From IMG/VR virus record IMGVR_UViG_3300048672_000522, positions 1-60,534 of that record: a stretch of 60,534 nucleotides of DNA; one strand, written 5' to 3'. Of this stretch, positions 1 through 60,534 are shown piece by piece; position 1 is the first letter of the stretch, and the number at the start of each line of letters is the position of its first letter. A model generated the notes under the pieces. That model had not been told where the DNA came from. It worked only from the letters and a program-made list of their open reading frames with translations, and did not search any database. The position numbers and the translations under genes are program-made. Source of the DNA: a virus.

Positions 1-43
1 TAAAAAGCAACTATTCAAATAAACCATCAATCTGTTATGCTTC

Positions 44-685
44 TTATTTTAGAGAAGCGAAAAACTCTTGTAACATCTTGAACTTACGTTCCTCGGTTAG
101 ATGAGTCTTCTTGATTTCTTGTTGCATCTTTTCTACAACCTGGCCATTATCTAGTACTAGCCATTGCTGTGATTCATTAACTGCGTCTACAAAACAGTCG
201 ATGCCAGAAGGATCTGCCACAGCATCAATAGCCATAACAACATAGTCATCATTGACGAATGTAGAACCACTGCGCTCAGCCACGGTACCGAGACCGCGAG
301 TAGAAACACCCATCTGAACACCACCATTCAACAGACCCGCAAGAACTTGTCCTTGTGGAGTTTCCAGTACACGGGCTTTACCGTATACATCATTACCATC
401 AAAACGAAGTTCTGTGATCAAATGTGATGCCAGTTCTGGTTTTACTTGTGGTCGACCCTCTGGGTGGCTAATTTCGCCGAGTGCACGTTTTTTCTTCACA
501 TGATTTTCAATATAACCATTTATAGACTTTTCCATCACTGATTTTGGATAGATACGGCCGTTGCGGTTTTTCTTTTCTGCCTGGGCAAAGATTCCTTCAA
601 TGTAAAGGGATTTCTTTCCCGATGCATCGGCTTCCGTCAACAATTGAACATCTGCAAAATCAACCTATTCTCTTAAAAGCAACAT
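44..685 (-). CDS. gp21: Prohead core protease, T4 gp21-like
   Basis: This 213-aa protein matches the T4 prohead protease, which matures the capsid by cleaving scaffold and shell proteins. Visible family features are LYIEGIFAQAEKKNRNGRIYP near the N-terminus, then ALGEISHP, and GVSTRGLG, which carries the serine region of this protease family. T4 gp21 has about 212 residues, so the length fits. The start at 685 requires reading TAG as Gln at codon 7 (MLLLREQVDF); the next in-frame ATG-like start would remove the first strand. It is the last complete gene before the left edge of a head operon. The gene ends in TAA. Identification is by family recognition and length. Confidence 0.93.
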
Positions 686-687
686 GA

Positions 688-1116
688 TTAGCTTCCTACT
701 ACTGTTACGTTGTCATATGAGCCAAACTCTGCAGTCTCGACCTTAGACTTATACCCTGCTGCTTTACGCAGAGTGATATATGCAGTGGCGTTTCCTACTA
801 CTGAAATGATTAGATCGGATGCTTCACCAGATGTTTCTGCAAATCCACCATTACCAGAAAAATCAAAAACATTACCATTATCAAATAGAGCAATGACTTG
901 ATTGCCACCACGTGTGATCGTTATTTTAGATGCGCCATTATCACCCTGGACCTACCACTGAATATGGTTGATCCAAACCTTGAACGGGCCAGGAGCAGTC
1001 TGAGATGATGCAAGCAAATCAGTAGCCAGAGTAATAGTCTCGTTAGTAGTACCAGTAAGACCAGAAACTTTTACAACGGAAACAGTTTCTGTATTTTTAA
1101 GAACTGATTTCGCCAT
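688..1116 (-). CDS. Putative virion protein, possible capsid decoration
   Basis: I do not recognise a named family for this 142-aa protein. It starts MAKSVLKNTETVSVVKVSG, is rich in Thr, Val, Ser and Gly, and looks all-beta with no Cys, signal peptide or membrane segment. One TAG codon lies in WQVQGDNG. It sits between the prohead core protein and the protease, 2 nt from the gp21 start, so an assembly or virion role is the simplest inference. Similar small beta-rich proteins occur near the head genes of T4-like cyanophages, but I cannot name a homologue with certainty. Confidence 0.75.
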
Positions 1117-1121
1117 TCTGA

Positions 1122-1676
1122 TTAGTCCTTAGCCAGACGATCTGAAACTTCTTCTTCGGATTCTTTATATGTGTGCAATCTATCCTTTGCATTCTTTTCT
1201 CCAGCAGATCTTTTATCTGCTTTAAACCCATATTTTTCAGCTCTGTCAATCATTGCATCTTTATCAGAACGAGATTTAAATTTAACGGTCTGTGATGCCC
1301 TATGTGCATTAGAAGAAAGTTTTGAATTATATTTGCCGTCTTCTCGAGCTTTATTGATATATGACTTTAGAGTATTTTGACTCAACTCATCCAGAGTAGC
1401 AAAATCTTCTGATTCCATGAACTCTTGAATTTCTTCCAGAGTATATTCAGACAGATCAAATTCTTCTGAAATACTGGAATCATCTGCATCTTCTACGATT
1501 TCTTCTTCTGTAGATTCAAAGACCAATTCTGGATTGAATGTGTTGTCAATCACTGCTTGACGATATGATTCAATCCCTTCTTGAATTTTCTCTGTCATGA
1601 GAGAGTCAAAAGTGGCCTGGATAGTAGCACTTTTGCCTGATTGAATTGTATTTACTAGATCGCGTGCTGTTGTCAT
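1122..1676 (-). CDS. Prohead core protein, gp68/gp67-like
   Basis: A 184-aa highly charged protein. The N-terminal part (about residues 1-45, MTTARDLVNTIQSGKSAT then a helix ending in YRQAVIDN) resembles prohead core components found between portal and protease in T4-like phages. The middle (about 50-90) is strongly acidic (Glu/Asp runs), and the C-terminus is Lys/Arg/Asp rich, typical of scaffold-core proteins that are cleaved during maturation. An AAGGAA ribosome site lies 6 nt before the ATG. It contains no TAG codon. Gene order portal, core protein, protease matches T4 genes 20, 67/68, 21; which T4 core protein it corresponds to is uncertain. Confidence 0.75.
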   Translation of the reverse strand: MTTARDLVNTIQSGKSATIQATFDSLMTEKIQEGIESYRQAVIDNTFNPELVFESTEEEIVEDADDSSISEEFDLSEYTLEEIQEFMESEDFATLDELSQNTLKSYINKAREDGKYNSKLSSNAHRASQTVKFKSRSDKDAMIDRAEKYGFKADKRSAGEKNAKDRLHTYKESEEEVSDRLAKD

Positions 1677-1692
1677 GTTTATTCCTTAAAGA

Positions 1693-3222
1693 TTATGCCT
1701 GAGGTGGTTCTTGCATCATTGCTACTGGGTCAACAATATCACCAGATTTTATCTCGGCTTCCATTTGTGTATTTATTTCTTTGATTTCATCATCTGTAAA
1801 TCTGAGTACTTTTCTTTGTATATACTCTTTACTTACATACTTGCCGACAAATGGATCCAATTGCATAGCAGTCTGAAGTCTAGTATTCAATACTTCGTTT
1901 TCCTTCAGCTCAGCAAAGAAGTTATCCTTAGCGTAAGTGACTTTAATCTTCTCTTTGAATTGTTCCCAATCCTTGCTAGAGAAAATACCCTTAGAAATCA
2001 ATTGAATACGAAGTACATCCAAGAAGATATTACTGAATTTGCTTCTCAGTTTGCCAACAAATTTTGCAAATTTTACTTCATCTCTAGAAACAGTATCTGA
2101 TCTACCAATAGAGAAACCACTATCTGGGACGAATCTAGATTTGGGTACATTCAATGAACGATACAACTTGTCCTTGAAATAATCCAAATCATCCAATTGA
2201 CCGAGCCCCTGTCCACCTGGCAGTGTAGTAATTTCTGTGGATTTATCTCCACGGCGTGGCATCCAGAAATCTTCCATCATTGACAGGTGTCTCTTTGAAT
2301 CAGCAAGTTCACCGGTAACAGCATCATATGAGAGTTTGTTCTTGAACTTGTTCATCATATCGCTGACATACTGCTCGGCTTTACCTTTTGGTAGATTACC
2401 TACATCAATATAGAAAACTCTACGTTCTGGTGCGCGAGTATATCTGTAAATGATAACCGCTTCTTCCAACATTTTCAATTGGTTAGCAGGTTTAATGGCT
2501 TTATGCAGGTATGATTGGACTAATCCTGTCTGTGAGTCAATCAATCCAGAATGGCAGTAAACAACAGAGTCCACACTCAGTCTGACACCCTGACTAGTAC
2601 CATCTGCAATACCCTTGTCATTGTACATGTAGTATTCTTGTACTTCCTTGACGATCTCTACACTATTTGCCAATTTCTCTTTGATCACGTTCTTGATTTT
2701 CTTGACCTTACGAGGGTCAATCAATCGCAATTCTTTGATACCATTTGAATGATTTTCATCTAGAAGTATGTGGAAAAAGATCTTCCCATCAACATACCAT
2801 CTTTCAAATAATTCATAACCTTCTTCATTGAAATTCATCAATGTGAGAATTTTTTGGAATTCTTCTGTGACTTTCTTCTTGATTGACTCTGAGATTTTTA
2901 GTTCTTCAAGATTTATTTCTGCTGGCTTGTCATCACCTTCAATAATGATAGCCTCATTAACGATATCTTCAATGGCTTCTGCTACTTCAGGGTATCTAGA
3001 CAATTCTCTATATCTGCGAATAAGATCGATCTCATTCTTAATCTGACCATCTGGATCAAATGCAAGGGTATAAGAATCACCAAGAATACCATTGCCGAAA
3101 TTCTGATTGATAACAATAGAACCGTCTGCTAGGTCTGGAGGGACAACCGATTTAGGAAGTTGTTTCTCTTCCTCAGATCGTTTGATCTAGAACCCGAAAA
3201 AATTGAATAGTGGATTAGCCAT
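1693..3222 (-). CDS. gp20: Portal vertex protein, T4 gp20-like
   Basis: This 509-aa protein is the dodecameric portal through which DNA enters and to which the neck attaches. Family segments include ERWYVDGKIFFH followed by GIKELRLIDPRKVKKIK and, in the clip/stem part, FWMPRRGDKSTEITTLPGG and FKDKLYRSLNVPKSRF. T4 gp20 has 524 residues. The start at 3222 (MANPLFNFFGF) needs one TAG read as Gln at codon 12; with the standard code the protein would lose its first 73 residues, which align with the T4 N-terminus. It lies downstream of the tail tube gene and a strong hairpin. Confidence 0.96.
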
Positions 3223-3258
3223 TGAGGATATAATTAAAGTTCACAAGTAAGCATATTT

Positions 3259-3280
3259 AATAAGGGCCGAAGCCCTTATT
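3259..3280 (-). terminator. UUCG-loop intrinsic hairpin after gp19
   Basis: Two nucleotides after the gp19 stop codon the minus strand reads a perfect stem AATAAGGGC, loop TTCG, GCCCTTATT. UUCG tetraloop hairpins are the typical T4 intrinsic terminators and mRNA stabilisers. It separates the tail tube gene from the portal gene. Confidence 0.8.
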
Positions 3281-3281
3281 T

Positions 3282-3827
3282 TTAAGCTACCGTAGCGCCT
3301 TGTGATGAAGAAGACGTCCAGTAGTTGTATTGGAATGTCACAGGGAAGATTTCAATCTGGTTGTTAGCTTCCCAATCAAGTGCAATTTGACCAACATCCA
3401 TCGGCCATGCATCCTTGAAGGTGTATTCCTTGACTACTTGGTCATTTCTGTCCATTTGCAGAACTTGCATATCCACTTGATACAACAGAGGGTTCTGTGT
3501 GCCGTTTGTAGATTCTGCGTTCTGGATTGTGTCGACCCAAGCTTCAAATGCATTACGTACAGTGAAATCATTGTCGTTGTACACTTCAATGGTCCAAGGC
3601 TGGAATTCACGTTCGCCTGCAAAATGTACTGGGCGACCGCGGAAACTTACCGCCACATCGGTGATTGTAGAAGAAGGCAGTGATGCAGATTTTGCAACGA
3701 ATTGCAATTTCTGACCTGCCAGTGCTGCATTAGGAACAATAGTAGGGAACGTGATCTGAACCATGAATTGGTTAGCACGTGCTCCGCCATTGATCATTTG
3801 AGCTTTAAATTGTGAAATTTGTGCCAT
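3282..3827 (-). CDS. gp19: Tail tube protein, T4 gp19-like
   Basis: The 181-aa protein forms the inner tail tube. The start chosen is ATG 3827 (MAQISQFKAQMINGGARAN), preceded by an AAGGATAA ribosome site; a longer in-frame start exists upstream but runs through a hairpin. Family features are the early hydrophobic FMVQITFP, GQKLQFVAKSASLPS in the tube fold, and a C-terminal strand IEIFPVTFQYNYW. T4 gp19 has 163 residues; the present C-terminus is slightly longer. No TAG codon is present, in keeping with very high expression. A CATAAATA late-promoter-like box lies about 20 nt upstream. Confidence 0.96.
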   Translation of the reverse strand: MAQISQFKAQMINGGARANQFMVQITFPTIVPNAALAGQKLQFVAKSASLPSSTITDVAVSFRGRPVHFAGEREFQPWTIEVYNDNDFTVRNAFEAWVDTIQNAESTNGTQNPLLYQVDMQVLQMDRNDQVVKEYTFKDAWPMDVGQIALDWEANNQIEIFPVTFQYNYWTSSSSQGATVA

Positions 3828-3847
3828 GTTTATGTTATCCTTTTCGA

Positions 3848-3855
3848 TATTTATG
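3848..3855 (-). promoter_or_regulatory. Late-promoter-like box CATAAATA before gp19
   Basis: On the minus strand CATAAATA occurs 21 nt upstream of the gp19 ATG and just after the hairpin that ends gp18. T4 late promoters have the single element TATAAATA with variants of this kind. The same C-variant precedes the GIY-YIG gene at 49200. Confidence 0.5.
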
Positions 3856-3862
3856 ATGGAAA

Positions 3863-3876
3863 GGGACCGAAGTCCC
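3863..3876 (-). terminator. UUCG-loop hairpin after gp18
   Basis: The minus strand reads GGGAC, TTCG, GTCCC ten nucleotides after the gp18 stop codon. It resembles the gp19 terminator and probably limits read-through or stabilises the sheath mRNA. Confidence 0.65.
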
Positions 3877-3886
3877 AATCTTCATA

Positions 3887-5863
3887 TTAGGCAGTGCCGC
3901 CAATGATTTCATCAAAACTTGCGCCTGTGCGAGTAGCAACGAATGACAGTTGGATGAAGTTGATGGAACGTGATGGCTTCAGGTAAATGTCAGCAACAAA
4001 TCTGTTACCATCAATCACTTCGGCAGTGTTGTTAGTCTCATCACAAACGCACTTGAAGTCGATAATACCGCGGCGACCCTTGACATCACGCAGGAATGGC
4101 TCAACCATGTTACGGAATTGTGCACGAGTGAAACCATCGTTGAATTCAAACAGTTGGTACTTAGCAGCAGTGGCAATAGCCTTTTCCAATGTGATGAACA
4201 GACGACGCACGTTGATACGATCGAATGCGGATGGCTTAGCCAAACCGGTTTTGTCACCATACAGAACGACACCTTGACCTGGGAAAGAAACCACTGGGTT
4301 GACACCATTCAAGTACAGTGTATCGCGGCTAGCTTTGGTTGGGTTGTATGCCAGTTTGATAGCATTCTTCACCTGACCACGGTTAAAACCAGCAGGAGAG
4401 AACCATGGATCATCGGTGTAGTCGGTACGCGCACACAGACCTGCAATATCACCATTCAGTGGTACCCAACGATATGCATCATTGTAGCGGTCGTACTGGT
4501 ACTTGTAACCAGAATCGAACACAACGTAAGAGCTAGAAGGCAGAGAAGTCAGAGATGCACCATCACCATTCTTGTACTTAACAATTGCTTCATCAGCATC
4601 AGCATTAGAGCCAATGATTGGTTCACCGGTGCCAACGTTCTTAGGAGAAACGAATGCCATGCAGTCCTTGCGGACTTCAACGATATTATCGATGATAAAG
4701 CGAGCCATTTCTCTGTCTGCATCACCAGCCATAACCAAACTAACGTCATACTGTTCATCATTAGCGAACAGAGCATATGCATCAATTTTGTCAGCATTGG
4801 TAGAGGCATAATCATCTGCACCACCTGCTAGAGTAGATGTAACGGCTGCAGTCAAGCTCTTATATGCTGCACCATTGACAGCCACGGCCCCCCAGTCAGC
4901 ACCAGTACCAGAAACTGCTGTTGGGTGATCCATCCAGTAAACATATTGTGATGCATTGTTGATAGCATTCTTGATATAAGAAGAAGTACCATCAGATTTC
5001 TTAGCATTCGATGCTTTGGACAGGAAAGCATAAGATTCGATCACTGTACCTGCGGTACCAGTCCACTTGCCATCAGCGTCTACCACCACCACGTGCATTT
5101 CATCATTGCTAGCACCAACGGAAGTAGCAAAGTCGGAAGTTCCTGGCTTGATGCCGAAGACTGCTTTATAAGCCCATGCATCAAATGTAGCAGAGTCTGC
5201 CATCGACACAGTCAAGGAGTTACCCAGTGAACCTGGGTAACGAGCAGCAAATTCTCCAACAACACCTTCACCATTTGCATAAGACATCTGGTATGAATCC
5301 AGATTGTTGATCTTGATACCGCCATCTACTTTAGTAGCAGTAGCAGTAGCGTTGGCACCAGAACCAGTAGAAGCAACAGTTACAGTAGGGGCTGCAGTGT
5401 AGCCAGAACCTGGATTAGTAACAACGATACCTGTGATCACACCACCAGAAATGGTAGCAGTGCCTGTAGCTTGAATACCACCGGTGACCTGTGGAGCAGA
5501 GAATGAAACCGAAGTCTCAGAGGGAATGTAACCAGTTCCGCCGGCACCAACTGTTACAACACCGACTCTACCTGTGAGGGTAGAAACAGAGTTGAATTGA
5601 CCAGCGGTATCGGTACGAACAACGAGAGCCGAGGCGCTATAGCCAAGGAAGTTTGCCACGTTGAACCAGTTTTTGAAGTTTGAGTTGTTTGGTTTACCAA
5701 AGCGCTGAATCAAAACATTTTCGGAATCAATGCTTGTGACATCCATAACTGGACCCCATGCTGCATCGATAACCGCAGCACCAACAGAGCTAGATACTGC
5801 TGGGACGATGTTTGTCAGATCTTTTTCAGTAACAACAACTGATGGTGAAACGGAAATTGCCAT
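3887..5863 (-). CDS. gp18: Contractile tail sheath protein, T4 gp18-like
   Basis: A 658-aa sheath subunit (T4 gp18 has 659). The start is ATG 5863 (MAISVSPSVVVTEKDL), six nucleotides after AAGGAA; an upstream in-frame ATG at 5881 is less likely. The N-terminal SPSVVVTEKD and the C-terminal domain with DGFTRAQFRNMVEPFLRDVKG and a final VATRTGASFDEII are typical of sheath proteins. Residues about 98-182 look like an insertion: two glycine-tyrosine modules (GGTGYIPSETSVSF and GSGYTAAPTVTV) that recur in gp8 and in the protein at 25171. No TAG in 658 codons. A consensus TATAAATA late promoter lies 51 nt upstream. Confidence 0.96.
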   Translation of the reverse strand: MAISVSPSVVVTEKDLTNIVPAVSSSVGAAVIDAAWGPVMDVTSIDSENVLIQRFGKPNNSNFKNWFNVANFLGYSASALVVRTDTAGQFNSVSTLTGRVGVVTVGAGGTGYIPSETSVSFSAPQVTGGIQATGTATISGGVITGIVVTNPGSGYTAAPTVTVASTGSGANATATATKVDGGIKINNLDSYQMSYANGEGVVGEFAARYPGSLGNSLTVSMADSATFDAWAYKAVFGIKPGTSDFATSVGASNDEMHVVVVDADGKWTGTAGTVIESYAFLSKASNAKKSDGTSSYIKNAINNASQYVYWMDHPTAVSGTGADWGAVAVNGAAYKSLTAAVTSTLAGGADDYASTNADKIDAYALFANDEQYDVSLVMAGDADREMARFIIDNIVEVRKDCMAFVSPKNVGTGEPIIGSNADADEAIVKYKNGDGASLTSLPSSSYVVFDSGYKYQYDRYNDAYRWVPLNGDIAGLCARTDYTDDPWFSPAGFNRGQVKNAIKLAYNPTKASRDTLYLNGVNPVVSFPGQGVVLYGDKTGLAKPSAFDRINVRRLFITLEKAIATAAKYQLFEFNDGFTRAQFRNMVEPFLRDVKGRRGIIDFKCVCDETNNTAEVIDGNRFVADIYLKPSRSINFIQLSFVATRTGASFDEIIGGTA

Positions 5864-5913
5864 CTTATGTTCCTTTGTCAAATTAAAATATTGTAGAACT
5901 TATGTTCACTAGG

Positions 5914-5921
5914 TATTTATA
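5914..5921 (-). promoter_or_regulatory. T4-type late promoter TATAAATA before gp18
   Basis: The exact T4 late-promoter octamer is present on the minus strand in the 74-nt gap between the terminase and sheath genes, 51 nt before the gp18 ATG. The window also encodes a gp33-like late co-activator, which fits use of such promoters. Confidence 0.7.
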
Positions 5922-5937
5922 CTTTTGAATTCTTGAA

Positions 5938-7275
5938 TTAGAAGTGAAACGTATCGGCTTCAGATTCTGTCCCATCAGAAAAGAATCCAGCAGGCATCAT
6001 TGCATCTTCTGTTTGTTTCTGCCTCAATTCAATAATTCTTGCTTTCGCCTACTAACTTGTCAATTCTGCCATAATACCCTGTGTAGTTAGGTAAGCGAAC
6101 AGAACAAGGGTCATAACTCTGTCATCATGTCCGTTCTCTGCTTCATATGAAGAACCTTTAAGAGCAAAGTTCTATAGTTCATACAGAATTTCTGAATCGC
6201 GGATAATCAGCTGATCATTCTCAATCAATGTCTTGAGGACAGAACAGCCTACTGATTTTGTTTTCTTTGTAGTTCTCAGGCCTGGTTTCTCTCCACCAAA
6301 TGCAGACATTTCACCTTTACTATCTGACATGATCACTTCTTCGTATTCATAATCATAGTACAGAGAAGATGCTATACTTTCACCGATATCATTCGTTTCT
6401 ACTAACACAGATGCATTATTGTATTTTCTAGCCAGATTCAATATGACACCTGGCAAAAGCAATGGGCTTACTTCATTATCTGCATACACAGCATCCACTT
6501 TATATGGGAGCTATGTGACATTAACAATAGTAAATGCAGAATAATCATTCCCAGTACCTCGAGCAGTATCCACATTCATGACATACTGATTGCCTGGCTT
6601 TGGTTCATCATATACATGAAGGGTGGGAGACACAGCTAGCGGTACTTCTACTGGTATAGCATTTATCTTTGAACCAGAAATCAATGTATTACTAGCACCC
6701 TGGAACTCACAATTCATTTCTTGTGCGAATTTAGATTCACCCAATACTGCTTTTTGGTCGTCTGCCCATTTCTGATCTCTGCCGGGTACATCCTACCAAA
6801 TAGCTTTAGTTAAGTTAAACCCGTTCAATCCCTATTCTGCATCCTTCACAAGTTTATAGAAATGGTTCATCCCGTTAGGTGTACTGATAATTGCAATCTT
6901 AGATTCTTTACCAGAAGAGATCGTCGGATATACAGAAGCAAAGAATTCATCTGCGGTATTATTTGGAACGAACGCGAACTCATCCAATAATAACATAGAG
7001 CAATTGTGACTTATTTCTGTGCCGGTAATATATTGATTGCCATTTGCTACATTAGAAAGATCATAAACCGTTTGTGTCTTTGAAATAGAATGTGGCAGCT
7101 CTCGTGCTTCTATCCATTTGCCATTTCTCATTACTCTATGATCTGGTGTACAGACAAGACCAGAATCAAGTTCTATAGTTTCTCTATCTTTTGTGATTAC
7201 AATGCCTGAGAAATCTTGCCAACCCTATGGAGTCAAGATTTCCCACTCACTAACATCAATTAGTTCTTGATTCAT
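5938..7275 (-). CDS. gp17: Large terminase, C-terminal half with C-intein
   Basis: This 445-aa product begins with a 91-aa C-terminal intein fragment (7003-7275) ending in SHN, followed by Cys as first residue of the C-extein (354 residues). The extein starts with the Walker B region (MLLLDEFAFVP), then STPNGMNHF, and the RNase-H-like nuclease with acidic positions in NVDTARG, VETNDIG and NGHDDRVMTL, matching T4 gp17. Seven TAG codons are in frame, including a tandem pair near the end (TSQQAK). The ATG at 7275 overlaps the end of the HNH gene by 20 nt and has an AGAAGAAA ribosome site. Trans-splicing with the product of 8226-8882 would give a 522-aa terminase; the half alone lacks Walker A. 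Confidence 0.93.
7003..7275 (-). other. C-terminal split-intein fragment (91 aa)
   Basis: Residues 1-91 of the C-terminal terminase half. Motifs seen: ILTPQGWQDFSGI, a block B signature CTPDHRV (TxxH) at about residues 42-48, a block F-like VYDLSNVANGNQYI and block G EISHN just before Cys+1. The His-Asn-Cys end is the standard intein C-terminal splice junction. Block B in this fragment rather than in the N-fragment marks an atypical split position. No linker or endonuclease domain remains within it. Confidence 0.92.
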
Positions 7276-8248
7276 TAAATTTCTTCTTTCTTCCATTCGG
7301 ATTACCATGTAACCACCCAGTTGGTTGTTGATCAGGGAAACACTGAACAATCTCCGCAATGTTCAGCGGGTTGTGATATATCTTTTTGCCCGCATTAGAA
7401 GCACCACCGATCTATTTGAGATATTCTTTTCTTTTCTCGCTCATCAATTTTTTCTATTCTTCAGATCTTTTTGAACCTAGATGTTTTTCGACAGACTTTC
7501 GAATCTTGTCTGGGTTTTTGTTGATTTTATCTGAGTGTTCCTTAGACTTTTTGACACCAGTTGTGTATTCTTTTCTTCTAAGAGAATCTTTTAATTGGAG
7601 ATATTCTGGTGGCCAATATAATGTACTATCCTTTTCTTTGAATTTTCTTCCTATTTGCCAGTTCTCATGTAGTATCGGAGCTATCTAATAATGCACTTTA
7701 CATATTTCTCCAGTTATAACATGATATACTGGTATCAATTCTTTGCCAGCACACTATTCAATTATAGATTTACTTCCTTTTTCTATCTATTCTTTGCTTC
7801 TTTTTGTGCCCTTTAGTCTACCTCTATTAGCTTTGCTAATCTTTTCTCTAACTTCGGGTCTTTTCTATGGATTTAATTCACCCTTAGAAGCATCTGTATT
7901 TGCTTGTCTGGCTTCAGAACAAAGAACGGCATATTCTTCTAATTGATTTTCAGTCAGTGTCTATAGTCTTTTTCTTCTTGTTTTGTTTACTTGATTAAAC
8001 TATGAAAGTGAAAAGCATATATTTCTATACTGAACTTTATCTCTATCTTTGTACTCTTTAAATGCTTTGTACAGAAACCAATGAGCTTTGAAATGATCTA
8101 GAACAGAGATTTTCTTAGTTATGTCATTTGGACCAAATATACACTTTGGATATATGTGGTGGTTCTCTCCTATTTCTACTATCTCAGAGGTCTCAATATG
8201 ATTGAAATATTTTTCTAACCATATATTATGAAAATTGAATTTGTACAT
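7256..8248 (-). CDS. HNH homing endonuclease inside fractured terminase gene
   Basis: A 330-aa free-standing endonuclease between the two terminase halves. The HNH motif is at residues 28-60: ENHHIYPKCIFG, followed by DHFKAHWFLYKAF. Two later segments (SKANRGRLKGTKRSKEQIEKG and the stretch around KKSKEHSDKINKNP and GSKRSEEQKK) resemble NUMOD3-type DNA-binding repeats of phage homing enzymes. It has eight in-frame TAG codons and is more A-rich than its neighbours, a sign of separate origin. Its start overlaps the N-terminal terminase gene by 23 nt and its end overlaps the C-terminal gene by 20 nt, in different frames. It probably mobilises the fractured terminase allele; activity is inferred. 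Confidence 0.88.
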
Positions 8249-8882
8249 TTATATCTTCCTCATCACTAGATGAATTTGCATTCTGTCTATTTAATGATGA
8301 GAATTTTTCTATTGACAATTTCTTCACTTCCCCCGTTATTTTATTTCGCACAGTTATTTCGGTGTCACCGGCGACACAAGTAAAACCCCGAATTGCACTA
8401 GATGATGTAGAAGAAGCAAGAACTCTAGATCCATTTTCCAGAACGAAAGAACCTTTATTCCATTCCACTACACCTTGCTGGATCCACTTAGGTAATAATT
8501 CATATGCAAACTGTACACGTGAAAGAATTTCTCTTGCTGTAGAAGCTTTGTTAGCTAGAATTGCGGTTGTTTTGTGATCATTAAAAAGAATATACCAGCA
8601 CACGAATGCCGCGACAACCGTAGTTTTTCCAGCCTGGCGACAGATTACAGCTGCAGTCTTCCTGTTCTGCCATAGAGAATAAACAATATCTTCTTGATAT
8701 TTGAATAATTTCATAGGCTGTACACCATGGTCTACAGTAACAATTTTTACATAATTCTGGATAAAATAGATTGGATCATATTTGCACTTGATCCATTCTC
8801 CAATATTATTTTCTGACCATTGGATTTCAACTCCTGCCGCCTTTAGCTGAGGATTACCATTGTATGAATGTGGTTTCTACAT
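8226..8882 (-). CDS. gp17: Large terminase, N-terminal half with N-intein
   Basis: A 218-aa product: 168 residues of N-extein followed by a 50-aa N-intein. The extein has the terminase ATPase start, with IQWSENNIGEWIKC, the adenine-binding FKYQEDIVYSLW, Walker A CRQAGKTT (residues 81-88) and VEWNKGSFVLENGSRV. It ends in AIRGFT, then Cys1 of the intein. In T4 gp17 the corresponding sequence runs straight into Walker B, here located in the other gene. The start ATG 8882 is followed at once by TAG (Met-Gln) and overlaps the gp15 stop as TAATG, with GGAG upstream. The reading frame stops in TAA at 8226. Confidence 0.94.
8229..8378 (-). other. N-terminal split-intein fragment (50 aa)
   Basis: Residues 169-218 of the N-terminal terminase half. 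It begins with block A, CVAGDTEITV, then GEVKKLSIEKF, and continues with a polar acidic tail rich in Ser, Asn, Asp and Glu. Cys1 directly follows AIRGFT. The fragment is about half the length of a canonical N-intein because block B lies in the partner. Confidence 0.92.
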
Positions 8883-9592
8883 TAATTAATACTCCAATCA
8901 TCAACGATCAATTCACCGGTAGAAGGATTTACTTGCTAAACATGAGTAGAACCCATAGGATCTGGAAGATTGGTCTCAGTGCGATAAATGACACCATTAC
9001 CTCTAACCGGTCCGACTAATTTCACCTTAGCAGTAAAATCAAATACATGAGTCACGAGACGTCTTGTGCTGAAATCACCTTCATAATCATCTTGAACAGA
9101 AACACCATTCAGAATAATCGGGACATCAACTGCAAGATTCATTTCTGGCAATGTGTTAACGGTCAATGTATATTCAGGGGTGAATAGAGGTAGAATCTGC
9201 TCAACAATCGCAAGACCGTCTTCAGTACCCTTAGTCAATGCATATAACTGTATAGTGAGATCATATGGGACAGGGGTGTATACAAATGTTGTACCATCTG
9301 CCTTAGCACAAGAAATTTTGTTATTACGGTTAGTCATTTCAGCTGAATTGAAATTGTATCCTGTAATTTCAAACCCAAGTCTTGGAAGTGCGACAAACAC
9401 TCCAGCCGTCAATTCAGGATCTGCATCAAGCCGAGTAATAAACTTTTCTTTTGGCCCATACGCAATTGGTACTTTAACCACTTCTACAGTAGTGCCAGCA
9501 TTGCGTCTAATTACTTGGACATTAGAAAAAAGTGCACCGAACCCGATGATTACTTTCTTGATTGTTTCTGGATAGAATGCTTGGTCAAACAT
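8882..9592 (-). CDS. gp15: Tail sheath stabiliser/completion, T4 gp15-like
   Basis: A 236-aa protein that caps the tail sheath and joins tail to head. It shares with T4 gp15 the start MFxQAFY, FGALFSNVQVIRR, PIAYGPKEKF, LPRLGFEITGYNFNSA, and IVEQILPLFTPEYTLTVN. Two adjacent ATGs exist (9595 and 9592); the second has better spacing from GGAG and gives a TGATG overlap with gp14. One TAG near the end adds 17 residues before TAA. The TAA overlaps the start of the N-terminal terminase gene by one base. T4 gp15 is 272 residues. Confidence 0.93.
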
Positions 9593-10233
9593 CATAAATC
9601 TCCAAACGGGTTGTTAGTATCTAAGATGAATTGAGAAGCTTTTGATTTAAGCTTTGTGTTATCACCAAATGATTGTGGAGTTTCTACATTGGCAGTTCCT
9701 GTTGTAGCTAGATCATTGAATGCATCAATAGAGGCTACACCTGTCTCTAGTTTCTCACTCGAGTAACGGAATTTCTCAACTGTGAGTTTGTAGACATATA
9801 ATTGCCCGAGTTGATAGAATGGATTTGAATGTTGCACGAACATAATTTCAAGAAGCGCTTTTGTCCTTGGATAATAGATCAGATCACCTTCCGCTGGGCG
9901 ATTCGGTAATATCGTTTGCCCATACTGACCAACAGTCTGATCCCAAGTTCTTCTTGCCACAGTCAGTGTAGCTTGTTGGTCCATCTGAAGACCAAACTTG
10001 GACATCATTGCCCCCTGACCTTCAAATCCGTCAATAGATTCTAGGTACATCACAACTGGATATGAATTCTTGAACTTACTCAGTCTGTCTTCTCCAAGAA
10101 CTTCATCCTTAGCAACAAATGTTCTTGGTATGTACATGAAATCATCACCATGCATTTCAACTGCTTCTGTGATGAGACTTTCATATAGAAGATTCTCTGA
10201 TGTGTAGGCAGAATTTAAGAGTCTTAACGTCAT
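9592..10233 (-). CDS. gp14: Neck protein, T4 gp14-like
   Basis: A 213-aa neck (head-tail connector) protein. Conserved segments with T4 gp14: ESLITEAVEMHGDDFMYIPRTF, GEDRLSKFKNSYP, GFEGQGAMMSKFGLQM, PAEGDLIYYP and NPFYQLGQLYVYKLT. I chose ATG 10233 (MTLRLLNSAYTSENLL); an in-frame GTG lies 12 nt upstream. It overlaps the preceding small fibre gene by four bases. No TAG codon. Confidence 0.94.
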   Translation of the reverse strand: MTLRLLNSAYTSENLLYESLITEAVEMHGDDFMYIPRTFVAKDEVLGEDRLSKFKNSYPVVMYLESIDGFEGQGAMMSKFGLQMDQQATLTVARRTWDQTVGQYGQTILPNRPAEGDLIYYPRTKALLEIMFVQHSNPFYQLGQLYVYKLTVEKFRYSSEKLETGVASIDAFNDLATTGTANVETPQSFGDNTKLKSKASQFILDTNNPFGDL

Positions 10234-10595
10234 TGTATTACCCACCCTCTAGTGGAATCCGTGTATGTAAATTTCAGTGAGACATTCTTAGAGTTGATAG
10301 TAAAATCCTCTAGCAGAGACATGATCCTCTATCCATTTCTGAGTACAATAGGAGTTATTGTACCGCTTGCATTCACTATGATAACCCAGTCACCTGCTGA
10401 AGGTGTCGCTGGCAATGTTATATTTACAGCCGCGCTTAGAACATATGTGATTGATCTAACTGCCGAAGTATTAGTTGATACAACTTGGATTCCATCTGTT
10501 ATGACTGGGGTAATGAGTGTCTTGTTAGTTAGAGTTTCTGTACCAGCAAGCGTGACGGAAGTTTGTGTCCCGAGAATAGATGAAAATGTAGCCAT
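10230..10595 (-). CDS. Small fibre protein with shared tip module
   Basis: A 121-aa protein starting MATFSSILGTQTSVTLAGTETLTNKT, a phage-fibre type repeat, and ending in the module VLRNGQRIMSL...SLKFTYTD..RGWVI that also closes two other fibre genes here (13480 and 23087). The Gln in RNGQ is encoded by TAG at 10329-10331, whereas the paralogues have CAG. It may be a separate chain capping or completing the long fibre encoded just upstream. Function is inferred from composition and neighbourhood. Confidence 0.8.
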
Positions 10596-10597
10596 CG

Positions 10598-13480
10598 TTA
10601 TACCACCATGAGTGTTGCGACACCTTTAATTGAGATCTAGCCAGATGAACTCGCTGCCAATACTCTCATCATACCAGTGTTTATATCTGCAGTGATAGTA
10701 GCATTTGTGCTTCCTATTTCAAGTGATACACCGAAGAAATCATATATCTGCACGGTAGTACCATCATGAAGAACATTGAAGTTCATGTATCTATGAGCAG
10801 ATCCATTCTGTATCGTCAGTCTGAAGTTACCACCCCTGTAGGTAGTAATTGGTGCAGTGAATATAGGTGAGATAGTAGTAATTCCGGTAGCACTAAACTG
10901 TGCTTGTTTCTCAAATGTAATTGCAGAACCATTAGAACCAAAATTGCTGTAATAGTACAACCATTTCTAGCCAGTGTAGATCAGATGAATTTCTATACCA
11001 GCGATATCAAGAATCAGACTCTCATTGACTGTAAGATCACCTATCTATGCCCCAGTGCTAGGTGCAATAGTGAGACTGTTTAGTGCCCATGAAGAACCAT
11101 CTGCAATCCATACTTGCATACCAACAGTGGGAGAAGATGGGAGAGTTACTGTAAAAGCACCTGCTGAAGTATCAGCAAGAATACCGTCTTTATCCGCTGC
11201 AGTGTAATTTGCAATCTTTTTGGTGTATGTTATTCCACCCCCTGCTCCGGAGATTGTAACATTCCCAGAACCAAGAATGGACACACCATTGATCGTCTTG
11301 ATGTTCGTCCCTGATACTAGAGGGGCTTGTGCGTAAGAACTGACATTAACCGAATCTAAAACTGTTCTCCAAGGTTGCCATGTGCCGTTATTTTTACCTC
11401 TTACAGCAATTTGACCTGTTCTATAATCTCCATATATGTTATGTTTCCATGAAGAAGAATAGACATGCGAATACAAAGCACCATCGACTTGACCCAGTAA
11501 AGAAATTCCACTGATGTAACTGACACAACTTTCTGTGTTGTCTAACCCAGCGTTTGACGATGTAGTGGATGTTAGATTTGTTAGTCTAACAGCAGTCGTT
11601 GCAGATGCAGCATTTCCGGTAATATCGCTTGAAGTGAATGCTAGTTGTTTCCATGTTGACCATGTGGTGTCCGCATTTGCTCCGCGCACCCAGAGATTAT
11701 GATTGTCTGTGAATCCGACCTGTCTAACTCCGCCACCCGACCAATCAGAACCAGATGCGTATTGTCTGAGAGTCAGAACACCATGATACATGCCACCATC
11801 ATTAAGACCATCTGTGGTATTGGCTTTAAAATCTGCTTGAATTCTATTGCTAAATGATTGCGGTGTTGATGCTACTGATCGCGTATCCGCTACTAGAACT
11901 GCCCCAGAATATCCAGCTGTATTCTGATTTAATGTAGGAATATCAGCTGCAACGATTGTTCTAAATGACGGTTGTCCAGCAGCCGCATTAGGAGCAGCAT
12001 AGAATGTATTAGCTGTTTTAGATACTGGTTCCAGTTGATCGATTGTATGAGTGAATACATCGGAAAAATACACATTAGAAAATATGATCTGTGATGTGCC
12101 GCCAGTAGCGTTGTAATCCGTCAATGTCCCGATAACAACAGATGCAGTTGATATTGGTAGCCCGGTAGTCGCTGCCGATGTTAAGTCTGTATGAACTCCC
12201 CCTGTTAGAGTCCCTACATAAGTCGTCCATGATTCTGGTACTGGATATGGGGTAATTGGATATAAATACGACGCGCCGGATGAACCGTTGCCCACTATAT
12301 GTCCAGCAGCAAAATTTCCACCTACCCAGGGTGATTTAAGGGTGATAACGTTTCCAGAAATACCCCCAGCAGCCCACAAACCAGCAGCCCAATAGTATCT
12401 TGAATACGTACCAGGGGGCCATGTCTTTCCGAATGAATCTGTCCAGTTCCAGAAAATGATAGAACTTCTGTGATCTGAAGTAGAGTTCCACCAGTTTGCA
12501 GCTGATGTCAGAGTGATAGTAGTATCACCATTATTTAGGGGGAGTGCTAACGTTGTCCGTGTATTTGCCTGCTCCATGTAATTTGTCGGCTGGATACTCA
12601 AACCAGCGCCGTCATACGGAGCAATATACATATATGCCCGAGCAAGAACACCGGCATTTAATTGTTTAAATGCTATTGATGAATAGTATTTCTTATTCGG
12701 ATTTACCGGGATAAATTCAGATGTCGAATTGTTATTCTGAGTACCCGATCCAATTGATCTAAAAGCCTGTTTTGCCCCAACTGGGACATCGGCATAGATT
12801 CCGGTAACATTGTTCCAGTTGTAAAGTGTTCCAAGAATACCATTGCCGTTTGCTACAAGATTATTCCCTCTGCTCAGAATTGCATCTTTTTCTGATTTTA
12901 TAAACGCAGTGGTTGCTAGTTGTGCAGTATTCGTTCCAACAGTAGCAGTCGGTGCTGTTGGAACTCCGGTTAAAGCCGGAGATGTCGAAAAAACAAGAGA
13001 CCCAGTTCCAGTCTCGTCAGTTATTGACGCAGCTAGTTGTGCTGAAGTTGCTACAAAAGTATTATTTGATAGATCTATCGTCTTATTGGTTAATGTAGCA
13101 GTCGCAGAGTTCTTAGTAGCATCAGATGTGTTATCAACATTACCAAGACCAACATCATTTTTTGTTAAAGATATGCCATATCCAGCAAGAGTAGTTGGCT
13201 TAGATGTGATACTGGACCATGCGGGAGTTATAAGAATATCGCTACCAGCTGATGTAATTCTCCCCTTCGCGTCAACTGTGAAGTTTCTAAGCTGAGTTGC
13301 TGATTGATATGTTCCGGCAACAACACCGGTAGCCGTGAGCGTAGAAACTGTGGAACCAGCTGATATAGAAATGTCGCCTGACACAGCTGGAAATTGTGTC
13401 ACTGAAAGTTTAGTATTTGAATCGAGAGTTGCTATGCCGTTGGCAACACCAACCTACGATATTTGTGTTGCTTTAGTCAT
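10598..13480 (-). CDS. Long tail or neck fibre protein (960 aa)
   Basis: A 960-aa fibre. The N-terminal part (about 1-200) has repeated fibre units: FPAVSGDISISAGSTV, NFTVDAKGRITSAG, ITPAWSSITSKPTTLAGYGI, then LTKNDVGLGNVDNTSDATKN, common in phage tail fibres. The central part (about 200-480) is aromatic and beta-rich (WNWTDSFGKTWPPGTYSRYYW); a later part carries YASGSDWSGGGVRQVGF and WVRGANADTTWSTWKQL, a pyocin-knob-like pattern. The C-terminus is reached only by reading four TAG codons. It lies among neck genes, so it could be a neck fibre or long tail fibre. The ends meet neighbours within 1-3 nt. Confidence 0.87.
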
Positions 13481-14274
13481 TAATTAATCGCCCAACCATA
13501 AGTCTAATTGACATAGACAAATTCTATCTATACCGATGTATACACATTAATAGTCATATCCTCTGCCAACCCCATTATGTTCTGACTATTGCGAAGTACT
13601 GTCATTGAGAACCCATGTGATTTGTGAATTTTGACAAAATTGCCAACAACTGGATTTGATGGAAGTTTCAGACTATTTCCGGCACTCATGTACCATAATT
13701 CACCTGGAAATGAATCCATTATAGCCCCAGAATCCTATCCACCATCTCTAACTTGAACTTGTGACTGGCTAGTTACAGAATCAAACCAATACGCTTCAAA
13801 CACATCATCAGAAGAAGTAGATATTCCGAATATTGTAATCTAAGTCCCAGATGAAGCATCATAGTCCAAACCTGCTACTAGCTTTATACCATTTCTGAAA
13901 AATTCGATTTTATTAGCAGGATATCCGCCAGAAATCGGAAACACAGTTTGGCCTACAGTAGGAGTGCTGAATATTCTTTTTTCATATGCAGAAGCCGCCA
14001 CAGTGTTGATGTTACCTGTCCCAACGACAGAAACACCATTTATGGTTTTAATGTTTGTGCTAGTGATGAAATTGGAGTCGTTAGTGAGCTGACTGTTGTT
14101 TATCAGCTATTGATCTGTCCAGACCTTTACGATCTAGTCAGTAGTACCATTATTTCGTTTTAGAAATAAAGTACCATCCCTACTATTGACTGCAAGTTCA
14201 CCTAATGCTAGTTGCCCTGTAGTAGGTGCGGCACTAGCCGTGGACTATCGCTTTAATAGTAGGGTATTTGCCAT
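13480..14274 (-). CDS. Fibre protein with shared tip module (264 aa)
   Basis: A 264-aa fibre-like protein. The N-terminus, MANTLLLKRQSTASAAPTTG then LALGELAVNSRDGTLFLK, is the type of attachment start seen in many phage fibres and resembles the start of the 466-aa fibre nearby. The C-terminus has VLRNSQNIMGLAEDMTI...FVYVNQTYGWAIN, the tip module shared with genes at 10230 and 23087. Seven TAG codons are in frame. It overlaps the 960-aa fibre by one base (TAATG). Confidence 0.85.
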
Positions 14275-14289
14275 TCATTATCCAGAGAG

Positions 14290-14439
14290 TTACTCTGTTT
14301 TAGAATCTAGAGATTGTACTTGGTACTGTTGTTGAATCTTACCGATCAACTGGAATACTTGAACATATGGCTATTGAGCCAACGAATTCAAGATTGTATT
14401 CAGTTCTTGTTCTGTGAGATCAGATAGAGTGAATTTCAT
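14290..14439 (-). CDS. Small Gln-rich protein between fibre genes
   Basis: A 49-aa protein, MKFTLSDLTEQELNTIL..., with many Gln residues near the end (IGKIQQQYQVQ) and one TAG codon. It looks helical, perhaps a coiled coil. It lies between two fibre genes in the same operon. Comparable short helical proteins sit beside fibre genes in other phages, but I do not recognise this one. Confidence 0.65.
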
Positions 14440-14462
14440 TTAATAGCATCCTCAAGTTCAAA

Positions 14463-15863
14463 TTAATATGTGCCGCAATCGATAGTCACATTATCGAAGG
14501 TGGTTAGACCGGTGATAGAACCACCGGTTATATTTATGTTTGAACTTGATTGTGTTGCTATTGTGCCTAAACCCAATGTAGTTCTCATTGTAGATGCATC
14601 GGTGTCATCCAATAGAGATCTAGCAAATGTTGTCAATGTAGTGAGTGCTGCTGATGCTGCGCCTGTGTAGTATGCCAACTGATCAGCCGCAGGGGTGAGA
14701 CCACCAACAGTCGAAAGAGCGGCAGACAGAGAGAACGTTGGGTTACCGGCTACACCATCGCCATTCGATACACTGATGCCAGTACCGGAGACTGACAGTG
14801 TTCTTGCTGCGATAGTACCCGATGCAGTTCGGGTAATTATACCATTAGTTGCATTGCTATGATACCCGGCTAATTCTGTACTGACGGAAATTGTGTTACC
14901 AGACTTAACGATGCCAGTACCAGCAGTGATACCGCCAGCACCGTTGAACTGCACGAAATCAATACCAGTTGTGTCAAGAGTTCCGCCTGCATTAGAAGTA
15001 CATACGAAGGCAAAATCCGCCTGAGTAGAACCTTCCTCCACGAACATGTAAGCACCAGGTACTTCTGCCCAGGAATTCATATCCGTAGCACGAGTCCAAG
15101 AACCTGCAGCAACAATATAGACACCATTCTGAGATGTAGTAGATTGGTTCTTTACCAGAACTCTGTCACCTGCAATCAGTGCTACACCATCAATCGTTTG
15201 TGTGCCAGAGAGGGTGATGTTAGCAGTAGTCGCAGCTCTTACAGATGCTTTAGGATCCAAACCTTGCAGCAGTGTATCCGTTTCCGTCTTGGTATAAGCA
15301 TCAGTGATGCCGTATCCAGAAATTGTAGTCGGCTTGGATGTAATGCTAGACCAAGCAGGAGTAATTGTGGTTAGTGCTCCGGTAGAAGTAACTCTACCCT
15401 TAGCATCAACTGTGAAGGATTGTGTCTGTGTGGCAGAGTTGTTATATGTGCCAGCGGTGACACCGGAGTTCGCCAGGGTGAGAGTGATTGCTGTAGTACC
15501 AGTACCAGAAGCATCGCCAGAAACTGTTATCGATTGGTTACCTGTAATGTAACCTTGTGCTTTAACATAAGCAGTAGTCGCAGCAGCAGTGCTGTTATCA
15601 GAAATAGCTGGAGTCGGGAGAATTGGAGATGAGGAGAATGTCTTGACTCCTGCAACCGTCTGCGCTCCGGTGAGACCAACGAAAGCACCTGGTCCACCGA
15701 TAGGTATAACTGTTGTTGCACTGCCACCGCCACCGCCAGTTCCTTTGCCGTAATAGAGTACATCATCTACTTCATTAAAGGCTAATTCGGCATTAGCCAA
15801 ACTAGCAGGAGCGCCTGCAGCACCACCCTGGGCACGTCTTTTGATTCTTACTGTATTCGCCAT
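14463..15863 (-). CDS. Fibre protein (466 aa)
   Basis: A 466-aa fibre. It starts MANTVRIKRRAQGGAAGAPA, followed by LANAELAFNEVDDVLYYGKG, a typical fibre N-terminal module. The centre carries QSFTVDAKGRVTSTG and ITPAWSSITSKPTTISGYGI, closely matching the 960-aa fibre, then a stretch with NQSTTSQNGVYIVAAGSWTR and SWAEVPGAYMFVEEG, found in phage fibre proteins. It has no TAG although neighbouring fibre genes have several. Its start overlaps the 88-aa gene (TAATG). Confidence 0.88.
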   Translation of the reverse strand: MANTVRIKRRAQGGAAGAPASLANAELAFNEVDDVLYYGKGTGGGGGSATTVIPIGGPGAFVGLTGAQTVAGVKTFSSSPILPTPAISDNSTAAATTAYVKAQGYITGNQSITVSGDASGTGTTAITLTLANSGVTAGTYNNSATQTQSFTVDAKGRVTSTGALTTITPAWSSITSKPTTISGYGITDAYTKTETDTLLQGLDPKASVRAATTANITLSGTQTIDGVALIAGDRVLVKNQSTTSQNGVYIVAAGSWTRATDMNSWAEVPGAYMFVEEGSTQADFAFVCTSNAGGTLDTTGIDFVQFNGAGGITAGTGIVKSGNTISVSTELAGYHSNATNGIITRTASGTIAARTLSVSGTGISVSNGDGVAGNPTFSLSAALSTVGGLTPAADQLAYYTGAASAALTTLTTFARSLLDDTDASTMRTTLGLGTIATQSSSNINITGGSITGLTTFDNVTIDCGTY

Positions 15864-16129
15864 TAGAAATTCCCACCATCTGTTATATTATCTTGACCGA
15901 AATTGGACCAACTCTAACCCGAATACTGTAGTACATCACCATTAGTTAAAGAAGAAACTGAAACTGGAACACCAGCAATAGAAGTAGCATCACCAGATGT
16001 TCCACCTCCACCACCTGAAATTGATATATCCATTGTACCATCAAACTCTACACCATTAATCTTTCTTGGTGTAGCAAGTTTCTCTGCAGCGTGAGTATTA
16101 ATTAACTGAAGATCATCGTGAAGAGACAT
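15863..16129 (-). CDS. Small fibre-like protein (88 aa)
   Basis: An 88-aa protein, MSLHDDLQLINTHAAEKLATP then RKINGVEFDGTMDISI, a glycine run, and SGDATSIAGVPVSVSSLTNGDVLQY. The phrase INGVxFDGT followed by beta-rich sequence is common in tail-fibre N-terminal regions. One TAG codon. It begins a five-gene fibre operon; just upstream are three 12-bp repeats and the duplicated 57 kb/16 kb element. Confidence 0.72.
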
Positions 16130-16130
16130 G

Positions 16131-16166
16131 GTGAAACTTGTGGTGAAACTTGTGGTGAAACTAGTG
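16131..16166. repeat. Three tandem 12-bp repeats
   Basis: GTGAAACTTGTG occurs twice without gap, then once as GTGAAACTAGTG. The array lies directly upstream of the start codon of the 88-aa fibre gene on the minus strand and next to the copy of the duplicated element. Confidence 0.85.
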
Positions 16167-16272
16167 AAAAACTTTTTGCTAAGAGGGGTTTACAAAGATC
16201 CAGGGCAATATACAATCATATTAAAAGGATAATCTTAGTTGCTACCCCCGTTCGTTGGTAATGGAACTATCT
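16164..16272. repeat. Duplicated intergenic element, copy 1
   Basis: About 109 bp that match 57495-57602 in three conserved blocks separated by two short variable patches of about 11-14 nt. It lies immediately after the gp13 stop codon on the minus strand. On the plus strand it contains a TTTACA / TACAAT pair 16 nt apart and AAAAGGATAAT, and a 34-aa plus-strand frame (16128-16232) ends inside it. Function unknown. Confidence 0.8.
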
Positions 16273-16276
16273 CTGG

Positions 16277-17020
16277 TTATCCTATAAAGAATGAGAGTGG
16301 TGCCAGAGAATTCATAATCTGATCTTCAATTTTCTCGATATCATCCTGTGCTGCATTGTACATGGTCTGCCCATCCAGAGTTACACCACCAGGAAGAGAC
16401 ATACCCTGATATTTACTCAGGTTTTGTGCCCATTGCATCTTAGTGAGTGCAATTACATATTCCTTGAATAATCTCTCATTCCACATTTTAGGAGATGTTT
16501 CTGGATCTAGTGCAGCGTAACATTCCAACATAATCCAAGCACCTTCAGAAATCTTGACATCCCAATTCAGATTGAGATACAATTTACCTTCAAGTCGGTT
16601 AAAATCAAACTGCCTATCTGCATTCAATCTATTCTGTAGCAAAGAAATATGCTACATAACTTGTTCATAATAAATGATACTTGTTGAGGTTAGATCCCTC
16701 ATATCATTCATTCTTAATTGGTATTCAAGGTCAAATATATTTGGTTGACCATTTGTGCTATTACTAGCATTGAATACATTTGTGATTGACCAGATGTGAT
16801 CAGGGATAACAATATACTTGTCCAGTTTATTCTGAGCAGTAACCTGGTGTTTGAAGTATTCCTTCTTAATGCCATCCCAATAGTACTCGCGAAAAAATGC
16901 AATGGCTTCATCGATTCTGTCCTCCAGCTGCTCAGTAGCAACATCGATATTAATTAACGGCGCGCCAAGTGCTCTAAAGACATAAGCCTTCAATTGTTCT
17001 CTATTTGAAACGATCGCCAT
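16277..17020 (-). CDS. gp13: Neck protein, T4 gp13-like
   Basis: A 247-aa neck protein that follows the portal in the connector. Family-like segments are EQLKAYVFRALGAPLINIDV, RIDEAIAFFREYYWDG, KYIVIPDHIWSITNVF, and the later WDVKISEGAWIMLECY and WAQNLSKYQGMSLPGGV. T4 gp13 has 309 residues. One TAG is in frame (EQVMQHIS). The ATG overlaps the stop of the upstream hydrolase gene (TAATG). Its TAA at 16277 lies at the border of the duplicated element. Confidence 0.93.
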
Positions 17021-17457
17021 TACTAACCCTTCTTATCTACTGCCAATTTAAGAGCATAGTACAAAGTGCCTGGATTGAATAATTGCGCTTTTTCAATTCC
17101 CAGTAACTCAGCCATTAACTCAGAACAGAAGTATTTATTCTTGGTATTGTCAAAAGATGGGAAGATGAAACCGAAGTTGCCCAAGATATCATACCCGAGA
17201 CCTACTTTAGTAGCAAGTTTCAATCTTATCTCATTCTCCCATTGGTCTGGAAGTTCGATGTAGTCCCAATGCTCTGGATTGTATTCGATAGTTTTCAGTC
17301 GGACTCCACCATCCACGTAAGATGCAGAGCCAGATACTCCGTCAGAGAACAGGAATTCACAGTGAGAGTATGGGGTTCTAGTCCACCAATGAACTGCTCT
17401 CTAGTAGAGACCTTCCAGCCCGGGGCGAACACCTTTATAGAAAGCAGCTTTGAACAT
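17020..17457 (-). CDS. YiiX/NlpC-P60-like cysteine hydrolase
   Basis: A 145-aa protein that looks like a permuted papain-fold (YiiX-type) enzyme: an early SHCEFLF with following DGVSGSASYVDGGVR, then KNKYFCSELMAELLG. His/Cys residues in these motifs could form a catalytic centre; members cleave amide bonds in cell wall or lipid substrates. The last codons are TAG then TAA, so read-through adds a single Gln. A strong GGAGG ribosome site precedes ATG 17457. The position upstream of gp13 in a virion operon suggests a structural or host-attack enzyme. The exact substrate cannot be told. Confidence 0.72.
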
Positions 17458-17512
17458 GATTAACCTCCAGGTTCAGTTGGTGCTAAGGTCTATCTGTATA
17501 GAATCTTTGCTA

Positions 17513-17848
17513 TTATTGACCCTTGAAGACTTCATCTTGTTGGATAACAGAGTCCAGAATGATCAGTGCTCTACCTTCCGCCAGTAGACCCAAAGTTTCT
17601 AGAGCAAGAACACCCGCGCGGGTATCTTCTCTATCCAGATCGATGAAAGTAGCCACAGTGATCTTTTCTTTGTACCTACGGATAGCCGCTGCATTCACAG
17701 TAGCACCAATAGAGGCAAGATCCAGAGCAATCGCTTCTGCATCAGTGAACCTGTTCATGAACGCCAACTTAGTAATGTGACGAACTGGGGCAACGGGTTC
17801 TTGATAAACTTCCGGTCTAATTCCTGTATCAACGACGATTAATGTCAT
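17513..17848 (-). CDS. Conserved phage protein, paralogue of 22653 gene
   Basis: A 111-aa protein without a recognised function. It contains FMNRFTDAEAIALDLASIG and RRYKEKITVATFIDLDRED followed by LETLGLLAEGRA. The same arrangement is found in the 135-aa gene at 22653, so the two are paralogues. The pattern resembles small virion or fibre-associated proteins of other tailed phages that have a conserved RF-x-x-x-E motif. No TAG. It overlaps the oxygenase gene by four bases (ATGA). Confidence 0.75.
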   Translation of the reverse strand: MTLIVVDTGIRPEVYQEPVAPVRHITKLAFMNRFTDAEAIALDLASIGATVNAAAIRRYKEKITVATFIDLDREDTRAGVLALETLGLLAEGRALIILDSVIQQDEVFKGQ

Positions 17849-18327
17849 ATTGTTTCTCTCTTTTCTTGGAATCCAAACTACAGATTGATCCTGGGTACAT
17901 TGCCAATTACTTTAGTGGAAGCATGAGTTACATGACTTGCTACTATTTTGAATGCCATGCGTTCCTTCAGCACTACAATCTTACCATCTTGGATCTAATC
18001 ACCACCACTAAGTGGTTTTTGTATGATGATATTTATTCTCGTATGTTGAGTAAATCCATCCTGGATAGGGTCGGTATGAGGATGGATCTCTGCACCTTCT
18101 TGATTGAATGACAAGAAATCTGTGAAGTATGGATCTGGATATTCTAGACCGAACTGTGCCTTAACTCGTTCCCTGACTATGTTCAGAACTGGAATGTGCT
18201 ATAGATCACTCAGTCTCCTGAATTCCCTACCGGGGCCATTTGGCAACAGCAATGGCAAATTCTCATTAGCCCAAGAAAGGAGAGAACTTCTCTCCTATTC
18301 TGTTATGAACTCATCAATGAATTGCAT
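17845..18327 (-). CDS. 2-oxoglutarate/Fe(II)-dependent oxygenase
   Basis: A 160-aa protein with the double-stranded beta-helix signature of prolyl-hydroxylase-like oxygenases. The iron ligands are probably the His and Asp of EIHPHTDPI and the distal His of ASHVTHAST; RINIIIQ follows the first motif and RINLQF ends the core, supplying a possible Arg for 2-oxoglutarate. Four TAG codons. It lies between the cupin and the 111-aa gene within the fibre operon, overlapping both by 3-4 nt. Such oxygenases are frequent in T4-like cyanophages; here hydroxylation of a fibre or another virion protein is a possible role, not demonstrated. Confidence 0.82.
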
Positions 18328-18767
18328 TAGTGCTCGTGATCATCTAAATCTGGGTGATATGTCGGGACAATATCTTCACAGTACTGGGCGATGCAATCAG
18401 GTTCTGTGCCAGGTGGGATCATGTCGGCATCAATAATAGAACCAGACTTGTCTCTAAGTCCGTGGACACAGTAAATCATTGTGTCATCTTCTAGTGCCTC
18501 GAATTGATGCTTGTAGTTCTTGAGAACCAAGAGCATCGCTGGTGCATGGTACACAGTAGACACACCATTGACCGTCAGCCTAGCAGAACCTTTAGCAAGA
18601 AGTGAGGCATGGTCCCTGGTGTGAAAGTGGGGAGTATTTTTCTCCCCTGCTTTCTTGAAGTGCATCTGCCTCACCCATACATTGTCGATATAGGCGAGGC
18701 GGACATCAATCTCAGGTTCGCCGCCCATCTATTTGAAATCAGCCTTCATCATTAGTTCTTGTGTCAT
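18327..18767 (-). CDS. Cupin-fold protein
   Basis: A 146-aa single-domain cupin. It has HFHTRDHASLLAKGSARLTVNGV, in which His residues of the first cupin motif are visible, then YHAPAMLLVLKNYKHQFEALEDDT with the second-motif His, and ends in YHPDLDDHEH. Cupins bind metal and serve as isomerases, dioxygenases or small-molecule sensors. One TAG codon near the start (FKQMGG). It is co-transcribed with the oxygenase. The reaction cannot be deduced. Confidence 0.8.
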
Positions 18768-18792
18768 AGTATATCCTAAAACAGGTATATAA

Positions 18793-21639
18793 TCAAGCCA
18801 CACGCATGTATTTCACTACACCTGCTTGCGGGGAGACATAGTTACCATTCTTGATGTAGTCGCCATTCAGACCACCGATAAAGTTACCGTTATAAGTGGT
18901 ATAGATCTTATCATCTCTGGTGTGAATACCAGTAGAGATGCCATCACGGTTAAAGCCGTGATCTCCTGGCGCCCCATTGTTTGCAGTATTGTAAGCATAC
19001 CCAAGATTACTTGAAACAATAGCTTTTGCTGTTCTAGATGTTTTTGTTAAACCGAATGTCGTGCCATCATCTCCAGATGTGAGAAGTTTGTCATCATATC
19101 TGATAAATAATTTCCCAGTAGATGAATCATATGAGCAGAAAATGGGTGAAGTATATGTTTTACCCGTGATCTAATACGTGCTGTCATATGCAGACAAAGA
19201 TCTTACTACCCAATTCGTTCCCAGATCTTGCTACATCGCAACTTGATATGCCCCAGTAATTGGCTGCTGTATGCTGCCAACCACTCTATATTCTGCTTGA
19301 CCGAATGTTAATACCAATTTACCCGTGTTTGTGAAACATGCACCAAACAACATATTGAACTGATAATTCACGCCGTCTGTAAATCTAGTATTCAATGCAG
19401 TCTATGATAAAGGTATTTGTCCAATTGTCCCATTAGAAAAATCTGTTGGGCTAAAAATGATAGAAGTATTATCACTTGAATATCCTGTTGACCCACCACC
19501 GAAACCGACTGGGCAGCTAAATGCGATATATGTGCCACCAGAAGGAGCATAAAATTCTTTCACAATTCTTAACTAAGCTTGATAACCTATTGTGCCACCG
19601 GCACCTTGGCCAGTAGCCAAAGTATAAACAGATGTCCAAGTTGCACCTGAATCTTTCTAGTTAAAGAATCTAAATCCTCCGAATGCAAAATCAAATACCA
19701 TGATATTCGAAGATGTTTGATTCTTGTCTGCAAAAAATTTCAGTGCTTGTGTGCTAGCTTGAAGATCTGCTACTCTAGTCCAAGAAGATAAATTAGAAGT
19801 TCTATAGATTCTTCTATCATCTGTCATCGTCTATAGTGTAGGATAGTTGATGAACTGTGATTGTGCATTAGACCCATTCGCTGTAGCATAGACATCACCA
19901 TTCTGCCCAAGTCCCGGGCAAGACCAAGACGCCATGTATGGCATAAAACCATACTACCAATTTGCCCCGCCGTCAGTGGTGTACAGATATTTTCGGAACA
20001 TACCAAACCCGTAGTGTGATGATCCAAAACCATTAAGAAACGATGTTCCGTTATAATCCGTTGCAAATCTATTAAGGTTTCCTGCCTATGCCTATGATCT
20101 AAGTCCAGAAAGAAGAACTGCACCTGCTTGTGCATCTGGGATACCAGGGAAAAGCAAAACCGTATTCTAGTTTTTCCAAAGAACTGTTTCTACAGTTAAC
20201 CCATCTGCTACTTGGTCTACTATAGTCGCAGTAGTGAATATGTTGGCAGTAGTGTAATTATAGAAGTTGATAAGTGGTCCATTTCCGCCACCACTTTGTG
20301 GTATTCCCCAGTTGATACCGTGCCAAGTACCACCAACATTTACTAGATCTCCCTGTATTGAAGTCGTGTAATCTACCTATCCGGTAGAAGTATGTTCAGT
20401 CCACGTTGTACCGTTAGTCGTCTTATAAGTCTTTCCACATCTGAACCATAGAGTAGTACCATCAAATAGAAAGGATGATTGAGGAGCAGAAATATATGCA
20501 CCCGTTCCCGTTTCCGATGTATTGTTAGATAGTCCAACACCAACCCAAGTGACACCATTGTCTGTACTGTACCAAAGTGCTCTATTATACAGAGTCGCAG
20601 TATAATATGTCATGCTTTGACCATATGAATTTAGTCCTGGATTTGCAGCGATGAGCACTGTACCAAAAGTTGTACACACCTACACTGTAGGTGGAAGAAA
20701 ACCCTAGAATAAAGCAGGTGGGGGTGTCGTAGGTAGTACCCAAGTAGATGTTGGGTCACCAGCTGTGACACATCTACGTATAACTTGTGCGCCGCAAGTT
20801 ATAATATAGACGCTGCCATTGTGAGCAATATCGGTCCATCTTTGTGATTCACCTACGTCAACAATTGACCATGTAATAGAATCAGACTACCAATACAAAA
20901 GTTGAGATGCCGTGCCCTGGAGTGCTCTAGGAGAATCTGCATATCTACTCAGTCCAACTGAAGCATAAGCAGTGCCGTTCTAGTTAAATGGTCCATCCTA
21001 TCCAGGTAGAATAAACATTCTGTTATTCACAACTTCTACATTGCCTACTCTTCCACCATAAGATATGTTAGCTATTAAAGTCCATGTAGAACCATTGTTT
21101 ATAGATCTATAGATATTACCGTTTCTAGTAACACACACAAAGGCACTATTAAAATAGAATAACCCGGCACAACCATATAGCGCTGCTGGATACTCATCTG
21201 ATGCAATTGTATCATTTACCCAGGGAGATGCAATATATTCATATGTTGCGCCAGAATCGGTAGAACGACAGAAGATCTAGCATCTAGTATTGTCGGCAGC
21301 AGCATTCCAACCCACTGGAAATCCAATGATCGTCGTACCATTGGCTGCCATCTTAAATGATGGGGGGTTTGATTGAAGACGACCTGAGTTATTCCAAGTA
21401 GTCAAACTGCCGATGTAAGGCAGTGGATACTTCTGCAAATTCTGCTTGATCTCTGCATTATAGATCTATCCGCGGATTGAAGCGGGCACCTGAGGATAAG
21501 TAGAACCCAGTGCAGAAACTCCAGATCTCAGGAACGTCTGACCGCCTGCTTCATACACGTTTGGTGCTTGATCGGGTATATCCACCATAGAACCAATTGG
21601 CACGCCGCCACCACCGAAGAATTGAGTTAAAGTGCTCAT
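18793..21639 (-). CDS. Large tail fibre with Asp-box (BNR) repeats
   Basis: A 948-aa protein visible only after reading at least 15 TAG codons; with the standard code it shatters into short pieces. It contains repeated Asp-box motifs typical of sialidase-like beta-propellers: CRSTDSGATYEY, YRSINNGSTWT, WYSTDNGVTWVG, YKTTNGTTWTEH, YTTDGGANWQYG, FNQKDSGATWTSV. These repeats place Trp and Asp on propeller turns and are common in glycan-binding or glycan-cleaving proteins. The N-terminus MSTLTQFFGGGGVPIGSM is similar to other fibre starts (compare MSNVQQFFGSGSG of the next gene upstream). Probable host-glycan recognition; enzymatic activity is uncertain. Confidence 0.87.
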
Positions 21640-21677
21640 CTTATTTCTTATCCTATTTCAATTTGTTTGAACTAATC

Positions 21678-21685
21678 TATTTATT
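21678..21685 (-). promoter_or_regulatory. Late-promoter-like AATAAATA before Asp-box fibre
   Basis: AATAAATA on the minus strand, 39 nt before the ATG of the Asp-box fibre gene and directly after the stop of the glycine-rich gene. It differs from the T4 octamer at the first base only. Confidence 0.35.
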
Positions 21686-22653
21686 CAGAGTGTGTAAGCC
21701 ATCCACTCGATGATGACACCGCCATTACCACCTTTACCACCTGTCACATTATAATAGTTTTGGTTTGCATATAAGCCAGATCCGCCTCCGCCTCCGCCGA
21801 ATGCACCACCAGACCCACCACTTCCGTAGTAATTAGTCCCATATGTACCACCCCCGCCTGCAAACATGCCACCAGGGTTACCAATGAAATCATAATAACT
21901 TTGGCCGCTCTGTGTCCCACCAACTCCTGCACCACTCTAGCTTCCAGTAGAAGTATATCCGGTTGGTTGCAGAATTCTATTCTGAAAGATTGGCACTACA
22001 CCTGTGATGGTAGGAGTCAGAGTCCCAAAGTTATAGCTGTACACACCACCTTCAGTTATATCAGACTACGAAAGTTCCATTGCATTCATGTAACAAGTAA
22101 GTGATGGGTTACCAGATGTTCCGGCGCCACGGCCGTTTCCGGCATTTTGTGCATCGCATACCTTGCCATACACACCTACTGCTCCACCACCACCCCCAGC
22201 TAAAAATCCCTGTAAAGAATACTGGAAGCCATTAGCGCCACGGCCGCCATTCACATTCATCACATTTCCACCGGTGCCAGCGCCGCCGTTTCCACCGATT
22301 CCAGGTGTTGAAGATCCGGTGCCGGATCCACCCCATTTACCACCTGTGGCCGAAAGAATACCAAGACCGTTCAATGCAATAGTAGTGTTCCCGCCATTTG
22401 CATTCTGTGCCCCAGCACCGCAGATATATGTAAGAACATCACCTACTTCTAGGGTTAAAATGCTCTGTGCTAACCCACCTGCACCACCTCCACCTCCACC
22501 ATAAGCCCCACCTGCACCACCCGCACCAATAGCGGTGACAAGATATTTCGTTCTGATTTTTGCAGTAAATGTGCCAGAGAAAGTACTTACATGGAACTGA
22601 TAAAGACCTGTAGCACCAGAGCCAGAACCAAAGAATTGCTATACGTTACTCAT
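21685..22653 (-). CDS. Glycine-rich tail adhesin
   Basis: A 322-aa protein starting MSNVQQFFGSGSG. From about residue 45 it is dominated by glycine runs separated by short variable segments (GGGGGG, GGNGGAGTGG, GGSGGAFGGGGGG), ending in GGVIIEWMAYTL. Such polyglycine architecture is seen in gp38-type fibre-tip adhesins of T-even-like phages and in glycine-rich domains of other fibres. Three TAG codons. It lies between the 135-aa gene and the Asp-box fibre in a host-recognition operon. Confidence 0.84.
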
Positions 22654-23060
22654 CAGATACCTCTTGGAATTTCATTTGTTTGTACTGGCGCATTCAGAAT
22701 TTGGTCTGCTCTACCCTGAGCCAAAATGCCCATCTGCTCCAGAGCACTAACACCAGCGATAGTCTCTTCAAGCACCAAGTCGATGTAGGTAGCAGCATTT
22801 ACTTTCTGTTGAAATCTTCTCAGTGAAGCAGCCAGGATGCTAGAACCTTGCTATGCAATGTCCAGAGCGATAGCTTCAGCGTCACTGAAGCGATTCAGAA
22901 AAGCCAGTCTGGTCACCCTCTTTGGCTCTGGCATCGTATTCACTACTTCTGTGATCACCAGTTCACGATACGTACCATGCTCAAAATTCTGTAACATGAA
23001 TTCATGCTACGCAGAGATAGTGTTGATCACTTCCCCATCTTTTAGAATTTCATAAATCAT
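22653..23060 (-). CDS. Conserved phage protein, paralogue of 17513 gene
   Basis: A 135-aa protein with VTRLAFLNRFSDAEAIALDI and RRFQQKVNAATYIDL, then LEQMGILAQGRA, matching the 111-aa protein at 17513 over its whole second half; it has an extra N-terminal segment of about 45 residues. Two TAG codons, where the paralogue has none. It overlaps the glycine-rich gene by one base (TGATG). Function unknown; the link with fibre genes is positional. Confidence 0.76.
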
Positions 23061-23086
23061 CTGTTCTCCAATTGCATTGCTAAGCG

Positions 23087-24967
23087 TTAAGATATGGTCC
23101 AGCCAATGCCCTGATCCATGTAAGTGAATGTCAATGTACTGTTGTTGTAGTCGATGTTACAATTCTCAGATAGTGACATGATGTTCTGACCGTTGCGCAT
23201 GACAGTGCATGCCTAAGTCCCTTGCTTGTATATAACGACCTTGTCACCGGGGACAGGGCTTGCGGGCAAGAATACGTTATTGCCAGCCCACATGATGCAG
23301 CAATCATTTGCTAGTGCATAGATAGGAGTCCCAGCAGAACTACCGCCGTTTACTACTCTCTGCCCACCGATAGAAGTCCAGTCGCCCCACGCGGTACCTT
23401 CTGCCACACGCAGATACATTCTACTAGCATTACCGGCAGACAACTCCACTGCCAACTGGGCGGCATAACCCGTGTTGTCATGATAAAACACCAACACATG
23501 CCAGTAACCTGCCAGAGCAGTAGCAGCGCCTGAAGCATTCTGCAGTCCATTACCATCGTTGGTGTAGAAACCAGCCTCAAGTGTAGTTGATTGGAAGAAT
23601 GCTGCCGTCCTTGGTGCATTCTCGAAGATAGGAGTCTGCAACAGAGCACGTGCAGAAGTAACATCTGCGATGCCAAACAGAGATTTACCTACTACAGAAC
23701 CACCCAGATTAGTCAGTGCCTGGCTTGCAGTAGTCGCAGCAGTGCCACCCTACGCAATAGGTAGTGCAGTGGTTAGTGACAGACTATAGAGGTTACCGGC
23801 GCCAGCAGTGATCTAACCGTTATCACCAAATGAGTGAGTAACACCAGTCCCATCAGCAGTAAGAATCTCAACTCTGTTATCTGCTACAACTTTTCTAACT
23901 TCTCTGCCACCCAACTTAATAGCACCAGAGTACAGAATGGAACCAGAGTCGCCTTTGAAATCAGGCACACCGGTCAGGTCGATCTCAATCTTCTCCGTAC
24001 CAGACAACTTGATAGAGATTGGCTTGTAAACACCTGTGCCGAACTTACCGGATTCAATTACCGCTGCATCACCATCAATCCCAACCTACGTGAAACTTGT
24101 GTTTGCGACATCAGAACTTGAGTAAGAGATAAGACCTGCGGCATCGCCAGTGCCATTTGGTGCGATACCAAGTTGTGCAGAAGAATCTGTAGCGGAAGAA
24201 GTGATCAGGAATCTCTTAGTGTGGTCCGCATTGCTCAGGTCAGCACTGATTTTTCTACTGTCACCCACGAACTCATACGATCCGCTATGAGTTACATCTA
24301 CATCACCCAGAGAAACAAGTCTCTGCGTCACATTAACAATCTCTGTGTATCCGGTTACTACCTTTGCTGTCAGAGTTCTTGCAGGTGTAAACTTAGCAAA
24401 GTCACCGGACTCGAGTAACATGATCTCAAAAGCGATGTGATCATAACTAGCAGAACCAGTTGGCACACAGAAGATACGAATATTGCCGGTAGGAGTAGTC
24501 CAAACTTCAAACTGGAGACTCTGTGGCAACTCATTAGACTCATGACTAGTCCAGTGAAATACGGTGATAGCAGAGCCAGTGGTTGCTTGGAAGTAAATCT
24601 TCCCTTTGCCTTCCAGTGTAGTTGTGCTCTACTTCTGCAACTTCACTGCGATATCAAAGATCGCCTTCTCACCATCATTTCCTCGTGTATAATCACCAAT
24701 GAGAACACCGGAGGTAGGAACGATACCAGAGTAAGCGATTACATACTTCTTGATTCTACCGCCTGCCAGATACAGATCATTCATGCGAACGATATCATTG
24801 AACACTGGGTTGGTAGCACTAGCCTTGGTCTTGATTTCCTCGTTCAGCACCCAGAGGTTGTAATCACCCTCGGCGTTGGTAAGAGGAGAACCTTTGATGG
24901 CAGAATCCTAGATTACTGCTGATGGTGTTCCTGGTGTAGCTGTCTGTCTGTAGAATATATTTGCCAT
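23087..24967 (-). CDS. Fibre protein with shared tip module (626 aa)
   Basis: A 626-aa fibre with six TAG codons. It starts MANIFYRQTATPGTPSAV. The N-terminal 250 residues are beta-rich and contain an IFDIAVKLQK and HIAFEIMLLESG region; the middle has a typical fibre phrase IAQGGTAATTASQALTNLGG. A later part (about 450-560) has ALAGYWHVLVFYHDNTGYAAQL and a pyocin-knob-like YLRVAEGTAWGDWTSIGGQ. The C-terminus, VMRNGQNIMSLSENCNI...FTYMDQGIGW, is the tip module of the fibre family in this window; its Gln in RNGQ is CAG. Confidence 0.87.
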
Positions 24968-24982
24968 TGTTTGGAGTCCTGA

Positions 24983-25171
24983 TTATCGGCTAGACAATAG
25001 TTGCAGAATCTTGTCTAGCTTATCCTCAAGATTTGCTAGTCGCTGCTCTGTCTCTTTTTCCTTCAAGTATTTATTAAGACCTTCTTGATCTTTCACTACT
25101 ATGCTACCATTAGGAGATTTGTAGACCCCAGAAAGAGGTCTACCAGATGTATCAACCGCCTGCTTGAGCAT
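24983..25171 (-). CDS. Small coiled-coil protein
   Basis: A 62-aa protein. The C-terminal half (LKEKETEQRLANLEDKLDKI) has a clear heptad pattern and would form a coiled coil. The N-terminal half (RPLSGVYKSPNGSIVVKD) could be a small beta segment. It overlaps the 832-aa structural gene by TAATG and precedes a fibre gene, so it may be a small trimerisation or assembly factor. Not recognised. Confidence 0.72.
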   Translation of the reverse strand: MLKQAVDTSGRPLSGVYKSPNGSIVVKDQEGLNKYLKEKETEQRLANLEDKLDKILQLLSSR

Positions 25172-27669
25172 TAAACAACCGCAATAACTCTATAGTTCTT
25201 GATCACAGGTGACATGTTCTTGTACTTAGAACTCATGACGCACTTCAGGTTGTAAGTATCAAAACCTGGTAGATCATACAGATAGAATTCATAGTCGAAC
25301 AAGTCACCGAATGAAGTGGATTTATTTCTTGCCACATCACAGTTCAACTTCTTCCATGGTAACTCAGAGTGAGTGCTGGTATCGTTAGACATGCTAGTTC
25401 TGATGTACCATTCTACCGATGTGTCAGGAGTAGAAGCCAAGAAGGAAATTACCTTGATACCAGTAGAGAGAGTCTCCAACTTGATTTCTTTGGTGATGTA
25501 CTTAGCCAGAGCGTAACCGTTGTTCGGCAACAACTCAGAGTTGACTCTATCAATAACAGCGGCAGCAGTAGCAGTCTGACCTGCTCCACCCGGTGCGGCA
25601 ATGACGATAGTAGGAGTTCTAGTGTAGCCAGAACCACCGGAGATAGCCAGTGTAGTTACTGCGCCACCAGATACGGTAGCAGTAGCAGTGGCTGTTACAA
25701 TGTTCTCTTTATTTGGTTCATCTTCTGCAGGGATGATAGTCACAACAGGGGCACCAGAATAACCAGTACCACCAAATAATTGTGTGAAGCCGGTAACAGA
25801 ACTGGATGCAATAGTAGCATTCACATCTTCAATGAACGCTTGATCGTTGATCGCATTGGCATAAGAAGTAACGGTAGCACCTTTTCTCAGATCAAGAACC
25901 GGTGAAACGTTACTAGCAGAAGTAGTAAGTGCGACATTCAGCTTGAACGATGCATCTGTTTCACCATTGTTCACAGAAGTTGCTCTGTTTGCAATAATGG
26001 ATTCATATAGAGCGAAGTTAGCAGCATACAGATCGGTAGGCATATCACCACCGGTGTACTGGTATTTTGTGTCCAGAAGTTTATGTGATGCTCTCAGTGC
26101 TGTACCGACTGGAGTTGCAAACTCAAGATTTGGAACGAACAAGCTGATTGGCTTATTGATGCTGACGTTGAACCATGCCTCAGAATAAGCCATCACAATA
26201 CCTGGCCAAGTACCTGCATCTACTTGAACATTAGTAGTATATCCAGAACCTGGGGTGGTCACAGTAGCACCAACGAATCTAGGCCCTGTGCCAAAGTGTT
26301 CAGCAGTGTTAACAGTAGCAGTTGCCGCAGTACCTCCGACAGGAGTAGGAATTACCAGACTGGTAGGAATGGGGCTATCTGCATTCTGGTTCTCGAATAC
26401 AATGTGAGTAATCACACCGCAAGAATTTATAGGACCTGTGGTGTCTGCGGTGAATCCTGCACCAGAACCCGCCAATTCAAATTCAATAGAGTAATCATCA
26501 ACGATTCTGGTGATGCCAAAAGAACCCTGCAGATTTGCACCATTGATACCATTGTAGAATGAATTGGCGTGAATGGAGATAGGATTGATAGCGATTCGTT
26601 CTTTATTGTCAAACAGTGTGTAACCGTGCTGCTCGAAAGAACGATATACAACTTTATTGCTACCCTCGGTAGTGAAGAACTGAGTACCTTTGACCCAACG
26701 GTTAGCAGAATCACCACCCAGAGTAACAGTAGCTTCAGATGATGTGAAATCTGCAATGTTCATGCGGAACTTCATATCTTCAAACTGATCGGTTGTCCAA
26801 GTAGAATCATTCTAGCTCTTAAACAGAGAACCAACATATGGTTGTTCGAAGATGGTTTTCTTAGTCTCATTAGACTTTTCACCCATCTTAGATGCCCAGA
26901 TTTGGTAGGTGTTGCAATTGGATACAACTACGAAGCAGTATTCTTGATCTTGAGACAGATACACGGGCACAGGGAATGTGAACTTTGTGGGTACCGATGC
27001 GTTGTTCTATACTGACACTTGATGTGGATATAGTGTTACTTTTGCATCTTCAGAGACCACAGTACGAGTTGGATAGCCGTTAAGCATCTCTCTCAGTTCT
27101 AGTGTGACTGGGAAAGTACTATCCTTAGTATAGAAATACACTTCGATACTGGTAACGAATATACCACCTTGTTTGCCATAGGTGAAGAATGACTGCGCCA
27201 GTGGATCTGTACCAGCAGGCTGTGGAGGAGGTGGCGGCTGGACAATATCAACATCCAACAGAGAGATTGTCTTTCTGAACACTTGCAGAGTACCCTGAGC
27301 AACGAATTTTGCATCCAGTTTGCCAAGAGTGTTGCCGCTGATAGCAAGTTCTGCTACCTCTGCTGCTTCAGTTGCGATGATATCCAGATCTCCGGCCTTG
27401 AATTTGCCGCCCTCAATATTGATAACAAATTCCACTTCACCAGTCGGAGACACAATAACAGGTTGTCCCATCTACTTGAATGCTGATGCAGTATTCCAAT
27501 CTCTTGGTTCAATGCGGTGATCATACTTCACACCATCCAAGAAAATATGAAGAACCGTATTAGGTCTTGCATCTTTATAAGTACAAGTCACTTTTTGTGC
27601 ACGGATATAGACCAGAGGTTCTGATCCAAGCAGTTTCGTCACTGCATATCTTCTAGAAGTTGTTGCCAT
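25171..27669 (-). CDS. Virion structural protein with GxGY modules (832 aa)
   Basis: An 832-aa protein, start MATTSRRYAVTKLLGSEPLV, with three TAG codons. A proline stretch (PPPPPQPAGTDPLAQSFF) divides an N-terminal segment from a domain with LAQSF..., typical of large cyanophage structural proteins next to DUF4815 genes. Three glycine-tyrosine modules occur: TPGSGYTTNVQV, GGTGYSGAPVVTI, GGSGYTRTPTIVI. The end (YDLPGFDTYNLKCVMSS) looks like a baseplate-associated domain. Located directly after the DUF4815 protein, with 8 nt between. Probable baseplate-periphery or fibre-attachment protein (position of T4 gp9-gp12), not assigned to one. Confidence 0.82.
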
Positions 27670-27677
27670 AGTTTATT

Positions 27678-30600
27678 TTATCTCAAATTTAAGCCGTTGC
27701 GGATATATTGCTGGATGTTAGGGTATTCCCACGTAGATAGGCCGCGTGTCTTAGAATCCCAACCCATGATTGTATCTATACTGATCTCTGAGGGACCAGA
27801 GTAATATGCATCACCAAGTTTGTTTGGTAGTTCATATTTAACACCGGTGTATGGAAGTTCAGGGATATTGTATGGCTCTGCAAGAACAGGTGGCACTGCT
27901 GCGGGTTGAGTAGTCCAAGCCCAAGCAGTTCTTCTCAGTGTTACCTCAGGTAAGAACAATGTCTCTACCCAGTAATCTTGCTTAGGTGATAGAGCCATAG
28001 TCCCGGAGAAATCCACCACGTTGAATGGATTCACGTTAACGATCTTGGACGAGTATTGCGACTTCGCAAAATTCTACTCAACGTAGTTCAGTGTAACAAA
28101 TCCGCCATCATTCACTCTCACTTTAGTTGCTTCTGTGGCAGGTACATACAACTGCAGATTGATAGATTCATTCTCCAGGCGGCAGTAGATGCCATCCTGT
28201 GGAGAAGTAGAGGCGGAGTAGCCAGTAGCCAGAACATCAGCAATCTCAAATGGGTCCTGCACGTTCTCTACCAAGTAACCAGTCTTGTATTTCTCCAGAC
28301 CCGTCTTAGCATCAATCACCTTAGTCTGTAGCAATTGAGTCTCTGCAACCGACAATGTAGCAAATTCTTCCAACTTATCGATTCTTTCTTCGATATTGGA
28401 AATTGCTTCCATTGTATATGTACTAACAGCCATACGATAAGAACTGATATCGTTGATGGAGTACAAATATGGAGGCAGGTCATATCTGTCCAGAACATAC
28501 GCATCTTCTGGCACTGCAGGGACTCTAGGTGCTTTACCAGGGTTGCCTTCTTGAACAAAGATTTTACCAGATTTATCAATGCAGACAAGATCAATTCTGC
28601 CAAGATAGTAAGTAACACTTGTATCAATAGAAGAACCGGACACAACTGGATTTGAATTTACTCCGGTGCGAAGATCCAAGCAATCTCTCAGAGAGATAGC
28701 AGAACCATTTGCAGGAGTATACGATTCAATGTAATGGTTTGGAATGCCGATATAAGAATCTGCACTAAAGAAACTAGATGTTCCGGAGTGTTGCAGATAG
28801 ACATACTTGACTTGGACAGTCTGACCTGCAGGCAGCGAAGAGATACCAGGACGCAACTCAAGATAAGAGTTCAGATAAGCAAACTCAGTAGTATTTCTCT
28901 CGAATCTGAAATCATTAATTCTTTCAATGCCACCGATTACAACACTCTACACGAACACGACATCATAATGAGGTAGAGTGATTTTTCTCTGACCCAGAGT
29001 AGAAGTCGTTGAGAATGGAGTACCAGAAACTTCTTGCGCGGATTTCGTCTTTGCAGCGGCAGCAGATTTTCTTACCTGAACGAAGCAGATGTAGCCAGCA
29101 GTGTTTGGCCCTGTGATAGATGTACCGCCACTTGATACACTGAACCCTGCGATAGACACAGGGAGACCAGCCAGGCTGTATACAGTAAAGATACCAGTAT
29201 CAACACCTACGATAGTGCCAGAACTCACGGTGCCAGAAACAGATGAACCGGAGTTGATCGTCAATCTTTCCCATGTAGTGATGTCCATATCTGGCAGACT
29301 GTTAGAATCCTTCAGAGTCTTGACACCATTTCTGCCCAGATACTGGATAAGGTTATCAGCACCATCAGAGAACAGGCAGCCAATAGAAAGAATCTTGGCA
29401 CTTGCAGCAGGAGAGGTAGTAGCAATAATCTAACCTGGCTGTGGCATAAAAGTGCCAGAAGTATTACCAGATTTGAATACGAACAGCATATTAGTGGACT
29501 GATCATACCCACTGATAGAGAATTCTGTGCCGTTGATAGCGGTTACTGTAGAGATAGATGCCCAGGTGCTAGTGGAATCAACTTGTGTTTCATGGACCAA
29601 TGCACCGAATGTGGTGCTAGTGCCTACAATTCTTGCACAGGTGGACAGTGAAGAGTACCCGTTTGCATATGCAAAATCATAGAAGTAAACTTTGTCTACT
29701 CTTCTTGCACCCCATGAAGAACCTGCATAGAAATCTACAGTCAAAAACTTGGCAGTAGCTACAACATTGCCACCAGCAGACGCAGTGTCATAGAATGTAA
29801 TAGTGCCGCCAGCCGCAGGCAACTGACTTGCGTTAGTAACATTTACCAGAACATATGAACCGTAAGCGATTCTCTTGGTCAGTCGCTCTGGCGCGCCACT
29901 AGTTCTAGGTTTGTCAACTACTACATGTTTTGGTACCAGTGTCTCAACACCAAAGCCGTAAATGTACGCCTTGCCCTGAGTGACATTATACACCAACTTC
30001 TATTCAAAGCTAGTCTCTTCTGCTGGAGATGTGGCAGTAAACTTGCCACTGTTGTTACCTGCACGAAGATATTCCTGAGCATAACCCTTCAGCCCGTCTA
30101 CTACGTAGTTACCGGATTCTTCGTATGTGCGCTTGGCAAATGATTTCTCGAGTTCGTTGTACTTTGGGAAACGAGCGTGTTCTTCCAGAACACCCGCATT
30201 GTATCTCATCAATTCAACGTACTCATCAGTGATTGCTGCATCCAGTGGAAGTGATACCAAGTCGATCTGGATCTTTACTCTATCCGCACCCGGAGCAGTG
30301 TAGTTATAGCTACCCTGAGATGGATCCAACAGCGTCTCATCATCAGTATATTCAATCAGAGATTCTGTGATCTTGAACAGAATGTGAGCAGAAGGGGAAA
30401 CGGTGTATCTGGAGATTGTTACGGTCTGCTTTGGTGTGCTAACGAATGATCCGTTGATGTAATACACGCCAGAGTTGACGAAAGCAAGTGAGCCAAGACC
30501 AACAGGAGAAGGTTCACCAGAAACCAGATCCAAATCATTGATCAGTGCTCTTTGTGAAATGTCAGTTTTAACATACACTTCTTCATCTGGCAGGAATTTG

Positions 30601-31022
30601 CTAGTAGCAAGAGTGTTCCCACTCTGAGTGTAGATACCAGATTTTGTATAGGCGAGATAGAAGGTCTTCGGTGCGCTGGCCGACAATTCATTCTCAATAT
30701 GAATGATCTTGGCCTCGACACCGGAAGTGACACCAACGATAGTCTTATTAAAGAATCTGGTGTCATCAATTATTGTGCCATTGAATGACGAACCGATGGT
30801 GATATAATCAACACCGAGTTGTGCAAAACTGTTACCAGGGATTACAATGGAACCATGCTTGAAGATATGGTTGCCGAACTTCTCAATCTGATTTCTCAGT
30901 ATGGACTGAAGTTGAGTCAATTCTCTGGCTTGCACTGCGTAACCAGGTTTGAACATAATCTGATGATAATTCTTGAACTCATCAAAATCATCAAAATATG
31001 GGCTGACGTTATAGTTCTTCAT
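27678..31022 (-). CDS. DUF4815-type virion structural protein (1114 aa)
   Basis: A 1114-aa protein. The N-terminal signature PYFDDFDEFKNYHQIMFKPG, then YAVQARELTQLQSILRNQIEKFG, is the DUF4815 start found in T4-like cyanophage virion proteins near the baseplate. The remainder is beta-rich, with a coiled-coil-like stretch near IEERIDKLEEFATLSVAETQ. Four TAG codons join five open segments. It is the largest gene here and probably forms part of the baseplate or a fibre-attachment structure. It starts about 60 nt after gp8, with a TAAATAC sequence in the gap that could be a degenerate late promoter. Confidence 0.87.
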
Positions 31023-31084
31023 GTTTCTGTGTCTTTCCTAAACAATCTCTAGGAGTATTTACGGCCGAATTATAGAGAGATATT

Positions 31085-33406
31085 CTAGAAATTCAGGAAT
31101 GTTTTGATGATGATACCCTGATTCTCAGAGAATGTAAAAGGTTGTTCGTAAGAATAGAATACCAGGTCGCCAGAATTTCTATTGATGGTAGGTGTGTCAG
31201 CAATCTCTGTCACAGTACATCTGATAAGAGTGTTTGTCTCAAGGAACAGTTCTCCAGATGGCGGGATATTTCTATCACCCATTGGGACAAGAACCAATTC
31301 TGATTTTGCGTCATTTACTGATAGCACTCTAAACTTCTGGATACCGTACTGAGTATCTGTCATAACCAGAGTCTTTTCATAGAAACCTTCAAGCGACACT
31401 TCATTGGTAGAGATACCAACGGTGTATGTCTAGAGAGTTTCATCCGACTTGAGTGGCTTTGTGTACACATCCTTAGGTCCGCGCAAGAGTCCATACAATC
31501 TATAATCTTGATTGATATAGTTCAGAGCACTGCTCATACGGAATGAAGCGTAGATACTGACACCCTGAGCACCAAGTTCTTTTGGGGCATTAGAACCATG
31601 TCCGCCAATAGGAGGAACAATAGCGTAACCTGATGCTTCCTCCAGCGATACATTAGAATTCTCGCGTTGACTGTCAAAGAAAGACAAATTGGCGTAAGTG
31701 TAGCCATAACCTGGATCTGTGAATCTCACATCCACAATCTCGCCATCATATACAATCGCTTCTGCTTTTGCACCAATACCATCACCAAGAACCGTCACAG
31801 AAACAAACTGGCTGTCTGTGTATCCGGTACCCTTTGTGATAGCACCCGTAGCGATGTCAGACATTTTGGCAGCATACAGACCACCGGGGATTGCAAGTTG
31901 CTCAATGTACTATTGATCAGAAGTGAAATCCTACTGATTGATAACAGCTTCAAATGATGCAGGAGAAACACCAACTGCACTAGTGCTAGCACGCAGAGAG
32001 ATCTATGTGTATCCATCACCTGCATTCTGTGTTACAACTTCAATAATTCTGCCATTGGAGACGATAGGCACAAACTACGCACCATTTCCATCACCTGCAA
32101 CAACGATAGCAGTGTCTGCATTGGATGGATATCCCATTCCGGGGTCTTCCAGGAAAACATTTACTACTTTGTTCTCAGAGACGATACACTTCACAATTGC
32201 AGTCGGATTCTGCACACCTCCAGCATTGAAGAATTTTCCAGTCGGATAGATACCAACTGCATTGTTCTAGACGACAAGATCGGGCGCGGAAGTGTAGCCA
32301 ATGCCAGGATCGATGATAGTAACCTTGATGATCTCGCCCTGAACGTATTCTTTGCCATCTACAGATGTCCCAGCCTCTTTAGCAACTGCAACACCAAATG
32401 TAGCACCGCCGACAGACACTGTCACACTGTCAGAAGTCTCGTAACCATATCCTGGGTTCACAATGGTAATACCAGTGATCACGCCAGCGGTAATAACTGG
32501 TTCTAGTACCGCACCTACACCGAACACGGAACTCACCGTTATTCTTGCACCAGCTGTGTAACCAGTACCACCGGTAATAGTCAGTGCAGAGATTGCACCG
32601 ATGGGTGAAACGGAGCTGATCTAAACCTATGCACCAGAACCTGTCACATGCCCAGTATCCGTCACAGATACAGTAGTCGCTTCGTAGTTATCATATCCAG
32701 AGCCACTGTCCAGAACGATCACATTCTCAATCTAGCCGCGGTTATAGAAACTGTCAGAAATAGCTTTCTGCACGGGCACAAAAGATGAATTACCAAATTG
32801 TCTAAGTTTATACTTCGGAATTTCGTACATGTACTTCCACATGTAACCATCCCCAAGCACAGCATTAAGAGAACCTTCTGCAGTTGGATAACCAGTCTCA
32901 GAGTTATACCATTCTGTCTCCAAGAAACGAACTGGAGTAACACCTGTGAAGGTAGGTTTGATCTTTGAACTAAGGCCGGCCGGAGCAAAGTGCAGACTTG
33001 GGTTATCCAAGAAACGATTCTCGTTGTTATCCAGGCACTTGTATACTCTATAGATCTGGTCCGCACCCTGAGTCACAACATAGAAACTATTCTTGTAATC
33101 GTCTGTCTCCAGAGGGGAAACGCAATTTCTTGTGTGATCCCATCTAGAATAAACAGTATTAGCCTGCCATTCAACACGTGGGATCACCTTCGACACTGCA
33201 TTGGAAGAAATCTTCTTATAGTACACAGAATCATTTCTGATATCTGATTCATCTTTAGCCGAACCAATCACAGATGGAAGAGTCCCTCCGTATTCATAGC
33301 CGGATGTTTTACCTAGGAAATGATACCAGATAGATCTTTTGAGTTGAATGTCACTGACGATAATATCAGCAACATCCCCAGCGAAATCGGTCTTTAAAAC
33401 GGACAT
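31085..33406 (-). CDS. gp8: Baseplate wedge, gp8-like, with large insertion
   Basis: A 773-aa protein whose two ends resemble T4 gp8 (334 aa). The N-terminal 225 residues have VSKVIPRVEWQANTVYSRWD, IYRVYKCLDNN and LGDGYMWKYMYEIP; the C-terminus has SGDLVFYSYEQPFTF and ends IIIKTFLNF, corresponding to the gp8 end. Between them (about 225-700) are at least eight glycine-tyrosine modules, e.g. DSGSGYDNYE, NPGYGYETSD, DPGIGYTSAP, DPGMGYPSNA, NAGDGYTQIS, DPGYGYTYAN. Nine TAG codons. The insertion more than doubles the protein and could decorate the baseplate surface. Assignment to gp8 is by motif order and position. Confidence 0.82.
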
Positions 33407-33425
33407 AAGACTCTCAGTTCAAAAA

Positions 33426-33908
33426 TCAGTTAACGGTAATAGACCATGTGATAGTAAGAGAATCACCTGCTTCTTTGTTCACTACGTTGAAAGTAGTTCT
33501 TGCCAACATATTGCCACCAGAAGCAGCATTAAGAATTCCGGCTTCCTTCAGAGCACCAGTACCAACGCCAGGGCCAAAAGAAGCACTGTATGTTGCAGTA
33601 GGACCTGCACCGGTGTTTGCACCAGAGGAAAGAGTTAGTGCGACTCTGCCAACTTCCGCGCCAAGACCGACATCACCAGTAACTGCCGCCGTTTGTGTAG
33701 TACCTACTGCCATGTGCGACATAGGAGATGCATATACAACACCTGTTGCTGCTTGTCTCATCAATCTGGCAATATAATCTTTACCAGATCCTACAACAAG
33801 GTTCTTCACCTCTCTGTTGTCTTTGACGGTACCATCGGCTGCCGTCAGTTTAATCGTAAGCTGACCAGTTACACCTGAATCACTTACTAATACTTTGTCA
33901 TTGATCAT
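33426..33908 (-). CDS. Conserved virion protein (160 aa)
   Basis: A 160-aa protein, MINDKVLVSDSGVTGQLTIK..., with LVVGSGKDYIARLMRQ, SPMSHMAVGTTQTAAV, LGAEVGRVAL, LKEAGILNAASGGNMLARTTF and a final SLTITWSITVN. This pattern recurs in small structural or fibre-related proteins of many tailed phages; I do not know a firm functional name. It overlaps the preceding baseplate gene as ATGA. No TAG. Confidence 0.78.
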   Translation of the reverse strand: MINDKVLVSDSGVTGQLTIKLTAADGTVKDNREVKNLVVGSGKDYIARLMRQAATGVVYASPMSHMAVGTTQTAAVTGDVGLGAEVGRVALTLSSGANTGAGPTATYSASFGPGVGTGALKEAGILNAASGGNMLARTTFNVVNKEAGDSLTITWSITVN

Positions 33909-35635
33909 TCTACGATCTCCAAATGTTTTGTTAAGAAACCACCCTCAAAAAAAGAAGTCAATGTAACACTCTATATTGGGTAATTATAGTCATTATTTAT
34001 GTCATACCATGTATCGGATGTCCCAGAAACATCACCATATGAAAGATTTGGATCCCAGACCCCAAATTGAACATAGTCTACTAATCCAGACTTCGATACA
34101 TTCTTAGTAAGTGTTTCCGAAGAAGAAATATAATCTTCAAATATCTTTTCTACATGCTTGACATTAAAATCAAACGTCGTTGTATCATCAAACAGAACCA
34201 CATAATCAGAAGATATGCTTCTCTACCCTGTTATAGTATAATCAAAGTCGTTCATTCTTCTCTATTGAATGAACGACTTAGTTCCGGCAGGGTGGTTGAA
34301 TTTAATTATCTACTCTGCTTCTTTAAACTATTTCTATGTCTCAATAGTATACGAATAAGTCTGGTAATAGAAACTATCCTGAATGACGGATTGCGCATCA
34401 GAAATCAATCCAGTCCAATCATCGAATCTGCCATTGCTCTTTACGATGTATTCGAATTTCTAGACCAATACAGTTTCAGATTCTTTCCACTGTTCAATTG
34501 TGTAAGAATTGAAATCTGTGAAAAGGATTGGTTTAGTCTGACTTACAGTCTGGATAAATGCTAACGAACCATAATATGGGCCTGTTTCTGGTGCTTGATG
34601 CTGGTAATAATCTCCAGACAACATATATGTCTGAATCCATGAACCACCATCAATTACCTCCGTCATTCCTTCGACATCATCTAGAATATCAATTCTGTGA
34701 TGTTTTGTGATAGCACCTGTAGTGAAATTGAACTAATCAATCTCAGATGTTATATTGATATTTCCAGTAGGTGGCTTCTAGAATGGGTGAAGTGTGCACC
34801 ATGAATTTTCTAGCAATTCATAGCCATATTCTTTCACTTCTACAGTTTTAATCTGCCCTAAACCAGTTGAACTAAAAACTCTGCCGATTGTTGCTTTCTT
34901 AGATCCAGGTATCTCAAAGACCTGACCTTTTTGCCAATACTTACCACCTTTTTGTACATGAAAATGGCTGAAGGTCTTTTTAATGATCCCTTCATATACT
35001 TTAATACCATTTCGTTTAATCTGGAATTTCTGAAGATTACTCGCCGAAGTTGTGTCAATATAGAATTGCTGTCTAGAATCAAAGAAGATCAATGAATCAG
35101 AATCAGAGATAACTTCTACATTCTTTACGTTAATCTAGAAGCTACCTTTTGCATTAACCCAAGACAACTTGTCATACGGTTCAATTACAAATGCATCTGA
35201 TAATTTGTAAAGTGTCTATAAACGAATGTGATATTCCTGAGTCCAAGTAGACTCAGAAGCACGTAACATATTGTACTTCGGATATGCTACTTCAATTTCT
35301 TCACCAAATGCAATTCTGAATAAGAACTTCAGACATTTCTCAGTACCCTTATGTGAATATACTTCTGCTGCATTTCTTAAGAAATTGACAGTTGATATAT
35401 TTGGGAATGTAGGTACATCGATTGCAAATTGATTTCTGTAATGTTCAATGAAAACATCCAGATACTTTTCATCCAATGAGGAAGCAAGATCCAAATCAGT
35501 AGCATAATTCAACTTACCATTGAATGTATCTTCCTCAATGAATCTGTAGTATTCCTCTACGAATTGAATTAGATCCGGGAATTCTTCTCTAAAGAACTCC
35601 GGGAATCTATTGCTTGTTATCAGATTTGTTTTCAT
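33905..35635 (-). CDS. Baseplate protein in gp7 position (576 aa)
   Basis: A 576-aa protein with eleven TAG codons, the densest use among large genes. The start MKTNLITSNRFPEFFREEFPDLIQFVEEYYRF and the following LRNAAEVYSHKGTEKCLKFLFRIAFG are typical of baseplate proteins of T4-like marine phages. It stands between gp6 and gp8, the place of T4 gene 7, but its sequence does not visibly match T4 gp7 (1032 aa). A perfect 13-bp inverted repeat lies within it at 34245-34279. ATGA overlaps link it to both neighbours. Confidence 0.83.
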
Positions 35636-37422
35636 TTAATAGATGAGAATGTCTTCGCCTGCACCTTATCATAATCAACATAAGTAAGAACTTCACAGTC
35701 TTGATAATCTATTTTCATAATCGTGTCTCTCAATGGAATAACATCATAAGATGACACAAATATATCAAACCAGAAACCATCATCATATAAACCAGAAATT
35801 GTGATGGCATCAGTCTTGATAATACCTTCTTTGAAATCAACAGATCCGATCTATTGAATGAATTGATCCACCCCTGATGGCAGAACTTCATATAGATCCA
35901 ATTTACCGGCAAGTGAATTCATTAAGAAGAAGGAATTGGAAGAACTAGGGAGATAAAATCTACTAGATTTAACAGACCCTGCTTTGATGTCAATAGGGTT
36001 ATTTAATCTCACTGAATATGTTTCAGATGTGCCAACGATAATAGTTACATACTGTTTGACATATACCTTAGTCAAATTACTAACAATACTGTAATCAGTA
36101 GAGTCAATCAGTTTAGTCAATGTAGAATATCTGAAACTCTTTTTCAATGAATTCAGAGAATTTACATAATTCAGAATACCATTCTTAATCAGCACAGAAA
36201 GATCATCTGCCGTCTTAGTTGTTTTGTCTGGGTTGAAATACACACCAGTCTTAATCACCAGATTAGTATATGTTGGATCAACGATAATAGGTTGAATAGA
36301 AAGCATTGATCTATTCGCCTTCAAGAATTCAACTATTTCATACTTCTCATCTGCAGTACATACATTTCTGTCAAATGGTTTCGCACAGATATACACAGAA
36401 CCATATCTTGGTGGATAATGATCTTCCCCACCCCAGACAGATACTGATTCTACAAATGGGAACTGTTGCAATATCTGTGAGATATAATCTTTGTCGGTCA
36501 CAGCTCTGTTCTGTGCAACATAATTACGAGGTGCATTATACTTTACAGACTCAATTGATTCTGCATTTGCGCCACCTGCAGATAATTGCAGAGTCGTTAC
36601 CTGATAAAGTGCATCGCCTCTGTATCCACCGGCGTAATAGAATTGACCGCAATTATTTGCTGCTTGTCCAGAAGAGGCATAATAATCCAGGTAAACAACA
36701 TTACCCGAATTTATAGCTTTACCCAAGACACCATTGCCGAAATAAACTTCATAGAAAAGATCTTCTCTTTGTTTGACAAAATAAACAGAATCTTGACTAG
36801 AAACAGATAATAGGCCCAATGATCTATTAAATGTCTGTGATGATATATTGCTTACCTATTCTTGAACTCGCACGGTCAGCGAAGTCATATCGGCATTCTT
36901 ATTTGGAATAACAAATGTAGTGCCAATTGAATTGACGTAACTGGTCTGGATATATGATCCTTCAATTACATCTACTTCAAATACAAACTTGCCATTTAAA
37001 AGTTCGGCCGTCTTAGCATAATAAGTCTGGAAAACATATTCATTGTCTCCAATGACACCTCGGAACATAGTCCCTTTTGGTAGAGTCAATTGTGTTGATG
37101 TAAGATTTTGTACTTCCTACATCTCAACTCTTACCTTTGCTCTGGCAGACGTAACAGATTTTGCAGTATAACCAATTGATTTAGCAAGGGAAACAACACT
37201 TGAATACTTACTTGCAGAATCAATAAATGACTCATTGAGAGCCATGTTTGTATACAACGAATGGTAATGCAGATTGTAAGCAAGAACATCGATTAAAGTA
37301 CTTAGAGCGGACCCCTCGAAGTTATAATCACTGAATGTAGCTTGACCTTGAAGGAATGTTTTAATGTTGGCTTTAATTCCGTCAAAATCCAACTAGTCTA
37401 CTTTGATAAGATTATTACTCAT
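35632..37422 (-). CDS. gp6: Baseplate wedge, T4 gp6-like
   Basis: A 596-aa baseplate J-like wedge protein. Features: KANIKTFLQGQATFSDYNFEGS, VLAYNLHYHSLYTNMALNESF, then LLSVSSQDSVYFVKQREDLFYEVYFG, YNAPRNYVAQNRAVTDKDY and ESVSVWGGEDHYPPRYGSVY, characteristic of gp6. T4 gp6 has 660 residues. Four TAG codons, one at residue 10. ATGA overlap with gp25 upstream and with the next gene downstream. Confidence 0.94.
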
Positions 37423-37805
37423 CTTGTTCTTTCTAATACTACATTAACACTTATTGGCTGTTCAGTGTTGACAATTTTGTAAATGATTGTGATATAGATA
37501 GCATTATTATCAGGGCTATCTTTGATATCTGTGTTAATCAATACAGCTCTTGGTTCATAATTTCGAATGACATCTGCTATCATCTTTTTCAACATGATAT
37601 TTAATTGATCGCCATGCAATTCAAATAGCAACTTCTTTACAGGAGTTCCTATGCTAGAATTAAATGGTCTTTCTCCATTCAATGTCAGAATCAAATTCTT
37701 GATGGCAAATGAAATTGCTCTTGCATCTGTCTTGACTGCTATATCTCCTGTGATAGGATTACTGATGAAAGCAGCATCAAAATCTGTGAATGTTCTTGTT
37801 GCCAT
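37419..37805 (-). CDS. gp25: Baseplate wedge lysozyme-like gp25
   Basis: A 128-aa protein matching T4 gp25 (132 aa), the wedge component that nucleates sheath assembly. Signature: FTDFDAAFISNPITGDIAVK, AISFAIKNLILTLNGERPFN, GTPVKKLLFE, and RAVLINTDIKDSPDNNAIYI. No TAG codon. It lies just upstream of gp6 with an ATGA overlap and immediately follows gp5. Confidence 0.95.
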   Translation of the reverse strand: MATRTFTDFDAAFISNPITGDIAVKTDARAISFAIKNLILTLNGERPFNSSIGTPVKKLLFELHGDQLNIMLKKMIADVIRNYEPRAVLINTDIKDSPDNNAIYITIIYKIVNTEQPISVNVVLERTR

Positions 37806-37806
37806 T

Positions 37807-40245
37807 TTATGCCTTTAACACAAATTTCCCACTGCCAATTGTCTTGTTGATTGCAGCATCAATTGTAAGATTTTGGCAACGATTATCACCTTCTTTGAAC
37901 TAGACATGGATCCATGTGCTAGCACCTTTGTATTCTAGAATCAATTGTCTATATGCAGGCAGTATCTTTTGAATCTCGATGATCGCCTGATAATGTTGTT
38001 CTCTAGAGAAACCTGACAGTTGAATATCAGCAGCACATCCAATCAAGTGATCCGATGTTTTCTAGCCACCTATTTTACTATTTACGGCCTCTGATCTCCA
38101 AGTGTTTGTGATTCGCATATTAGGGAACTTAGCCTTAATAGGATTCAGACAGTTGACTGTCAACTTCTTGAGGTTACACACGATCTCGGAAGCAGTCTTG
38201 CCGTAGTTCTTGCCTCTAGGATAACCAGAACTTCCCGTTAGAACATCGCCAAGTTTGAATAGTGATGACAATTGATATTGCGGAACGATGTCAGCATCAG
38301 TCAGATTTTCACATTCTGTTGCTAATGGTTTAGGTGTCTTTTCTTCTGCCACAGTTTCTTCCTTTGCATCACCTGTTGCCTCTTGAGTCTCATCCTCATC
38401 GAATTCCTTGGCGTTTCTCACCTGGAATTCTGCTGGAGATCCTTCCTCTGGGGTCTCATAGTTTGCATTGAACATTGCTTTTCTGGTAGGAGTTGTGAGC
38501 AAAGGTAGGTCAATTTTACCGCCAGGTTCTTCTGTCGGAATTTCCAGCCCCCCTACTTTTCTGCCAGAGTTTAGGTGAATTTTCTATCCTTCCAATGAAG
38601 TCTCACCTGCGGATTCTTCCATGAATGACCCATCTGTTTTAAGACTGATACCTTCACTTGCATGCAGTGCAAAATTCTTACCCACAGCGAGAGTGTAATT
38701 GCCAGTGACCTCGGTTTTCATATCACCAAGAACTTGTAATTTTGCATCATTCTCTACTCTAATGTTGGCGTCACCGACTACAGTGAGATTGCAATTTCCC
38801 TTGATGAAAATGTTTCCATCTCTGTCCAGAATCTCGTACGAATCTCCAACGATTCTAGTGACCTTCGTACCGTTAACATCAATCTCTTCATATGTGCCAG
38901 ACTTGTGCCATCTATGGAGTCTCTCGTTTCCCTTAGAATCATCAAACTCCTCGATATGCCCACGCTCTGTCATCCTGACATGGTTGTTTGGCCAAGTTGG
39001 ATTGTATGGTACCGGCGGTTGTTTCCATGTCTTACCAGATGCAGTCTTTACCTATTTGATTCTACTTGCATCTTTTCTGGCAACAATGGTCTCATTAATG
39101 TTCTCTGCTCTGGCAAGACGGTTAGAATCAGGTTCATTCTTATCTCTGGGATAAACACCATTTGGATCTTTAAATCCTTCTCCAGTGCTAGACTGCTGAG
39201 TAAAGGTAGGAGGTTTGACCCATCTACCAGCTTCTTTTTGTGTTTTTTCTTCTGTCAGAACTTGATCTGGCGTCTTGTCGATCTTGCCTTCTGAGTTCGG
39301 GAAACCATCTCTCTCAAACCATTCGCGTTCTTTGGCACGTCTGTTACCGAGATTCTTCGCATATGTCATCGGAATCAATGCTGCAGCCTCATCATATCTA
39401 CCTGAATTCAGTGATGAGAAGAACTGAGACTTGATCAGTCTTGGGTAACCGATGTTATATGCCATCTAGACTACAGCCTCAAACATACCCTGAGTCACAG
39501 GAGCAGAAAGATTGCGTTTGATAGCAGCAACAAATTCCTTGTTCAGCTTGTTCTTGAACAGATCAATACATTGTGCCTTAGTCAGAACGGCCCCGGATCC
39601 TACTCTGGAATTGTCCAGCAGATAAGTAGAACCGAAGCCAATAGTCCAGACATTGTTTATGTCTTGGTATGCATAGATTCTAGTCTCATCTGGTATGTTT
39701 TTCCAGTTCTTCCGATAGTCGTTTCTGCCCGCAGTCAGTGATGACAGTGCTTCTTCATCCATAATGAACATCTCTCCAGCATCGGTCATTGAGAGTTCTT
39801 GTGGGTACTTTAGTGTGTCCGGAGTTGTGTCACCAGAAATAACAGGGTTACCATAGCCATCTGTTACCGGATTTCCACTCTAGTCCGTTACTACGGAGCC
39901 TGTACTATCTCTTGGCACAACTGGTTGGTCAGAAACTTCCTGACTAGTGTTATCAGGAGATTCAAACGGCACGCCGGCTATAGAACCTAAGATGATAGGC
40001 TGCTGGCGATGTTCATCCGCGAAGGCGATTGCCACCCATGATCCTTCTACTAGCCCCAGCGGGGTCTGACCAACTCCACTCACACCAGCAGATGTGATGT
40101 CTTGGATCGGCATTGCCCATGGTAAATCTGTAGTCGGCAGTTCTGCTTTATTCTCAGAATGGACACCGAAAACTCTTACTCTGCATCTGCCGATCTTGAA
40201 TTTATCATTTGTACTTCTTTGTTCAACTACACCAAAATAAATCAT
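37807..40245 (-). CDS. gp5: Baseplate hub spike gp5: lysozyme plus M15-like peptidase
   Basis: An 812-aa tail spike. Residues 1-125 form the OB-fold (GRCRVRVFGVHSENKAELP, GSWVAIAFADEHRQQPIILG). A GH24 lysozyme follows, with likely catalytic Glu187, Asp195 and Thr201 in DETRIYAYQD and WTIGFGSTY. Residues about 425-560 are repetitive beta-helix (EILDRDGNIFIKG, LQVLGDMKTEVTG). An acidic linker then leads to a C-terminal peptidase M15-like domain with SDHLIGCAADIQL (SxHxxGxAxD) and STWIHVQF (distal His). T4 gp5 has 575 residues and ends with the beta-helix, so the second hydrolase is extra. Six TAG codons. Confidence 0.93.
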
Positions 40246-41522
40246 GCTATACTACCTTCTCTTGATAATTCAATTGTGCACAGATGTGCCTTCTTAGTAA
40301 ATCTATGATTGATCGCCGTTATAACATAGTAACCACTATAAACAACATCCAATAGATTAGATGGATCATCCTGTGCGGTAATCTATAGTTTAGCATTTGA
40401 ATCATAATAGATTACTTTGCCCACAGTGTAATCAGTTCTACCAAAAACATCAATCTCTATTTTCTATGAATTGATTATGCGCATATCCTACATTCTAGAT
40501 TGAAAGAATTTAGAATTAGTACTATTCGCATAATCAGTTACATCGTAATGTTTCGCCGCGAATACTCTTAACGGATCAACCGATTCAACTATCTATTTCG
40601 GAAACAATGGTGACTTATTAATTCTAGACTCAGTTCTGGCAGAATGAGTTTTTGCCGAAACAGTTTTCTTTAGTAGATCATATGAAGTCAATCTAGTTGC
40701 AATTGCACCAGAGTTATAAACATCAAGATAATCATATAATGTATCAACTCTGACTGATTGAACAATCTGAACATCTTTATTAGGATTACGGTCAGCCGTT
40801 CCCATTAAATCGCCTTCAGTCACAATATCAGCACTGAAATCATTTTCTTTGAATACTTGAAAAGGTTTTTCCTTATCAATATTGAAAATGGTACTCAACG
40901 TCTTGAAGTTAAATCCATCTCTATTCTCAAAGAACTAGAATGAAGCATCTCCTTGCGGTGATATTGCGTGTTGCGTACAATACTCGATACATTTCTATGG
41001 TTGCCAGAAATTTGAGATAAACTTCATCTGATGGGAAGATTTATCCGCGAAGAATTCCTTACCAGAATCCGGATAATACTTCTTCAGAATCTGCGAAATG
41101 ATCTCATCCTATGTGCCACGGAATGCAGAACTTATTTGTCTCTTGAAATCAAATAACATTTCAACTGAAGCAAAATAGAATGCATATTGTTGCATTCTAT
41201 CTCCAACCATAGTTCTATCACCCATTTTATAAACCCAGAATAATCCTGATATCACATTCCTAGGTTTATTCTTGTCGATACCCTTTGTTCGGATAGATAG
41301 ATTGATAAGATCCTTACCACCTCGCCCGAGATAATTTGGTATGTCAATTGTATCTCTCATTACTACTTTTCCAGTAATGAAAGGTGAGTACATATCCTCG
41401 TATATGTTAATCAGGTCAATCTGTTCGGTGATATCAATACCTTCTCCTTCTGCTAATAACAGTTCGAAGAAATCTAATTCATATTCACCTGCTTGGGTAG
41501 AAAATTCTGTTGTTTCTGCCAT
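40242..41522 (-). CDS. gp27: Baseplate hub protein, gp27-like
   Basis: A 426-aa protein immediately upstream of gp5. The start MAETTEFSTQAGEYELDFFE, then INIYEDMYSPFITGKVVMRD and YFASVEMLFDFKRQISSAF, and its position argue for the hub ring that carries gp5. T4 gp27 has 391 residues. Seven TAG codons. The C-terminal YSGYYVITAINHRF and CTIELSREG are like the last strand pair of gp27/VgrG-type hub proteins. ATG 41522 overlaps the gp53 stop by one base. Sequence similarity to T4 itself is weak; assignment rests on order and size. Confidence 0.8.
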
Positions 41523-42340
41523 CACACACCTGACAATAATCTTTGAATATCTGATACAACCTTATCAATCATAGCAGGGTTTAGTACTCTAATTCTTCTC
41601 TTGGATTCATTTAATCTATCTTCATATTCGAAGTTACTAATAGATTCAAATCCTCTACTGTATTCTTCATACTATGCATATGGATAAGATTGACTAAATT
41701 GATATTCAGACATTCCAGTACGGAGAATGGTCTGATTCATATCATCGATGATCTGTTGTCTTTTGTAAAGATACTCTTGATATGTTTCAGATGGTACTGA
41801 AAACATAGTCCCAAGACCATACATTGGATAGATCTCATTATATTGTTCTTCTGTCAACAGAGTTGGATAATTTGGTGAAACTAGATCAATTAAAGACTAT
41901 TGATAATCAGAGTATGAATCATAAGGATACAATGCAGTGAATTGCTCTTGTGTTAATTTCTATACAATATTCCCATCTCTATCTTCATAATGCAAATTAC
42001 CGAAGATCATATGCTGATCATATACATGTTCTTTGCCATATTTCTGTTCGCAGTATCTTATTAACTGTACAGATGTTAATGGGAAATCTTTTCTGTAATC
42101 AAATCTTTGATTAAGTAGCATTATGGTCCAATGATAGATTGGTTTGCCATATAATTTTTCAGAAATGATGTCAAACGTCTCGTTATCTTCGATGTCATAT
42201 TCGTCGAACAGAGTAATGTTCTGAAGAATCTCTTTTCTGACTCTGACATTCAATGCAATATCTTTGATAGCAACTAGTGTTACTTTTCCATCTATCTCAA
42301 AGTTATATGCTACAGTTGGGAAATTATTGAAGTAAGACAT
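41522..42340 (-). CDS. gp53: Baseplate wedge, T4 gp53-like
   Basis: A 272-aa protein. Typical gp53 segment: DIEDNETFDIISEKLYGKP followed by IYHWTIMLLNQRFDYRKDFP and a KYG motif. T4 gp53 has 196 residues; here an extra middle region has aromatic-rich repeats (TALYPYDSYSDYQ, YNEIYPMYGLG). The C-terminal helix (NESKRRIRVLNPAMIDKVVSDI) matches the family end. Three TAG codons. Confidence 0.9.
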
Positions 42341-42342
42341 GA

Positions 42343-43335
42343 TCAGATTCCCTACTTATTGAAAGGAGATGTCTCCTTGGTAGGAACACCCAACTCTTTA
42401 AACTGCAGTTGCAATCTTATTTGTGTAGGCATCCCGTTAGCAAAAGTATTAAATTGTCCATTTGGTGTATAATTAACTGTACAGTTAGTCAACACAGCGG
42501 TCATCTGTTTTTCCAAATACGTGTTCTCTGCATCACCCTTGAAGTATTTGATCTCAAATTCCTATGGGTAAATGTACAGGTAGTTGTTCTTGTCCGCGTA
42601 TTCTGGCAGCATGTGATGACGGAACATACGGACAATGTCAAGAACAGCATTCGCTTCGGCTTCACTTCTTGGCGCAAAATCATAATCATATGAGAAAGTA
42701 CGGAAATCTACACCCTTGAAGAGTTGTTCCATCTTAGAGTTGCCGGCAGTAATTCTAGTAGCTTTCTGGACGTAATTCTGGCCATCAAGAATTTTTCTAC
42801 CGATTGCAGTAGCACCTAGTGCCACAACATCATTGATACTAGCAGAACCCTTTCCCACACCCAAAGCAGTGGAAGCATCTTCAACAAGACTTCCGTTTGT
42901 GAGATCTTCCTCTGACCAGTTGACGGAGTATGTGTTAGAAAGAGCATTTGGCACATACAATGTAATCGCTGCCATGAGACGTTTCATAGGTGCAACAATG
43001 AGATTTGAATCCTACGCACCAGTCCAATCCCTAATTGTCTCTTTTAACTTCTCTCCAGATGCTTTGTAATACTCGTTTGGCGGAAGATCTTGTGCATAAC
43101 CTCTATAATCTTCAGCATCCTGGCCGGAGCCTTGCCCCAATGTTTTACTATTCCCGGACACATTGATGAAGAATACTACTTTATTTCCACCGAACTCTGG
43201 GCTAGAATCCAATGTGATAGGATATTGCAATGCAAATTTGTCCTGCTGCATACTCAGAGCGTACATTGCATTACCTTTTGCATCAACATAACCTTCAGCT
43301 TTCGTATATGATTCTCTTTTGTAAACTAATCCCAT
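42343..43335 (-). CDS. gp48: Baseplate tail tube cap, gp48-like
   Basis: A 330-aa protein. It has LQYPITLDSSPEFGGNKVVF at the start, MAAITLYVPNALSNTYSVNW in the middle, FRTFSYDYDFAPRSEAEANA, and a C-terminal NCTVNYTPNGQFNTFANGMP then IRLQLQFKELG, paralleling the end of T4 gp48 (364 aa), the platform for tail tube polymerisation. Three TAG codons; the last is four codons before TGA. It is the first gene of the long leftward baseplate operon and is divergent to gp4. Confidence 0.85.
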
Positions 43336-43382
43336 TTGTGGATCCTAAATATAGTAACAACTATACTATTTAATAGCGTGAC
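43336..43382. promoter_or_regulatory. Divergent promoter region between gp48 and gp4
   Basis: This 47-bp gap is the only upstream region for two long divergent operons. It is AT-rich, with CTAAATATAG on the plus strand and TATTAAATAG on the minus strand, both related to the late octamer but not exact. Confidence 0.4.
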
Positions 43383-43820
43383 ATGGCAAAATTTCATCAA
43401 GGTAAATACAGTCTCAAGAACCCTGACAAGTATGTGGGAGACAAGTCAAAAATTTTTTTCCGGTAGTAGTGGGAAAAGAAATTCATGTCATGGGCAGATC
43501 AGAATCCCGGAGTAATCAAGTGGAACTCTGAGGAATTAGTAGTTCCGTATATGAGTCCAGTGGACGGATTGCAGCACAGATACTTCGTAGATTTCATGAT
43601 CATGGTCAAGACTCGGCAAGGTGAGATAAAGAAATATGCAGTAGAGATCAAGCCAGAAGCACAGACCGTCCCACCTAAACCTAACAGGAACAAAGTCCGA
43701 TACCTGAATGAATCCGCTACATATGCCATCAATCAAGCGAAGTGGGAAGCGGCATCAAGATTCTGTAATAAGATGGGGGTTGAATTTGTTGTACTTACAG
43801 AGAAACATTTAAAAGTCTAA
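43383..43820 (+). CDS. gp4: Head completion protein, T4 gp4-like
   Basis: A 145-aa protein corresponding to T4 gp4 (150 aa), needed to complete the filled head. Matching elements: NPDKYVGD, WEKKFMSWADQNPGVIKWNS, VVPYMSPVDGLQHRYFVDF, VEIKPEAQTVPPKP, ESATYAINQAKWEAASRFC. A tandem TAG TAG (codons 28-29) would end the protein early in the standard code; read as Gln-Gln it joins the two conserved parts exactly as in T4. First gene of the rightward operon. Confidence 0.94.
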
Positions 43821-43821
43821 T

Positions 43822-44409
43822 ATGGCAGGACAGAACAAGAAAACAGTATTCGAGTTATCAAGAATCAACGCGGAGGAAGTTAAAAAGTCCTCCGCGTGGT
43901 TTGACGAGCAAGTAAAAAGACTGTCGTCAAAAAAGATAACACCGAACAGAGTTATGAATGAAGCAGGGATGCATCTGACAAGTCGATTAGTACCAGGAAA
44001 GATGTACTTCTACTTTTACAATCCCAAGTTTAAAGAAACTCTACCTTTCTATGACCAGTTCCCACTTGTGCTACCATTTGCAAAAACTCAGGGTGGTTTC
44101 ATTGGGCTGAACATGCATTATCTTGACTACAAGATGCGCATGGCTCTGTTTCAGAATTTACTAGAGACGGCAGGTGCGAAACATCTGACTGAGACTACAA
44201 AGATCAAATATTCATGGGCAACGGTAGCTCAAGCTTCGAGATTGGCTCCAGCGCAGGCATGTGTAAAACAATATCTCACAGAACATGTAATGTCACCATT
44301 CTGTGAAGTACCACCAGAATTTTGGCACACTGCACTGATGTTACCAGTGCAAAGATTTGTTGGTGCAAGTAAAGAAACAGTTTGGAAAGAAAGTAGGAAA
44401 TACAGATGA
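43822..44409 (+). CDS. Conserved T4-like virion or packaging protein (195 aa)
   Basis: A 195-aa protein. It contains PGKMYFYFYNPKFKETLPFY, GGFIGLNMHYLDYKMRMALF, KYSWATVAQASRLAPAQACV and FWHTALMLPVQRFVGASKET. This family recurs in T4-like phages next to gp4 and tail genes, but I cannot give it a T4 number with confidence. No TAG. Codons 16-26 contain a perfect 10-bp inverted repeat. It overlaps the next gene as ATGA. Confidence 0.8.
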   Translation: MAGQNKKTVFELSRINAEEVKKSSAWFDEQVKRLSSKKITPNRVMNEAGMHLTSRLVPGKMYFYFYNPKFKETLPFYDQFPLVLPFAKTQGGFIGLNMHYLDYKMRMALFQNLLETAGAKHLTETTKIKYSWATVAQASRLAPAQACVKQYLTEHVMSPFCEVPPEFWHTALMLPVQRFVGASKETVWKESRKYR

Positions 44410-45779
44410 GTGATGCTAAATCCAGCCTGAGCAATTTTATTGCCAGAGTAAAGAAGAATGGTCTGCTTTCTGCATCTCATTTCTATATTGTCATTCCTAA
44501 CTTTAGCCCTAATTCTTAGGACAAAGATTTGCTCATGTTCTGTGATACTGCGGATCTACCTGGCATCAATTTGATGACAACAGAAATCAGGCAATTTGGA
44601 GAATTGACTACACTCCCTCATGCACCAATGTATCAGCCAATTCAATTGTCTTTCATTTGTGATTCTACTATGGATGTTAAGTATGCTCTAGAGGATTGGT
44701 TAGATTCTGTTTTCGATCGCAATACAAGATCGTTCAATTACTATGAACAATACACAAAAGATATTGAAATCTACATAACAGACAAGTACGGAAAAGATGT
44801 TCACAGAGTAACATTATTTGAAGCATATCCTACTGCGATAGGAAATATACAACTCGATTATTCAAATGAATAGATCATAAAGATACCCGTCACAATTTCA
44901 TATAAGTGGTGGGAATAGAGTTTCTTTGATGTGAAGTACGGAGGCCAATCATCTATCTTTGATAAGAAGTTGCCGACTGCAGTCCCAGTATTTGCCGGTG
45001 ACATCAAGCCAGGAACAGCATATTATTTCAATGGACAGAAGTTCAGTGGCTTTGAGTTTATGAATGCCAATGGGACAATGTCTCCGGAGAACCAGAATAT
45101 ATTTACTGGGGTCACAGCATCTGGCAGTACTACCGGTAATACCATGTAGAATGGTGCATTCTCTAGAATCACCGGGAATGTGTCAAGCGATATCATCAAT
45201 TTTGGCAACAGTGTGCAGAACACATTTGGCAGAGCAGGGAACTCACTTGCAGCAGCAATGATGGTTGTGCCGGTGTCAACGAGCCAGGGTGCTGCATATG
45301 TATCTCAGATGGCTCTTCATGCTAAAACGATTTCCTCAGACATGTCTGGGTACGCTCAGGGTCTTGTAGAATTGGGCAAGAATGTCTCGAGCATAACCAA
45401 ACCTGCTAGCATCATCGGCCAAGCAGTCACTTCTCTGGGCGGCACACTGTCGTAGATAGATGGAACTTTATCTATGTTGGGGATCAATTCATAGCCATTC
45501 TAGAAAGTGGCCAGAGAACTATATGGCGCTGGCGGTAAAATTGGACAAGCAGCAAATCTACGAGGGCTGTCTGGCGGTCTGCAGACAGTTGGTGCTAACA
45601 TGTCTGCAACAAGTTCTATTTTCCAACAGGTACAAGGTCAGCTAGCTGGAAAAGAAGGTTTCTCTAAATCAATAGAGAATGCAATGAATTAGATGAGCAG
45701 GGCGTTCTAGAACAATGGATCGAACACAATGAATGCAGCAAATGTGCTAGCAGATAGAGCAGGAGACTCAAATGAGTAA
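44406..45779 (+). CDS. gp54: Baseplate tail tube initiator, gp54-like
   Basis: A 457-aa protein with nine TAG codons. Residues about 1-190 have a tail-tube fold pattern like gp19/gp54: SASHFYIVIPNF, LPGINLMTTEIRQFGEL, IQLSFICDSTMDVKYALEDW, and IKIPVTISYKWW. The rest is low-complexity, Ser/Gly/Asn-rich and helical. T4 gp54 has 320 residues; the other tube-fold alternative is the tail terminator gp3. Together with gp48 on the other strand it would start tube polymerisation. Confidence 0.75.
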
Positions 45780-46188
45780 AGCTATAAGTGAAGTTTTTGA
45801 TGTTGAACCATACCAGCAACCCACCCCACAGGCACCTATGGTTCAGGGAGACGAGATTTAGCATGATGCAGAGTACGCATCCGATAACATCAGAAAACTT
45901 ATTGAAATTGGCATGGGTGCGGTAGAGGATGCAGCATCAGTTGCTAGAGATTCAGAATCTCCCCGAGCATATGAAGTAGTTTCTACTATGATCAAGAATC
46001 TGACTGACATGAACTTGCAATTGATGGATATCCACGGGAAGAAACAAGATCTAAATAGAGGTAACGGAACCACACCTCAACAAGGTGTTGGCAATGTGAC
46101 AACGAATAATGCGTTCTTTGTAGGAACGACTAAAGATCTTAATGAATTGATTATGAAAAGGATGTCTGGAAATGGCGACACAATCTAA
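45772..46188 (+). CDS. gp16: Small terminase subunit, T4 gp16-like
   Basis: A 138-aa protein matching T4 gp16 (164 aa). Corresponding parts: RDSESPRAYEVVSTMIKNLTD, then DIHGKKQDL in the central coiled-coil, and NAFFVGTTKDLNELI at the end, where T4 has a similar VFMGSPTEL. It recognises or gauges DNA for the large terminase. One TAG codon. Unlike in T4 it is not next to gp17, which lies 37 kb away on the other strand. Overlaps its neighbours by 8 and 17 nt. Confidence 0.88.
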
Positions 46189-46891
46189 ATTAGCAAATAT
46201 AAATGTTTCACCTCTGTATGATGTGATTATACCATAGACTCAAGAAAAAGTAAAATTTCGCGCTTACAATGTAAAAGAAGAACGCGCGCTGTTGACGGCA
46301 GACGAATCGGGTGACGGGTCTGTCATGATCTAGACACTGAATCAAGTCGTTCTCAACTGTCTCAATCCGGCACCAAAATCATTAACATCATTTGACCTAG
46401 AGTATATCTTTTCCCAGATCAGATCTAAATCTGTTGGAGAAGTAGCAGTAATCAAGATCGGATGCGACGAAGCGGAGTGTAAAGATGTCTCAATCGAGTA
46501 CAGATATGATCTATCTCAGTTGCAGGTAATCTTCCCCGAGGGTATCTCTAAGACAATCAAACTATCGGATACCATCGCCGTGAAGATGAAATATCCGTCT
46601 GTGGAAGATTCTCTGCGCATTGAGTTTATTCAATCAGAATCTGACAAGAAGTATGAAGCGATCAAGTCATCTATTGATCTGATCTATCACGGCGATGAGG
46701 TAATTCATGTCGATGAAGAACCACCACAAGCAATCGTAGAATTTATCGACGGTTTGAATCCACAGTCATATAGAAAACTAGAAGGTTTCTTTGAAGAGAT
46801 GCCTTATCTGGAAGGTGAATTGAAATATCGCTGCACAAAATGCAGAAAAGATCATACTAAAAAGGTAAGAGGTCTGGCTAATTTTTTCTGA
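46172..46891 (+). CDS. gp26: Baseplate hub subunit, gp26-like with zinc motif
   Basis: A 239-aa protein. KVKFRAYNVKEERALLTAD..., the middle segment LEYIFSQIRSKSVGEVAVIK, and a C-terminal zinc-finger-like piece with CTKCRKDHTKK followed by LANFF are typical of T4-like gp26. T4 gp26 has 208 residues. Another Cys pair (CDEAEC) lies in the middle and could complete a metal site. Two TAG codons. Start overlaps the gp16 gene. Confidence 0.82.
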
Positions 46892-46893
46892 TC

Positions 46894-47064
46894 ATGCTCT
46901 GTCATGATAGTCTTGAAAATCATTATCGCACAAATTTCTTGTTGCGGCATGAGTTCAATTACTCTTTGACAGAGCTAGAAGAAATGTTACCATACGAACG
47001 CGAGATTTACATCGGCCTCTTGTTACAACACTTGGAAAAGAAAAGACAAAAGAATGCTAGCTAA
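46894..47064 (+). CDS. Small hub-associated protein, possibly gp51-like
   Basis: A 56-aa protein: MLCHDSLENHYRTNFLLRHE, FNYSLTELEEMLPYEREIYI, then a basic end. Short proteins with a SLTELEEMLPWEREIY-like core follow gp26 in many T4-like phages and take part in hub assembly. It is too short to appear in most ORF screens, but start, stop and spacing (2 nt after gp26, 11 nt overlap with the next gene) are convincing. Which T4 product it equals is uncertain. Confidence 0.78.
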   Translation: MLCHDSLENHYRTNFLLRHEFNYSLTELEEMLPYEREIYIGLLLQHLEKKRQKNAS

Positions 47065-48847
47065 CATCTCAAAATCTATCTCTGGTGCACTTTCATCAGA
47101 CGGTCTTGAACAGAAGATAGACAAGATACAAGAAGCAGAGAAAAAGAACTCAGACAAATTAGTTCATGCTCTGACCGATCTGACAAAGCATCTGAAGAAG
47201 GTAGAGAAAGAGTAGAAGAATCAGAAGGGCAAGGATCGCCCAACTATCGGCGGGATGATTGATAAGGCCAAGGAACTGAAAAGTAAGTTCACTAGTCTGG
47301 GGGGTATCGCTGGCATGGCAGCAGACCATTTAGCAGACAAACCTGTTCTTGGTGCTATCATGGGATCTGTTGCTAATAAACTTGATCAGAGAGCAGAAAA
47401 CAAGCGCAAGGAGTCCGACTTTGTTGCTACTGTTGCACATGGTACTAAGTTCGGCAGACAGATTATGGAGAAGGAAGGTAAAGAGGGTGGTCTTAAACAG
47501 ATCTCTACCTTGTACAAAGACAGATCCCGAATTGAAAATTTGGTTGAAGCTAAGAAGGCTAAGCAATCTGCATTGAAAGAAAAAGGTAAAGAAGCTGGAG
47601 TAGAAGTAGATTTGCCAGAAGCAGAATTAGAAGATCTAAAGAAATGGGAATCCCAATTAACCAAGATCAATGCTACGATCAAGGAAGGTCTTGATCCTGT
47701 AAAGGAACCATCAGAAGAAAAACCATAGTAGAAAAAGTCCGGAATGTCTGACGATGAAGCCGACTCTCTGCGCAAGGAACTCATCGAAGGCATTAAGGCT
47801 GGGATGGAAGAAGCATTCAGTCAAGCATCTCCAGAGGAAAAAGAAGCACTGCAGAAATAGCACCCAGAAAGAATGGGTGGCATCATGCAAGGTGTAGAAG
47901 ATGAGATCATGAAGTTGAACAAATCTCAACTTGAGGAATTGATCAAACTTAATGCTCAACTAGAGGGGAACGATGCACAAGATAAAGAAGCAGATCTTGA
48001 ATCTCGCATCAAACAGTTGAATCCACCACCAGAAAAGAAAGAAGAGAAGGAAGAAAAGAAATCACTACTTGGCACTCTTCTGGATGGAGCTAAGGCACTA
48101 TTCAGTGGGCCATTGAAAAGTCTTACCGGCATGTTCGGTAGATTCATACCTATGATCTCCGGAATAGCTGGTTCTATTGGTTAGCTAATGAGTGGCCTAG
48201 CACCGCTATTAGGACCCGCATTAGCAATATTAGGAGCAGGTGCCGCAGGCCTAGCAGTAGGGAAAGGTATCAATTCTGCTGTTGAATAGATGACAGGAGA
48301 TACTGTCGGTGGTAATATACATTCTGCTGTAGATTCATTTCAGGGTTCTAAACTTGGAAATATGCTAGGGTTAAAGTCCGATGAACAGAAGATGAAAGAG
48401 GCAGATGATAATGCCGTGAAAGAACTTGTTGAGAAGAAACTCAAAGCAGGTGAGAAAATTTCTCCAGATCTTGCCCAGAAGGCAGAGGCACTTGGCATGA
48501 AGATTGAGAAATCCAGCATCATCAACAAGTAGGAAAATGCATCTACTGATGTCCGTAGGATTGATAACAATATTGAGAAAACAGAGAATGCATCTACTGA
48601 TGTCCGTAGGATTGATAATGCACTGATCGAAAAATCAGATAGCAAAATGGAATCTGCCACTCATGCTATTGAGTCTATCTCTGAAGAACTTGCAACAGAG
48701 AAGAAGGAAGACAAACAAGTTGTAGCACCTACTATCGTCAATGCACCCAGAACTGTTAACAATACTACACAGAACATCATGAGACCTCAGATTAGAAACC
48801 CTGAACCATAGTATATCAAGGTAGAATCTAGAAGGTTTGCTTTCTAA
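47054..48847 (+). CDS. gp29: Tape measure protein, gp29-like
   Basis: A 597-aa protein, almost the length of T4 gp29 (590). It is highly charged and helical with a hydrophobic stretch (about residues 350-420) containing LTGMFGRFIPMISGIAGSIG and LAPLLGPALAILGAGAAGLA, as in tape measure proteins that line the tail tube. Eight TAG codons. A 12-residue unit ENASTDVRRIDN is repeated after 11 residues, from a 32-bp DNA repeat. The end contains several Asn/Gln-rich segments and RNPEPQYIKVESRRF. It closes the rightward operon before a bidirectional terminator. Confidence 0.8.
48538..48618 (+). repeat. Direct 32-bp repeat in tape measure gene
   Basis: The stretch starting AATGCATCTACTGATGTCCG occurs twice, the copies starting 57 nt apart (19 codons, in frame), so the repeat duplicates ENASTDVRRIDN. 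In a tape measure gene such in-frame duplications can change tail length. Confidence 0.85.
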
Positions 48848-48852
48848 ACTAC

Positions 48853-48874
48853 AAAGGGACCTTTCGGTCCCTTT
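48853..48874. terminator. Bidirectional terminator between convergent genes
   Basis: Perfect 9-bp stem AAAGGGACC / GGTCCCTTT with loop TTTC, followed by a T-rich run on the plus strand. It lies between the tape measure stop (48847) and the stop of the leftward 76-aa gene (48878), so it can serve both. Confidence 0.85.
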
Positions 48875-48877
48875 TCT

Positions 48878-49108
48878 TCAAGCAGATTTTGCTTTTCGGA
48901 TTTTCTTCCCCTGTGGGGCTTCAATCGGCACTTCAACTGCTTCGGTGAATTCTTCTGCAACGATTTCAGCAGGCTTGTCTGCTTCAATCTGAGCCAGAAC
49001 TCCATCAAGTTCAGTCTGAACAGCAACTGCTGCTTCTTTGTTGCCAGCACGAGTGTGGAAAGCAACCATGCGTTCCAGTGCTTCTGCTTGTGTCTTTTTG
49101 TCAAACAT
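48878..49108 (-). CDS. Small acidic protein (76 aa)
   Basis: A 76-aa protein, MFDKKTQAEALERMVAFHTR..., helical and rich in Ala, Glu and Lys, with a basic tail KKIRKAKSA. Start ATG 49108 has GGAGAAG nearby; an upstream in-frame ATG runs into the promoter of the GIY-YIG gene. Unknown function; a small assembly or DNA-associated protein is possible. Confidence 0.75.
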   Translation of the reverse strand: MFDKKTQAEALERMVAFHTRAGNKEAAVAVQTELDGVLAQIEADKPAEIVAEEFTEAVEVPIEAPQGKKIRKAKSA

Positions 49109-49130
49109 AATCTTCTCCAAATTTAAGAAA

Positions 49131-49138
49131 CATAAATA
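49131..49138 (+). promoter_or_regulatory. Late-promoter-like CATAAATA before GIY-YIG gene 1
   Basis: Plus-strand CATAAATA stands 4 nt before the conserved hairpin leader of the gene at 49200. The second endonuclease has a consensus TATAAATA in the same position. Confidence 0.55.
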
Positions 49139-49142
49139 ATGT

Positions 49143-49199
49143 GGTACTCGCGGAATCCCCATTCCCAGTACCTTTAGTCAACCCATCTTAAGGATCTAT
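49143..49199 (+). promoter_or_regulatory. Conserved hairpin leader, copy 1
   Basis: The leader reads GGTACT cgc GGAAT cccc ATTCC c AGTACC (nested stem), then a conserved TCAACCCA and an AAGGA ribosome site. The same arrangement precedes the gene at 52522. Confidence 0.8.
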
Positions 49200-49628
49200 A
49201 TGACCAACGAAACTATTTATTATTGCGTCTACCGCATAACAAACCTAGTAGAAGGCAAACACTACTACGGTTACAAATCTTCTGCTCAACATCCCAAAAA
49301 TATTCTAGGAAAGAAATACTTTAGTTCCTAGACAGATCTAGATTTCATCCTAGATCAGAAGAAAAATCCACAAAATTACAGATATAAAATAGTTGGAATA
49401 TTCAATACAAAAGAAGAAGCACTTGCTCGCGAAATCAAACTCCACAAGAAATTTGATGTTGACAAAAATGATCACAGAATTATTTCTGGAGAGTTCACAA
49501 TAACTGACAGAAAAAATATTAAGAGAAAAGAAGAATCTCAAGAAACTAAACTAAAAAAGAGTTTATCTCACACTGGAAATGCTTAGCATATAATTCCAAA
49601 GGAGATAAACTCGGCTTTAGATAGTTAA
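49200..49628 (+). CDS. GIY-YIG homing endonuclease-like protein 1
   Basis: A 142-aa protein. The N-terminus, YYCVYRITNLVEGKHYYGYK, is a variant GIY-YIG start (VYRI...YYGYKSS), followed by LGKKYFSS and KEEALAREIKLHKKFDVDKND, typical of small phage homing enzymes. Two TAG codons. It lies opposite to gp32 and next to a structural operon, the usual place for free-standing homing genes. Its protein resembles the larger enzyme at 52522 over about 100 residues. Confidence 0.82.
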
Positions 49629-49634
49629 CAGATA

Positions 49635-49671
49635 CTGACTGGGGAATTCATATTTTTCGTTCTCCAGTCAG
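49635..49671. terminator. Hairpin between convergent GIY-YIG gene and gp32
   Basis: Inverted repeat CTGACTGG / CCAGTCAG with a 21-nt interior that can extend by two more base pairs. It lies between the stop codons of both convergent genes. The loop is larger than in the other terminators. Confidence 0.6.
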
Positions 49672-49681
49672 ATGAATCTAA

Positions 49682-50608
49682 TTACTCACCAATACTCTTA
49701 AAATACTGCTCAATGTCGTCTTCGCCGGCATCTGGTTCTGCTTGAGGAGCAGGTTTGGCTTTTGTCTGAACTTTTGGTTCAGCAACAGTCTTACCTTGTG
49801 CCTTAGGAGCAGCAACAGGCATCGAGGACATGGACTCTGCAACTTCCTCAGCAGTCTTAGTACCTGCAGGAGTTCCATTCATGACGGATTCAAACTTACG
49901 CTTGAGCTCATCGTATGACTTGAACTTGGCAGGAGCAATCAGTTCCTTCAGTGGCTGCATTTTGTTGAGAATTTCAACGATTTCTTCATCAGAGCCGGCG
50001 ATAGGAGCAGGATCAGCGAACTCAGACTTGTCGTAGTTAGGATAACCTTCTACTTGACGCATGCGGAGTTTGAAGTTTGCACCTTCGAACGGATCGAATG
50101 GGTTCAGCGGCTTCTCATCTTCGAATGTTGGGTTGGCGGATTCCATCAACTTTTCAAAGATTTTCTTGCCGAACTTGAACTTCATCACACTTCCTTCCAA
50201 TTCTGGCTTACCTGGGCAAGACACAATCAGAATGTTTGCAATGTAGTTCAGGCGACGCTTGGATTTGCGAGCAGATTCTTTGTCTGCTTCCAATCCGGTC
50301 TTCCACAGAGCAGCATTGTGCTCGGAGACTGGATCTGCTTCACCCAAAGTGGTGCGGCTGTTCTCAATGTACCAACGACCGGTAGGGCCTTGGAAAGCAT
50401 GGTTGTAAATGCTCACCCATGGTAGTTCGTCATCGGGGTGTTTTGGCAGGAAGCGAATGACAGCAGAACCGTTACCGGCTTTGTCACGTTCCAATTTGAA
50501 GAAATCATCGTTATCATCCTTCTCGTACTATGTAGTCTTTTTCAAGGCTTGTTGCAGAGAAGCGAAGTCGCCACGTGATTTTCTTAGATCTCCAAGTGAA
50601 AAGCTCAT
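49682..50608 (-). CDS. gp32: Single-stranded DNA-binding protein gp32
   Basis: A 308-aa homologue of T4 gp32 (301 aa). It has the N-terminal basic part with QQALKKTTQYEKDD, GNGSAVIRFLPKHPDDELPWV, the KSKRRLNYIANILIV segment and FKFGKKIFEKLMESANPTFED, and an acidic C-terminal tail (EPDAGEDDIEQYF) that in T4 contacts other replication proteins. The zinc ligands of T4 gp32 are missing: the segment TTLGEADPVSEHN has no Cys. One TAG codon at residue 28. Its 5' leader has two hairpins that may be a translational operator. Confidence 0.94.
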
Positions 50609-50628
50609 TTTATTTTCCTTTAAGTTAA

Positions 50629-50666
50629 AGCGGACTTGCCGCTACAATTATAGTGCATATAGCACT
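50629..50666 (-). promoter_or_regulatory. Two hairpins in gp32 leader, possible operator
   Basis: On the mRNA sense strand AGTGC/GCACT with a 5-nt loop is followed by AGCGG/CCGCT with a 5-nt loop, then the AAAGGAAAATAAA ribosome site and ATG. T4 gp32 represses its own translation through a structured leader; these hairpins hold a comparable position. Confidence 0.5.
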
Positions 50667-50674
50667 TCTGATAA
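50647..50674 (-). promoter_or_regulatory. Possible sigma70-like promoter before gp32
   Basis: A perfect -10 TATAAT and a weak -35 TTATCA with a 16-nt spacer on the minus strand. It overlaps the upper hairpin. An AATAAATA late-like box lies further upstream at 50696-50703. Confidence 0.4.
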
Positions 50675-50734
50675 GAGGTTTTCACCCTCTGCACTTATTT
50701 ATTCTATCAAAATCTCGATAGAAGTAAACAGTGC

Positions 50735-51022
50735 TTAATCACAAAATTCAAGGCGATTTGATTTTGGCAAAAGGCCTGCATCTTGCATCTCTGTTGCTAC
50801 TTTGTCCTTAAGGGACTGTGTCAGCATCCTTGCAAGAGTTTCATACTCAAGATCATATACTTCACAATAGTCAACAAGGACTGAAGTGATAGTGGTAGAA
50901 TCTCTGTTTGCAAGTGTTTCCACAAACTCCGAAAATTCTACGGCTGATTTGAAGATCAGATTCGGGGGATTCTGAGCCAACTTTACTAAGTCGACTCTCT
51001 CAAAGATTTCAACTCCAGGCAT
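50735..51022 (-). CDS. gp33: Late transcription co-activator, gp33-like
   Basis: A 95-aa protein upstream of gp32. The C-terminal pattern VDYCEVYDLEYETLARMLTQ ... AGLLPKSNRLEFCD parallels the T4 gp33 end (EEFGMSYLEAT...LLRPSVV...NTLDFLL), which connects RNA polymerase to the sliding clamp during late transcription. T4 gp33 has 112 residues, and gene order 33-32 is as in T4. No TAG. It overlaps the 85-aa gene by 14 nt. The presence of T4-type late promoter octamers in the window supports the call. Confidence 0.82.
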   Translation of the reverse strand: MPGVEIFERVDLVKLAQNPPNLIFKSAVEFSEFVETLANRDSTTITSVLVDYCEVYDLEYETLARMLTQSLKDKVATEMQDAGLLPKSNRLEFCD

Positions 51023-51266
51023 AAGCTTGTGTCAGGCGGTGCAGACGTTGAACCAAAGAATATTCTTCTGAGATATCCTTGAACTTCTGGGATTTGGTGA
51101 AACCTGATCGCTTCATAGATTGATCTGCTTCCATGTCCAGAATACGAGTTTTGTGCTCGAGAATCATCTTAATATCTTCCATTCGTTGGAGATTTCGCTC
51201 GCGTTTTGCGGAGAGAATAGCAACTTCAATTTTGCGATATTTCATCATTTTAGTACTTTCAATCAT
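51009..51266 (-). CDS. Small basic helical protein (85 aa)
   Basis: An 85-aa protein, MIESTKMMKYRKIEVAIL..., rich in Lys/Arg/Glu with long helices; not recognised. I chose ATG 51266, which overlaps the upstream stop as ATGA. It is part of the gp33-gp32 operon, so a replication or transcription accessory role is possible. Confidence 0.75.
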   Translation of the reverse strand: MIESTKMMKYRKIEVAILSAKRERNLQRMEDIKMILEHKTRILDMEADQSMKRSGFTKSQKFKDISEEYSLVQRLHRLTQAYAWS

Positions 51267-51472
51267 CGGCCAATAAGTTGGAAAATCATAAAGAAAAAAG
51301 TAGCACCGGCAGCAAAGAGGGCACCGATAGTCAACAATGCAGTGATAGGAAGCAACAACAGAAACCAAGAAAGATCACGTGCGTAACACGGGGCATTCAC
51401 CAGTTTCAAGAAGATTGTGACCAACCACATAATCACACCAAAAATAATCAAGCCGAGAATGGGAAAAATCAT
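51263..51472 (-). CDS. Small two-helix membrane protein (69 aa)
   Basis: A 69-aa protein with two hydrophobic stretches: IFPILGLIIFGVIMWLVTIF (about 2-21) and FLLLLPITALLTIGALFAA (about 37-55). A short polar loop with NAPCYARD joins them. No signal peptide cleavage is evident. It could be an inner membrane protein made early; a holin role is possible but no spanin or lysin is adjacent. A TATAAT box on the minus strand near 51512-51517 may be its -10. Confidence 0.75.
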   Translation of the reverse strand: MIFPILGLIIFGVIMWLVTIFLKLVNAPCYARDLSWFLLLLPITALLTIGALFAAGATFFFMIFQLIGR

Positions 51473-51543
51473 TTCAAAGACCTCACTGTTTCACATTTTG
51501 TTTTCATAGATGTATTATAACACACTTCCGAATAAAAGTACAC

Positions 51544-51966
51544 TCAGAATGCATTCTTTTTCAGTGCCTACTGAACATGTTTCTTAGTGATTTTGCACTA
51601 GAACCATTGGTTATAGTAGTCTTCACTGAACATCGCTCTTTCTTCCATGATGTACCGAGTCTCTTCGTAGTTGCACTCCTACTTCTAGAAACAGAACTTG
51701 ATGATCTCTCTACGAAACTTATCGGCACCAAGTAGTTTGACTTCTTCTTGGAGTTCTTGATTGGACCCAAAGTAAGTCTTCCAGTCCTACTCCACCATCA
51801 TCTTTTTCTTGACACCCTTCACTTGTTTAGTACGACGGAACTGGAGAAGTTTCTTTCCCAGATACTGCCGGCCGGTGTCCAAACGAACAATCCGGTAGAT
51901 GAACCCAACAGCTTTATCTGGTGGCTCATCTACCGGATTACCATTTAACAACCATTGATCACTCAT
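51544..51966 (-). CDS. Conserved phage protein, GIY-YIG-like
   Basis: A 140-aa protein with five TAG codons. FIYRIVRLDTGRQYLGKKLL at the start resembles the GIY-YIG fold, followed by DWKTYFGSNQELQEEVKLLG, KFRREIIKFCFQ and EETRYIMEERAMF ... YYNQWFQCKI, an arrangement known from conserved nuclease-like proteins of T4-like phages. The overlap with the zinc-ribbon gene fixes the start at 51966 (MSDQW). A 14-bp inverted repeat lies within the gene at 51889-51939. Confidence 0.78.
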
Positions 51967-52102
51967 CGTCAGTTTCATCTAGTGGTGCAGGAGAACCGCA
52001 CACTGGACAATACTAAACTTGTGCATCATCAAAGTCATCGCCGAGAATAACTTTGACATCAACACCGCAATCATCGCATGTAAAAACAACCTTTTGAGAC
52101 AT
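51959..52102 (-). CDS. Zinc-ribbon small protein (47 aa)
   Basis: A 47-aa protein with two CxxC pairs, CDDC and CPVC, 22 residues apart, and an acidic tail PLDETDDE. It is visible only when one TAG is read as Gln (AQVQYCPVC). It overlaps the next gene by 8 nt. Probable zinc ribbon; partner unknown. Confidence 0.78.
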
Positions 52103-52159
52103 TATAGAGACCTTTCATATAGTAAAATACGCTCAGGTCTATATATTCATCTCATTGCT

Positions 52160-52408
52160 TCAGGCCAAGAATTCCAGAATCTTTTCCTTGGGTTGATTAC
52201 CATTCATAGTTCGGATGACTTGATCATTCTCATCTACGATCACCATAGTTGGAACTGAACGGACACCGAATTTCATGGCTCTATCAATCTGTGTGTCGAT
52301 GTCAACCTTCTCCATAGAATGAACAAGAGGGTGATCGACATCATTCAGTGTCATTTGCAATCCTTTGCAGGGCTGGCACCAAGCGGCGCTAATCTTAACT
52401 AGTTTCAT
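52160..52408 (-). CDS. Thioredoxin-like protein
   Basis: An 82-aa minimal thioredoxin. Active site WCQPC (about residues 10-14, after MKLVKISAA), cis-Pro segment VRSVPTMVIV and C-terminal helix PKEKILEFL are present. It probably reduces the NrdA C-terminal cysteines, like T4 NrdC. The start ATG 52408 has GGAG at good spacing. No TAG. Confidence 0.92.
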   Translation of the reverse strand: MKLVKISAAWCQPCKGLQMTLNDVDHPLVHSMEKVDIDTQIDRAMKFGVRSVPTMVIVDENDQVIRTMNGNQPKEKILEFLA

Positions 52409-52455
52409 ATTTGCTCCTTGAATCATTGGCAAGCTAATGCCGTTTATTGAAAATT

Positions 52456-52463
52456 TATAAATA
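52456..52463 (+). promoter_or_regulatory. T4-type late promoter TATAAATA before GIY-YIG gene 2
   Basis: Exact T4 late octamer on the plus strand, 3 nt before the hairpin leader and about 59 nt before the ATG, placing a start site at the hairpin base. Confidence 0.7.
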
Positions 52464-52466
52464 GGT

Positions 52467-52521
52467 GGTACTCGCGGAACGCCAATTCCCAGTACCTCTA
52501 ATCAACCCAACGAAAGGCCTT
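52467..52521 (+). promoter_or_regulatory. Conserved hairpin leader, copy 2
   Basis: GGTACT cgc GGAA cgccaa TTCC c AGTACC, followed by TCAACCCA and an AAAGG ribosome site. It differs from copy 1 mainly in the loop, while both outer and inner stems are kept. Confidence 0.8.
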
Positions 52522-53208
52522 ATGACCAGCTCAAACTTATTTTGTGTGTATTTGACTATATATCGCGGAAACAGACTTCCCCCTTTTTACATTGGATCAT
52601 CCAGTATTCAAAAAGTTAATGAAGGATACAGGGGTTAGGTATCATCAAAGAAATATAAACACATTTGGCGTTATGAACTTAAACACAATCCACAGAATTT
52701 TAAAACCGTCATAGTCTGTCATACAGACACTCGACAATCTGCATTAGAAAAAGAAGAAAAATTACATAGATTATTGAGTGTAGCTAAAAATGATCTTTAT
52801 ATCAATCAAGGAATTGCTAGCGCTAATGGAGCATTCGGTAGAATGTATCACAAAGAAAGAATGAAATATAACAATCCAATGTTTAATAAAGATATAGCTA
52901 AAAAAGTAGGTGCGCGATTAAAAATAGGCAGAAAGAATGGCGAATATAAATCTTCTTCTAATAAACCAGCGACATTAGAGAAAAGCAAAGAAAGGATGAA
53001 ATATAACAATCCAATGTTTAATAAAGAAACATTGAATAAGATGTTAAATTCTAGAAAACCAGAAGATTCTGGTAAAGGAATGATATGGGTCGCCAATATA
53101 CACACAAAACAACGAACTAGAATTCCACCAGATAAACTAGAATAGATGTCTCATCATGGATGGATTAAACTCTGGAATCGGAGACCGATTCCAGATTCTA
53201 TTTCTTAA
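52522..53208 (+). CDS. GIY-YIG homing endonuclease 2
   Basis: A 228-aa homing endonuclease. N-terminal domain: FCVYLTIYRGNRLPPFYIGS (VY...YIGSSS), SSKKYKHIWRYEL, and ALEKEEKLHRLLSVAKND. The C-terminal region has repeated NUMOD3-type DNA-binding segments, including the phrase ERMKYNNPMFNK twice. Two TAG codons; the second extends the protein by 20 resid. into a hairpin that overlaps the nrdA terminator. It sits between thioredoxin and nrdA on the opposite strand and probably targets one of the neighbouring genes in phages lacking it. Confidence 0.88.
53171..53195. terminator. Perfect 11-bp hairpin at end of nrdA
   Basis: TCTGGAATCGG and CCGATTCCAGA with a 3-nt loop, 10 nt after the nrdA stop on the minus strand. 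It is at the same time coding sequence of the end of the GIY-YIG gene on the plus strand. Confidence 0.7.
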
Positions 53209-54926
53209 CTACAGGCAACGCATTCTGTAATTTTAGATGCGGCAATACCAGACTTACTGTAAATGTAATACAACCCGCGAATACCCTCGTCCATGAAGGC
53301 AGCTTGATGTACTGCTGCAATTTTTTCTTCATCTTCCTCTGCTGAACAGAAGAGGTTAAGAGACTGCCACTGATCAACAAATTTACCCCTAGCGGATGCC
53401 AAACGAAGAATAGCCATTTGATCAATTTCGAATGCAGTCTTGAATACAGACTTCTCAAAGGTGTCGAGCCACTCAACGTGCTGAACAGAACCAAATGCTT
53501 CTGTGACCTGAGCGATATTCTGCTTAGTGTACACACCCTTCTTCTTCATCAACTTCAAAAGTGTTGGGTTGATTCTGTCAACTTCACCAGCAGCGGTGGA
53601 TTGAGTGAATGTCATAGCAGGATCTGGATTAATACCCTCAGAGATACCACCCATTAGCAAAGCAGTGGACTTGGTAGGAGCAATAGCAATCCTATGTGTG
53701 TTTCTGAGTCCGGAACCTTCACACCACTCAGGTTCACCAAGTTCGATAGCTAGATCACGAGAAGCGCGTAGAGATTCATCATGAATATGTTTTGCAATCT
53801 CCTGAGACAACATGTGTGCTTCCAGGCCCTCAAATGGCAGCATTCTCTCTTGAAGCAAAGTATGGAAACCACACTGGCCGAGACCTAGGGCACGACCTCT
53901 TACAGTAGCACGAACTGCAGATTCTAGTCCTTTGACATTATGTGCACGCTCGATAAACTCAGAAGCAACACAATCCAAGAAGATCGTCATCCAGAAGATA
54001 GCATCAGAATTTTTGATCAGATCCCATTTTACCATATTTGCCGAGGATAGTACACACGTAAAAGTATGTTCTTCACCTTTGTACATCCCTGCAAACAGAG
54101 TAATCTCGTCACATAGATTAGATGTCTTCACTGTGAGACCAAACTTCTTGTATGTCTCTGGGTTGTTACGGTTGATCTTGTCGATAAAGCAGAAGTATCC
54201 CTTGCCTGTGAGCATCTTTAACTTGAGTACTTTGCTGAATCTTCTAGATGCTTCAGCATCGCCGGACTTAAGATCTTCGATATACTTGTCTGTGATATTC
54301 CATCCGATATTTGCATCATCAGGTTCTGCAGCAACATAATCTGCAATCTCATCAAAGTCGCCATGATCAATAGGCAAGTATCCTGCCCATGCGCCACGCC
54401 GCGCAGTACCTTGTGCTACATTTCGCATGGTATGAATGCGATCCTTGAACACGGGAAGAACACCAGATGCCTTGCCACCAACAGAGATAGGTGTGCCACG
54501 TGGACGAATATCACCCAAATAAGAACTAGTACCAAACCCGTGTTTTGTGAGAAGTGCAGTCTCAGTCAGATCAGAATAGAAACCATAGATGCTATCTTCA
54601 ATAGTGCCGCCAGAACAACTCACTGGCATACCGCGATTGGTACCCATATTCGCCAGAACTGGCGTAGAAGGACTCATCAGACCTTCCCATAAGAGATTGA
54701 AGAACTTGGTTTCAGCCTGAGTTTCGTATTTAGTACCTTTAAGGTGTTTTGCAGCAGTTATTGCAATCCTCTCGAACTGTCCGCGGACACTTCTTCCACC
54801 CGTCTCATACTCATATTTTTCCTTGAACAACTGATACCCACCAGATGTATACCACTCAGGGACAAGACCTTCTTCTTGAAGACGCTTTCGTTCTTCAGAC
54901 AACTTTTCATAAATGCTAACCGACAT
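53205..54926 (-). CDS. nrdA: Ribonucleotide reductase large subunit NrdA
   Basis: A 573-aa class I large subunit that reduces ribonucleotides for phage DNA synthesis. It starts MSVSIYEKLSEERKRL and has no ATP-cone. Key elements: SPSTPVLANMGTNRGMPVSC with the first active-site Cys, KTSNLCDEI (Asn-x-Cys-x-Glu), FTCVLSSANM with the second Cys, and the C-terminal ECVACS redox pair. T4 NrdA is longer (754 aa); the compact type is found in cyanophages. No TAG in 573 codons. It starts 2 nt after the NrdB stop, with GGAAGG as ribosome site. Confidence 0.95.
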   Translation of the reverse strand: MSVSIYEKLSEERKRLQEEGLVPEWYTSGGYQLFKEKYEYETGGRSVRGQFERIAITAAKHLKGTKYETQAETKFFNLLWEGLMSPSTPVLANMGTNRGMPVSCSGGTIEDSIYGFYSDLTETALLTKHGFGTSSYLGDIRPRGTPISVGGKASGVLPVFKDRIHTMRNVAQGTARRGAWAGYLPIDHGDFDEIADYVAAEPDDANIGWNITDKYIEDLKSGDAEASRRFSKVLKLKMLTGKGYFCFIDKINRNNPETYKKFGLTVKTSNLCDEITLFAGMYKGEEHTFTCVLSSANMVKWDLIKNSDAIFWMTIFLDCVASEFIERAHNVKGLESAVRATVRGRALGLGQCGFHTLLQERMLPFEGLEAHMLSQEIAKHIHDESLRASRDLAIELGEPEWCEGSGLRNTHRIAIAPTKSTALLMGGISEGINPDPAMTFTQSTAAGEVDRINPTLLKLMKKKGVYTKQNIAQVTEAFGSVQHVEWLDTFEKSVFKTAFEIDQMAILRLASARGKFVDQWQSLNLFCSAEEDEEKIAAVHQAAFMDEGIRGLYYIYSKSGIAASKITECVACS

Positions 54927-54928
54927 AT

Positions 54929-55891
54929 TCAAACCTTCCAAACAAATTTAGACTCATCCCAATCTCTAGCATATTCCCTCTACATCCCCTAAAAGAAATC
55001 ATTGAACGTATAATCATTGATCGCTTTATAGAACCAATCAGAGATTGGATCATATGTCACATCAAACAAAGATTGGAAACCAAGTTGCTTGAAGCATTCA
55101 TTGATTCTTGCTTTGACAAAGTTCTTCAACTGTTTGGCTGTGATACCGTCCTGAGTACCTTTTTCAAAAACCATATCGATGATTTCATCTTCATGTTCGA
55201 AGATTTTAAGAGCAGCTGTTGTAATTTTACCCTTCAGTGATTCCCATTGTTCTGCATTCAGACCTGCATTCTTGGCCTTAACCTTGAAGGCATAAGCAGA
55301 AGCGAGTGCGTGGAGATTTTCATCACGTAGTGAGAAATTGATACCGCGAACGACATTCAGCAGTTTATTTTTACCCTGAGATTGGAAGTGTTTCAAGTAT
55401 GCGAAGGCAGAATAAAGAACGACACCTTCGACCATAGAGAAAGTAGCAAGAGCAGCGAGTTCATCTTCTTCAGAAATGATCTGTGCAATATGCTCCATAC
55501 GTTCTTTTAGTACGGGGTTGTCCAGATACTACATGTAGAAGTTTTCATCATCAAGATGCAACAATTGGTTGATCTTATTGTAGAACGGACCGTGAACGGC
55601 AAGTTCAAACATTGCAAAAGTAGAAGCCATCCGGTGCCATTCCACACCATCAAACATCTCCTTGAATCTACCACCCCACCATTCGTCTCCGGCATGAGTT
55701 TCATACAACTAGAATAATTTCAATGTAGTAATCACACCGTGCTTTTCCGCTGGGGTGAAATTTACCAACACATCCTGAATATCTTTTTCTACATTAACTT
55801 CTTCTGGTAACCAAAATATCTTGAGTTGTTTGTCCGTAAACTATTGTGGAACTGGATCCGTATCGATCGGGATTAAGTGTTTTGCTAGCAT
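54929..55891 (-). CDS. nrdB: Ribonucleotide reductase small subunit NrdB
   Basis: A 320-aa class I small subunit. Metal-ligand regions: FELAVHGPFYNKIN (first Glu/His pair), LATFSMVEGVVLYSAFAYLK (second Glu) and SLRDENLHALA (Glu-x-x-His). Five TAG codons: at VPQQF, LFQLYE, FYMQYL and two near the end (FFQGMQREY), which add 20 residues compared with the standard code. T4 NrdB has 388 residues. The C-terminus normally binds NrdA, so read-through probably matters for complex formation. Co-transcribed with nrdA. Confidence 0.93.
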
Positions 55892-55897
55892 TTTACC

Positions 55898-56293
55898 TCA
55901 ATGTAAGTAAGTTGGTTTTTGTTCGTCATAATTGTGTGTATCAATATCTTCCGTCATCAATTTAATAATCCCATTCCAATTAACATCTTCAATTTCATTC
56001 ATATCTTCATCATATACAGTCCCATATGCGCAAACATCGGCTATAAAGAAACCTGTGGAAGTTAACTTGCCAATGAATTCCGCAACTTCATATAATTCAT
56101 TGCAGACTGCACCCGTTCTGATAGTAAAACCAGCTTCTACTTTCTTTTCTGTATGATTCCTAATCATGAATCTGATTATAGGCACATAAAATGTATCAGT
56201 ATCCTATTCTACTTTAATACAATCAATTGCTAATAGATCGAATTGATCTTCGATCACCGGGAAACACGAGAAAAGTTTCTTATAATCAATCAT
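55898..56293 (-). CDS. Hypothetical protein (131 aa)
   Basis: A 131-aa protein between primase and nrdB: MIDYKKLFSCFPVIEDQFDL, one TAG codon, then IRFMIRNHTEKKVEAGFTIR, GKLTSTGFFIADVCAYG, and an acidic end. Alpha/beta composition, no membrane segment. I do not recognise it. It is separated from both neighbours by only a few bases. Confidence 0.72.
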
Positions 56294-56296
56294 GTC

Positions 56297-57313
56297 TTAG
56301 AATTTCTTCCTATGACTAATCTCTAGTTTGGCCTTCAATCCACTGGTCACATTTTGCATAATTATTTCCATCACTTTCTGTTTAGACAAATTACCTTTGA
56401 CAACACAATCATTTATATCTTTCCACGGAACAGATTCGGGCATCAACGATACTCTGAACCCATCATTAATAATCCTCTCCAATGATTGATACACCTGCTT
56501 ATTTCTTTTCCAATCAGAATCTGGTATTACTATAATCTTTTCTCTATTTTGTTCGAGAAATGGAAGACTAAAATCACCACCGTTTACTGCTATGCAATTA
56601 TCAAGGAACAGAGAATCAATCTGACCTTCAACAGCCAGAATATCTCTGTTCATATCCAACTTCCATAGACCGTAAATTTTTGGTCTAGCTTTGTCTACCA
56701 TCACAGTAACATATTTTGGCTGTTCTGCTCCGAAGGAACGACCTGAATAGCAAATAACAGATCCATCTGAATCATAAAAAGGAAATACTAATCTCGGATG
56801 GGGACTATTTAACTTCTCAAAAACTTCATCATACTTCGCTGCAAATTTATAGAAGTTCTTGGCGATGCTAATGTCCGGCCATGACTCTTTTGGAATCTTG
56901 CGGGACATCACATATTGTATCACAGAACTGGTTTCTGGTAGCTTTGTTAGAGGAATCAAGTCTTGATCTAGTTCTACATGCTTTGGCTGCGGTTTCACTA
57001 TGGAGGTGAACAGCGGCTTGGTTGTAGCAAGCCCTCCTCTAGAGTCCTTAAACTTCTCCATCCTGTACTCTTGATACAAGTTTGGGTCTTCTTGCTTTAA
57101 GAAATTGCCGAACGAGCTTGAAGCCGAACAGTGGTAGCAATGAAACATCATACCATCATCCGTCTGGTAGAAGTTCCCTCTAGCTTGAACTCTGCTTTTG
57201 CCGAAGTCCTCGCATGAATGAGAGAAAGCATAGACATTCCCTCTCTTCTGCTTGAAGTTAGGAAGTCGGCCGCCTAGTAGTTTGGTGTATTTTAGGTCAA
57301 TGTAGTAACTCAT
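56297..57313 (-). CDS. gp61: DNA primase, T4 gp61-like
   Basis: A 338-aa primase (T4 gp61 has 342) that makes RNA primers for lagging-strand synthesis together with the gp41 helicase. An N-terminal zinc-binding region contains SHSCEDFGKSRVQARGNF and FHCYHCSASS; the TOPRIM part has LVFPFYDSDGSVICYSGRSF, DILAVEGQIDSLFLDN and KIIVIPDSDWKRNK. The start is ATG 57313 (MSYYIDLKYTKLLGG). No TAG codon, as in NrdA and gp33. Confidence 0.95.
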   Translation of the reverse strand: MSYYIDLKYTKLLGGRLPNFKQKRGNVYAFSHSCEDFGKSRVQARGNFYQTDDGMMFHCYHCSASSSFGNFLKQEDPNLYQEYRMEKFKDSRGGLATTKPLFTSIVKPQPKHVELDQDLIPLTKLPETSSVIQYVMSRKIPKESWPDISIAKNFYKFAAKYDEVFEKLNSPHPRLVFPFYDSDGSVICYSGRSFGAEQPKYVTVMVDKARPKIYGLWKLDMNRDILAVEGQIDSLFLDNCIAVNGGDFSLPFLEQNREKIIVIPDSDWKRNKQVYQSLERIINDGFRVSLMPESVPWKDINDCVVKGNLSKQKVMEIIMQNVTSGLKAKLEISHRKKF

Positions 57314-57494
57314 ATTGAGTACTATATCATAAAAACGAGGGAGAAACGAGAGACTTAAGAAAACTGTGTTTTCTATCAAAAAGGTAAGGGATACCCCTTA
57401 GACGTAAAAAACGATCAAAAAAGTGTATATAGATCAATCACTTAGCTGTGTGTTTTTACAGTTCTAAACAATTTTCTAAGGAATTTTGACAGTG
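57314..57494. other. Upstream region of primase gene
   Basis: This AT-rich gap before the primase has no credible gene. On the minus strand it holds a small hairpin AAGGG/CCCTT with loop GTAT at 57386-57399, poly-T/poly-A patches and TATAGT at 57323-57328, which may be a weak -10 element of the primase promoter. Confidence 0.4.
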
Positions 57495-57602
57495 GAGAAA
57501 AACTTTTTACTAAGAGGGGTTTACAGTGGATTCGTTCAATATACAATCATATTAAAAGGATAATCCAGATGCCTCCCCCGTTCGTTGGTAATGGAACTAT
57601 CT
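57495..57602. repeat. Duplicated intergenic element, copy 2
   Basis: Matches 16164-16272 in three blocks. It starts with the conserved GAGAAAAACTTTTT block, followed by CTAAGAGGGGTTTACA, then AATATACAATCATATTAAAA and, after a variable patch, CCCCCGTTCGTTGGTAATGG. It ends at the stop codon of the o-spanin gene, just as copy 1 ends near the gp13 stop. Confidence 0.8.
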
Positions 57603-57739
57603 TAGTTCAGTGTCTTTAACTTCACGGGATCTTGCATCAGATCGGTAGGCGGCATTGGAAACTTTTGTTTCTCAACGATTGGAGTTGTGCAGCAACCTGC
57701 CAGCATGAGAACACATAACGATGCTAGAATGAATTTCAT
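57602..57739 (-). CDS. Outer-membrane spanin lipoprotein (o-spanin)
   Basis: A 45-aa lipoprotein: signal MKFILASLCVLMLAGCC with lipobox LAGC and a mature peptide of about 30 residues (TTPIVEKQKFPMPPTDLM...). Such Rz1/PseT.2-like lipoproteins pair with an inner-membrane spanin to fuse the membranes at lysis, so a host with an outer membrane is likely. It overlaps the i-spanin gene by four bases (ATGA). Confidence 0.83.
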   Translation of the reverse strand: MKFILASLCVLMLAGCCTTPIVEKQKFPMPPTDLMQDPVKLKTLN

Positions 57740-58302
57740 TTCTTTTCGTTCCATAATTTTTCTTGTCTGCGAACCCACTCTTGAAGAGACTTGAGTTGTT
57801 GAGCAGTTCTCTGGCAGGTAGAATAATTCTCCTTGACAACTGAACCGACTTGACTGAGTTTAACTTCGGATGGAGAAGAATCTGTTTCCTCCGGCTTGAT
57901 AAGAACTTGATTCACAACTGAGTCATGCAATCTCACAAAACCGTTGTTAATAGTACAAGCAGAATCATCCTTCACGGTAACAAATTCAGTCACTACTTGC
58001 TGTTCGATTCTATCTATATATCTGATCTCAGGATAGAACTCCGTCAGAATCTGTGTATTTATATCAGCGGATTGTGCTTGAAGAGAAGCAATTTCTAATC
58101 TAGCTTCAGCCATCTTAATTTCCCAATCAAGTCTTTCCTATTCCTTACCTTTAAAGAATAATCCTAGACTAATTAGCAATACACCCACGAATTGACCTAT
58201 TATCTTGTACTGACCAATTGGAAGAATATAGGAGGCAAGGAATAGTACAGAACCTATAATCAATATAGAAAAACTGTACTAGATAATAAAAGATTCAATC
58301 AT
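57736..58302 (-). CDS. Inner-membrane spanin (i-spanin)
   Basis: A 188-aa protein. Two hydrophobic segments (SFSILIIGSVLFLASYILPI and IIGQFVGVLLISLGLFF, residues about 9-28 and 33-50) lead into a long charged coiled-coil (LDWEIKMAEARLEIASLQAQ...), and a C-terminal QSLKSLQEW-type helix. Two TAG codons near the N-terminus; without them the membrane part is lost. The neighbouring lipoprotein gene completes the pair. The usual i-spanin has one membrane segment, so the second is a little unusual. Confidence 0.77.
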
Positions 58303-59057
58303 CAGATATCCATTACTTCAATTTCATCATAAATTGTATGAACTGATTCGGCCAATTGCTTTGGCTTACGTTTGATATTAGCCCAATTACCAGAACCTTT
58401 TCTGGAATATCTAATACCTTTCATCGTCCCTTTTGAATCCTTCAGAACAATAATTCCGGTTGGATTCTTCTTTGCAAAATCATATATCTCTTTGTGGCTG
58501 GTGTCTTCTAAATTAAGATATTGATTCCATCTACGGTATTTAGCCTTGCCTTTGCTGAATTTTCCAAATGTGTCATCGTCCACTTGAAATTCAGCAAATC
58601 TTCTTACGATCTTAGATTTCTTGACTGGAGCATCGGTGGAAACTCCAGCTCCTGCTGAGTTTGCTGCAGCATCTTCTGAAAGTGCTTCGAATGCATCTTC
58701 TACCAAATCTCGTTCTTCAAATGGTAGATTCCAGACTCTGTCAAAATTCTCATGGAAGTGCTTTAGTGCTTGATCTTCTGAGTGCTGGGATTCCATCTAT
58801 TCTCTTACCAACAGATACGCTGCTGCGAGAGATCCGACTCTAGTTTTGCCACCTGGGACTAGTGCGAAAACCTTCTTGATATTCCATACCAGGCGATGCA
58901 ACATACTAGTAGAATTTTTCTCATCTGCAGTTTCTGCATCTTTTAATTTGCTGCCATTAGCATCAATGAGACCAAATTTAAATGCATCAGTCTTTTCAAA
59001 TGGGACCGTCAGCAAGTAAATGATGCGAAGGGCTATGAGATTATCTACAATGCGCAC
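58302..59057 (-). CDS. Conserved phage protein (251 aa)
   Basis: A 251-aa protein starting with GTG (59057) after GGGAG. The N-terminal RIIYLLTVPFEKTDAFKFGL, then DANGSKLKDAETADEKNSTSM, LHRLVWNIKKVFALVPGGKT is a conserved phage pattern of unknown role (FKxGxIDxxGxxLK...LHRxVxNxKR...VPGGK). One TAG codon joins it to a basic C-terminal part (KIVRRFAEFQVDDDTFGKFS, WANIKRKPK). It is probably an early or assembly protein; not a known enzyme. Confidence 0.78.
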
Positions 59058-59060
59058 TTA

Positions 59061-59426
59061 TTACTCCCAGAGAGTTGTTTTGTTATCACCTAGATATTTC
59101 TTAGCAAGACCTAGTGAAATTAATTGTTTGTTAATTGATGGTGCATCTAAATCTAGATTGATATCAGCCAACCATCTTCCATATTTATCGGTCTTCGTCG
59201 ATAATATTGTAACTTGTTTATTCAGAATTTGATCTACTAAGAACTGCTTAGCCTAAGATGCAATTGATTTAATTTCAGAACTTTTCTAATTTAGTTCTGG
59301 TGTATCAATGCCATTTAATCTAAATCTTATTTTTGTCTGCACACTGAAACCTAGATCAACAATAGCATCGACTGTGTCACCATCTATTATCTTAGTAATT
59401 GTAGCAGTGTAGATATAATTGATCAT
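59061..59426 (-). CDS. Staphylococcal-nuclease-like endonuclease
   Basis: A 121-aa thermonuclease-like protein. Motifs of the SNase fold: KIIDGDTVDAIVDLGF, RFRLNGIDTPEL, KTDKYGRWLADINLD and LGLAKKYLG. Asp, Arg and Glu of the calcium-dependent active site can be seen in the DGDT, R-x-x-G-x-D-T-P-E and KYGR motifs. Two TAG codons, both in the helix after the DTPE motif. Likely degrades host or unpackaged DNA. It starts with ATG inside the end of the preceding gene (ATGA) and stops 3 nt before the following GTG. Confidence 0.9.
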
Positions 59427-59797
59427 AGTTTTCTTAATTTTTCGATAATGACTTCATCGAGTTTTATATCTGTTATAGGAGTTTTTCCAGAAATCAGATA
59501 ATTTGGAGATAATCTGTTGAGAAATATAAGATATGGGATCAATGTTCCCCATTGATGGCTTTCTATCTTATAAAACACCATATCCAATGTGGAATTTCCA
59601 AATATATTAAAACAAATAACTAGATGGTTCAGAACTAGACGTTCATTGCTAGCTCCTGAACCATCAAGATACTTATTGAATATCTTTTTAATGTGAGAAA
59701 ACCTATCGAGATCCTATTTGAACTCATCCACAGATATACACTGTGGATTATCATATGAGTGCAAAGCAAGTTGGAGAAAGGTTTTCTCATTCATCAT
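59423..59797 (-). CDS. Conserved phage protein (124 aa)
   Basis: A 124-aa helical protein with one TAG codon. ASNERLVLNHLVICFNIFG, then DMVFYKIESHQWGTLIPYLI and NRLSPNYL are typical of a small protein family present next to head genes in many T4-like and other tailed phages; its function is unknown to me. Two adjacent ATGs (59797, 59794) are possible starts. Confidence 0.78.
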
Positions 59798-59810
59798 ATA
59801 GCAATCAGAA

Positions 59811-60383
59811 TCAAGCTACTGTCAGTTCAGCACCCTTAGATGTGACTTGAGCAGTGCTAGCGGCATTGGTAATTACACAGCGATACTTGACACCATTCAG
59901 ACCGGTAGAATTAGAGATATTCAGTGTAGCAGTAGTTGCTGTAGAATACACCCCACCATTAGCAATGTTTGCATATGCTGCAGCACCAGTCTTTTGTTGC
60001 CACTGATACGTAGCACCAGCAGGCACAGAAACGACCACACCGAATGTTGCCGCGGCAGGAGCTGTCACACTTGCTGCACTTGGTTGTGTGGTAATAGCAA
60101 ACTCGACATCAGCAACCACCAAGTCATCTGTAGCATCACCAGACTTAGAATTGAGAGCTGTAGCATTAGCAAGAGCAACCAAGCACTCCATAAACGTGCG
60201 CTGATTGCCACCAGCTTCATCTTTAGTCTTGATCAGGTACCAGCCTGGACCTTTGATACCTTTTGCCTTGTTAGAAGCCAGTGCTGCTTCTTCAGAAGAG
60301 ACGAAGAATGCCTTTGCTGCATCTTCAGCAGATAACCACTTTGGTTTAGAGATTTCTGCATCTGTTACGCCGAATAGTGCCAT
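59811..60383 (-). CDS. Head decoration protein with Ig-like domain
   Basis: A 190-aa protein, MALFGVTDAEISKPKWLS then AEDAAKAFFVSSEEAALASN and GWYLIKTKDEAGGNQRTFME. The C-terminal half (about residues 95-190) is an Ig-like domain: TYQWQQKTGAAAYANI, TATLNISNSTGLNGVKYRCV and a final STAQVTSKGAELTVA. Ig domains decorate phage capsids (Hoc-like) and other virion parts. No TAG. The combination of a structural start and an Ig end suggests a capsid or head-fibre protein. Confidence 0.8.
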   Translation of the reverse strand: MALFGVTDAEISKPKWLSAEDAAKAFFVSSEEAALASNKAKGIKGPGWYLIKTKDEAGGNQRTFMECLVALANATALNSKSGDATDDLVVADVEFAITTQPSAASVTAPAAATFGVVVSVPAGATYQWQQKTGAAAYANIANGGVYSTATTATLNISNSTGLNGVKYRCVITNAASTAQVTSKGAELTVA

Positions 60384-60413
60384 TTTGTTTTCCTTTCAGT
60401 CCGTATTGAACTA

Positions 60414-60534
60414 TTATTCTTTGATGAGGTTTTTGCCGATAAGTGCGGCATAACGTTGGATATTTAGGTCTTCAGTTGATTCATTGTTCGGTTCATATTT
60501 CTTGATGATCTTGTGGCCACCGGCTCTAGAACCA
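60414..60534 (-). CDS. 3' end of a gene cut by the window edge
   Basis: The last 39 residues of a protein continue beyond the right edge: GSRAGGHKIIKKYEPNNEST...LNIQRYAALIGKNLIKE, ending TAA directly followed by TAG. Too short to name. It is in the same direction as the Ig-domain gene and may belong to the head operon. Confidence 0.6.
   Translation of the reverse strand, partial: GSRAGGHKIIKKYEPNNESTEDLNIQRYAALIGKNLIKE

What the first reader, a model, noticed from the sequence alone, without database searches (positions are those of the whole stretch)
5938..8882. Large terminase is a fractured gene rejoined by a split intein
The Walker A half and the Walker B/nuclease half are separate genes. 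The first ends with a block A intein start (CVAGDTEITV) and the second begins with an intein C-half ending SHN before Cys+1. The junction AIRGFT/CSMLLLDEFAF restores a continuous terminase of 522 residues. Without protein trans-splicing, packaging would fail, since ATPase motifs are on different chains.
Basis: partly seen in the sequence, partly recalled or inferred. Interest (0 to 1): 0.92.

Follow-up and report, generated by a model that had tools for sequence, protein, structure and literature searches.

The report
Split-intein DNA-packaging motor gene
A T4-like phage encodes its DNA-packaging motor as two separate proteins, each carrying half of a self-splicing intein with a homing-endonuclease gene in between, so the motor must very probably be stitched together after translation; this is a new, well-supported example of a known arrangement, in a genome that also reads the TAG stop codon as an amino acid, probably serine.

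Summary
The exteins join as AIRGFT/CSMLLLDEFAF to give 522 aa. ORF 3 is open only if TAG is sense, and Ser fits better than Gln. The intein is atypically split (block A | block B) and its closest solved relative is Cat, the consensus of AceL/GOS-TerL split inteins. Relative L001 has the same split intein without the nuclease. L002 has an intact, intein-free TerL with Ile at +1. L117 has an unsplit 128-aa version that folds as an intein in prediction. Both halves are under purifying selection. Complete genomes of cultured Yersinia and E. coli phages have a comparable fractured TerL and no second copy. Splicing itself was not tested. Verdict: a real new member of a known kind (fractured genes / TerL split inteins).

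The parts
8379..8882 (-). TerL N-extein, residues 1-168 (ATPase N part, Walker A), ends AIRGFT
   Evidence: Pfam Terminase_6N 1.4e-11; PDB gp17 2o0h 2.2e-40
8619..8639 (-). Walker A RQAGKTT
   Evidence: translation; aligned to gp17 RQLGKTT
8229..8378 (-). Intein N-half, 50 aa, block A CVAGDTEITV, Cys1; stop TAA 8228-8226
   Evidence: 52% identical to the L001 N-half over 46 codons, pN/pS 0.42; aligned with cis inteins L117/L105
7256..8248 (-). Homing endonuclease ORF between the intein halves, 330 aa, 8 in-frame TAG; HNH-like head, C-terminal tail shared with other nucleases of this site
   Evidence: PHROG homing endonuclease 1.3e-10; tail residues 226-290 up to 60% identical to GIY-YIG-headed nucleases and L082; GAGGAA just upstream of ATG
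7003..7275 (-). Intein C-half, 91 aa, ATG start inside the end of the endonuclease gene; block B CTPDH, block F VYDL, block G ISHN
   Evidence: CatC consensus split intein, profile E=1.2e-20; invariant T43 H46 V70 D72 H90 N91 C92
5938..7002 (-). TerL C-extein, residues 169-522 starting Cys+1; Walker B LLLDE at 6979-6993; RNase H-like nuclease; 7 in-frame TAG
   Evidence: Pfam Terminase_6C 6.8e-12; gp17 3ezk 5.4e-59 with nuclease Asp/Glu positions aligned

Best explanation
The phage's single terminase large-subunit gene is fractured by a mobile element made of an atypically split class-1 intein and a homing endonuclease. Three overlapping ORFs are translated separately. The 50-residue N-half, carried by the Walker A fragment, docks into the 91-residue C-half, carried by the Walker B/nuclease fragment. 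Cys1 and Cys+1 transesterify, Asn91 cyclises, and a native peptide bond joins AIRGFT to CSMLLLDEFAF, giving a 522-aa gp17-like motor. The endonuclease would cut intein-free TerL alleles and so spread the cassette. Shown: gene structure, homology, conserved catalytic residues, selection, alleles, recoding. Inferred: splicing, endonuclease activity, dependence of packaging on splicing.
For: Three-ORF anatomy. Both halves match gp17 on either side of the junction. The intein-C profile hits CatC at 1.2e-20 and many other inteins; the window C-half alone has CatC as best structural match although its model is poor (pLDDT 64.5). Close relative L001 (TerL-C 86% aa) has the same two intein halves with stops between and no nuclease. 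L002 has an uninterrupted TerL, AIRGFT|ISMLLLDEFAF. L117 and L105 carry continuous 128- and 143-aa versions at the same site, and the L117 model (pLDDT 94) matches known inteins at Z up to 16.2. +1 is Cys in the intein-bearing alleles at exactly this site, including those fetched without selecting for Cys (L115-L118), but I/F/Y/V in 75 of 75 intein-free alleles. pN/pS is 0.42 and 0.37 in the halves. Plaque-forming phages phiR1-RT and kaaroe have a comparable fractured TerL and only that copy.
Against: No splicing experiment. The window is a fragment, so a second TerL elsewhere in this phage is not excluded. The model of the C-half alone is weak. The intein N-half alone gives no Pfam or NCBIfam hit and the C-half alone stays below Pfam's cut-off; support comes from profiles and relatives.
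Confidence: 0.92

Rival explanations
1. Genes in pieces without splicing: the endonuclease merely split TerL and the two chains work as a non-covalent complex, as described for a phage RNR split by a homing endonuclease (Friedrich 2007, cited in PMC3322345 and PMC10448857).
For: Precedent; the halves could in principle associate.
Against: Does not explain a complete, conserved intein at the break under purifying selection, the Cys at +1 found only with the intein, or cis inteins at the same site.
Confidence: 0.03
2. RNA-level repair: the endonuclease ORF sits in a self-splicing intron that joins the intein halves (or TerL halves) in mRNA, as shown for the ICP1 terminase (PMC10448857) and proposed, together with an intein, for Campylobacter phage IBB_35 (PMC3322345).
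For: Terminase introns exist in phages.
Against: No Rfam group I or II intron in the window at gathering score, nor in 6900-8700 with permissive search. The endonuclease ORF overlaps both neighbouring ORFs, and ORFs 2 and 3 each have an ATG with a purine-rich or SD-like stretch upstream.
Confidence: 0.03
3. Assembly frameshifts or a decaying pseudogene: really one continuous cis intein with in-frame endonuclease, or a dead gene.
For: L082/L083 have a continuous form with an HNH endonuclease in frame; the window is a metagenomic fragment.
Against: Many independent contigs show a frame change or stops between the intein halves, as do complete genomes of cultured phages; purifying selection in both halves.
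Confidence: 0.02

Closest known systems
AceL-TerL, GOS-TerL and the Cat consensus (atypically split terminase inteins; PMC11766414, PDB 6dsl)
   Same: Phage TerL; split between block A and block B; short N-half (25 and 37 aa there, 50 here) and long C-half (104 and 115 there, 91 here); Cys1/Cys+1 as in AceL; best solved relative in sequence and fold.
   Different: Probably another insertion site: here before the Walker B strand (AIRGFT|CSMLLLDE); a further site at QEF/QEY|C in L084/L116/L118 is more likely theirs (inferred). TAG-recoded genome.
Fractured genes (Dassa 2009; AceL NrdHF with GIY-YIG nuclease, PMC7891396; MIJ3 PolB with HNH nuclease, PMC6892783)
   Same: Host gene broken in two by split intein halves with a homing-endonuclease gene between them.
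   Different: Different host gene or nuclease type; AceL NrdHF is a class 3, canonically split intein.
Campylobacter phage vB_CcoM-IBB_35 TerL (PMC3322345; L138)
   Same: Split intein with nuclease at what looks like the same TerL site (RGYAC|C...NHN|CNIIVVDE).
   Different: [quoted passage not shown] nuclease is of T5orf172 type; further inteins at Walker A and after Walker B.
Yersinia phages phiR1-RT/TG1 and E. coli phages kaaroe/JK32 TerL (L136, L141, L137, L140)
   Same: Two TerL genes with atypically split intein halves and a nuclease; cultured T4-like phages.
   Different: Site lies about 7 residues downstream (IYIDE|CAF); nuclease with TnsA/endonuclease I-like domain; standard genetic code.
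Continuous mini-inteins of L117 and L105/L113
   Same: Same site, same intein family, Cys1 and SHN|C.
   Different: Not split, no endonuclease.

Membership tests
Class 1 intein | Nucleophile at position 1 (block A) | tested here: met
   C in CVAGDTEITV, invariant
Class 1 intein | Block B T-x-x-H | tested here: met
   CTPDH; T43 and H46 invariant
Class 1 intein | Block G His-Asn then Cys/Ser/Thr +1 | tested here: met
   SHN|C, invariant H90 N91 C92
Class 1 intein | Hint fold | tested here: inconclusive
   Cis relative L117 predicted at pLDDT 94 with intein matches to Z 16.2; window C-half alone pLDDT 64.5, best match CatC; the two-chain complex could not be folded
Class 1 intein | Splicing activity | not testable with these tools
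   Needs co-expression
Atypically split TerL inteins (AceL/GOS/Cat) | Host is phage TerL | tested here: met
Atypically split TerL inteins (AceL/GOS/Cat) | Split between block A and block B, short N-half | tested here: met
   50/91 aa; block B on the C-half
Atypically split TerL inteins (AceL/GOS/Cat) | Sequence homology | tested here: met
   CatC profile E=1.2e-20; single sequence E=0.007
Atypically split TerL inteins (AceL/GOS/Cat) | Same insertion site | tested here: inconclusive
   Published flanks could not be read; a QEF/QEY|C site exists in L084/L116/L118
Fractured gene (Dassa 2009) | Gene halves with intein halves, endonuclease gene between | tested here: met
T4 gp17-type terminase | Walker A, Walker B and nuclease motifs in the joined exteins | tested here: met
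   alignments to 2o0h, 3ezk, 3cpe, 3c6a
Group I/II intron | Intron RNA structure at the break | tested here: not met
   No Rfam intron match
Genetic code 15 (TAG = Gln) | TAG is sense | tested here: met
   0 of 57 genes end in TAG, 172 internal
Genetic code 15 (TAG = Gln) | TAG positions hold Gln in relatives | tested here: not met
   66 comparisons among recoded relatives: Ser 31, Ala 9, Gln 9; score Ser 135, Gln 40; the subset 'relative TAG against window residue' for L001's contig is mixed, Ser 9, Gln 7

The most novel reading that the evidence does not exclude
The packaging motor in this clade is under a double lock: the terminase appears only if TAG is read through as serine by a phage tRNA-Ser(CUA) and two (in L001 three) polypeptides are then trans-spliced, so that recoding and split inteins together time packaging. 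The TAG-to-serine code would itself differ from the TAG-to-glutamine code reported for phages.
Probability: 0.1. Interest if true: 0.8.

Novelty: new member of a known kind. Interest (0 to 1): 0.45.

Why it matters
It places a TerL split intein in a recoded phage and, with its relatives, shows one terminase site in every state: empty, continuous mini-intein, continuous with nuclease, split with nuclease, split without. That makes the origin of split inteins directly traceable. The endonucleases at the site share a C-terminal (presumably DNA-binding) tail but have different catalytic heads, which suggests head swapping while the target stays fixed. The related fractured terminase in phage kaaroe, which grows on E. 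coli K-12, makes the question 'does a phage depend on protein trans-splicing to package DNA?' testable at the bench. The new sequences are also candidate protein-ligation tools.

Tried and rejected
Single gene with in-frame stops read through: rejected, the three ORFs are in different frames and end at TAA or TGA even with TAG as sense. Intron: no Rfam support. Second TerL: none in the window. TAG as Gln: poorer than Ser in relatives; PHROG bit scores favour Ser only slightly, summing to about +9 bits over ten proteins (versus 57). Fold of the window C-half alone: low confidence. PDB search with the endonuclease: nothing credible. Pfam does not confirm an HNH domain in the window nuclease; HNH rests on the PHROG hits and on L082, which has a clearer HHIIPQSLGG...NLVKL...EHLLAH motif. 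Dassa 2009 itself was not readable here.

Full report
WHAT IS THERE. The minus strand between 8882 and 5938 carries three overlapping ORFs. With TAG read as sense they are 218, 330 and 445 codons. ORF 1 (8882-8226) is the first 168 residues of a T4 gp17-type terminase with Walker A RQAGKTT, followed without break by 50 residues starting CVAGDTEITV. ORF 2 (8248-7256) is a homing endonuclease (PHROG 655, E=1.3e-10). ORF 3, from the ATG at 7275, starts with 91 residues ending in ISHN and then continues CSMLLLDEFAF, the Walker B strand, and the terminase nuclease domain.

RECODING. Across 57 genes of the window no gene ends in TAG, and 172 TAG codons lie inside 43 genes. The terminases of the relatives L001 and L002 also contain in-frame TAG. 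Comparing the three recoded records, residues opposite TAG are Ser 31, Ala 9, Gln 9, Glu 7 of 66, so serine fits best. The contig of L001 has a 90-nt tRNA with anticodon CUA and a long variable arm whose only E. coli match is a tRNA-Ser, 73% identical. One subset is mixed (TAG in L001's contig stands opposite Gln 7 times and Ser 9 times), and that contig also has a tRNA with a UUA anticodon, so serine is likely, not proven. This does not affect the intein argument.

IT IS AN INTEIN. The C-half carries block B (CTPDH), block F (VYDL..V) and block G (SHN|C); the invariant columns over ten sequences include T43, H46, V70, D72, H90, N91 and C92. A profile of the family finds CatC, the consensus of the atypically split terminase inteins, at E=1.2e-20, then many other inteins. 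A profile made without the window and L001 still finds the window C-half at 5.5e-17, and nothing else in the window. A continuous relative at the same site, L117, is predicted with pLDDT 94 and matches known inteins over its whole length, Z up to 16.2 at 1.8 A over 125 residues. The window C-half alone is modelled poorly, as may be expected without its N-half; its best structural match is nevertheless CatC.

IT IS A SPLIT INTEIN AT A MOBILE SITE. L001, whose terminase C-part is 86% identical, has both intein halves at the same position, with TGA/TAA stops between them and no endonuclease. Its terminase is broken a second time, at Walker A, by another intein split over two frames, so three chains would have to be joined. 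L002 has an intact, intein-free terminase. Pattern scans brought further loci with inteins at this site: continuous mini-inteins, continuous with nuclease, split with the nuclease fused behind the N-half, and split with a separate nuclease ORF. The +1 residue is Cys in the intein-bearing alleles at exactly this position but Ile, Phe, Tyr or Val in all 75 intein-free alleles examined; one scan pattern required Cys, but loci found from the N side also have it. Synonymous change exceeds non-synonymous change in both halves (pN/pS 0.42 and 0.37).

THE ENDONUCLEASE. Residues 226-290 of ORF 2 are shared, at about 40-60% identity, with nucleases at the same site, several of which have GIY-YIG catalytic heads (Pfam), while the first 110 residues resemble only L082, which has an HNH motif. 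Inference: the shared tail recognises the terminase site and the catalytic head has been exchanged. One contig, L090, has such a nuclease beside an intein-free terminase.

CULTURED RELATIVES. A tblastn search of phage records found 95 with a C-half-like match, the weakest of which may be chance. Yersinia phages phiR1-RT and TG1 have terminase half, nuclease, terminase half; E. coli phages kaaroe and JK32 have two overlapping genes. Their intein sits about seven residues downstream, at IYIDE|C. The complete genomes of phiR1-RT and kaaroe have no other terminase C-part. Since these are cultured phages, the fractured terminase must work there. Campylobacter phage IBB_35 has a split intein at what looks like the window's own site, described in 2012 as an intein plus an intron enclosing a nuclease (PMC3322345).

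MECHANISM. Most likely: separate translation, docking of N- and C-halves, class-1 trans-splicing through Cys1, Cys+1 and Asn91. Walker A and Walker B/nuclease are on different chains, so the motor should be inactive until spliced; that is inference. Rivals (non-covalent assembly, RNA splicing, assembly error) are each put at 2-3%.

NOVELTY. Terminase split inteins (AceL-TerL, GOS-TerL) and fractured genes with nucleases are known. This is a new member, notable for the recoded genome, for the nuclease type, and probably for the site.

Noticed in passing
window, whole; L130:8521-8610: TAG is a sense codon in this phage (0 of 57 genes end in TAG; 172 internal) and best fits serine; a relative's contig has a CUA-anticodon tRNA resembling tRNA-Ser.
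   Followed up: partly
L001:2572-5332: Terminase broken twice, by two split inteins (Walker A site and the window's site), so three chains would need two orthogonal trans-splicing events.
   Followed up: partly
L116, L118, L084, L138: Terminase genes with inteins at three sites (Walker A, before Walker B, and QEF/QEY|C or just after Walker B): the gene is an intein hot spot.
   Followed up: partly
L136, L137, L140, L141: Cultured Yersinia and E. coli T4-like phages carry fractured terminases annotated as two terminase genes or hypothetical proteins, without mention of an intein.
   Followed up: partly
L090:3500-6100: A GIY-YIG-like nuclease gene carrying the same C-terminal tail stands beside an intein-free terminase, possibly homing from outside the gene.
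   Followed up: no
L130:1037-1112 and 4225-4614: The relative's contig also has a tRNA with UUA anticodon and a tmRNA; whether TAA is ever read as sense there is open.
   Followed up: no
window 44382-45779 (+): A second tail-tube-like gene (PHROG 45) besides the gp19-like one at 3282-3878, on the other strand.
   Followed up: no
window 17020-17457 (-): ORF matching PHROG 1128, annotated as enoyl-CoA hydratase/carnitine racemase-like, next to the head-tail adaptor gene.
   Followed up: no

Follow-up and report, generated by a model that had tools for sequence, protein, structure and literature searches.

We have analysed the gp5 gene of a T4-like phage. It lies in a virus record of 60,534 bases, which is called the window hereafter. 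The gene comprises 812 codons at 37807-40245 on the minus strand, where all features below lie (stop codon included in these coordinates). In the standard code its frame is interrupted by six TAG codons (residues 122, 260, 398, 554, 728 and 782), and it is a single frame when TAG is read as sense. The same holds for ORFs across the window, which are split by TAG in the standard code and become long once TAG is sense. The neighbours of gp5 match PHROGs for baseplate wedge, tail tube cap, head closure and DNA end protector, while the whole protein matches PHROG 430 and others, labelled 'baseplate hub subunit and tail lysozyme'. Its best match to T4-type gp5 chains has an E-value of 2.4e-36, and the T4 gp5 chains match it in sequence over the OB fold and the beta-helix.

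Along the protein, Pfam matches Gp5_OB, Phage_lysozyme, Gp5_trimer_C and Peptidase_M15_3 in that order, so that the preliminary description of this DNA, which had placed a T4-type lysozyme and a C-terminal M15 domain in one gp5, is confirmed. The gene encodes one T4-type gp5 with an OB fold (residues 1-100, 39946..40245; PF06714, E 8.3e-25), a GH24 lysozyme (about residues 155-322, 39280..39783; PF00959, E 7.4e-20 at residues 189-304), a trimerisation region or triple-stranded beta-helix (about residues 401-562, 38560..39045), an acidic linker (residues 563-644, 38314..38559) and a Peptidase_M15_3 domain (residues 645-812, 37810..38313; PF08291, E 1.8e-8, above cut-off). For the beta-helix, Gp5_trimer_C (PF22178) reaches an E-value of 9.5e-6, below its curated cut-off, and the T4 gp5 chain matches over 401-504 and 457-559. 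The linker between beta-helix and peptidase is acidic as had been claimed, with 20 Asp and Glu against 9 Lys and Arg. The two motifs reported earlier, SxHxxGxAxD and WIHV, are found as SDHLIGCAAD at residues 731-740 and as WIHV at 778-781. NCBIfam gives only weak lysozyme matches on gp5, below cut-off. The T4 protein shares the OB fold, the lysozyme, the long linkers and the C-terminal triple-stranded beta-helix; in contrast, it ends at the beta-helix (residues 389-575 in the accessible part of PMC7650644), to which the window protein adds a linker and the M15 domain.

The meaning of TAG has been inferred from codon counts. Between the window and its nearest relative L001 there are 72 positions where only one side has TAG, of which 40 have a Ser codon opposite and 12 a Gln codon (window against contig G001, L091-L095, in 32 non-overlapping ORFs with identity of 60% or more). 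The commonest opposite codon is TCT (23), which is two changes away from TAG, whereas CAG (10) could arise by mutation alone because it is one change away. In a six-row alignment of gp5, the columns of TAG728 and TAG782 hold Ser in the other rows, with L001 also having TAG there. Since TAG aligns with Ser far more than with Gln and the gp5 columns agree, Ser is likelier than the usual code-15 Gln for this phage, as judged by comparison with one relative. Our initial reading of TAG as Gln was replaced after these counts. The Pfam scores rose with Ser, from 72 to 77.9 bits for the lysozyme and from 34.9 to 40.2 bits for M15, where the Ser run used shorter pieces, and the Peptidase_M15_3 E-value went from 1.8e-8 to 4.1e-10. 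Run on the window and on five pieces of the contig of this relative, ARAGORN found no tRNA, and hence no suppressor tRNA.

For the C-terminal domain, a structure was predicted from residues 641-812 with a 45-sequence alignment (pLDDT 93.6, pTM 0.90). Among solved structures it comes closest to 1lbu, a zinc DD-peptidase (Z 12.9, rmsd 3.1, 135 aligned residues), which is also the sole Foldseek match at E <= 0.001 (E 4.2e-5). The next matches, which the tool's scale rates as middling, are Hedgehog chains (Z about 6-7), the LysECD7 endolysin (6.5) and ChiX, an L-Ala-D-Glu endopeptidase (6.3). A sequence search of the PDB with this domain gave nothing significant (best 1lbu, E 1.5). The M15 fold that had been proposed is thus obtained in the model, and the outcome that would have spoken against it, a model without such a fold, did not appear. 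The window domain is of the M15_3 type, with His733 (38047-38049), Asp740 (38026-38028) and His780 (37906-37908) as predicted metal ligands, Glu771 (37933-37935) as the probable catalytic base, and a conserved Arg717 (38095-38097). Zinc binding and peptide hydrolysis are predicted from this model, and the candidate bond may be a DD-crosslink or a stem bond of the L-Ala/D-Glu type. Glu771 lies nine residues before His780, unlike the E/DxxH spacing of the base in classical M15 enzymes; since the spacing differs, its role as base is assigned solely from conservation.

Searched by itself, the M15 domain matches only phrog_894, an endolysin family (E 1.5e-23). For this reason we do not claim that PHROG 430 contains M15, even though the PHROG 430 match of the whole protein covers residues 394-793. 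The endolysin match also bears on where the domain would act. It could in principle work in the virion or in the cell that makes it, processing gp5 or another tail protein, for instance, instead of attacking the host wall: its closest fold family is a peptidase, and T4 gp5 undergoes a maturational cleavage at Ser351-Ala352, between lysozyme and beta-helix (PMC7650644, accessible part). However, among the listed fold relatives, those from bacteria and phages are peptidoglycan peptidases, the family match is to endolysins, and T4 gp5 is cleaved though it ends at the beta-helix (PMC7650644, PMC4576200, both in their accessible parts). We therefore regard a processing role as highly improbable.

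The predicted catalytic residues are kept in close and distant relatives. In a first scan, which retained the best 80 of at least 503 relatives and whose search pattern lay around the Glu, M15 was matched in 80 of 81 loci; His, Asp and His were present in 79 of the 80, the remaining one ending at the contig end, and the acidic position held Glu in 78 and Cys in one. Among the M15-bearing ORFs of 151 viral loci and the window, 139 of 146 have His, Asp, Glu and His, and most exceptions are cuts at contig ends. Because the pattern of the first scan surrounds the Glu, the count was repeated with patterns lying outside M15, in 146 loci from two scans after two contig-repeating loci had been dropped. 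This gave the four residues in 132 of 140 ORFs and in 101 of 109 distinct domains, a count that shares sequences with the 139 of 146. Six of the eight deviating ORFs are open at a contig end, in L108 the alignment stops early, and L190 has Asn for Glu. The six of the 146 loci without an M15 match all have a gp5 frame that runs off the contig. Loss of metal ligands in close relatives, the other outcome that would have counted against the domain, did not appear. Overall, the feature is more than a chance resemblance, given the profile E-values, the confident fold and the conservation in the family.

This conservation bears on another alternative, in which M15 is catalytically dead and binds only peptidoglycan or metal in the manner of Hedgehog. 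Hedgehog chains are the second-best fold matches, and these domains are not known to be peptidases. On the other hand, Glu771 and the three ligands are kept nearly everywhere, and apart from cuts at contig ends the Glu is seldom replaced (by Cys in L042, by Asn in L190); a dead domain seems very unlikely. As a separate observation, Cys645 (38311-38313) and Cys690 (38176-38178) are both present in 92 of the 109 distinct rows of one alignment and no row has the first Cys alone, where some absences may be alignment ends; the co-occurrence pattern is as for a disulfide.

The lysozyme model shows a GH24 fold (pLDDT 89.5), and its best PDB match is 6et6 (Z 19.4, rmsd 1.8, 142 aligned residues). The catalytic Glu was hard to place because of an insertion after helix A, and the local profile alignments do not reach it in the window, L001 and L135. 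Its assignment to Glu165 (39751-39753) thus rests on a global alignment and on the model. In the alignment, from which relatives with a truncated lysozyme were left out, the columns of Glu165 and Asp195 (39661-39663) are invariant in 33 of 33 domains, and in the model helix A ends at residue 165, the place that Glu11 has in T4 lysozyme. A profile table seeded with the window gives Glu, Asp and Thr for the window by construction and has not been used as evidence. Thr201 (39643-39645) is kept in the window, and the nearest relative L001 has Ala at this position. With Glu165, Asp195 and Thr201 all present, muramidase activity is predicted for the window lysozyme. The corresponding active site of T4 gp5 is given as Glu184, Asp193 and Thr199 in the available text of PMC7650644.

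We have also considered Ala172 (in LTAGRN) as the site of a lost catalytic Glu, based on a line-up with VEG in L135. This reading was rejected because the Glu165 column is invariant, helix A ends at Glu165, and the EE of the relatives matches EEALSS of the window. Of seven relatives with the same insertion, five (L168, L170, L171, L173 and L174, some of them near copies) have EEG[LI]SS, and L135 and L169 have EE followed by another residue.

Both enzyme domains are under strong purifying selection in the sequences compared. Against L001, the whole gene has a dN/dS of 0.041; by region, the value is lowest in the OB fold (0.011), followed by M15 (0.023), the beta-helix (0.035) and the lysozyme (0.041), and highest in the acidic linker (0.098). 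These Nei-Gojobori values leave out TAG codons, have partly saturated synonymous sites and come from the sole comparison with L001, whose protein is 93% identical.

To see how the architecture is spread, we have collected ORFs with OB fold, beta-helix and M15 in that order from the viral loci examined, and found 187, which form 113 clusters at 85% identity; as the set was chosen for having M15, no frequency among gp5 genes in general follows from it. Of these clusters, 103 have a long middle region and the other 10 one of under 100 residues, where there is no room for an enzyme. According to Pfam, the long middle regions match GH19 in 45 clusters, Phage_lysozyme in 33 and T6SS_VgrG3-like_C in 3, that is, a glycosidase-type family in up to 81 of 103 if none matches two, and for the remaining ones no enzyme family reaches E <= 0.001. 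In six loci (L011, L120, L131, L133, L134 and L144, some near copies) the N-lobe of GH24 is lost and the four M15 residues are intact, so that not every relative needs both enzymes active. Among sequenced phages, the M15 domain was matched at all in 193 of 50,697 records, and M15 was seen on the gp5 protein of Caulobacter phage Cr30 and of pf16, BUCT-ZZ01 and the Melnitz phages. Judging from these matches, gp5 with M15 is widespread, is common in uncultivated phages and is not peculiar to the window phage; the middle glycosidase is swapped (GH24, GH19 or VgrG3-like), decayed or absent, and M15 stays.

It could then be asked whether wall cutting is the work of M15, with the lysozyme reduced to a decaying or structural remnant. 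The 10 clusters with a short middle region, the six loci that keep M15 without the GH24 N-lobe, the loss of Thr201 in L001 and the lower dN/dS of M15 than of the lysozyme would all fit such a reading. For the window itself, however, the three catalytic residues are present and a dN/dS of 0.041 means that the lysozyme is strongly constrained, while glycosidase-type matches are found in most long middle regions. A mere remnant is therefore rather unlikely. We consider it likely instead that this gp5 is the central spike of a contractile T4-like tail with two cell-wall-cutting domains, a reading well supported by sequence and fold, with the enzyme activities predicted.

On a more general level, it is plausible, though slightly less likely than not, that in a large T4-type clade M15 is the constant entry enzyme and the glycosidase an exchangeable cassette, T4 with its lysozyme alone being the unusual member. 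If this is true, the choice among GH24, GH19, VgrG3-like, unassigned or no enzyme is perhaps tuned to the chemistry of the host wall, and the peptidase would be fixed on gp5 here, and in other phages would also have been transferred to the PAAR cap. The VgrG3-like middle domain occurs in L051, L055 and L061 (E 4.2e-51 in L055, with which the other two cluster), and this family of C-terminal T6SS enzymes is common to T6SS spikes and phage spikes.

The preliminary description had put the peptidase at or near the membrane-piercing tip, and had taken the T4 beta-helix as ending gp5 at that tip. T4 gp5 does end at the beta-helix; the tip itself, however, is capped by the PAAR protein gp5.4 (PMC4576200, accessible part). 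We have searched 20 records and found a PAAR match in 14, of which 10 are over cut-off. On the L001 contig the match lies about 69 kb from gp5, and on the L135 contig it lies directly downstream of gp5; in the same search the window, a 60.5 kb fragment, yielded no PAAR gene. In Cr30 the PAAR gene adjoins the M15-bearing gp5. Since PAAR caps the T4 beta-helix and most of these records match PAAR, the M15 domain is probably not the piercing point, and a place beside the tip, on the linker, is more likely. There the peptidase would sit on a tether, in three copies per trimer.

In some phages, PAAR itself is joined to an M15-like domain. By Pfam, a single protein near gp5 in Pseudomonas phage Milchi combines PAAR with M15, the M15 score falling just under the curated threshold. 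In Paride and in Vibrio phage 1.244.A, tblastn and the motif give an M15 match on PAAR proteins, and PA5oct-like and Vibrio PAAR proteins also bear the M15 motif. The proteins of the PA5oct-like phages, the Vibrio phages and Milchi resemble the window gp5 in bringing an M15-like domain to the spike tip and differ in its fusion to the cap protein instead of the beta-helix chain. Domains of one kind thus reach the spike tip by two routes, which argues for a role at the tip.

Combining these observations, we propose that OB folds and beta-helix would form the framework of the spike trimer, and that the contracting sheath would drive the needle through the outer membrane, a separate PAAR cap probably serving as its sharp point. 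Three GH24 lysozyme domains would then cut glycan strands, and three zinc-dependent M15 domains, on acidic linkers at the end of the needle, would cut peptide bonds of the same peptidoglycan, the two activities together opening a hole for the tube. T4 enters with one wall-cutting activity, a lysozyme. A widespread second, peptide-cutting domain on the spike would change the picture of how contractile phages penetrate Gram-negative walls, and would explain the swap or loss of the lysozyme in relatives. Laboratory phages that already have M15 on gp5 are Cr30 and pf16.

The nearest described system to an M15-bearing gp5 is the tail hub of cyanophage A-1(L). Its gp15 has lysozyme, endoglucanase and peptidase domains, and the latter two each lysed host cells in vitro. 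Like the window protein, it combines glycan- and peptide-cutting domains on one tail-tip protein; unlike it, gp15 is the hub around the spike, and the spike gp25 is without enzyme as described (all PMC10966104, accessible part). A 2017 review (PMC5380687), in the part available, presents five virion-associated lysins that have two lytic domains each, none of them a T4-type spike, and for the virion-associated lysins of Gram-negative phages it names phi6 P5 as the only demonstrated endopeptidase. CwlP, HydH5, gp49 and gp61 of Gram-positive phages, covered by the same text, similarly have two lytic domains on one virion protein, although they are not T4-type spikes. A more distant parallel is provided by Neisseria T6SS loci, where peptidase M15 effectors are listed beside vgrG (PMC10210955, accessible part).

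The Cr30, pf16, BUCT-ZZ01 and Melnitz phages are alike in an M15-like C-terminal domain with the His/Asp/His motif on the spike. Cr30 also has a tail-lysozyme domain. Their middle enzymes differ from that of the window, being Phage_lysozyme2 in Cr30 and GH19 in BUCT-ZZ01, with none found in pf16, and Melnitz differs in having a split gene and a protein with OB fold and VanY-like domain. In their annotations these proteins appear as baseplate hub subunit, tail lysozyme or OB domain protein, and no product name mentions a peptidase; more generally, the public records examined label M15-bearing gp5 genes only as hub or tail lysozyme. The pf16 paper, in its accessible text, names gp5 a tail-associated lysozyme only (PMC5587285), and we found no comment on the M15 domain in the available part of the Melnitz paper (PMC9004378). 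No description of M15 in a T4-type gp5 was found in the literature at hand, where subscription papers are little covered. In Melnitz-3 (L003, 2959-6002), the first gene of the split gp5 has the OB fold and a VanY-like domain (below cut-off), and the next one has an OB remnant, the beta-helix and a C-terminal M15 domain, so this spike may carry two M15-clan peptidases.
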